Virus record (IMG/VR): IMGVR_UViG_3300025264_000064
Span: 1-31,825 of that record
Strand: one strand, 5' to 3'
Origin: a virus
DNA: 31,825 bases
The notes below the pieces were generated by a model. The model did no database searches. It was given only the letters and a program-made list of their open reading frames with translations, and was not told the DNA's origin. Position 1 is the first letter of the stretch, and every line of letters begins with the position of its first letter. The position numbers were made by a program, and so were the translations under genes. Positions 1-31,825 of the stretch are shown in pieces.

Positions 1-332
1 TACGCGGTGACCACCTTTGCATCCGGGGCCGCGGCCACGACCCGAGCCAGGGACTGGCCTGAGCTTGGGATCTTGAACAGCGCGAGGTCGGTCTTCTCGT
101 CAGCAGCTACCCAACTGCCCTTCACCCTGCTCCCACTCTGCAGGATGACGTACACCGTGGTGCCAACCTTGCCAGAGCAGTGGGCTGCACTGACCCCATA
201 TGTGTGCTCCAGGTCGCGGTAGACCAGCGTGCCACTGCATCCACCGACCTGGACTGCCCCACGAGGGAGGAGGTTCGACGCGGGGACAGCCGAACACAAC
301 ACAAGAGCCAGCGCAGCCACTGCGAACCTCAT
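1..332 (-). CDS. Secreted trypsin-like serine protease, 3' end cut by window edge
   Basis: 110 residues are visible from an ATG at 332; the frame is still open at position 1. Residues 1-19 look like a Sec signal peptide: MRF, then a hydrophobic run, with AVPA-S as likely cleavage site. The mature part shows a chymotrypsin-fold N-terminal half: GCSGTLV (29-36), the catalytic-His motif SAAHC (His51), and the catalytic-Asp motif TDLALFK (Asp82). Cys32 and Cys52 are placed to form the usual disulfide beside the His. The catalytic Ser (GDSG) would lie beyond the window, so activity cannot be judged. The start abuts the stop of the holin-like gene (TAGATG), implying coupled translation. A role in lysis, in envelope damage or in cleaving exported proteins is inference from this position. 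The family call is firm; the function is open. Confidence 0.85.
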   Translation of the reverse strand, partial: MRFAVAALALVLCSAVPASNLLPRGAVQVGGCSGTLVYRDLEHTYGVSAAHCSGKVGTTVYVILQSGSRVKGSWVAADEKTDLALFKIPSSGQSLARVVAAAPDAKVVTA

Positions 333-545
333 CTACTCCTCCTTCTTCTTCTTCCTGCCGTTGGCCTGGATCATTGATCGGCCCGCCTCAAACCCGCCAA
401 CTACCAGCAATAGTTCGAGGATAGTGGTGATCTCCGTTTTGTCGAAGCTGGTGCTGTTGAGCCACAAAAACAGGGTGAGTCCGACGAAAATTACCGCGAG
501 TCGGATGATTCCCCAAACAGGATGCTTGCCATTGATCTCCACCAT
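333..545 (-). CDS. Small holin-like membrane protein, 70 aa
   Basis: A short N-terminal stretch is followed by a clear transmembrane helix (about residues 11-30, IIRLAVIFVGLTLFLWL). A second, weaker hydrophobic segment lies at about 40-54 (TILELLLVVGGF), and the tail is lysine-rich (RKKKKEE). Size, one or two membrane spans and a charged C-terminus fit class II-type phage holins, but these features are generic and no family motif is present. It comes immediately before an exported serine protease, which favours a lysis or envelope role. The start at 545 is set by a strong AAGGAGG Shine-Dalgarno, which sits in a small hairpin (separate entry). It could also be an unrelated small membrane protein such as a superinfection-exclusion factor. 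Confidence 0.6.
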   Translation of the reverse strand: MVEINGKHPVWGIIRLAVIFVGLTLFLWLNSTSFDKTEITTILELLLVVGGFEAGRSMIQANGRKKKKEE

Positions 546-546
546 G

Positions 547-560
547 TAACCTCCTTGTTA
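547..560 (-). promoter_or_regulatory. RBS hairpin of the holin-like gene, candidate CsrA site
   Basis: On the minus strand TAAC (560-557) and GTTA (550-547) pair perfectly around the hexaloop AAGGAG (556-551), one base before the ATG. GGA in a hexaloop over the Shine-Dalgarno is the classic CsrA-binding geometry. The run ACAAGGAGGT differs at one position from the ACARGGAUGU core of the known CsrA consensus. The hairpin is visible directly; binding by the phage CsrA encoded at 9079-9252 is inference. Confidence 0.5.
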
Positions 561-594
561 TAATCAGCCCTGGCCCGTCTCATCACGGATGACC

Positions 595-984
595 TCACGG
601 GGACGGATCCCCGGACGGGCCACCTACCACGACAATCTCCACACGGGGATCGTCCTTGTCAACATCGACCTCTGGCATCTGCGGCTTGAACCCGTAGTCA
701 TCAACACCCAGGGCCGCTGCTATCCCATCATAAGCGTATTTCAGCATCGCGGCCATGTTATCCCGATCGCGGCGACGACGGTCCTTGTAGTAGAATGTCG
801 CCTGCAGCTTCGCTTCAGACCAGTCAACGTCCCCCCGCCTCCGAGTCACAAGCTCTGTGAAACAGGCCACCCGACACGCTTCGCGGTACTTCTTCGAGTG
901 TTTATGACGGGTTCGCCAGTGGCAGCGTGAGTTAGGGCTCAGCTGCCTCGGAGGGAGGGGACAAACTACGGTGATCTGGTTCAT
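595..984 (-). CDS. rusA: RusA-like Holliday junction resolvase, 129 aa
   Basis: RusA enzymes are dimeric, metal-dependent endonucleases that resolve four-way DNA junctions. The family signature is visible: RRRRDRDN (69-76) with Asp73 and Asp75, Lys82, and GVDD (93-96), matching the acidic residues and lysine of the E. coli catalytic centre. The length is normal for the family (about 120 aa). The open frame extends upstream to 1200, but the start MNQITVV at 984 is chosen because it forms an ATGA overlap with the upstream zinc-finger gene and gives a standard RusA N-terminus (beta strand, then PLPPRQLSPNSR). With the Rad52-like and Gp157-like genes it completes a recombination set. A likely role is processing branched replication or packaging intermediates. 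The tail after residue 120 (GGPSGDPSP) is probably disordered. Confidence 0.85.
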   Translation of the reverse strand: MNQITVVCPLPPRQLSPNSRCHWRTRHKHSKKYREACRVACFTELVTRRRGDVDWSEAKLQATFYYKDRRRRDRDNMAAMLKYAYDGIAAALGVDDYGFKPQMPEVDVDKDDPRVEIVVVGGPSGDPSP

Positions 985-1979
985 CTGCGGCCATTCTTCT
1001 TTTTCAGCGTCTCGCGTCTCTTGGGAAGTCCAACCGCGATATTCCTCGCACCCTTGCACGAATTCGAGCAGAAAACAGGTAGTTCCCGCCTCACCCTGAG
1101 TTCCTGGACGCTTGTGCCAAGAAACTCCAGACCGCAATGATTGCAAGATAGATCGAATCTGCGGCCACGGTAATACGCAGTACGGCAGGCGTCGTTGCAA
1201 TACAAGCGAACTGCGCTAAGAGGGTTATGCCTGAATTCCTTCTGGCACTGCCGGCACAAGGAAGTGCGGGCAGTGGACTCATCGTATTCAGCAACACGAA
1301 GAGCCAATGCCTTGCCGGAATGCTCCTTCGCCTCAAGGCTTCGTTTATGTGGACCGACCGAGGAACCATTGTTCTCAAGAAAAGCAGCAGAAACGCCATG
1401 CTTGGCAATAGTCTTCTTGGCTCGCTCAGAGAACATCTTGAACAGGCGAGGAGTGATCAGGCCGGTTTTTTCATTGAATCCGACCATCCTCTTGAACTCA
1501 GAAGCCGTGATCCCGTGAGTAAAATTCACATGATTGCCAAGGTTCTCGCCAATCCAGTCGCAACCCTCAACAAGACAAGGCAATTCTCCTTTGATCAGGA
1601 ACTCGTCGTAGCACTGGGGCAAGGCAATCCCCTGCGGATCGGCAATCCAGCGATCAAACCGCTTCGCCATGTATGCTCGGTAGCACACCCGAGAGCAGTA
1701 TTTCTTCGACTTGTACTGGGAGGGTCTCACGTAGAACTTCTCGTCGCACTCCAAACAACGCTTTGAAGGACGCTCGCCAGGCTTGAGACCGGCCTTGATC
1801 CTGGCCCTGGCCGCCGCCTTCTCGTTGCTAAGTCGAATTGTCTCCTTCATCAACGGAGACTTGGCGTAGCAGGCCATTGAACAGAACTTCTTCTTCTTGT
1901 CGTAGGACCGAAACAACACGTCGCACTCCAGGCAACGGCCACGAATCGGACCACGCTTCCCAACAATCTTATCCTTCAT
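981..1979 (-). CDS. Multi-zinc-finger protein with MucR-like centre, 332 aa
   Basis: Four treble-clef-like C-x2-C...C-x3-C sites are visible: Cys16/19/33/37, 75/78/95/99, 242/245/261/265 and 279/282/304/308. A central C2H2 site (Cys135, Cys140, His150, His155) is followed by HGITASEFKRMVGF, which recalls the Ros/MucR regulators, where a zinc finger precedes HGMTPDEYR. It is basic, with many Lys and Arg between fingers and a KKKNGRR tail, consistent with nucleic-acid binding. It overlaps the RusA-like gene downstream and the 104-aa gene upstream by ATGA. A role as DNA-binding regulator or structure-specific recombination cofactor is inference. I know no family with this exact array. It could alternatively relate to FCS-type or HNH-associated zinc ribbons, but no HNH catalytic motif is visible. 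Confidence 0.75.
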   Translation of the reverse strand: MKDKIVGKRGPIRGRCLECDVLFRSYDKKKKFCSMACYAKSPLMKETIRLSNEKAAARARIKAGLKPGERPSKRCLECDEKFYVRPSQYKSKKYCSRVCYRAYMAKRFDRWIADPQGIALPQCYDEFLIKGELPCLVEGCDWIGENLGNHVNFTHGITASEFKRMVGFNEKTGLITPRLFKMFSERAKKTIAKHGVSAAFLENNGSSVGPHKRSLEAKEHSGKALALRVAEYDESTARTSLCRQCQKEFRHNPLSAVRLYCNDACRTAYYRGRRFDLSCNHCGLEFLGTSVQELRVRRELPVFCSNSCKGARNIAVGLPKRRETLKKKNGRR

Positions 1980-2290
1980 TCCGTGGCCCCCTCTGGCTCA
2001 GCCGTATCATCATCGATGTAGGGTTTGGACCGCTTGGGAGTCACCAGCATGTCCATCGCCTCCTGGTGCATCTCGGCGGCTGAGAAGTTATGCTCCCCAG
2101 CGATCTCCTGATGGGTCCACAGGATATCGTGCTTCCAGCCAGCATCGAGGAGACGCTGCATCCGCTGGCGGATCACCTTCGCTGGCGGGGCCTCCTGGAA
2201 CCTCGCCTGGTCGAGTCGGTAATCCTCCCCCATGATGCCAGCATCACTGGGGGATCCGTAGTTGTCGCTACTTGGCTTCGGTATCGGCAT
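1976..2290 (-). CDS. Hypothetical protein, 104 aa
   Basis: Unrecognised acidic soluble protein. The core (about residues 35-85, starting near PPAKVIRQRMQRLLDAGW) is predicted helical, with no cysteine cluster or membrane segment. The ATG at 2290 is preferred over the TTG at 2308 because CAAGGAAA stands about nine bases before it. The start lies 23 bases inside the end of the methyltransferase gene, and its stop overlaps the next ATG (ATGA), so it belongs to the same operon. A short helical adaptor or DNA-binding role is possible but not shown. Confidence 0.65.
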   Translation of the reverse strand: MPIPKPSSDNYGSPSDAGIMGEDYRLDQARFQEAPPAKVIRQRMQRLLDAGWKHDILWTHQEIAGEHNFSAAEMHQEAMDMLVTPKRSKPYIDDDTAEPEGATE

Positions 2291-3146
2291 CGATCGGTTT
2301 CCTTGCAATGGTTAGTGTGTATCGCAACTTCTTGTGTGCCAGCAGAGCAGCCATCCCCACACAGGCCAGCCCGTGCAGCTGCTTCCGCAGCGGGATGCAA
2401 TTGGTCCCGTCACGGTAGATGGCCCTGCCAGCTGAGTCGAAAATCGACTCGGCCACGTTGGGGGTGAAGTCAAGCTCCTGCTCCACCTCGAACCCCGCGG
2501 TGACCAACTCAGTCATCAGCGGCACCTCGTACAGGTCCGGGACGTGGAACCCAGACCGCACGTCATCGTACAGGTCCTTGAGCGTCTTCTCGCCTGGGTC
2601 TGCCCCATCGTCAGGCACGTCACCCTCCAGCATGGCATCCAGCACAAGGAACACGCCACCAGGAACGAGTGAGTTCTTCACGTTGGCCAGGACCGCTTGC
2701 CGGTCCCATGACTGGCACAGGCTCTCGACCGCGTAGACCCCGTGGAGGTCACGAAAATACTCGGGCAACGACGGATCGTGGTAGTCGAAAGCCACCACGT
2801 CGACAAACGCGGGAAGTTTCATTATTGCAATACGCTCTTCCTTGATGCTTGAGCAGACACCTGCCAAATCCCAAGAACGACTGCGTTTAGAGTGGAGGTG
2901 TTTCAGGGTGCCGCCAATCCCGCATCCCAGATCCAACACGTTCCAACCTCCCTCGTCCGATCGAGGAGGCATTTCCCTGACCAGGGTGTTCTCGATGAGC
3001 CGGTTAGTGTTGATCTTGGGCTTGGTGCTCATCCCGTCTATGTGCAGCCCGTAGTGGACGCACCCGTCCGAGGCCCCGTTCTCCAGCCTCGACAGCCACA
3101 CGTCCTCGTAGTAGGTGGCCACTTCCCTCAGCTGTTCCTTGTTCAT
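2268..3146 (-). CDS. Class I SAM-dependent methyltransferase, sterol/tocopherol-methyltransferase type, 292 aa
   Basis: The SAM-binding motif I is clear: NVLDLGCGIGG (69-79). The post-I acidic strand is replaced by LAGVCSS (94-100), and DVVAFDY is at 116-122. The region VYAVESLCQS...LVPGGVFLVLDAM (138-172) matches the motif IV to VI region of Erg6, gamma-tocopherol and glycine-sarcosine methyltransferases. The N-terminal TYYEDVW...GCVHYG (11-33) resembles the helix-plus-HYG lead of that group. The C-terminus ends YTLTIARKP, as in small-molecule methyltransferases. DNA-methyltransferase motifs (DPPY/NPPY, or PCQ with ENV) are absent, so a small-molecule or protein substrate is more likely than DNA. 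The start at 3146 is supported by an ATGA overlap with the upstream gene, although the frame is open to 3296. The substrate is unknown. Confidence 0.8.
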   Translation of the reverse strand: MNKEQLREVATYYEDVWLSRLENGASDGCVHYGLHIDGMSTKPKINTNRLIENTLVREMPPRSDEGGWNVLDLGCGIGGTLKHLHSKRSRSWDLAGVCSSIKEERIAIMKLPAFVDVVAFDYHDPSLPEYFRDLHGVYAVESLCQSWDRQAVLANVKNSLVPGGVFLVLDAMLEGDVPDDGADPGEKTLKDLYDDVRSGFHVPDLYEVPLMTELVTAGFEVEQELDFTPNVAESIFDSAGRAIYRDGTNCIPLRKQLHGLACVGMAALLAHKKLRYTLTIARKPIDADTEAK

Positions 3147-3601
3147 GCCTTGTCCTTTAGCAGTTTCTCGATCTCCGGGATCGCTTCCTCGTATGCCCGG
3201 GATACGCAGGTGAAGAACTTGTCGAGGTCCAGGTCCAGCCCGAAGTTGCCCATCTCCGAGAGACGGGTCAGCTGGGTGATCACCCGGTACTTGCATGCGT
3301 TCCTCTTCAGCTTCTCGATTATCGTGGGCACGGGCTTCTCAGGGTTGTCCCACTCAACCGAGAGGACTTTGAGGAGCCACTTCTTGAGGTGGTGGTAGTC
3401 CTTGATCTTGCCACCGCCGCCCCCGTGCTGCAGTTCCGAGACGATCGCCTGTAGCTCCGGGTCACCCCAGTCGTGAGGCTCAACCGACTCTCTCCAGGTC
3501 TTGCTCCCCAGCATCACTCCCAGTACCACCAGTTCCAGTGCCCTGGACGGTGACACCCTCTCCTCCTCGGGACTGTGTTCCCTCTTCCGCGATGATGACA
3601 T
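3143..3601 (-). CDS. DnaB N-terminal-domain-like protein, 152 aa
   Basis: Residues about 9-58 (EEERVSPSRALELVVLGVML, then W, DWGDPELQAIV) follow the pattern of the replicative-helicase DnaB N-terminal domain: P..EAEQ.VLGALL, then a 'D.YDPAH..I' helix. There is no RecA-like ATPase domain. The C-terminal half is helical and charged, ending in EIEKLLKDKA. A stand-alone domain of this kind could bind primase or a helicase, but the similarity is by eye and short, so this is inference. The start at 3601 has AAGG about nine bases upstream and lies 122 bases inside the end of the XRE gene in another frame, an unusually long overlap here. A GTG at 3556 would shorten it. Confidence 0.6.
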   Translation of the reverse strand: MSSSRKREHSPEEERVSPSRALELVVLGVMLGSKTWRESVEPHDWGDPELQAIVSELQHGGGGGKIKDYHHLKKWLLKVLSVEWDNPEKPVPTIIEKLKRNACKYRVITQLTRLSEMGNFGLDLDLDKFFTCVSRAYEEAIPEIEKLLKDKA

Positions 3602-3851
3602 CGTACAGCCTTGTTAGCAGTTTGACGGAAACTGGCTCCTGCTTCCTGAAGATCCGAGACATGTGGTACTTGTTCACGCCCACTCGCTCAGCCATGTACG
3701 TCTGAGTCCACCCAAACGCTTCCTTCACCTCAACGAGTATCTTGTGCCCATATTCCGAGGCATCCTTCCTGGACCGGTCCATGAGGTAGTACGAGTTGGC
3801 CAGACGTTCCAGGTGCCACATCGACTCGTTGGGCATCTCTTTGGTGTTCAT
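3480..3851 (-). CDS. XRE/Cro-type helix-turn-helix regulator, 123 aa
   Basis: Residues 39-87 carry a lambda-repressor-like HTH: EAFGWTQTYMAERVGVNKYH (44-63), then MSRIFRKQEPVSVKLLTRLYDV. The Gln50-Thr and Val58-Asn positions fit the turn and recognition helix. The first 38 residues form an amphipathic helix, possibly for dimerisation. The last 33 residues are Gly/Thr-rich and probably disordered; they are read in the overlap with the next gene. The ATG at 3851 has AAAGGAC upstream. An in-frame ATG at 3980, with GAGGGA before it, would add 43 residues including CRVCERRK, so a 166-aa form is possible. The 212-base stretch before it (3852-4063) holds a hairpin but no convincing promoter. Likely an early or lysis-timing repressor; its operator is unknown. 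Confidence 0.75.
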   Translation of the reverse strand: MNTKEMPNESMWHLERLANSYYLMDRSRKDASEYGHKILVEVKEAFGWTQTYMAERVGVNKYHMSRIFRKQEPVSVKLLTRLYDVIIAEEGTQSRGGEGVTVQGTGTGGTGSDAGEQDLERVG

Positions 3852-4036
3852 AGCTGTCCTTTCTTCAACGGTTCCGCCGTCCCCGCGACTTGTTTTACGA
3901 CGCTCGCAGACTCGGCAATTCCTCACGTCGTTCTCGATACCAAAGGGAAGGTATTTCCCAGCGAGCCATCGGTAAGGCATCGCCAGTCCCTCGCTTTGGG
4001 CAGGGGTCAGATCACACTAATCAGAACAAATTGTCC

Positions 4037-4056
4037 CCCGGGGATCTGATCCCGGG
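4037..4056 (-). terminator. GC-rich hairpin after the 79-aa gene
   Basis: CCCGGG (4037-4042) and CCCGGG (4051-4056) enclose the near-palindromic GATCTGATC core, giving six GC pairs plus an A-T pair if G4043 bulges. It lies eight bases past the TAG at 4064-4066 and before the XRE gene. The minus-strand sequence after it (GGGACAATTTGTTC) has only a weak T stretch, so it may be an imperfect terminator, a transcript-processing site or a protein-binding palindrome. Confidence 0.4.
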
Positions 4057-4063
4057 CAGTCAG

Positions 4064-4303
4064 CTACTTCTTGTTTATGTCATCCAACGGTTCCCCTGTC
4101 CAAAGATCCAGTCCCGCGGTCTCCCGCTCGCTCATGACTTCAATCCACTGATCGTGGCCTGGGACCTTCCCACCGACCGTGTTCCGAGGCCCTGCAGCTG
4201 TCGACGCTGGGCGGTTCTGACCACCAACCGGATGACGATACGCCCCTATCACGTTCTGCATCAGCGGCAATATCTCCCGTGTCCCCGTCCAGTTCTTCCC
4301 CAT
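4064..4303 (-). CDS. Small hypothetical protein, 79 aa
   Basis: Unrecognised protein beginning MGKNWTGTREILPLMQNVIG, with a polar Gly/Pro-rich middle and an acidic tail (GEPLDDINKK). The start has one of the strongest Shine-Dalgarno sequences in the window (AAGGAGG, seven bases from ATG), which is the main reason to believe it. That RBS sits in a CGC/GCG hairpin (separate entry). It overlaps the 82-aa zinc-ribbon ORF by 164 bases in a different frame, so one of the two may be translated weakly or not at all. A GC-rich hairpin follows the stop. Confidence 0.6.
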   Translation of the reverse strand: MGKNWTGTREILPLMQNVIGAYRHPVGGQNRPASTAAGPRNTVGGKVPGHDQWIEVMSERETAGLDLWTGEPLDDINKK

Positions 4304-4388
4304 GATCGCCTCCTTGCGTACATGCTGGGCACAGCTGTTCCACGCTGAGCCTCTCGAAATCAGAATAGCATTCCTGGCATATCCCCAT
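4140..4388 (-). CDS. Zinc-ribbon microprotein, 82 aa, overlapping the next gene
   Basis: The first 25 residues form a compact zinc ribbon: CQEC (4-7) and CPAC (20-23) separated by a short hydrophobic hairpin. This part lies before the start of the 79-aa gene. The rest (residues 29-82) is acidic, then Ser/Trp/Arg-rich, and is read through the overlapping frame; it looks less protein-like. The start shares bases with the helicase stop (TAATG), so translation by re-initiation is plausible. Either this is a real gene with an uninformative tail, or the ribbon belongs to a shorter product or a frameshifted one. Function unknown; zinc ribbons of this size often contact nucleic acid or RNA polymerase. 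Confidence 0.5.
   Translation of the reverse strand: MGICQECYSDFERLSVEQLCPACTQGGDHGEELDGDTGDIAADAERDRGVSSSGWWSEPPSVDSCRASEHGRWEGPRPRSVD
4307..4318 (-). promoter_or_regulatory. RBS hairpin of the 79-aa gene, candidate CsrA site
   Basis: CGC (4318-4316) and GCG (4309-4307) pair around the hexaloop AAGGAG (4315-4310), three bases before the ATG at 4303. The stem is only three GC pairs, but the geometry is the same as at the holin-like gene: Shine-Dalgarno GGA displayed in a hexaloop. Control by the phage CsrA is inferred. Confidence 0.35.
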
Positions 4389-6076
4389 TAGACGTGAGCC
4401 CAGTTGTTCTTGGCCAGCCTGCCAATAAGCCCGCTCGCCTCCTGGCGACTCATCTCCTTCGTTGCCAATCCATGCTTCTTGAGAAGCCGGCACTGCTTGT
4501 AGCTGGCCAGCTGTTCCTTCGACCTCCCGATCAGCGAGTCCATCAGGGTGCTCGCCCCGTGAAAGGTAAGATCCTCAATCCTGTGCCACTCGACTCCAAA
4601 CTTCGCGAGGGCCTCTTTCTGTTTGTGAGTGGGCATTCGACCCTTGTGCCATCCCGGTTCACGAGATGGAACGACATCGAGGACTCCGAAGGGGTCGGCA
4701 CGTCTTGCGTCGTAGGAGACTTGCCTCGCCACAATCTCACGACGCTGTTCCAGATGAGTCGCATGGGCCACCTCCGCTTCTTCCAGGGCGCGGAGCACGT
4801 CGCCGCCATCCTCGGCCAGCTTCTCCTTCGCCAACTCGACCACCTCGTCCGGGTACTTGCCACCCAGCACATCGGTGCTCGTGATCAGCTTGTGCCTGCT
4901 GTTCCCAACAAAGTCAAGTATCTTGATGTGCGGCTTGGCACTGGCAGCGATCGCCGCCTTCCGTTCGTCCGGTGTCTCCAGTCTCCAGCCGTCACCCTCG
5001 ATCACCCCGGGTAGTATCCTCGTGCCCCTGCCACACATCTGGGCCACCAGGCTACGGCTCTTGGAGGGACGTCCCATGCTCAGCGTCTGCACCTGCGGGC
5101 AATCGTACCCCTCGGTGAGACAACCCACGTTGACCGCGTACTGGTAGAACCCCTTGGCAAACCCCTGCAGGGCCCGCTTCCTGGCCTGCTTGTCCCGTGA
5201 GTTCACAACGTGCTGGTAGTTCTCACTGGCCGGGACCTTGGACACAAGGCAGAACGCACGACCTTCCATCTTCCGGTTGAATATCTCAGCCAGCCGGCTC
5301 GCCTGCTGGATACCAGCTGCAAAGACCATGCACTGTTCACTCCCGGCTATCTCCATCGTGGGCATGGCCACCTTGTGCAGCACGACCTCCCGCGACATCT
5401 CCGACTGCAGGGCCTTACCCTGGAAGTCGCCACCCTGAATCTTGATCTCGTTGAACTGGATATCGTCAACCGTGATGATCTCCTGCTGGATCGGGACCAG
5501 CCAGCCGTCCCCGATGGCCGAGGGGCCACCCGCGGGGTCCATCAGCGGGTACTCAAACGCCACGGTATCGAACGTCTGCCCCAGTGCCAGTTCATCCGTC
5601 CGGTCTGGCGTGGCCGTGGCACCCAGCACCCGCAGGTCAGGATTCACGCTGAAGTAGTCCAGAATACGCTGGTACGTCTTGTTCTGGTGTACCGCGTGAT
5701 GAGCCTCATCGATGATGATCAACCCCACCTCCTTCGGGTCGGGGAACGCTCGCTTGAGCCGCTTCTCACGGTACAGGCTGTCCTTGGATGCAAACGTCAT
5801 CTTGGACTTCGGGTTGCTTGATCGTCGGAACTCACCCATCTCGATCTCACCATGCTCACCCGTCTTCTGCTGCCACCGCTCCCACGGTTGCCAGACCAAC
5901 TCCTCCCGGTGAGCCAGGACAAGCACCTTCCCCTGCGGCCAGCGGTCAGCGATCTCCAGGAACGTCTCGGTCTTCCCCGTCCCTGTCGGCATCACCATCA
6001 ATGCCGAGGTGAAATCGTTCAATGCCGAGATCGAGTCAGCGCAGCACGTCACTTGAAAGTCACGCAGGTAGCTCAC
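4388..6076 (-). CDS. SF2 DNA/RNA helicase, DEAH type, 562 aa
   Basis: A complete superfamily 2 helicase core is visible: Walker A PTGTGKT (30-36), motif Ia VLVLAHREEL (51-60), DEAHH (123-127), motif III GATATP (152-157), then in RecA domain 2 TEGYDCP (321-327) and motif VI QMCGRGTR (346-353) with its arginine finger. This arrangement matches the SSL2/RadD-like phage helicases that unwind or remodel branched DNA. The 200 residues after motif VI are helical and may bind DNA or a partner; TPDERKAA (near 370) and MPTHKQKEALAKFGV (near 477) start helical blocks. The start at 6076 is GTG, overlapping the previous stop (GTGA), with GAGAGGG upstream. No DnaB or polymerase is visible, so this may drive recombination-dependent replication. 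Confidence 0.93.
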   Translation of the reverse strand: MSYLRDFQVTCCADSISALNDFTSALMVMPTGTGKTETFLEIADRWPQGKVLVLAHREELVWQPWERWQQKTGEHGEIEMGEFRRSSNPKSKMTFASKDSLYREKRLKRAFPDPKEVGLIIIDEAHHAVHQNKTYQRILDYFSVNPDLRVLGATATPDRTDELALGQTFDTVAFEYPLMDPAGGPSAIGDGWLVPIQQEIITVDDIQFNEIKIQGGDFQGKALQSEMSREVVLHKVAMPTMEIAGSEQCMVFAAGIQQASRLAEIFNRKMEGRAFCLVSKVPASENYQHVVNSRDKQARKRALQGFAKGFYQYAVNVGCLTEGYDCPQVQTLSMGRPSKSRSLVAQMCGRGTRILPGVIEGDGWRLETPDERKAAIAASAKPHIKILDFVGNSRHKLITSTDVLGGKYPDEVVELAKEKLAEDGGDVLRALEEAEVAHATHLEQRREIVARQVSYDARRADPFGVLDVVPSREPGWHKGRMPTHKQKEALAKFGVEWHRIEDLTFHGASTLMDSLIGRSKEQLASYKQCRLLKKHGLATKEMSRQEASGLIGRLAKNNWAHV

Positions 6077-6363
6077 TTATCAAACCCTCTCCGCTTTCCA
6101 AATTTCACGTTCAGACCTGGGTCTGGATCCATGTAGTCTTCCCAATCGATGAGTTCAGCCGATCCACCAAGGGTGCGAGTGTCCCTGGCAGAACGGCCAA
6201 TCTCCTCGGTGCCCCTTCTGCTCAGATCTCTCACCCTCAACACTGATGAATACTCATTGAGAAGGATCTTCTTGATGCACTTTTTACAGAACCGCCCGTC
6301 GTTCGTTTCTGCCTCCTGTTTGACACATTCGGCACACATCCCGTCAGGTCTCGGATCCGGCAT
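6073..6363 (-). CDS. Small CxxC zinc-binding protein, 96 aa
   Basis: CAEC (10-13) and CKKC (26-29) form a probable zinc ribbon near the N-terminus, followed by a basic helix (IKKILLNEYSSVLRVRDLSR) and an acidic stretch (DWEDYMDPDP) before a basic tail (KFGKRRGFDK). The start at 6363, six bases past the ParB stop, is preferred over one at 6420 because it avoids overlap with the ParB gene and has GAGGAA upstream. It is translationally coupled to the helicase through a GTGA overlap, suggesting a helicase accessory or DNA-binding cofactor, but this is inference. The family is not recognised. Confidence 0.7.
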   Translation of the reverse strand: MPDPRPDGMCAECVKQEAETNDGRFCKKCIKKILLNEYSSVLRVRDLSRRGTEEIGRSARDTRTLGGSAELIDWEDYMDPDPGLNVKFGKRRGFDK

Positions 6364-6368
6364 CCCTG

Positions 6369-7310
6369 TCACTTCCTCAACCCCTCGGGCAATGCGTTGT
6401 ACTGATCCCTGTGCATCCACCCCAGCTGGTCACACATGTCGCACCCCTTCCCCTTGCAGACCGGGCACACCGCATGTGGCCGAGCCGCGATCAGGGCGTT
6501 CGACACGTTGCTGCAGTCAGCCTCGACCGCCCGCAGCGGCAGCAACTCGCCACCCTCCTCCTCCGAGATGACCCGGGCACTCGCCTTGATCTCACCAATC
6601 TTGTAGATCAGGCCCCGGATCCCCTTCGATGTCTTGAACGTATCGATGAGATTTTCTGGCACCGGGATCTCGTTCCCGTCAACCACGGGAGCCTTCTCGC
6701 GCTCGACAGCCTTGTGCCCCTTGCTGACCGAGCGGTTGAGCATCCGACGCAGGTCAGCTGCCTTCGCCTCGTCACCACCGGCCTCGGCCTCATCGATCGC
6801 CTTGACAACGACACTGGCCTTCTCGGCAGTCTTGCCACTCATCCCGACAGCTTGGGCAGCGATGTCTCTCGCCTTGCCAGACTGCCCTTCTTCTGCCTTT
6901 TTCCCTCTCCCGCTCCCGAGTTTTCTGCCTTCCGCCAGTCGACTCTCAACCTCCTTCAGCACATCGAACTCACGAGCCCGCTGCTCATTGGTCTTGTCAC
7001 GCTGCCGGTTGGACAGGATCAGCAGGCGGATGGCCTCGTCGTCGGTCCCGACCAACTCATCGGGCTGAATGATCACCGGGACCTCGTCCATCTCCAACGC
7101 CCTGGCCGCGTTCATCCGGCGATGCCCCGAGAGGACCACTGTCAGCGGGGCCCCGTCTGTCAACTCCTCCTTCGCCAAGATGGGCTCCAGAACGCCAAGA
7201 CGCTTGATCGACTCGATGAACTCCTCATCCGGTGCATCACGGTAGATATCCTCATTGACCTCGTGAGGCTCCAAGTCAAACGGGTTCATGTAGATCACTT
7301 TGTATGTCAT
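6369..7310 (-). CDS. ParB-like domain protein with DnaJ-type zinc tail, 313 aa
   Basis: The N-terminal 85 residues match the ParB/sulfiredoxin fold: NPFDLEPHEVN (9-19), I..LGVLEPILA (35-47) and the nucleotide-binding motif LSGHRRMNAAR (60-70). ParB CTPases and related phage nucleases use this GHRR loop. An HTH-like segment follows (ARDIAAQAVGMSGKTAEKA, 147-165). The C-terminus has Cys282, 285, 290 and 293 in CPVCKGKGCDMC, which resembles the CxxCxGxG zinc repeat of DnaJ. No ParA partner is visible, so plasmid-type partition is unlikely; phage ParB-like proteins often act as DNA-binding or nicking factors. ATG at 7310 is preferred to a TTG at 7325. It overlaps the alpha-CTD-like gene by 35 bases. 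Confidence 0.85.
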   Translation of the reverse strand: MTYKVIYMNPFDLEPHEVNEDIYRDAPDEEFIESIKRLGVLEPILAKEELTDGAPLTVVLSGHRRMNAARALEMDEVPVIIQPDELVGTDDEAIRLLILSNRQRDKTNEQRAREFDVLKEVESRLAEGRKLGSGRGKKAEEGQSGKARDIAAQAVGMSGKTAEKASVVVKAIDEAEAGGDEAKAADLRRMLNRSVSKGHKAVEREKAPVVDGNEIPVPENLIDTFKTSKGIRGLIYKIGEIKASARVISEEEGGELLPLRAVEADCSNVSNALIAARPHAVCPVCKGKGCDMCDQLGWMHRDQYNALPEGLRK

Positions 7311-7764
7311 ACTTCTCACTTTCAATTGCTGATACCACGTCGATAATATTCTTGGCTATCACTGACGTGCAGCAATCCAGCAGTTCCCGGGCAACTGGAA
7401 TCGCACCGTAGGCAATCGCCATGTCCATCGCGTCCACAAAGTCCTTCCCGACTTCCTCCAGATGAATCTGTTTTTTTATAGCCTCGTCGGCTCTGTCTAT
7501 GCGCTCCTCGGCAGTGGGCGGTTTCAACGAGAGACCTTTCTTGTCCAACTGCCTCTTGATTGCGTCCACCGTGGAGGGACCGCAGTTCTTGACCGAGAGT
7601 AGCTGCGACTCGGTGGTCCTGCAAAGTTCGTCCAGCCTGGTGATTCCCAGACTCGCGAACGCTTTGCGCGCCCTGACCACCCAGAAGAAATCCTCCTTGA
7701 GTTGATCCCGCTCAGCAGCGTCTGCCTTTCTGTGCGCCTCGACCGACTCCGGTAGAATTGTCAT
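7276..7764 (-). CDS. RNA polymerase alpha-CTD-like helix-hairpin-helix protein, 162 aa
   Basis: Residues 33-81 follow the alpha C-terminal-domain pattern: FASLGITRLDELCRTTESQL (36-55), LLSVKNCGPSTVDAIKRQL (55-73), KKGLSL. In bacterial alpha-CTD, a residue pair before the helix-hairpin-helix and the 'NLGKKSLTEI' turn contact UP-element DNA; here the turn is NCGPSTVDAI. The rest of alpha (NTD, dimerisation) is absent. The N-terminus is helical with basic clusters and the C-terminal 80 residues are helical. It is coupled to the Rad52-like gene (ATGA) and overlaps the ParB gene. It could recruit or redirect host RNA polymerase, or be a generic HhH DNA-binding protein; I favour the first because the match covers the whole domain, but this is by eye. 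Confidence 0.75.
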   Translation of the reverse strand: MTILPESVEAHRKADAAERDQLKEDFFWVVRARKAFASLGITRLDELCRTTESQLLSVKNCGPSTVDAIKRQLDKKGLSLKPPTAEERIDRADEAIKKQIHLEEVGKDFVDAMDMAIAYGAIPVARELLDCCTSVIAKNIIDVVSAIESEKYDIQSDLHEPV

Positions 7765-8567
7765 ATCTCCTCACCTTCCTCCATTGCTGCCACGAGCATC
7801 TCACCCACGGGGACACCCTTTTCCACGTTCACCTGGATCAGGTCGAGGGTCGCATTGACCAGTGCCTCTGAGTCCCGGATCTCACCGATCGAAGACTTCG
7901 TACCGTCCCACAACCACTCGACCACCTTGTTCGCCTCCTCCGGGCCCTTGCACCCCGCCTTCATCAAGGCCTCGTTCAGCTGATCCACAGGCTGGATTTC
8001 CTCCTCCACTGCCGGTGGCTCTTCCCGGGGGGCAGGGGAGCCCTTGGGGCTTGAATTCCCGGGGAGAGCCCAACTCGGCAGCTTCGGAGGTAGCCAAAAG
8101 AACCACTTGTCGCCACCCGGTCCCTGGCACTTCGCCCGCTTGGCCCCGGGCATCTTGTTGTCACTGACCTCAGCCCACCCCTCATCCAAATCGTAGAGGT
8201 AGCGACCGATCCCCCACTGGCAGGCTGCTCGCTTCATGCTGTCCGAGAGGGCAGACTTCACCGCCTCGATGTCACGGGCATCGGCACCGTCCCACTTGGT
8301 GACCCAAAGCTCCGTGTCCAAACAGGCAAGGACCGAGAGGCCGCAGACCACGCCGCCAGCGGGGCCAGCCTTGTACTCGTTGCTCCATCGCCAAGGACCC
8401 AGGACATCATCCAACCTCTGTTGGATCGCCCGGTTCGTCACATACGCCAGACACAGTGCCCAGACGTTCCCGTCCTTCTTGCACCCGCTGCGACCGATCC
8501 TCCACTCCACCTCCTGCGGTGCAAACGGGGCCTGCAGACTCTCCCAATCGATATCAACTGTCATCAT
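7761..8567 (-). CDS. Rad52-like single-strand annealing protein, 268 aa
   Basis: The N-terminal 135 residues fit the Rad52/Rad22 annealing fold: L..PF...EV.WRIG (11-25), YVTNRAIQQRLDDVLGPWRW (42-61), GGVVCGLSVLA (71-81), then the family hallmark DIEAVKSALSDSMKRAACQWGIGRYLY (99-125). Proteins of this family form rings that anneal complementary ssDNA during phage recombination and replication. The region 140-195 is Pro/Ser-rich and probably a linker; the C-terminal 70 residues are helical and acidic (AAMEEGEEI), possibly binding an SSB or partner. Two adjacent ATGs exist at 8567 and 8564; AGGAAAGGGAAG precedes them and favours 8567. It follows the Gp157-like gene after 39 bases, as annealing proteins often do in phages. 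Confidence 0.88.
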   Translation of the reverse strand: MMTVDIDWESLQAPFAPQEVEWRIGRSGCKKDGNVWALCLAYVTNRAIQQRLDDVLGPWRWSNEYKAGPAGGVVCGLSVLACLDTELWVTKWDGADARDIEAVKSALSDSMKRAACQWGIGRYLYDLDEGWAEVSDNKMPGAKRAKCQGPGGDKWFFWLPPKLPSWALPGNSSPKGSPAPREEPPAVEEEIQPVDQLNEALMKAGCKGPEEANKVVEWLWDGTKSSIGEIRDSEALVNATLDLIQVNVEKGVPVGEMLVAAMEEGEEI

Positions 8568-8606
8568 CTTCCCTTTCCTGCTCCATCGTGATCAGGAGCA
8601 ACTCGT

Positions 8607-9092
8607 CTACCTGATCCGAAGAGATGTACTCTTCACTAGTTCGCATCCTGGGACCAACTCCCCTTCCTTCAGCGAGGTGAGGATCGCTGACTTCAACACC
8701 TTGACATCACCCTGCTCCAGGTACCTCGGGGGGATCACCGCCTGGTCGACGACTTCCACCCTGCCCGGGGTCTCAGCGACTCGCACTGTAAAAAGGTCAT
8801 CCTTGACCAAGTCCATCTCCATACCGACCATCTGGTCGTGGACATAGCTCTTCAGCCAGACCGCCTTCCCCTTGAAGGACTGCTGCTTACCCTTCAGCCG
8901 GTCGATCTCCGCACCCACTGCAGCCACCGAGGACTCAAGCTCCTTGATGACCTTCACGCAGTTGACCACCTTCTCCTTGAAGCTGCCACCAAGGTGCTTG
9001 AGTTCCCCCAGCAACTCATGGCTGAGACCCCCCTCCTCGGTGGCCAGCTGCACGAGCTTGTCCATCTCCTGGGGATACTCATACAGCTTCAT
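8607..9092 (-). CDS. Siphovirus Gp157-family protein, 161 aa
   Basis: The family pattern runs through the whole protein: KLYEYPQEMDKL at the N-terminus, the coiled-coil FKEKVVNCVKVIKELESSVA (38-57), EIDRLKGKQQSFKGKAVWLKSYV (62-84), and the beta-rich end with IPPRYLEQGDVK, LKEGELVPGCEL and TSLRIR. Gp157-type proteins occur beside phage annealing proteins and SSBs in many recombination modules. Their biochemical role is poorly known; early work linked Gp157 to host resistance to phage. The start at 9092 has a good AAGGAG eight bases upstream and lies 14 bases inside csrA, so it is the second gene of the transcript. Confidence 0.88.
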   Translation of the reverse strand: MKLYEYPQEMDKLVQLATEEGGLSHELLGELKHLGGSFKEKVVNCVKVIKELESSVAAVGAEIDRLKGKQQSFKGKAVWLKSYVHDQMVGMEMDLVKDDLFTVRVAETPGRVEVVDQAVIPPRYLEQGDVKVLKSAILTSLKEGELVPGCELVKSTSLRIR

Positions 9093-9252
9093 CGACCCGC
9101 TCCTTCCCCACCAACTCGTCCCGCAGGATCTTCACGTTGTCAGGGGCATCAACGCCCAAGCGAACGAAGTTGCCGTGCAATTCCAGCACGGTGACCGTGA
9201 TCTCCCCATCCAGGACAATCGACTCGCCTTCCCTTCTACTCAACACCAGCAT
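9079..9252 (-). CDS. csrA: CsrA/RsmA global RNA-binding regulator, 57 aa
   Basis: CsrA is a small homodimer that binds GGA-containing hairpin loops in mRNA leaders, usually blocking or sometimes activating translation. The match is full length: MLVLSRREGESIVLDGEITV, then TVLELHGNFVRLGVDAP, then VKILRDEL. The RNA-binding residues are kept: Leu4, Arg6, Arg7 and, at exactly the E. coli position, Arg44 (in LRDEL). The dimer core strands are intact and only the flexible C-terminal tail is short. The start at 9252 has AAGGAG seven bases upstream; the open frame reaching 9321 begins with TTG and adds residues foreign to the family. It is the first gene after a strong candidate promoter, so it may set the timing of the module or retarget host CsrA circuits. 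Confidence 0.95.
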   Translation of the reverse strand: MLVLSRREGESIVLDGEITVTVLELHGNFVRLGVDAPDNVKILRDELVGKERVDEAV

Positions 9253-9264
9253 TGCCTTCTCCTT

Positions 9265-9346
9265 GGTTGCTGTAGGTTGCTGGGCTACTATAGCCGAACC
9301 TGCAGCTAGTGCAACCCACAAAATCTAGCGGTTGCCGCGTGGTTGC
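9265..9346 (-). promoter_or_regulatory. Phased GGTTGC repeats around the csrA promoter
   Basis: GGTTGC occurs on the plus strand at 9265-9270 and 9275-9280 (10 bp apart, extended to GGTTGCTG in both) and at 9330-9335 and 9341-9346 (11 bp apart), with the inverse GCAACC at 9311-9316 on the -35 element. Two helical-turn-spaced pairs on either side of a promoter suggest an operator for a cooperative DNA-binding protein. The inner copies would also be transcribed next to the csrA Shine-Dalgarno, so an RNA role is possible. Confidence 0.45.
9287..9314 (-). promoter_or_regulatory. Candidate sigma70-type promoter for csrA and the replication module
   Basis: On the minus strand TTGCAC (9314-9309) and TATAGT (9292-9287) are separated by 16 bp. 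The -10 matches TATAAT at five of six positions; the -35 keeps TTG only. Transcription would begin near 9280 and give a csrA leader of about 28 bases. It stands between the end of the structural operon and the first replication gene, the expected position for an early promoter. Confidence 0.5.
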
Positions 9347-9385
9347 ACCACTACGAGAAAGTGGTGGTAAAGTTACCACCACTTT
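9346..9385 (-). terminator. Hairpin pair at the end of the giant gene, possible terminator or attenuator
   Basis: AAAGTGGTGGTAA (9358-9370) and TTACCACCACTTT (9373-9385) are perfect inverted repeats, allowing a 12-bp stem with a 4-nt loop that includes part of the TAA stop at 9384-9386. In the minus-strand RNA the second arm can instead pair with AGTGGTG (9352-9346), giving a 7-bp stem with a 7-nt loop. The two hairpins are mutually exclusive. The T stretch after the first (TTTCTC) is weak. A moderate, perhaps bidirectional, terminator is likely; switching is inference. Confidence 0.55.
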
Positions 9386-12300
9386 AGGGGTACACGATCT
9401 TCGCGGCGCGTCGTCGCTGGTAGAGGGACTCTATCCGCTTCGCTGGCGTCGCGTCCTCGATATCCGGGAAGCCACGCATGAGCAGGCTCTTTGCGCTTTT
9501 TCGCTGCTTGTAGAGCTTGTCTCGCAGCTTGTCGCCCTCTGCGATGTTCCCCTGCTCGTAGGCCCGGAACATCCGCATCTCCCTTTCTTCACGCTCCAGC
9601 ATGGTCGACTCCATCCGGAACGGATCCCTGTCCAGTCGCATGGTGTCGATGTTCTCCAGGGCACTCTCGGCCAACTCGGAGGCCTTGTTGCTGATCTCTC
9701 TCCGCTTCGTCTCGTCCTTGGTCATGGCACGGATGTGGAACAGGAGGCTGACCGCCCGGGTCGCGTCACCCAGCAGCATGTATTCCCTGTTCTCTTCAGG
9801 CGTCTCGGATCTCACCCGATCACCATGCCTCGTGTAGACAAACTCCCAGACATCGTAGAGTTCGTTGACGGGCCTGGTACGCGACCCAGCCTTGCCGCCC
9901 CTGCGGAATACTCTCCCGAGGATCGGGACATCGCTGAAGGACTGCAGCTTCTTCCCGGTGAACAACTGGTCCAGGGATTGACCCGCCATCAGGTAGTCCC
10001 TTGCCGCCGGCCCCGCGACCGAGGTGATGGCATGATCGACTTCCACTGGTGACATCCCCGCGAGATTGGCCAACCACCTAGCGGCCACCGTGGTGTACTC
10101 GTTGTACTGCTGCTCCCGCGGAATACGGTCCCTTCCACCCGGGCCAAGGAACGCGGAGGAGACCACGGGAGTCCCGAAGTAGGACTTCCGATTCATCCCC
10201 AGTTCCATCACCGTCTGCCAGCCCTTGCCCAGGGCACTGCTCGGGGCAACCTTCATCCGTTCAAAGTCCCACGGGATGTCTACCGGACTGTGGCTCTCCG
10301 CGATCGTGAAAGCATAATCTTGAAGCTCGGCCCATTTCAGGACCTCGTCCGGTTCACGCCTGTACCATGCGTCGAGGAACGCCACGGCCAGACCTGCGAA
10401 CAGCTGGCCTGAATCGTGAGCCATCGGGATCATTACCACCACATCCTCGCCAAGGATGTTCGTCGGGTAGAACATGTAGAGGAACTTCTCCCGGGCATTC
10501 AGCCGGATCCACCAGTCCTCGTCCTTGTTCCTGAACCAGTTGGCGATGGCCAACCCGGCAAGCTGCAGGCCACGGGTGGCAAAGTGGACTGGCCCCGTGG
10601 GGACTCCTGCCAGTTTTCCCATACGCACTGGTCGTCTGGCTGCACGGATCGCAGCCCTGGGCCCCTGTATCGCCGCGTTGAAGAACGGGACGTACTGGTT
10701 GTAGGCACGGGATATGTCCCCAGCTGCCGTGAAGTCCACGGTCACCTGCTTCCCTGCAAGGATCAGATGCTGGGCAATCTCCGGGGTCATCGTGTCACCA
10801 GGCTTCCAGCCTATCTCCGCGGCGATCGTCCTGATCTCGGCCATTCGCGTGGCAGACTCGGGGAACTGGAGGAAGTCTTTCCAGAACGAGAGGAATGACT
10901 TCCAATCGTTCCACAGGTGCCTGGGGATCCTCGCCGGATCGGTGACGTAGCGAACGACACGCTTCCCGATGTTCTTCGACAACAGCACGTCACGCGCCGA
11001 CTGGGCCACGAGGTCCGTATCCTGCGCTAGCGGGAGTGCCATACGCCCACCCAGCCGCAACCACAGCTTGCTGTATTTCGACCTGACCCTGCCCCCGGTG
11101 ATCGCTGAAACGAACTCCTCACCAAACGACAACACGAAGTTGGTGAACAGCGTGAGACCGTTGGCACTGCTTGCCGTGTTCAGGTACAGCGTCTGGAAGT
11201 CACGCAGCGGGTTGGTCACCAGCCCGAACGAGGCCCGGAACCCAACGGTGCCTGCACGGAACAGCCGAGCGGTATGCCGCGGCATGATCCCGATAATGTC
11301 GACCGCCCACCGAGCCCAGTTGTTCTTTCGCAAGAACTCCAGCCCATCCGCACTCATGCTCTGGACCGCCTGGTAGATGGCCGGCTCCATCTTGTACCAG
11401 CGGACGGTCCCGGACTCGTCCATCACCGGGATGATCGGCTCGCCTGACTTCGGGGTGAGGGCGAGACCGTAGAACTCGATCATCTTGTTCTCGAAGTCGA
11501 CCTCGTCCAACTCCATCGGCAGTCCACGTTTGTCGGTGATCTGCGGATCCAGGCCCTTCCCCTTCAGGTCGGCCCACACCTGCTTCGCGGTGGACTCAAT
11601 CCTCGCAGCGTGTTTCAGTTCCTTGCCACGCACCTCCTGGAAGATCAGGTTGCCGAACCCGAGCGGTTCACCGAGCTTGTCGCTGAAGCCCCCGGCCATT
11701 GAAATCATCGACATGACAACCTTCCGGTTGTGTGCGGCAAGGATCAGCCTCTCCGCGTTCGATATGGCCGTCTGGATGGGGTCCACAACCGAGATGAGCT
11801 TGGAACCCTTGAGCGCGTCGAAGACATCCGTGTAGCTGACGCGGGGTCCACCGTGCTGGGCAAGTGCAAGGTTCATTGTCCGCATGTAACGGCGAAGCGG
11901 AGCGTAGTCACCACGCTCTTCTTCCTTCCTCCGGATCCTCTCGACGATCGCCCCAAAGAACGGATCGGCTTCCGCGACGTACTGCAGTACCCCGTCATTC
12001 CACCTGTAGAAGATGTCCGCACCAGCCCCGAACCGACCGCGATCCGACCCGGGTAGCGGGTACATCTTCTCAAGTTTGTCGATGATCTTGGTCGCCTGCA
12101 ACTCGGTCATCGGGGTTTCAAGCGGATCCGGCTCCCTGCTGGTGACGTTGCCGTCTTCATCCCATGTCATCTTCTCGTTATGGATCAGCTTCAGGGAGCG
12201 ACGGGCCACGAGGTAGATGGTGAAATCCTCGTAGTCCTTCGGCTTGACGAATTTCTCCATCTGGGCCAGGGAGACCCCGCCTTTCACGAGGTCCCGGGCG

Positions 12301-15300
12301 AAGTTCACCATCCCGTCATTCACCATCTGGTGAACAACAGCCGAATGCTGCAGCCTCAGTGCCTGGCCCCACATGTACGGGCTCTTGTCTCTCGCGAGCT
12401 TCTTGCCCGTGGTTTTCTCGTACTGCATCTCGAACAACTCAAGCGGCTGCAGCGAGTCGACGAATTGCCTGACCAGCATGTTAGGAGCCAGCCGCATCAT
12501 GTCCTTGAACTCTTGGTACCGCACCTCAAGTGACGCGGGATCCACCACGAGGTTAGCCCGAGCCCAGTTCAGCAGGCCCTGGTCCCTAGCACTGGTGACC
12601 ATCCCGGCTATCCGGTTCATCTCCTTCAGTGCCTTGCGACCATTCGGTCTCCCGGCCACCGTGGTCTCGAACCACTTGAGAGCGTTTGGTGCCTTGTCCT
12701 GAACCTCAGCCCTGTTCTCCAGGTACAGGCGGATGAACTCGGCAAACCCTTCTCTCGCAAGTCCACCCTTGGGCTTCTTACCCTCGCCCCACAGGTCGAC
12801 CCCCAGCTGCTTCAACTCCTCGACAACCTCCTTGCCGACTGCCGCGGACTTCCACGGGCTGGTCCTGCTGATCTTCCCGCTTACTGGGTCCTCCACCAAT
12901 CCGGTGCCGAAGATCAACACCTCGATGGCATGCCCGATCTCGTGGAACGCGGTGAGCATATCGTCCGCGTTCCGGATCTTCACCATCAACTCTTGCCAGT
13001 AGGTCTCTCCAAGAGCACCAGGCGACTTCATGGTCCCGGTCTGGATCGGGAAGTCGGTGACTCCCTTGTACCCGAACAGCCTGGGCAGCTTGGATAGCCG
13101 GCGGATGATACTCCAGATCGCGATCGGGCGACCACTCCCGGCTCGCGGGTCCTCGTGGGTCCAGAAGTCGTGTACACCAGGCACTGCCCCAGCTGGAAGC
13201 TCAGCAGGCGGGCGGGCTACATCAATGAGCCTCGGCTCACCCTCTTCCGGGATCACTTCTCCAGCTGCAGGTCTCCTTGGCCGCGGAGGCGACGGGTCTG
13301 CACCAAACAAGCCTTCCTCTTCCGCCGCCCCGGGGGCTGGCTCCACCTCAGACGCCTGCGTGAAGCCGGATTCGTGGACTGCCAGATACCAGTCCGCATC
13401 CGCGACTTCGCCAAAGCCGGGATCGAACTTCCCGCCCTCGATTACCTTCACCGTCGACACGCCCTTACCCAAGAACTCGCCCTGCCTGAACGCCTCGACA
13501 TCTATTCCTTGCCAAACTTCAACCGGCATCGGATCAGCGAACTTGTACTTGCTGATTGCTTTTGCAAGATCCTTGGCCTTTTGTCTGGTCTTCTCGTTTT
13601 TGATGTTGTCAAATGGGTAGTTGGCGTATTCCGATAGTTGGCCCGCCGCGTCTTTGGATTCAACAGGCACACCAAACTTGTTGTACTTGGCCGCAGAGGC
13701 AACAACGAACTGTATCCAATCGTGGTGCGCGAATGTTCGTATGCGTTCATTGATTATCAGGGCTGGCGTTACGCCCGTCTTTGTTGTCCTGTCATAGTCC
13801 CCGGCCCACACTGTGGCCTCTGCGAAGTCGGTGGTGAAGTACACCCCAAAGGTGTCCATCATCGGGTCGCCCGTCCTCACAAGTGCGCCAGCCTTCAACT
13901 TGCCATGAGTGTCCGGGTCGTATGTCTGGCTGCCGTGCCACACGATCAGCGGCTCACCGTTCTCGTCACGGACTACATCGTCCCTGCCTTCTGCCCAGGC
14001 CAGCAGCTTGTCTACCTTCGCCTGCTCTGCTGGGCTAAGACCCTCTTCCGCCGCCTCGGCCCGTTCTTGATCAACAGCTTCTATGATCGTTGCCAATTCC
14101 GCTGCTTGCTGGGGAGGAAGATCGCCCGAGGCCGCGAACTCGTCTAGGTCGACGCCCATATCTTCCAATTCTGCACCGAATGCAAAGTAGAGTGCATCCT
14201 CCTCGGCTTTTTTTCTGTTGTCCGTTTCTTCAAAAACGACAAAGACCCCTTGCTGTTCTATCGCCTCCCATATGAAGTGTGTGCCCATTAGGTCCTCGTG
14301 GAGTTCGACGACCAGCACATCGATCTCGTTGTTCCCAGGCTGCTCCACAAGAATATGATCAAGGTGATCCACCCCGTACTTTTCGAGGCCAAGCAGCACG
14401 GTCAGCAGTTCGCCGTTACCCACCTCATCGGAGGCAATCTCTTGAAATTCCTCCGGGGTCATCTCCAGCAACGATATCTCTTCCTCGCCCAGCGAGGTCA
14501 CGTCCACTGGAGACTTGTACCCCGGTTCGTTCCGCCTGGATTGCGCATTTTTCAACAGTAGGTTCATCGTGAAATGGGGATGGCCGAAAGAACCAAGCCC
14601 TCCCGGCCAGCGAAACTCCAAGACGGTCATCCAGATCTCAAGCCTTGCTCGCCTGTGCCTGAAGGATGCCTCGTTCAGGGTTTGCTGTCTCAGGTCCTCA
14701 CCGCCCTCCTTGAACGCGGCTTCTACCTGGCGGTCCATCTCATCGATACGGTCCATTATCCCCATCAGCTGTACGGTCAGTTCCTCTTCCTGTCGCTCGA
14801 TCTCCTCATCGGTGAAGCCCTGGCTATCCGCTTCCTCGGTGGTCTCGCCCTTCGCAGGCATGTCCTCCTTGGGGAGCACGTCCGCGAAAAAGGCTCGTGC
14901 ATCCTTGGGGCCCTTTACCACGATCTCCTGGCCTATCTTGATCAGCTGGGTGACATCGTCTTTGAGATTGGTAATCTCTTCCGCCACGTCGGTCAGACCG
15001 AACTTCTCTTTGATCGTGTCTTGAAGCTCCTCATTCCCCTCAAGGTAGGCCCTGATGCTCTCGACGAGACGCGGGGCCACGGTTGCGTCCTTCTCTTCCG
15101 CTTCCTGCAGGGCCTGCGCATCGGCCACAGCCTTGTCCTCGCGAGCAAACTTCGCCGCAACAGGTTGGTGTTCCACTGAAAAGTCGGCACCCTCCCTCAC
15201 CGGGACACCCAGGGCCCCACCGATCGTCTCGGGAATCGGACCAGCGTCCTCGGCAAACATCCCTCCCTTTTCGGTTTTGAGAGTGGAGGCGAGTCCCTTG

Positions 15301-18300
15301 AACTTCTTCCTCAGCTTGATGGGGAACTTCCAACCCTTTCCCTCTTCCCTCAGCCCGACCAGGAGATCGAGCATCATCCTGCCTTGAGGACTGATCCACC
15401 ATGTGGATCCTGGCTCAAGCTCTCCGAACAGGTCTCGCCCAATACGCAACTCGACACTTTCCCGGGAGATGGCAGTGTCCTTGTGCCGTGCGATCCATTC
15501 CACAGCCTCGATCAATGCCGCGGTCGTGTCGTATTGCGGGTAGCTTCTTTCTATGGCAAGCAACTCGGGGACTACCCCGATCATGTTGCCCAGGAGATCC
15601 TTGACACCCTCGGTCTGTCGCAGGGTGTTGATCAACTCCACCGGGAACGCATGGGCGACAAACATGTCCCTGACCAATTCGCGGCCCTTCTCGTTCAGCG
15701 TCCCGTCTTTATTGAAATACTCGTTCCGCTGACTCGCCGGCATCCGGCCCCTGAGCTTCTTACGGAAGTCCTTTGCCTTGTCCCCGGAAATCAATGCCTT
15801 GATCGTGTCACCTGACTCTAAGTCCAGCAGCTTGGTCAGGTCCTCGTCAAAGATCATTGATGCGTATGACGCTGCAATCTCCGCGGGGCTTTGGGCCTGG
15901 GCGGTCCCGATGTTTCCCAATCGGGCAAACGTCTTGGCTTCAGGCGACTCGGGGTGCATGTCAACAACACGGACCAGCACGGGCCGGGACATCTCAGAGA
16001 CCTGCTCCTCGGTCAGGCCGTATGTTTCCGCGTTGTCCTGGAGGTGCTGCTCGTACCACTCGCCGTATGCAACCTGCAGGGTCATAACCCTGCCGTTCCC
16101 ATTGATCACAAGCCCTTCCGGGGTGACCGTTGGTGGCCCATCAAGAGGAGTCGCGACGTTGTTGATGTAATACTCTGGCACCTTTTGCTCGGCATGCCTC
16201 GCCACCTTGGCACTGCCTATGCTCTGGGGGTCTTCAGTGTAATCATGTCGCGGCTGCAGGTTGTCAGGGTAGTTCCGGTTCCTGAGAGCGGATACGCCCC
16301 CAAGCTCGTTCATCGTGGCATCGTGGCTGGGGGTCAGATCACCCAGAGATACGATCGCATACGTCGCAGGTATCCGCCTCGTCTTTTCGCCATCCTGTAC
16401 CAGGACCTCCGCCGTATCCCCCTCGACCATCTCACGCTTGGTGTACTGCTTCGGGGCTGCCTCTTCTCTCTTGTAGACATCCTTTACTAGTTCCCCGGCA
16501 TCCGTGTAGTCTTTCTTCGCGAGAAGCTCGTCGACCTTTTCGGTGGCCGCATCCTCGGAAAGCCCTTGCTGCCGCAATGCCAGGATGGCGTCACCCCTAA
16601 TGTCCGTTGGCAGTTCTACGTTGGGCGAAAAAATGATGATTTCTTCCAACGTCAGTAACTCAGGTGCAGCCTCACGCATCACTTGTGCAACTCTTGCAGC
16701 TGCCTCATCCGGGCTATACCCCAAGTCTTCCAAAGCCTGCCTTGCTTGATCGGCCAAATCCCCTTCCGCCGCCGCGGGGGCTGCTGGCTTGGAAAGAAAG
16801 TCCGCTAGTGCCGCCTCTGCCTTAGCCTTTGTCTTGAACTTCTTGCGCCGTAATTCCTCTGGCAAGCCAGTTTGTAAAAAATCATGCTTGTCGGCTTTTG
16901 GGCTAGGATCCGGCCTGCTGATAATCCAGAAAACGTTCTCGTAATTGCCCTGCGAGCGCACGTTCCACCCCAATGGGTTGACAGCTGCACCGCCCTCTTC
17001 CGCCGCCGCGGGGGCTGGCTTCTTCCTCCCCTTCTTGGGCTTCTCGGGAAGAGTGTCCGCTAGTGCTTCCCATTCGTCTGCAGCGAACTCTAGCACCGAA
17101 TCCATCGCGTGCTGGTAGACTTTGATTTCAGGGTCTGATCCCTGAATAGAAATCCCTCTAGCTCGGTCCTCGTGATCGAACACTATCTTGCTGTCCGGGA
17201 GATGTTTTCTGATCGAATCGAACAGCTGTTGGAATTGCTCGGGAGTTTGTGTGAACGGTTCCGTCTCGCCTGGCAGACTTGTCGAATCTAATACTCGGTC
17301 CTCGGCATGTTGCCACAGGGTCCGCCAGAATGCTCTTCGCTGCTCCCAAGTCATCTCCTCGATCTTGGGCTGGCCCTTCTTCTTAGGCTTCTTGGGGATG
17401 TCTTTCTTTTTTATGCCAGGGACTTCGCTGATCCTCCCTTTCGCTGGGAACAGCTGGTTAAACAACTCCCTGGATCGCGACCTAATCCTGTGAATCCTGG
17501 CTTCTGGTGTTGCGGCCACCGGGGCCTCAGCAGCCGCGTCCCCCGGAACCGGCAGGCCAAGGTCACGGAGAAAGTCACGCGCCGACTCGGCGTGAGGGTG
17601 TGCCTCTTTCCACGCTTCCCTAACAGCAGAAGCAAAATCTTCGGGATTATCAAAGTCACCCTCCTCGTGGACCTTCTCTGCTATTCCTTTCAGGCCAGCC
17701 TTAGCTGCCTCAACATCGTACCCCTCCGTCTCCTCTGGAGGCATGTCATCAAAAGAACTGTCTATCGCTTCCAAGACCGGCTGCAATAGATCCTCAGCCA
17801 CCGGGGCCTCAGGCTCAGCTGCTGCGGGACTGACTAGCTCAAGGGTCTTGTTTTCACCATCGATAACTGTTGTCTCGGCTTCACCTGGAAGCTGCACCTC
17901 CAGGTTCCCGTTATCAAGAACCCTGACAACCTCCCCAGTTTTCACAGCCTTCTTTGGACCTGACTTGACCGTGTCACCCACCTGCCACTCCCGTGCGGGT
18001 TCTTCCGCCGGGGTGGTGGGATCCTCGGCCACCGGCTCGGCCTGCTCACCCCCCTCGATCACGCCCTGCAGTCTCTCACGCACAGCTTCAAGAAGATCGT
18101 CTTGATCTACATAAGCCTGCTGGGCTGCGACCTCGTCAATGACTGGCCCGATCTGCTCTGCGAGAGCCGGGTACTGCTGCGCTATTGCCTCGCCAAGCGG
18201 ACCCGTAGCGAAGCTCTCCTTCAGCTTTCTCACCATCTCCGGATCGGTTTCCTCCACGTCCTCCACGTCCGCGAGAACCCCCTCATCCTCCACAACAGCA

Positions 18301-19922
18301 GGACCCTCTACCGGCTCTTCTGCTGGCTTTTCGACCCCGAAGTGTTCCTTGTACCGTTGCCTCTGCCCCTCCAGCTGAGCCTCGGCCAGCGGGGCCACCC
18401 AGTTGTCTGCCATCCACTTGCGGTGGTGCGCTTCTTTCGGATCCAACTCCTGCGGAGTCAGGTTGTCCCAGTCCACCTCTTCGGTATCCGCGTCCTTCGT
18501 CGGGAGGTCGTAGGTCTCCCCGATGATCGGGAGCGGAGAGGTTGCCAGGGGAGTCCCGTCCTTCTCCTCGGTGAGCGCACGGTAATTCCCTTCAATCTTG
18601 TTCCAGGCAGTCCGTGACGGGTTCTTGCCGAACTGCTCCATCTTCTCGATCGGAGCCTTCTTGAATGCCGTGATCGCACCAGGTGCCCTCATCCCCCCAC
18701 CGACCAGCGAGAATGCGTAGAACTCAATCTCAATCTGCTCCCACGCCTTGGCTCTCTCCTTGGGATCATCACTGAACAGCCGGCCCGTGGTCCCGAAGTC
18801 GTCATCGATACGGGAGAGACCTCTCGCAATATCAACCAGTCGCTCTTCCTCGATCTCCTCGAAGATACCGTGCCAGCCAACCTTGTTCTTCAGGGCAAGG
18901 AAGTGGGCCATTCTCGACCTGGGATTCTTGATGAGCCACTTACTGGCCGCGGCCTCCATCATCTTCTTGATGCCGGCCTTCTTCGCGAGGTATCCAGTGA
19001 CGTACTTCGCGCCTATTCCCCCGGACATCTCCGAGGCAAGCTCGAAGTAAGCACCCAGGGGCCCTTGCCACATCGCCTTTACAAACGCTTCCTCGTCCCC
19101 CTGCAATGCGTGATGCAAGGCCCGCTCACTGGTTTGCTCAGCGATCAACTGCGGGTTCAATGCGGTGAGGGCAGCAGATCCAGCGAGAAACCCTGCGCCC
19201 TTGATAGCAGCCCTCGGGAGTAGCTTACGCTTGGCAACACCCTTCACCTTTTCCTTCAGGAACCTCACACCCATCTTCCGCAGCTGGCCGAGCAGCATCT
19301 TCTGAGTGCCCTTGGACACTGCAGTGTATCCGCCGCCCGTGAGCCCGATCTCGACGAAGAACCCCGGCATCTGAGCCGCAAGTTCCATGACCCTATCCAG
19401 CTTGTTCAATTCCCCCTCGCGTTCAAGCTCGGCATAAAACTCACCGATCAGGCGGGCCCCATCCTCCGTTCGGAGCCCCTCAACTTCCCACTCGTAAGCG
19501 GCCATCGCGGTGTCCATGAGGCGGTTTCCGGTAATGAATCCGGAGAACGGCATCCCCTCGGCAACTCGCCGCCCTCTTCCGCCAAGACCAGTTTCACCGA
19601 ACCAGTCCACCTCCTCGGTACGCGCCCTATTCTTGTTCTGCTCGACAAGATCTTTGAACTCATCCTCACCCAGCTTCCTGAACAGGCGAGTGGATTCAAG
19701 CTCCTTGCGGCCAGGGACATCCTCCATTAACGGCTTGGAGCGGTCGGCCCAATCTAGCCGTCCGGTATCCTCGGGAAAGAATTCTTCTGGCGGCAGGTCT
19801 CTAGCCACTGGTGGCGGTGGCGGTGGCGGTTCCTGTGCCTCCTCAAGAACCTCTTCCGCCTCGGCAAACGGATCGGGAGACGGCTGGAAGCCACTTAGCA
19901 CTGCCCACTCTGGAGGACTCAT
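9384..19922 (-). CDS. Giant mosaic virion/ejection protein with ParB-like, ART-like and zinc-metallopeptidase domains, 3512 aa
   Basis: A 'polyvalent' phage protein whose modules are joined by Ala/Pro/Glu linkers. Seen in order: a helical N-terminal third after a seven-proline run (32-38), with a hydrophobic stretch at about 240-265; a KOW/SH3-like piece (645-695, VGDTVKSGP); a basic helical domain (800-960); UBA/RuvA-C-like helices (1050-1165, LEDLGYSPDEAAARV); a DdrB-like ParB domain (1185-1340) with SHD at His1200 and NGNGR 1274-1278; coiled coil (about 1600-1720); an ADP-ribosyltransferase-like domain (1985-2150) with VWHGS (His1996) and FGVYFTT (2025); a metallopeptidase with HEIGH 2327-2331 and a downstream Glu2395 in GFAEF; and an LPD38-like C-terminus (about 2800-3512; FNAAIQGPR near 3080). 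As the last gene of the structural operon it is probably packaged and injected, modifying host DNA or proteins. Domain calls are by motif; order and delivery are inferred. Start 19922 has AGGGG upstream. Confidence 0.9.
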   Translation of the reverse strand: MSPPEWAVLSGFQPSPDPFAEAEEVLEEAQEPPPPPPPVARDLPPEEFFPEDTGRLDWADRSKPLMEDVPGRKELESTRLFRKLGEDEFKDLVEQNKNRARTEEVDWFGETGLGGRGRRVAEGMPFSGFITGNRLMDTAMAAYEWEVEGLRTEDGARLIGEFYAELEREGELNKLDRVMELAAQMPGFFVEIGLTGGGYTAVSKGTQKMLLGQLRKMGVRFLKEKVKGVAKRKLLPRAAIKGAGFLAGSAALTALNPQLIAEQTSERALHHALQGDEEAFVKAMWQGPLGAYFELASEMSGGIGAKYVTGYLAKKAGIKKMMEAAASKWLIKNPRSRMAHFLALKNKVGWHGIFEEIEEERLVDIARGLSRIDDDFGTTGRLFSDDPKERAKAWEQIEIEFYAFSLVGGGMRAPGAITAFKKAPIEKMEQFGKNPSRTAWNKIEGNYRALTEEKDGTPLATSPLPIIGETYDLPTKDADTEEVDWDNLTPQELDPKEAHHRKWMADNWVAPLAEAQLEGQRQRYKEHFGVEKPAEEPVEGPAVVEDEGVLADVEDVEETDPEMVRKLKESFATGPLGEAIAQQYPALAEQIGPVIDEVAAQQAYVDQDDLLEAVRERLQGVIEGGEQAEPVAEDPTTPAEEPAREWQVGDTVKSGPKKAVKTGEVVRVLDNGNLEVQLPGEAETTVIDGENKTLELVSPAAAEPEAPVAEDLLQPVLEAIDSSFDDMPPEETEGYDVEAAKAGLKGIAEKVHEEGDFDNPEDFASAVREAWKEAHPHAESARDFLRDLGLPVPGDAAAEAPVAATPEARIHRIRSRSRELFNQLFPAKGRISEVPGIKKKDIPKKPKKKGQPKIEEMTWEQRRAFWRTLWQHAEDRVLDSTSLPGETEPFTQTPEQFQQLFDSIRKHLPDSKIVFDHEDRARGISIQGSDPEIKVYQHAMDSVLEFAADEWEALADTLPEKPKKGRKKPAPAAAEEGGAAVNPLGWNVRSQGNYENVFWIISRPDPSPKADKHDFLQTGLPEELRRKKFKTKAKAEAALADFLSKPAAPAAAEGDLADQARQALEDLGYSPDEAAARVAQVMREAAPELLTLEEIIIFSPNVELPTDIRGDAILALRQQGLSEDAATEKVDELLAKKDYTDAGELVKDVYKREEAAPKQYTKREMVEGDTAEVLVQDGEKTRRIPATYAIVSLGDLTPSHDATMNELGGVSALRNRNYPDNLQPRHDYTEDPQSIGSAKVARHAEQKVPEYYINNVATPLDGPPTVTPEGLVINGNGRVMTLQVAYGEWYEQHLQDNAETYGLTEEQVSEMSRPVLVRVVDMHPESPEAKTFARLGNIGTAQAQSPAEIAASYASMIFDEDLTKLLDLESGDTIKALISGDKAKDFRKKLRGRMPASQRNEYFNKDGTLNEKGRELVRDMFVAHAFPVELINTLRQTEGVKDLLGNMIGVVPELLAIERSYPQYDTTAALIEAVEWIARHKDTAISRESVELRIGRDLFGELEPGSTWWISPQGRMMLDLLVGLREEGKGWKFPIKLRKKFKGLASTLKTEKGGMFAEDAGPIPETIGGALGVPVREGADFSVEHQPVAAKFAREDKAVADAQALQEAEEKDATVAPRLVESIRAYLEGNEELQDTIKEKFGLTDVAEEITNLKDDVTQLIKIGQEIVVKGPKDARAFFADVLPKEDMPAKGETTEEADSQGFTDEEIERQEEELTVQLMGIMDRIDEMDRQVEAAFKEGGEDLRQQTLNEASFRHRRARLEIWMTVLEFRWPGGLGSFGHPHFTMNLLLKNAQSRRNEPGYKSPVDVTSLGEEEISLLEMTPEEFQEIASDEVGNGELLTVLLGLEKYGVDHLDHILVEQPGNNEIDVLVVELHEDLMGTHFIWEAIEQQGVFVVFEETDNRKKAEEDALYFAFGAELEDMGVDLDEFAASGDLPPQQAAELATIIEAVDQERAEAAEEGLSPAEQAKVDKLLAWAEGRDDVVRDENGEPLIVWHGSQTYDPDTHGKLKAGALVRTGDPMMDTFGVYFTTDFAEATVWAGDYDRTTKTGVTPALIINERIRTFAHHDWIQFVVASAAKYNKFGVPVESKDAAGQLSEYANYPFDNIKNEKTRQKAKDLAKAISKYKFADPMPVEVWQGIDVEAFRQGEFLGKGVSTVKVIEGGKFDPGFGEVADADWYLAVHESGFTQASEVEPAPGAAEEEGLFGADPSPPRPRRPAAGEVIPEEGEPRLIDVARPPAELPAGAVPGVHDFWTHEDPRAGSGRPIAIWSIIRRLSKLPRLFGYKGVTDFPIQTGTMKSPGALGETYWQELMVKIRNADDMLTAFHEIGHAIEVLIFGTGLVEDPVSGKISRTSPWKSAAVGKEVVEELKQLGVDLWGEGKKPKGGLAREGFAEFIRLYLENRAEVQDKAPNALKWFETTVAGRPNGRKALKEMNRIAGMVTSARDQGLLNWARANLVVDPASLEVRYQEFKDMMRLAPNMLVRQFVDSLQPLELFEMQYEKTTGKKLARDKSPYMWGQALRLQHSAVVHQMVNDGMVNFARDLVKGGVSLAQMEKFVKPKDYEDFTIYLVARRSLKLIHNEKMTWDEDGNVTSREPDPLETPMTELQATKIIDKLEKMYPLPGSDRGRFGAGADIFYRWNDGVLQYVAEADPFFGAIVERIRRKEEERGDYAPLRRYMRTMNLALAQHGGPRVSYTDVFDALKGSKLISVVDPIQTAISNAERLILAAHNRKVVMSMISMAGGFSDKLGEPLGFGNLIFQEVRGKELKHAARIESTAKQVWADLKGKGLDPQITDKRGLPMELDEVDFENKMIEFYGLALTPKSGEPIIPVMDESGTVRWYKMEPAIYQAVQSMSADGLEFLRKNNWARWAVDIIGIMPRHTARLFRAGTVGFRASFGLVTNPLRDFQTLYLNTASSANGLTLFTNFVLSFGEEFVSAITGGRVRSKYSKLWLRLGGRMALPLAQDTDLVAQSARDVLLSKNIGKRVVRYVTDPARIPRHLWNDWKSFLSFWKDFLQFPESATRMAEIRTIAAEIGWKPGDTMTPEIAQHLILAGKQVTVDFTAAGDISRAYNQYVPFFNAAIQGPRAAIRAARRPVRMGKLAGVPTGPVHFATRGLQLAGLAIANWFRNKDEDWWIRLNAREKFLYMFYPTNILGEDVVVMIPMAHDSGQLFAGLAVAFLDAWYRREPDEVLKWAELQDYAFTIAESHSPVDIPWDFERMKVAPSSALGKGWQTVMELGMNRKSYFGTPVVSSAFLGPGGRDRIPREQQYNEYTTVAARWLANLAGMSPVEVDHAITSVAGPAARDYLMAGQSLDQLFTGKKLQSFSDVPILGRVFRRGGKAGSRTRPVNELYDVWEFVYTRHGDRVRSETPEENREYMLLGDATRAVSLLFHIRAMTKDETKRREISNKASELAESALENIDTMRLDRDPFRMESTMLEREEREMRMFRAYEQGNIAEGDKLRDKLYKQRKSAKSLLMRGFPDIEDATPAKRIESLYQRRRAAKIVYP
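13316..13342 (-). repeat. Linker repeat copy in the giant gene (third copy)
   Basis: A 27-base copy of the CTCTTCCGCCGCC...GGGGGCTGGCT word, differing from the copy at 16995-17021 by one or two bases. It encodes the Ala/Pro linker (EPAPGAAEEE) between the ART-like and metallopeptidase domains, near residue 2197. Confidence 0.7.
16762..17021 (-). repeat. Two linker repeats flanking a 65-residue module of the giant gene
   Basis: Near-identical GC-rich words occur at 16762-16790 and 16995-17021, both reading CTTCCGCCGCCGCGGGGGCT. They encode Pro/Ala/Glu linkers (PAPAAAEE, PAAPAAAEG) on each side of a small domain at residues about 980-1045. Identity at DNA level, not only protein level, suggests recent copying. 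Confidence 0.7.
17515..17812 (-). repeat. Second linker repeat pair in the giant gene
   Basis: The 16-base word GCCACCGGGGCCTCAG is present at 17515-17530 and 17797-17812, encoding the EAPVA linker at residues near 705 and 800. The helical module DLLQPVLEAIDSS...LRDLGLPVPG lies between them. A related GCCACCGG word occurs near 18030. Confidence 0.6.
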
Positions 19923-19932
19923 CTACCGACCC

Positions 19933-22533
19933 CTACTTCTCTAACGGAAACTTCTTGAGGAATTCCTTGGCAATATCCCAGCTTCGACGCTCAGCACGAG
20001 ACAACTCCCCTCTTGATGCTTTGATCAGCATCGCGGCACTCAACTCCTCGGCCACTTCACGCATCTCCCTGACTTTCTTGACGCGGGCCTTTTTCGGCGT
20101 GCTGCCTGTGTCGAACCGTTTTTCCCAAGTTCCCAATTTGCGAGCGCGGGGATCCAGCGTGGCTTCAAAGGCTTTCTGAGCCTTCTCTTGCTGTAGTTGC
20201 TCATGCGACTTGTGCCTGTCGTCTATGGCTTTCTGGGTCACCACGACAAAACCGGGGTCACTTCTGCGAACACCCTTCTCGATTTCAGGAGGCGTAATCA
20301 GCACGTCCCCAGCCTGCACCTGCCGGCTTTCCACGAGACGAATGAACTCCTCCTTGGTGGGCGAGGGGATGTGACCAGGGTGAACTGGCCCGTTTGGATC
20401 TGCCTTCCTGCTCCACTTGACGGACGCCTCGATCACGCCCGCGACCATCTCCCGGCGTTTGCCAATGAAGCCTTCAGCTTCCTTTGCCCGTGTCCCTGCT
20501 GCCATAGCCCGATCTATCTGCGCCTTCGTTGGACCTTGCCCCGGGCTCGTGCCCCTTGCGGCATCAAGTCTCGCTCCCGTTTCTGACCTGTAGGCATCCG
20601 CTTCTGCTTTACTCTCCAGGACAGAATAGATGCCCTTCATCAATTCCCTGTTGTCTTTCAGCCTCGCCCCACCGTACTTGCCTCCAAACCGGATCCAATT
20701 GTTGATCTTCTCCACCTGTTCCGGGTCGTTAAGAATCTTGGCGATCCCTGCATGTACAGGAGACGTTGCTCCAAACTGCTCGCGATGTTCTACCGACAAG
20801 GCTCGCAACGCTTCCCCAGCTACCTGCGGTCCTGCAATCCTGCTTTGCTGGAGCCACGATGCCTTCCACGTCTTGACCTCGGGCATCGGCCTGGCCATCC
20901 CGGTCGGTTGACCCGGACCCGGGGCGGGGGCTGGTTGACCTGGGGCCGGTGCTGGTCGACCCGGACCTGGTGGTCTGGGTCCGGGAGCGGGTGCTGGTTG
21001 CCCTGGGCCGGCTCCAGGTCCTGCCCCGGGTGCCCACTTGTAACCTGGCCGCAACTGCCCATCTTTGAATCTCTGGTGGTAGCGTTGCACTTCCTGCACC
21101 GCTTGCTGCGCGGGAACTCCATTGGCAACCCTCATCTGAACGTAGTCTTTGTTCGTTGCCCCGGAAGGCAGCGGGAATTCAAATGCTTTACCGTCTGCAA
21201 CAGCACCGACATACGGGGCATCCATGAATGCCTGCCTACGCTCTTCCTGTTCGCGGGTCTGGAACCCTCGCGGAGGAGTGACCGATGGCCGCGGCATCCA
21301 TTCCGGATCGTAAAACGGCGGGAGCCCATGCCTGCGGAACATCCACTCTTCAGCATTCTGAGTAATCACGTCTTCCCGGGGAGCCTTGGGATACCTTGCA
21401 AGAGCAGCCGCTTTTTTTTGTTCTATACGGGCTATTGCCCTCTGCGCCTCCGCTTTCTGACCTGGCGTTGCACCCTCTTTGTCGAATTTGTTCTCCTCCA
21501 CCCTCAATTCGGTTCGCAAATTGTTCAGTTCCTCATCAATCCTCGCCACCTCCTCGGGGTTTGGCTGGTGGATTTTCCGCTCATGCTCCTCTCGCTCCTT
21601 GATGCCATTGAGGAAATACTCCTTCTGCTTAACGGTCCAGTCTTCAGCAGGAGTGCCCGCTGGTGGCAGCAGCGGGGCCGCTGCGCCCCGGCCACCAGTG
21701 CCGGTTGCCGCCCCACCTCTTTGCAGCGTTGGTGCCCCTTTTTGCGACCAGTAGGAACCTGTCCACTTCCCGGTAATTGGGTCAATCTCCGGGGTCGTGT
21801 ATGCCTCAACAGCACCTTTCGGACCCAGTTCCCTGACACCCAGCTTCATTGAGCGGATCTTACGCGCGTGATCGTTTACAGCCCTCTCGAACTCAGGATC
21901 CGGGGACTTGTACGGACCTCCCGGACGCTCCTGAGTTAGACTCGGATTGTCCGGGTCCTCTAACAGCTGCTGAAACATCTCCTGCTCTTTCGTCACCCTC
22001 TTATTGCGTGCCGCAAATTCGCCTTCAACATCCGAATCGGACTTCCGTCGTGCCAAGTATGGATCGGTCGCGGCCATCGCCATTCCGGTGGCCCTTTGCG
22101 CGGACATGCCCGCGTCCACCCATCTCTTCAAGCCAGCTGGGTCTCCCGCATCGATCAACGCCTGGAACTGCTTTTGCGGGATCGTCCGAGACCCATCGGG
22201 CTGGAACTCCTGATGACCGCCTGGTCCAAAGATTGAATTAAAGGTCGGTATGAGGCCTTTCATCAAGTTCTGGTCTTGGACCAGCTTGTTGCCCTGCGCC
22301 ATCTCGAACATCGCCATCTGGTGATCGCGACCGGCCTGCTGCTGCGAGGCCTGGATGAACGGCTGAGCCAGACCCATCCCGCCGCTGATCCCAGACATCA
22401 GGTTCTGGAAGGCGTACTGCTTCTGCCGAGCCTCGAACTCGGTCTTCCACTTGTTGAACGCGCCCTCGCCGGCAATGCGGGACATGCCCAATACGGCAGC
22501 AGCTGACGGCTCATGCTTGACAACGATTGGCAT
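19933..22533 (-). CDS. Large probable virion protein with proline-rich hinge, 866 aa
   Basis: Not assigned to a family. The N-terminal 100 residues are helical and rich in Gln, Met and Ala (NKWKTEFEARQKQYAFQNLM), as in phage internal or ejection proteins. Residues about 150-260 are charged, and 310-385 form a probable coiled coil (EEVARIDEELNNLRTELRVE). Residues 501-544 are a Pro/Gly/Ala-rich hinge built of PAPAPGQ-like repeats. The C-terminal 300 residues are basic and helical, ending KEFLKKFPLEK. No catalytic motif is recognised. It starts with a TAATG overlap with the 484-aa gene and ends 10 bases before the giant gene, so the three are co-translated. A partner in the ejectosome or tail is the best guess from position. 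Confidence 0.8.
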   Translation of the reverse strand: MPIVVKHEPSAAAVLGMSRIAGEGAFNKWKTEFEARQKQYAFQNLMSGISGGMGLAQPFIQASQQQAGRDHQMAMFEMAQGNKLVQDQNLMKGLIPTFNSIFGPGGHQEFQPDGSRTIPQKQFQALIDAGDPAGLKRWVDAGMSAQRATGMAMAATDPYLARRKSDSDVEGEFAARNKRVTKEQEMFQQLLEDPDNPSLTQERPGGPYKSPDPEFERAVNDHARKIRSMKLGVRELGPKGAVEAYTTPEIDPITGKWTGSYWSQKGAPTLQRGGAATGTGGRGAAAPLLPPAGTPAEDWTVKQKEYFLNGIKEREEHERKIHQPNPEEVARIDEELNNLRTELRVEENKFDKEGATPGQKAEAQRAIARIEQKKAAALARYPKAPREDVITQNAEEWMFRRHGLPPFYDPEWMPRPSVTPPRGFQTREQEERRQAFMDAPYVGAVADGKAFEFPLPSGATNKDYVQMRVANGVPAQQAVQEVQRYHQRFKDGQLRPGYKWAPGAGPGAGPGQPAPAPGPRPPGPGRPAPAPGQPAPAPGPGQPTGMARPMPEVKTWKASWLQQSRIAGPQVAGEALRALSVEHREQFGATSPVHAGIAKILNDPEQVEKINNWIRFGGKYGGARLKDNRELMKGIYSVLESKAEADAYRSETGARLDAARGTSPGQGPTKAQIDRAMAAGTRAKEAEGFIGKRREMVAGVIEASVKWSRKADPNGPVHPGHIPSPTKEEFIRLVESRQVQAGDVLITPPEIEKGVRRSDPGFVVVTQKAIDDRHKSHEQLQQEKAQKAFEATLDPRARKLGTWEKRFDTGSTPKKARVKKVREMREVAEELSAAMLIKASRGELSRAERRSWDIAKEFLKKFPLEK
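20902..21033 (-). repeat. GC-rich imperfect repeats encoding a PAPAPG hinge
   Basis: Repeating words such as GGGCTGGTTGACCTGGGGCC and GGTGCTGGTTGCCCTGGGCC encode residues 501-544 of the 866-aa protein. Copy number is likely to vary between relatives, as in other hinge repeats; that is inference. Confidence 0.7.
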
Positions 22534-23987
22534 TAGACTAGCTCACCATTCCACCGGATGTAGGGATGCTCCTGCCCCAGGTAGTAGCACAGGCCTTCCC
22601 AGAACCGCTTCACCGGACCAAAGATCCAACCAATTCGACCGCCAAACCCGAGCTTCTCGCCACGCTTCTTGATCTCATCCCGGTAGTGCCATCGGCCCCA
22701 GAGGAAGCAGGGCTGGATGAAGAACAGGAAGAAGAGCAGTTTCAGCAGCTTGCTCTTCCGCATCAGCGGGACGATCACCTCGCTCATCTTGTAGTAGCCA
22801 CGAGCGTTCCTCTCGTTGATGTGCTCATCACGGTACTTCCGGACTACCCAGTCCATCGTCCCGTCACCATGCCGTCCCTCCATGAAGATCTGGCACACGC
22901 ACCCACTAAGGAATCCCAGCCCGGCACCACCACCTGATCCAGCTGCCATCATTCCCATCCCGGCACCAAGTCCGAGGCCGGCCAGTCCCATACCCATCCC
23001 GCCACCGGATGACGGCTGCTCCTGACCCGCACCGCCCTCGAAGGCACCGTACATGATCTGGGCCAACTCGTAAGTGCTCGGGTACTCGTCAACCCGTCCC
23101 TCCACGATGTTCATGTACTGGTTTGCCATTTGGTTCTGCAGCCCCAATCGCTGCATCTGCTGCTGCCCGTAGAATCGCCCAAGCTCCTGTGATGTCTGGG
23201 CACTGGCACCACGCTGCAACGCGGACAAGGCAGTCGTGCCAGCCATACCCCTCTGCATTGCCTGGGAAAAGGCCCTCTCCTGCAGGGCCTCCCCGCCACG
23301 CAATATGTCACCACGCTCAGCCTCACCCATCCCCTGCATCGTCAACATCTGGTTCTGCCAGTGCTCGGCCATCATCTCCTGCAACTGGGAGTACCGTGTC
23401 TCGTTCCACCACTTCGCATACTGCTGCTCTTCTTGCGCCTGCTGCTCCAGTGCATCGGCTTTGCCCTTACCTTTATATCTTGCCTGAGCCTCTGGGCTCC
23501 ACTTTCTCATCCATCCTTCTATGTCTTCTTCAAGAACGGCATCCCAGCCTTCTCGTTTTGTGTAGGTGATCTCTCCGGTTTCCGGGTCGGTCACCGCATC
23601 GTATTCGCGGAACTCTCCCTCAGTAGCCCCGGGGATCGCCATTTTCCAATTCCGCCTGAGCGGGGCGTGTACCAGTCCAGCCTGCCTCTCGGCAAAGTTG
23701 CTGGCTCCAATCTCGCCTGGGGCTTTGGCAATGGGCACGTTCCATGTGTACTGCTGCGGTACTTGTCGACCACCAGCACCAAGCCGTACCCCGGGCATGG
23801 TGATTGTGCGGTAGTCGTGCTCAGGTGTCGTCGGGGCCCCGAATCCAGGAGCGTAGTAACCTTCTCCTTGGAACCCCGCGATCGGGCGCGTTCCGCCCGT
23901 GATGATCTGGTACGGGTACACTCCTTTTTTGAATTTGCTTGTCCCGTATGTCAACTCAACGTTGGGATCTTGCCATTCGTATGCCAT
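22533..23987 (-). CDS. Probable virion protein with Gly/Met-rich hydrophobic segment and Cys motif, 484 aa
   Basis: Residues 1-165 are beta-rich and polar (YPYQIITGGTRPIAGFQGEG). Residues 180-300 are a Gln/Met-rich helix bundle (LQEMMAEHWQNQMLTMQG). Residues 323-358 are Gly/Met/Ala-rich and hydrophobic (GMGMGLAGLGLGAGMGMM), followed by GCVCQIF. The C-terminal part has VRKYRDEHINERNARGYYKM, VPLMRKSKLLKL and a membrane-like segment at about 414-432. The order Cys, then YRDE, then YYK, then 'VPLMRKSKLL' resembles the CFI-box C-terminal domain (C-x..LR.FRD..L...G..YY), though the match is loose. The start has AGGAGT upstream. A membrane-interacting tail or ejection component is plausible given its place before the 866-aa and giant genes. 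Confidence 0.75.
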   Translation of the reverse strand: MAYEWQDPNVELTYGTSKFKKGVYPYQIITGGTRPIAGFQGEGYYAPGFGAPTTPEHDYRTITMPGVRLGAGGRQVPQQYTWNVPIAKAPGEIGASNFAERQAGLVHAPLRRNWKMAIPGATEGEFREYDAVTDPETGEITYTKREGWDAVLEEDIEGWMRKWSPEAQARYKGKGKADALEQQAQEEQQYAKWWNETRYSQLQEMMAEHWQNQMLTMQGMGEAERGDILRGGEALQERAFSQAMQRGMAGTTALSALQRGASAQTSQELGRFYGQQQMQRLGLQNQMANQYMNIVEGRVDEYPSTYELAQIMYGAFEGGAGQEQPSSGGGMGMGLAGLGLGAGMGMMAAGSGGGAGLGFLSGCVCQIFMEGRHGDGTMDWVVRKYRDEHINERNARGYYKMSEVIVPLMRKSKLLKLLFFLFFIQPCFLWGRWHYRDEIKKRGEKLGFGGRIGWIFGPVKRFWEGLCYYLGQEHPYIRWNGELV

Positions 23988-23990
23988 GAC

Positions 23991-24302
23991 TTACTCCTGA
24001 TCCTCGATGTCGACTGTGATCAAGTCCATCGCGGCCTCGGTTGCCTCTTGAGCAGCTGAAATAGCTGCTGCCTGGGCATCCTTGATGGAGTAGAGCCGCA
24101 TGACCTCGCCAACGTAATCGAATATCTTCCCGATTGTGAACTCTTCAATTGACTGGGGATTGGGCACGTTATTGCCATCCTCCAGGATCTCTTCTTCATA
24201 CCCGTACGCATCCCCGAAGGCCAGGGGAGCCAGATCGTCCATCTCGTCAGGGTAGGTGACGGTGGCCGTCTTTCCCCACGCCTCAAGTGTTATCTCGCCC
24301 AT
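23991..24302 (-). CDS. Acidic hypothetical protein, 103 aa
   Basis: Starts MGEITLEAWGKTATVTYPDE with a short beta region, then an acidic stretch (YEEEILEDGNN), then a helical C-terminus rich in Ala (AAAISAAQEATEAAM). No family recognised. GGAGAG precedes the ATG. It lies between a fibre-like gene and virion genes with gaps of two or three bases, so a small structural or chaperone role is possible but unproven. Confidence 0.7.
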   Translation of the reverse strand: MGEITLEAWGKTATVTYPDEMDDLAPLAFGDAYGYEEEILEDGNNVPNPQSIEEFTIGKIFDYVGEVMRLYSIKDAQAAAISAAQEATEAAMDLITVDIEDQE

Positions 24303-24304
24303 GC

Positions 24305-24550
24305 CTAGCTCTCCACCACCTCGGAATCCGTTTCAATCCATGCCCTGATGTTGGTTTTGCTTTCGTAGATGTCGCTAACTGGATGAGGATCAGCAGGCCT
24401 GTACACCACTCTTGATGGCCCGGCTATCTCCACCTCGTTAGCCTTGAACAGGATCACACCGTCCTTCTCCACAACCAGCACAGGCTCTTCTTCACCCGTG
24501 TTGAAATTCTCAACCAGCCTGTCTCTGTCCACATGGATTGTTGTAGTCAT
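24305..24550 (-). CDS. Hypothetical protein, 81 aa
   Basis: Short beta-rich protein (VLVVEKDGVILFKANEVEIAG, 24-44) with an acidic tail. It has no good Shine-Dalgarno; its ATG shares the A of the upstream TAA (TAATG), so it depends on translation of the fibre-like gene. No family recognised. Its coupling suggests a chaperone or accessory of that fibre, which is inference. Confidence 0.65.
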   Translation of the reverse strand: MTTTIHVDRDRLVENFNTGEEEPVLVVEKDGVILFKANEVEIAGPSRVVYRPADPHPVSDIYESKTNIRAWIETDSEVVES

Positions 24551-26748
24551 TACGGCATACCGCCCCCGCCAGTCTCCGCATAAAGCTGAAGAAAGTAGTC
24601 AGTGCCGTTGACCTTTATCTTGAGCACCTTGCTGTCATACGCATAATCTGATCCGCTATCAGCTACCTCTGCTATCTTGAAATCAACGACCTTGTCATGG
24701 CGGATCTTCAACGCCTCGGCCCAGTTGTTGACGCTGGACCCCGATGACCCTGCTGGCGATGTGTAGAAACGCACGTCCCCGCCCTCGCCGTTGCCGGTTG
24801 ACTTACCGCCCTTGACGAAGATGTCCTTGCCAGCAGTATTGGTTCCCGACTCCTCCTTCGTGGTGATTGATCTGGTTCCCGCCAGACCCAATACGAAAGT
24901 GCCAACGGAGTTCACGCTGAAGTAATCGGACCCGTCACTCTTTTCGACCACCAGAAGGTCTGCCGACTGACTGAAAGCACCACGAATTGTGCAAGGAATA
25001 GCAGACGCACTTCCGGTAACGACCAGAAGGCTGTTGCCATCGAACGTCAGGTTAGACTCGACCGTTGCCTCGTCTGAGTCCTTGAAGGTGGCGACTCCTT
25101 GTGCGGTCGAACCATCCCACGAGATCCCGCCACCGCTCATGTCGTCTACAACAAAATCTATGGTCCCGTCACCGTCCTCGTATGTCACCGCGATCCTAGT
25201 CTCGGTGTTTCCGGTGAGCATCCCCCCGACGATGTCCTGCACCTGTTCGGTCGTGAGTTGGGTGTCAGCGGTCATGTCGGTGACCACCAAGTCAATCGTG
25301 CCGTCACCATCCTCGTAGGTCGCAGTGATCCTGGTCTCGGTATTGGACGAGAACATTGCGCCAACAATGTCTTGGACTTGTTCAGTCGTCAGATTCGTGT
25401 CCAGATCATCGACTTCCACATCAATCGTGCCGTCGCCATCCTGATACGTCACGGTGCAACGAGTCTCGGTGTTTGACGAGAACATTGCGCCAACAATGTC
25501 TTGGACTTGTTCAGTCGATAACTGGGTGTTGGTGTCGGTTGACGTGACAGTCAGTGTGTCGCCAGACATTGCCGTGGTGACGTTAGTGCCGCCAGCAATC
25601 GTCAGGGTGTCGCCGGGAGTGATCCCGGTAGATCCGCTGTCACCCGCCACGGTCGTGTCAGCCACCGTGAATGTGAGATCGTAAGGGTCACCATCGGAAC
25701 CGGTTGACGTGTCAGTCCAATTGATGTCGATCCCGCCACCCTCGACGAACTTGACTTCCTTGGCATCCGAGATCGCCACCTCCGTCCCATCCCCGTCCTC
25801 CAACTGGAAACTCGTCATCCCGCCGCCGCCGCCGCTGACCGTCTGCCAGCTGCAGGTCCCATCCCCGTCCTCTCGGAGGAACTTGCTGCCCCCGGTTTCA
25901 CCCGTGGAGACCAACTCGGTCCCCTCAAGGTTGACCGTGAAGGTGAGGTCGTAAGGATCAGAATCCGACCCGGGAGAGACATCGGTCCAGTTGATGTCGA
26001 TTCCCGTGCCCTCGACGAACTTGACTTCCTTGCTCTCCGTGACGGTCACCTCAGTCCCGTCCCCATCTTCCAGGACGAATCCAGATCCCATCGTGTTGGT
26101 ATCAGCGGAGAGGTCAGTTTCACCAAGCTCGTTGCTACGCCAGTAGGGTTTCCCGTCAGTCTTCACGTAGAGCAGGCCACCATCGCCGTCCGCAGGGGCG
26201 GATGGAGTTGATACCTCGCTTGAGATGTGGAAGATCCCGCCAATCTCAAGGATCTGATCCGGGTCATCCATACCGATCCCGACGTTCCCGTCCTTGTCGA
26301 TCCGCATCCTTTTGAACAGGCCACTCCCGTTGCACGTCCTGAACACCATTCGGGACGGAGCACCTCTGCTGGCATCGGATACCGATCCATCCACCTCGAA
26401 ATCGATCCTGGTGACCTCCTGGTAGCTGTTGTTATCCCCCACATAGGCGTATGAACTGATCGTCAGCAGGTCATCGTCATCAACAACCGCAGCCCGGTCA
26501 TCCAAGGTTCCCCTGGACTTTCTCGACTGAATGGACCCGGAGTTGACCGATGCCTGTATCCGCTCAAGCAGAAGCGAGGCACCTGCAGTCTCCTTCACCA
26601 CATGCAGGGCCGATTCCGGGTCGTTGGTGCCCAGTCCCAGTTCCTTGAGTACGGAGTGGCCACCAGCCATCTGCGCTTGGGCACGCCGTTCCCTTGGTGA
26701 GGAACCAGCCGGAATACGGGGCTGCTCGAATCCAGTGTTTGTAGTCAT
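24550..26748 (-). CDS. Repeat-bearing tail-fibre or appendage protein, 732 aa
   Basis: Residues 1-160 carry a fibre-type lead, ending with RMRIDKDGNVGIGMDDPDQ, a loop common in phage fibres. Residues 226-362 contain two 47-residue repeats (LEDGDGTEV...DPYDLTFTV). Residues 410-539 hold three tandem 42-45-residue repeats of the LTTEQVQDIVGAMF...DGDGTID type. The C-terminal 150 residues are beta-rich (GKDIFVKGGKSTGNGEGGDV). No C-terminal S74 intramolecular chaperone catalytic pattern is visible. The acidic DGDGT loops may bind calcium, which is inference. A host-contact appendage is the likely role. TAATG coupling at both ends shows it is part of the structural operon. Confidence 0.8.
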   Translation of the reverse strand: MTTNTGFEQPRIPAGSSPRERRAQAQMAGGHSVLKELGLGTNDPESALHVVKETAGASLLLERIQASVNSGSIQSRKSRGTLDDRAAVVDDDDLLTISSYAYVGDNNSYQEVTRIDFEVDGSVSDASRGAPSRMVFRTCNGSGLFKRMRIDKDGNVGIGMDDPDQILEIGGIFHISSEVSTPSAPADGDGGLLYVKTDGKPYWRSNELGETDLSADTNTMGSGFVLEDGDGTEVTVTESKEVKFVEGTGIDINWTDVSPGSDSDPYDLTFTVNLEGTELVSTGETGGSKFLREDGDGTCSWQTVSGGGGGMTSFQLEDGDGTEVAISDAKEVKFVEGGGIDINWTDTSTGSDGDPYDLTFTVADTTVAGDSGSTGITPGDTLTIAGGTNVTTAMSGDTLTVTSTDTNTQLSTEQVQDIVGAMFSSNTETRCTVTYQDGDGTIDVEVDDLDTNLTTEQVQDIVGAMFSSNTETRITATYEDGDGTIDLVVTDMTADTQLTTEQVQDIVGGMLTGNTETRIAVTYEDGDGTIDFVVDDMSGGGISWDGSTAQGVATFKDSDEATVESNLTFDGNSLLVVTGSASAIPCTIRGAFSQSADLLVVEKSDGSDYFSVNSVGTFVLGLAGTRSITTKEESGTNTAGKDIFVKGGKSTGNGEGGDVRFYTSPAGSSGSSVNNWAEALKIRHDKVVDFKIAEVADSGSDYAYDSKVLKIKVNGTDYFLQLYAETGGGGMP
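25132..25521 (-). repeat. Three tandem 129-135-bp repeats in the fibre gene
   Basis: Units span about 25393-25521, 25258-25392 and 25132-25257 (43, 45 and 42 residues). The first two share an uninterrupted 40-odd-base identity running from GACGAGAACATTGCG to TTCAGTCG, so they duplicated recently; the third has diverged at synonymous and coding sites. Confidence 0.85.
25663..26073 (-). repeat. Pair of 141-bp repeats, 270 bp apart, in the fibre gene
   Basis: 25933-26073 and 25663-25803 encode two copies of the 47-residue LEDGDGTEV block, with the most similar part around KEVKFVEG and GIDINWTD. Between them lie a Gly linker (SGGGGGM) and a beta segment. Confidence 0.8.
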
Positions 26749-29700
26749 TAGTAGTAAATCCTGCCAAACCTGCCTGATGTCTCGCTGAACACAGCCTGCA
26801 GTAACTCCATCGCCCAGGCCTGCCCCACACTCGTATTCGCCAGCTTCAGGAAGATAGCATGCCCTTGGGCCCTACGCCGTTCCGCGACATTCCTGCCAGC
26901 TGACAGCGTAGCCGTGTACAGGGCCGTAGTCTGGTTGTAGGCATCCTCCGCGCTGTTACCTCGGAACACGGACATCGTGACATCCGAGGACCCCTTTGCC
27001 AGCAACGTCCTGATCTCGTTCACGTTCACCGTGCCAAGAGCCCTCGGGAGGATAGGGCCAAAGTAGACGTGGCTACTGATCGCGACCCCGTCATCATCCG
27101 CAGCGTCTACGTCCCACTTGCGAATGTAGGCATCCCTGCCCCCCATCAGGATGGCCCTGTCAGCAGCATCGTCGCCGTCAAACACATGCACTGCTCTCGC
27201 ATCATGCAGGTTGTTCGACGCAAACTTGTCGATCCACCAACTGTTGGTTCGCGTATCGTAGAAGTAATGCTCGTTGGAAAAGTCTTCCGCCCCGAGAGGG
27301 GTCACAAACACATGCACACCACGCTCACGCTCGTTCCAGACAAGCCGCACGAGGTTGGTGTTCAGGTTGATGTTGTTCATCCGCTCTTCAAAACGGCCCT
27401 CGGTGATCTTCTGCACCCCTTGCCCGGGGGTGCCCCGGTAAACGCCACCGCGTGTACCGAAGAGGTAGAACTCGCCACCGGAACCACGACACCACGGCCT
27501 GCCCCAGGGTGTGCCCACTCCATTGATGATCTCGTCCAACCGGCCACCCAGCATCGGGTCGCCTGTCATCTGCCAGATACTGTGGTCGCATCCGAAGATC
27601 AGGATGTCGTCGCTGACAGGTATGATGCACCGGATCACGTCAGGTGCCTTGCCCGCTGGTGAGTTCACCCCGGCAACAGCCTGGGTCTCGGTGATCGTGT
27701 CAGGGGAATATTGCCAATCGAAGGCATCCCCCACCTTGCTCATGTACCACTCAGAAGGGTCCTCCTGTGTCCCGGACATCACGATCCGGCCACGCCAGTT
27801 CTCGATCAGGGTGGGCCGCTTGTCGGCAGCATCGATCGGGAGAGTGCCACTGGTTGGCGTCCACGTCGTCATCGTCCGGTTGGAGGCCTTGTAGTACTTG
27901 GCCGATATTCCATCCGCGTAGAACAGGTTGGTCCCCAGCTGGGCAGAAAAGATGACCGGGGCATTACGGTTCAGCACAGGCACGACGATGGTGCCGCCAT
28001 CGGTGATTTCCGTCCACTGAAGCTCATCGAATTCCTGCACATGACCGCCTGACACGGCCAACCGCACGGTCTGACGCTTGGAAATCGCATTCGACGGGTT
28101 CAACGCATACGCAGCTGCACAAGAAGCTCCGCGATGCGCTGATGTCCCGGCACCGTGGCTGGCGATCCATGACCCAGTTGCCGTATCCGAGGGAGTTGCC
28201 GCCTCGGTAATCCGGGCCACATTGTTGGAAGTGGCGACCGCGAACAGCCGGAACCCGCCCTTGTCGTCGACATCGACGACGTTCCAGTTCTCGATGGTGT
28301 GGGGATCTTGAGACGAGGACAAAGCTCCATTAGATACCGCAACGATTCCGAAGGATCTTCCGCTGCCATAGACGCTTCCTCCCACCACGCCAAGCCGGTC
28401 CAGGATCGGATCGTATGCGATCGATCTGGTGGTCCCAGCATTCGTCTGCTGCCATTGCTGCACCCCGTACTTGTTCACCTTCGTCACGGCGTGGCTGAAC
28501 GTGGAGCCAGAACGGGTCAGGCAGTAGAAGTTACCCTCATCATCAGCTGCGATGTCCAGTTCCTGGTTCGTGTCGGTTGGCGTGGAATCAGGCGCGTAAG
28601 TCTGCAGTTCCTTCGCCACAACCTGCTCACCAACCTCCTCATCCAGCAACTGAAGACACAATCGTGCGTTATGCGAGATCGTGAATGTGCCAGACCCCCC
28701 GGACTCGGTCAGCGTGATCTTCTTGTTAGATACGGCTGAGCCCTGCTGAGAAATCGCGACAGCAATGGCGGCTCCACCACTAGCGGTGATCGTGGGTAGC
28801 ACCACGTCTTGAAGACCGAGAGTCCCCTGGAACTCGATGGTGACCGGGGCCGTCCCAAGCGGACCACCCGTGCAGGCAACCTTCCCGTTCAGGTGAGACA
28901 ATGCCTCCAGCTTCTCCTGAACGGAATTTCCAGAGGAATCTGAGGCCACAGCATCCTTCTCTATGCTCGCGGTGACCGTGTCAGAGGCTGCTGCAGGGGC
29001 ACTATCGTTGAAGCAGAGCATCCCCAGTAACCCATCCGAATTAGTCATCAGGTTTATCGTGTTCGTAGACTCGCCTGAGCTTGGATAGAAGTGCTGGAAA
29101 GCAGCAGTAGACTGATTCTCGGAGACGACCCAATAATCATCCTGATCACCATCCCCGGTGTTCGTGTCCAGCAGCTTCCCGGTGGAGGTGCTCACCCGGT
29201 AGATGGCCTCCCCGTTCACGCCGCTGATGTTCTTCACCCAGACGTAGAGCACGTTCCCCGAAACCGTCATGCCACGCACCTGCCGCGTGGATGAAGTCAA
29301 CTGGACGCTGGGCATCCCTGAACTAGTCCAATCCAGCGAGACCGTCATGGCCTTGTTCACTTGCCGGATGATCAGCTTGTGAGAAGCGTCGAGTGTCGCG
29401 ACGTACCCGAATCCGTCATCGCCCCAGGTACTGAGGTTGAAGACCTCCGTGCTGACGCCCCCGTCAGATCCCTGCTGGGCCCCGTCAGCATCCACCATCA
29501 GGAAGGAGCCATCCGTTGACTCGTTCATGATCGAGTGACCCTTCCCCGAGAGTGGGGTCAGATCGGACCACGCGAGGTGGTTGATGTCCTGGATCCTTCT
29601 CTTACGCGCCTCCGACCACATGCGACCCGGGTTGTACTTCGACAGCCCTGGCCGCTGACCTCCACGAGACCTGCCACTGGACTCGGAGTTCAGCGTGCTC

Positions 29701-29843
29701 CCGGTATCAGGCGATGACGCTGGGAAGGGACGTACATTCTGCGCATCGACCGTGGTGTGGTCTGGCTGAAGTTCGTAGGGGCCACCCTCGTGTATCCCGT
29801 TGAACGGGAAGGCCATCGTGTAGACACTCGGCTGGCGAGGCAT
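26748..29843 (-). CDS. Beta-propeller-like tail nozzle / DNA-stabilisation protein, 1031 aa
   Basis: A long beta-rich protein without cleavable signal or membrane span. The N-terminus (AFPFNGIHEGGPYELQPDHT) and the section 734-811 (DILIFGCDHSIWQMTGDP, then GTPWGRPWC, then YLFGTRGGVYR) resemble the propeller blades of podovirus nozzle or packaged-DNA-stabilisation proteins (T7 gp12, P22 gp10 type). Several blade-like repeats of 'V..DD..G...L..VATS' type occur across 430-620. The length is larger than T7 gp12 (about 790) and P22 gp10 (about 470), with an extra insertion at roughly 265-400. Its place after the adaptor-like gene fits the T7-like gp11-gp12 order. GAGGGAG precedes the ATG. The family call is by pattern, not search. 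Confidence 0.75.
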   Translation of the reverse strand: MPRQPSVYTMAFPFNGIHEGGPYELQPDHTTVDAQNVRPFPASSPDTGSTLNSESSGRSRGGQRPGLSKYNPGRMWSEARKRRIQDINHLAWSDLTPLSGKGHSIMNESTDGSFLMVDADGAQQGSDGGVSTEVFNLSTWGDDGFGYVATLDASHKLIIRQVNKAMTVSLDWTSSGMPSVQLTSSTRQVRGMTVSGNVLYVWVKNISGVNGEAIYRVSTSTGKLLDTNTGDGDQDDYWVVSENQSTAAFQHFYPSSGESTNTINLMTNSDGLLGMLCFNDSAPAAASDTVTASIEKDAVASDSSGNSVQEKLEALSHLNGKVACTGGPLGTAPVTIEFQGTLGLQDVVLPTITASGGAAIAVAISQQGSAVSNKKITLTESGGSGTFTISHNARLCLQLLDEEVGEQVVAKELQTYAPDSTPTDTNQELDIAADDEGNFYCLTRSGSTFSHAVTKVNKYGVQQWQQTNAGTTRSIAYDPILDRLGVVGGSVYGSGRSFGIVAVSNGALSSSQDPHTIENWNVVDVDDKGGFRLFAVATSNNVARITEAATPSDTATGSWIASHGAGTSAHRGASCAAAYALNPSNAISKRQTVRLAVSGGHVQEFDELQWTEITDGGTIVVPVLNRNAPVIFSAQLGTNLFYADGISAKYYKASNRTMTTWTPTSGTLPIDAADKRPTLIENWRGRIVMSGTQEDPSEWYMSKVGDAFDWQYSPDTITETQAVAGVNSPAGKAPDVIRCIIPVSDDILIFGCDHSIWQMTGDPMLGGRLDEIINGVGTPWGRPWCRGSGGEFYLFGTRGGVYRGTPGQGVQKITEGRFEERMNNINLNTNLVRLVWNERERGVHVFVTPLGAEDFSNEHYFYDTRTNSWWIDKFASNNLHDARAVHVFDGDDAADRAILMGGRDAYIRKWDVDAADDDGVAISSHVYFGPILPRALGTVNVNEIRTLLAKGSSDVTMSVFRGNSAEDAYNQTTALYTATLSAGRNVAERRRAQGHAIFLKLANTSVGQAWAMELLQAVFSETSGRFGRIYY

Positions 29844-29864
29844 CCATGCTCCCTCTTGGCACCA

Positions 29865-30332
29865 TTAGATGCTCGCTACGAAGACTTCGATATCCACTAC
29901 AGCCGACCCAGTTGGCTTGACCTGAATGGTCACGACATCCAGCATCGTCCCGAAACTTGGGCTAGCGTCGGCCTCGATCAGCATCAGATCGTCTGGACAG
30001 CCAAGGATGTAACTCTCACCGGCACGAAGTGCGACCATGAAAGATGTCGCTGATGCCACCATCGCAACCTCGACTGCTTCGGTGTCATCCAGATTCGTGA
30101 CACGAATGTACTTGACGTTATTTACGTCCAGGGCACCTGCTGCGCCGTGTACGTCAGCGTTGAATGTGAGCAACGTCGTTGTGTTGCCGTTTACGCAACT
30201 GACGATCCTCTTCATCACCTCGTTGACCGAGGAATAAGTCAGGGTCGTCTCAGCACCCTGGTCCCGGCCATTGAGCTTGATCGTCTCGGTGATCTTCACC
30301 GTCATGGTCGCTGCTGTCACCGTGCTGGTCAT
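29865..30332 (-). CDS. Small beta-rich virion protein, 155 aa
   Basis: Ser/Thr/Val-rich protein with alternating beta strands (VTAATMTVKITETIKLNG; VKYIRVTNLDDTEAVEVAMV) and no cysteine cluster or membrane segment. Such compositions are typical of head decoration or tail proteins. It is coupled by ATGA to the 124-aa gene and lies 21 bases before the propeller gene. Not recognised further. Confidence 0.75.
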   Translation of the reverse strand: MTSTVTAATMTVKITETIKLNGRDQGAETTLTYSSVNEVMKRIVSCVNGNTTTLLTFNADVHGAAGALDVNNVKYIRVTNLDDTEAVEVAMVASATSFMVALRAGESYILGCPDDLMLIEADASPSFGTMLDVVTIQVKPTGSAVVDIEVFVASI

Positions 30333-30703
30333 GCGACAGTCACCTCTTCATAGACGAGGAAGCCAGCGACAGCTGTGTTGACAGTTGTCAGGTTCAACGC
30401 TTCACCCGATTCTGTCTCCATCCAGCCTGCTGGATTGAAACTCAGGACCATGTGCATGTCCGTAGCCTTCACGGTGATTACACCACTGATGGCAGTCGAG
30501 GCACTCTTGAACTGGACGGTTGCAGTCGAACTTCCCACCTGATTGAGATACAGCCCAAGTACACGAATCCTGGCATTCGTTACCGCCGCGACAATTGCTC
30601 CCGTGGCACCCGCCGTAACCGCGATGCTGGCAAACTTCTGGCCTCGCCCGTCATAGGCCAGATTTGGAAAGTCAGTCACCACACTGGTTGTCGAAGAAAC
30701 CAT
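30329..30703 (-). CDS. Small beta-rich virion protein, 124 aa
   Basis: Ala/Val/Thr-rich beta protein (KFASIAVTAGATGAIVAAVT; ATVQFKSASTAISGVITV), with NPAGWM near the middle and a hydrophobic end (AVAGFLVYEEVTVA). This kind of sequence is frequent in head-decoration or fibre-like proteins of environmental podoviruses, which is general knowledge rather than a family match. AGGGGTG lies about seven bases before the ATG. Confidence 0.75.
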   Translation of the reverse strand: MVSSTTSVVTDFPNLAYDGRGQKFASIAVTAGATGAIVAAVTNARIRVLGLYLNQVGSSTATVQFKSASTAISGVITVKATDMHMVLSFNPAGWMETESGEALNLTTVNTAVAGFLVYEEVTVA

Positions 30704-30715
30704 GCGTCACCCCTG

Positions 30716-30967
30716 TCATGTTTGAACCTTGAGTCCGTCGATGTTGCTGTCGGTGGCGGAGCCCAGGTTGATGAAGATGTGCGCATCATCGTCGTCGTCA
30801 GCAGCCCCGGAGTTGATGATGATGCAACCCTTGGCGTACCCAACGCTACCGTCTGCCGGGGCATCACCGCCCGCACTGCCAAGATCCTCGACCACGAGCA
30901 GCTTGTTGCCAGCATCGTCAGATGCAATGACCCCGGTAGCATCGTGAAGTTTGTGCCTGCCAGTCAT
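30716..30967 (-). CDS. Small head/fibre-associated virion protein, 83 aa
   Basis: Starts MTGRHKLHDATG; then DAPADGSVGYAKGCIIINSG and HIFINLGSATDSNI. The 'GYAKG..I..........NLGS....N' pattern is common in small virion proteins of environmental tailed phages, often annotated as head fibre or structural protein. Strong AAGGAG seven bases before ATG 30967 sets the start; that RBS begins inside the stop codon of the adaptor gene (TAAGGAG). The open frame extending to 31048 is not needed. Confidence 0.8.
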   Translation of the reverse strand: MTGRHKLHDATGVIASDDAGNKLLVVEDLGSAGGDAPADGSVGYAKGCIIINSGAADDDDDAHIFINLGSATDSNIDGLKVQT

Positions 30968-30977
30968 CGTGTTCTCC

Positions 30978-31825
30978 TTACGTTCCCTGGCCCTTGTAGG
31001 TGACTCCACTACTGAACAGGGTGAGCCTTCGCGGGCCGTACATCTCACGCCTGTCAGACCAGTCTGCGTTGTATCCGTAGACCTCGGACTTGTTGTCCTG
31101 GCGGTCTCGTGTGATCGATGTTACCAGATGTTCCTGGAATGTCTGGGACATTACGCCACGTTCCCCATCCATCCTCCGCTCAGCTTCAGCAAGGCAGCTG
31201 TAAAGGATCGTCTCGCTGTGCTGACTGATGCCATGCACCCGCTCGCCAGCGGACGGTGAGCCTGTCTCAGGCTTGTCAGGGAGGACCCTGTACCGATAGG
31301 ACAACGTGGCAGTTGCCGTGACATCCGGCCAGAACATGATCTCGTAACGAGTACCCTGCAGCGTGTGACTCCTCGCCTTGGGTCGGATCGCCCCGTAGAA
31401 GGGATCCTCGGACGAGTACGTCACGTTGTAATCACGCTGCCTCAACTCACGCATCCGGCTCTCACCCACAAGCTCCACCGGCTGGGTCGCATTATCAGCC
31501 TGGGCGTAGGTCAGAGCACCAAGGATGTTCCCAAAATCGTCCGGGAGATCGTAATCGTCCTGGTGCAGCGAGTAACTCGTACTTGAGGACGCATCAGAAG
31601 CGTCCGATGTGTCCACCAGTGTCAACTGGGTGGTGCTGTCACGAGTACCCACGGGGTAGTTGGTCCCGCTGATATTGATCTCGCCAGCTGCAGCCCATGT
31701 GGGCCACGTCCCCCCGGAAAGGGTGACCACACCATTGGTGGCCGCGATCGTGCCCGTGGAGTAAGCCGCGTTCAGCGAGAGGCTCGCCACCGGCATCAGG
31801 AAGGACCAGTCGTGGGTCCTGCCTT
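30978..31825 (-). CDS. Head-tail adaptor (T7 gp11-like tail tubular A) protein, 5' end cut by window edge
   Basis: 281 residues are visible and the frame is open to the right edge. The ATG at 31796 is internal, because the codons before it read RTHDWSFL, the usual 'W.FL' that precedes the beta domain in this family. Next come GTIAATNGVVTLSG and INISGTNYPVGTRDSTTQLT, then the hallmark YDLPDDFGNILG, then GTRYEIMFWPDVTATATLSY and RYRVLPDKP, and a helical end (ETILYSCLAEAERRMDGE). These match the adaptor/gateway proteins that join portal to tail nozzle. Its place directly before small virion and nozzle genes fits the T7-like order. The family call is by pattern. Confidence 0.8.
   Translation of the reverse strand, partial: GRTHDWSFLMPVASLSLNAAYSTGTIAATNGVVTLSGGTWPTWAAAGEINISGTNYPVGTRDSTTQLTLVDTSDASDASSSTSYSLHQDDYDLPDDFGNILGALTYAQADNATQPVELVGESRMRELRQRDYNVTYSSEDPFYGAIRPKARSHTLQGTRYEIMFWPDVTATATLSYRYRVLPDKPETGSPSAGERVHGISQHSETILYSCLAEAERRMDGERGVMSQTFQEHLVTSITRDRQDNKSEVYGYNADWSDRREMYGPRRLTLFSSGVTYKGQGT

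Follow-up and report, generated by a model that had tools for sequence, protein, structure and literature searches.

A candidate CsrA-decoy RNA antisense to the leader of a holin-like gene in a csrA-bearing phage

There are CsrA-repressed mRNA leaders in which the Shine-Dalgarno (SD) sequence lies in the GGA loop of a hairpin. A sequence-only reading of a phage genome had placed the SD of a holin-like gene in such a hairpin, and had proposed that lysis (holin plus protease) is held off until CsrA is titrated or diluted. Does CsrA act at this locus, and is the hairpin at the ribosome-binding site (RBS) the element concerned? The window, which is the whole stretch of DNA analysed, is one entire virus record of 31,825 nt. 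Its comparison with related virus records, designated here by L numbers, points to a different element, a small RNA on the opposite strand that is probably a decoy for CsrA.

The locus and the SD hairpin of the holin-like gene

The minus strand holds nearly all plausible genes of the window. From right to left, the gene order at the site is an HNH-like gene, a RusA-like Holliday junction resolvase gene (595–984, minus strand; phrog_34, E=4.8e-14), an ORF encoding a holin-like membrane protein of 70 aa (333–545, minus strand) and a gene for a trypsin-like protease with a signal-like N terminus, which is cut by the record end (1–332, minus strand; PF13365, E=3e-5, below the cut-off). A full-length homologue of the protease in L034 matched PF13365 with E=4.3e-7. 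The 70-aa protein matched the holin family phrog_3427 with E=0.03, a match given by 2 of 11 homologues, and a search of Pfam gave no match; as judged from these comparisons, its assignment as a holin is weakly supported. Homologues were present in 23 other virus records and none was found in the genome contigs and the annotated phage collection searched; the family is known from metagenomic virus records only. A role in lysis is uncertain, since the protein is weakly holin-like and the genes that could be identified next to it encode a trypsin-like protease and an SNase.

Some features of these genomes were recorded on the side. The full-length protease homologue downstream of the holin-like gene in L034 (L034:10210–11058) carries a short collagen-like GPPGPAGPAGRDG stretch, and the genes next after it include the SNase, with no endolysin among the identified neighbours. 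In the window, one ORF of 3512 aa (9384–19922, minus strand) matched only PHROG families of unknown function (phrog_5143 and others), and a 162-aa phage protein (7276–7764, minus strand) has an RNA polymerase alpha C-terminal-like domain (PF03118, E=1.3e-6).

The letters of the reported hairpin are present, as TAAC-AAGGAG-GTTA on the minus strand from 560 to 547, followed by a C and by the ATG at 545; the hairpin is 1 nt from the ATG of the holin-like gene, and the same phage does encode CsrA (see below). Its description as a textbook CsrA-type hairpin did not hold. Folded alone, the SD hairpin reached -0.5 kcal/mol, and it was not part of the minimum free energy (MFE) structure in a context of 46–121 nt. 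A hexaloop on a stem of at least 4 bp surrounds 26 of 964 minus-strand GGAs (2.7%), and such a stem was found at 8 of 121 SD-bearing starts (6.6%; seven related loci), in two of the eight by Watson-Crick pairs only. At this frequency, one SD stem is expected by chance per genome of about 25 genes.

Covariation of the stem in related phages gave a divided answer. The holin-like gene is the only gene for which an SD stem recurs in orthologues: the stem is 4 bp long in the window and in L008, L012 and L035, while in L005 (ATAC/GTAT) and L028 (ATCG/CGAT) different bases form it anew. Elsewhere the stem is lost, being down to 0–2 bp in L027, L029, L030 and L055–L059, and among these L027, L030 and L056–L059 carry csrA. 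L027, L030, L056 and L058 are relatives that retain csrA without the SD stem, the situation that the sequence-only reading had itself set against its proposal. An SD stem-loop conserved together with csrA, which would mark a CsrA-repressed leader, was not found. On sequence grounds, this loss refutes a stem linked to csrA; it does not bear on whether CsrA binds the SD at all.

The 5' arm of the hairpin, TAAC, is the reverse complement of part of an extended -10 promoter, TGTTATAAT, on the plus strand, and its conservation is explained at least in part by this promoter, which is made of the same bases read in reverse. L030 keeps the promoter (8/8) yet loses the SD stem. We consider it doubtful that the minus-strand TAAC[AAGGAG]GTTA is a CsrA site that keeps the holin-like gene untranslated for as long as CsrA stays high: the stem is weak and lineage-specific and its 5' arm is accounted for by the promoter, although the loop A(A/G)GGAG and the C-G closing pair recur in clade A and a 2-bp C-G/G-C stem is retained in L055–L059, in addition to the paired changes above. 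This model is compatible with a decoy RNA on the other strand, and the CAAGGA of the holin RBS could be bound by CsrA as a site that is weak or lacks a stem. The suggestion of CsrA biology at this spot survives in that CsrA-type motifs are present and titration may matter; the feature that is supported lies on the opposite strand.

A promoter and a structured RNA element on the plus strand

The extended -10 promoter TGTTATAAT (556–564, plus strand) matches TGnTATAAT at 8/8 positions. It is directed opposite to the holin-like gene, and the first stem of the RNA element follows 7 nt after it. The match is also 8/8 in L004, L026, L031, L033, L035 and the distant L030, and 7/8 in L037 and L055–L059. 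L005 has a shifted form, TATAAT with TG directly adjacent, and the promoter is weak (5/8) in L027–L029. Across relatives, the spacing between the extended -10 and the first stem is 4–9 nt, with a match of 7–8/8 in most. The site escaped a scan for consensus promoters, in which a -35 is required.

When the holin leaders from 23 virus records were compared, strong conservation was observed upstream of the SD, together with paired changes between distant letters. The structured core (572–621, plus strand; fold z=-2.9; covariance model CM R1) is closed by the stem P1 (572–579/614–621), of which GGCCCGUC is the 5' strand; P1 encloses UCAUCACGGAUGA, which forms hairpin P3, and hairpin P2. P3 (580–592, plus strand) has a CACGGAUG core, with ACGGAU at 585–590. 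Its most stable form in the window is a 5-bp stem with a triloop, UCAUC-ACG-GAUGA in the MFE structure, in which part of the GGA is paired. P2 (598–613, plus strand) is CGGGG[ACGGAU]CCCCG, with an ANGGAN hexaloop. Owing to the shortness of P3, the element was not picked up by a simple scan for pairs of strong ANGGA hairpins.

In 12 distinct relatives, representing about five lineages, the stems are almost wholly changed and ANGGA or AGGA is kept in both hairpins. All 12 have two ANGGA-bearing hairpins per element; in the window the motif of P2 is in the loop and that of P3 is partly paired in the MFE structure. The P3 motif appears as AGUC[ACGGAA]GACU in L005, AUGGAU in L031 and L033, AGGGAU in L028 and L055, and AGGAU in L027. 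The stem sequence of P2 differs completely between clades and its loop A(N)GGAN is constant (12/12 distinct relatives). At the same position, the other clades have a first stem enclosing an ANGGA or AGGA hairpin, followed by a second long hairpin with the loop A(N)GGAN: GGGCAGAC[AGGAU]GUCUGCCC in L028, GGGUGGCA[AGGGAC]UGCCACCC in L029 and GGUGGGCC[ACGGAC]GGCCCGCC-GAUUUUUU in L055 and L056. P1 encloses both hairpins in clade A, and only the first in clades B and C. CM R1 misses clades B and C and CM R2 misses clade A; because the covariance models do not cross-detect, the homology of clade A with clades B and C rests on synteny and motif.

All nine representatives folded better than their shuffles (z -2.2 to -4.0). 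In the clade A alignment, three pairs of P1 changed on both sides, some pair changes being shared by descent, so that independent events are fewer than these counts. A U-tract terminator follows P2 in L029 and in L055–L059 (clade C), and is weaker in L027 and L028; none was found in the window, nor in its own clade.

The rarity of the arrangement was measured with descriptors. They were written after the family had been seen, and their counts are a measure of rarity elsewhere, not of the odds of discovery. The promoter descriptor (extended -10, ANGGA site and ANGGAN hairpin) gave 10 matches in 196 kb of family loci (10/14 loci) and none of them lay away from this site. Other csrA phages (739 kb) and rusA controls (598 kb) had no match, and the wider control set of 703 kb had one. 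The terminator descriptor matched in five family loci, only at this site, and nowhere else. An A(N)GGAN loop is found in 0.8% of stable hairpins with loops of 5–6 nt in general. An Rfam scan of the window gave no match above the gathering score, and the best sub-threshold match was unrelated. A match in L110 (E=0.0068) was set aside, as its context is different and it looks like chance.

Phage CsrA and the putative role of the RNA

The phage csrA gene (9079–9252, minus strand; PF02599, E=1.5e-21) encodes a member of the CsrA family, with scores of 71.9 and 73.3 bits against PF02599, for which the curated cut-off is 27. The protein was aligned to the solved Escherichia coli CsrA over residues 1–51, with L4, R6, R7 and R44 kept, including the RNA-contact residues L4 and R44; the R44A substitution nearly abolishes RsmA binding (PMC4066749). 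csrA was found in 11 of the 23 holin-bearing records, i.e. in every one that reaches the csrA position (11/11), the other 12 contigs stopping short of it. In the loci examined, control phages with a related rusA had neither csrA nor the holin-like gene, and none gave a convincing match to the RNA. In L009 (IMGVR_UViG_3300025277_002504, an 18.8-kb record), csrA is 100% identical to that of the window and the entire upstream block is kept; after the HNH gene, other genes replace rusA, the candidate decoy RNA and the holin-like gene, the latter two being missing together.

Other SDs resembling CsrA sites were seen. In clade C, csrA has its own SD in UAUC[ACGGAG]GAUG just 5' of the ATG (L058:4490–4530), a possible site of CsrA autoregulation. 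Such a site was also considered for the family as a whole and was rejected, the csrA SD in clade A having no real stem (0–2 bp). In the window, the SD of a small ORF (4064–4303, minus strand, start at 4303) lies in CGC[AAGGAG]GCG (3 bp), another possible CsrA-like site.

The promoter, the conserved fold, the strand, the conserved ANGGA motifs and the co-occurrence with csrA can all be read from the sequences. We consider it likely that the element is a small plus-strand phage RNA acting as a CsrB/RsmY-like decoy for CsrA, antisense to the holin-like leader and divergent from the gene. We infer its transcription, its binding and titration of CsrA and its targets as follows. A sigma70-type RNA polymerase would transcribe the RNA from the extended -10, which shares bases with the RBS of the divergently oriented holin-like gene, giving a structured core of about 50 nt with a start near 571–573. 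The closing stem and the two hairpins would present two ANGGA sites, as many as a single CsrA dimer requires. The decoy (molecular mimic, sponge) would lower the free CsrA of the phage or of the host, and CsrA-bound mRNAs would be relieved, possibly including the holin-like/protease message, whose SD adjoins the decoy RNA. Several observations count against a decoy: there are only two sites, compared with many in CsrB; in the window, the most stable form of P3 pairs some of its GGA; in clade A, P2 is also under constraint from rusA codons, with which part of the element overlaps; the window's clade has no U-tract terminator, and L027, L028 and L029 have a weak promoter; and L009 has csrA without the RNA or the holin-like gene in its record.

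A decoy might be directed at the CsrA/RsmA of the host instead of the phage's own protein. Csr governs host physiology and CRISPR-Cas expression in Serratia (PMC8450108), and the promoter is of host type. The presence of csrA in every family record covering its position argues for the phage protein, as do the csrA-lacking rusA phages, which were examined and were without such an RNA; a host target is on balance unlikely.

The RNA is necessarily complementary to the 3' end of rusA and to the holin leader, and its promoter lies on the holin RBS; it might then pair or interfere in cis with the rusA-holin mRNA, the ANGGA loops being incidental. However, pure antisense action needs no conserved ANGGA loops amid changing stems, and the elements of clades B and C lie outside rusA with the motif still kept. 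This explanation seems to us improbable.

The strand was deduced from the pairs themselves. Hand-marked helices contain 160 Watson-Crick pairs, eight G.U pairs on the plus strand and none on the minus strand; on the other strand, all eight wobbles would be A.C. In the clade A alignment, 96.3% of cells were paired on the plus strand and 92.5% on the minus strand, with a clear drop when the partners were slid. CM R1 scored 78.8 bits on the plus strand and 13 bits on the minus strand, the model having been built from the plus strand. It is very improbable that the element is instead a minus-strand mRNA leader whose UCC loops cover the GGA of the SD by pairing with it: reverse-complement loops (UCCG/UCC), complementary to GGA, are present in all members and the folding energy is similar on both strands, but the tolerated wobbles, the model scores, the promoter and the U-tracts all favour the plus strand, and such a leader would need no conserved A flanking the GGA.

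The decoy RNA could act by relieving phage mRNAs to which phage CsrA is bound, through the host Csr system, or in cis as an antisense RNA to the rusA-holin message. More tentatively, the locus may form a self-contained phage Csr switch, in which phage CsrA would repress the holin-like/protease message and a decoy antisense to its leader, driven by a promoter interlocked with its RBS, would titrate CsrA, timing lysis or another late step. Reports of csrA in phages go back years, with neither targets nor a partner in control known for it. If the decoy reading is correct, viruses carry a two-part regulator, with the CsrA protein and a titrating RNA in the same genomes, and the RNA would offer a direct entry to the purpose of phage CsrA. 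Its small size, predicted start site and pair of defined motifs lend themselves to quick testing.

Comparison with known Csr systems

The RBS of the holin-like gene resembles such CsrA-repressed leaders in that its AAGGAG may form a hexaloop closed by a C-G pair. Unlike them, its stem is weak and is lost in csrA-bearing relatives, with no second upstream minus-strand site shown.

csrA/rsmA genes are known in phages, for example in the Pseudomonas phages F116 and phi297 (PMC7366521, PMC8450108). As in the present window, these phages encode a PF02599 protein, but those reports cover the protein only. The covariance models and descriptors detected no such RNA in the examined loci around csrA of F116, phi297 and other csrA phages. 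In the open-access full-text literature, we found phage csrA and no phage Csr decoy RNA.

What defines a Csr/Rsm mimic RNA is that its short hairpins expose ANGGA (PMC7366521), and RsmA is bound by an RsmZ hairpin whose loop contains AAGGAU (PMC4066749). Compared with CsrB/CsrC and RsmX/RsmY/RsmZ, the phage element is short (about 50–65 nt), has two sites rather than many and is viral; in addition, it is antisense to its neighbour gene, with which it shares the RBS DNA, and it has no Rfam match. It resembles them in being a structured RNA with its own predicted sigma70-type promoter and several ANGGA hairpins, the last of which doubles as a predicted terminator in some relatives, in a genome that has csrA. 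Although it stands outside the described RNA families, as tested with Rfam, the element appears to work like CsrB and RsmY.
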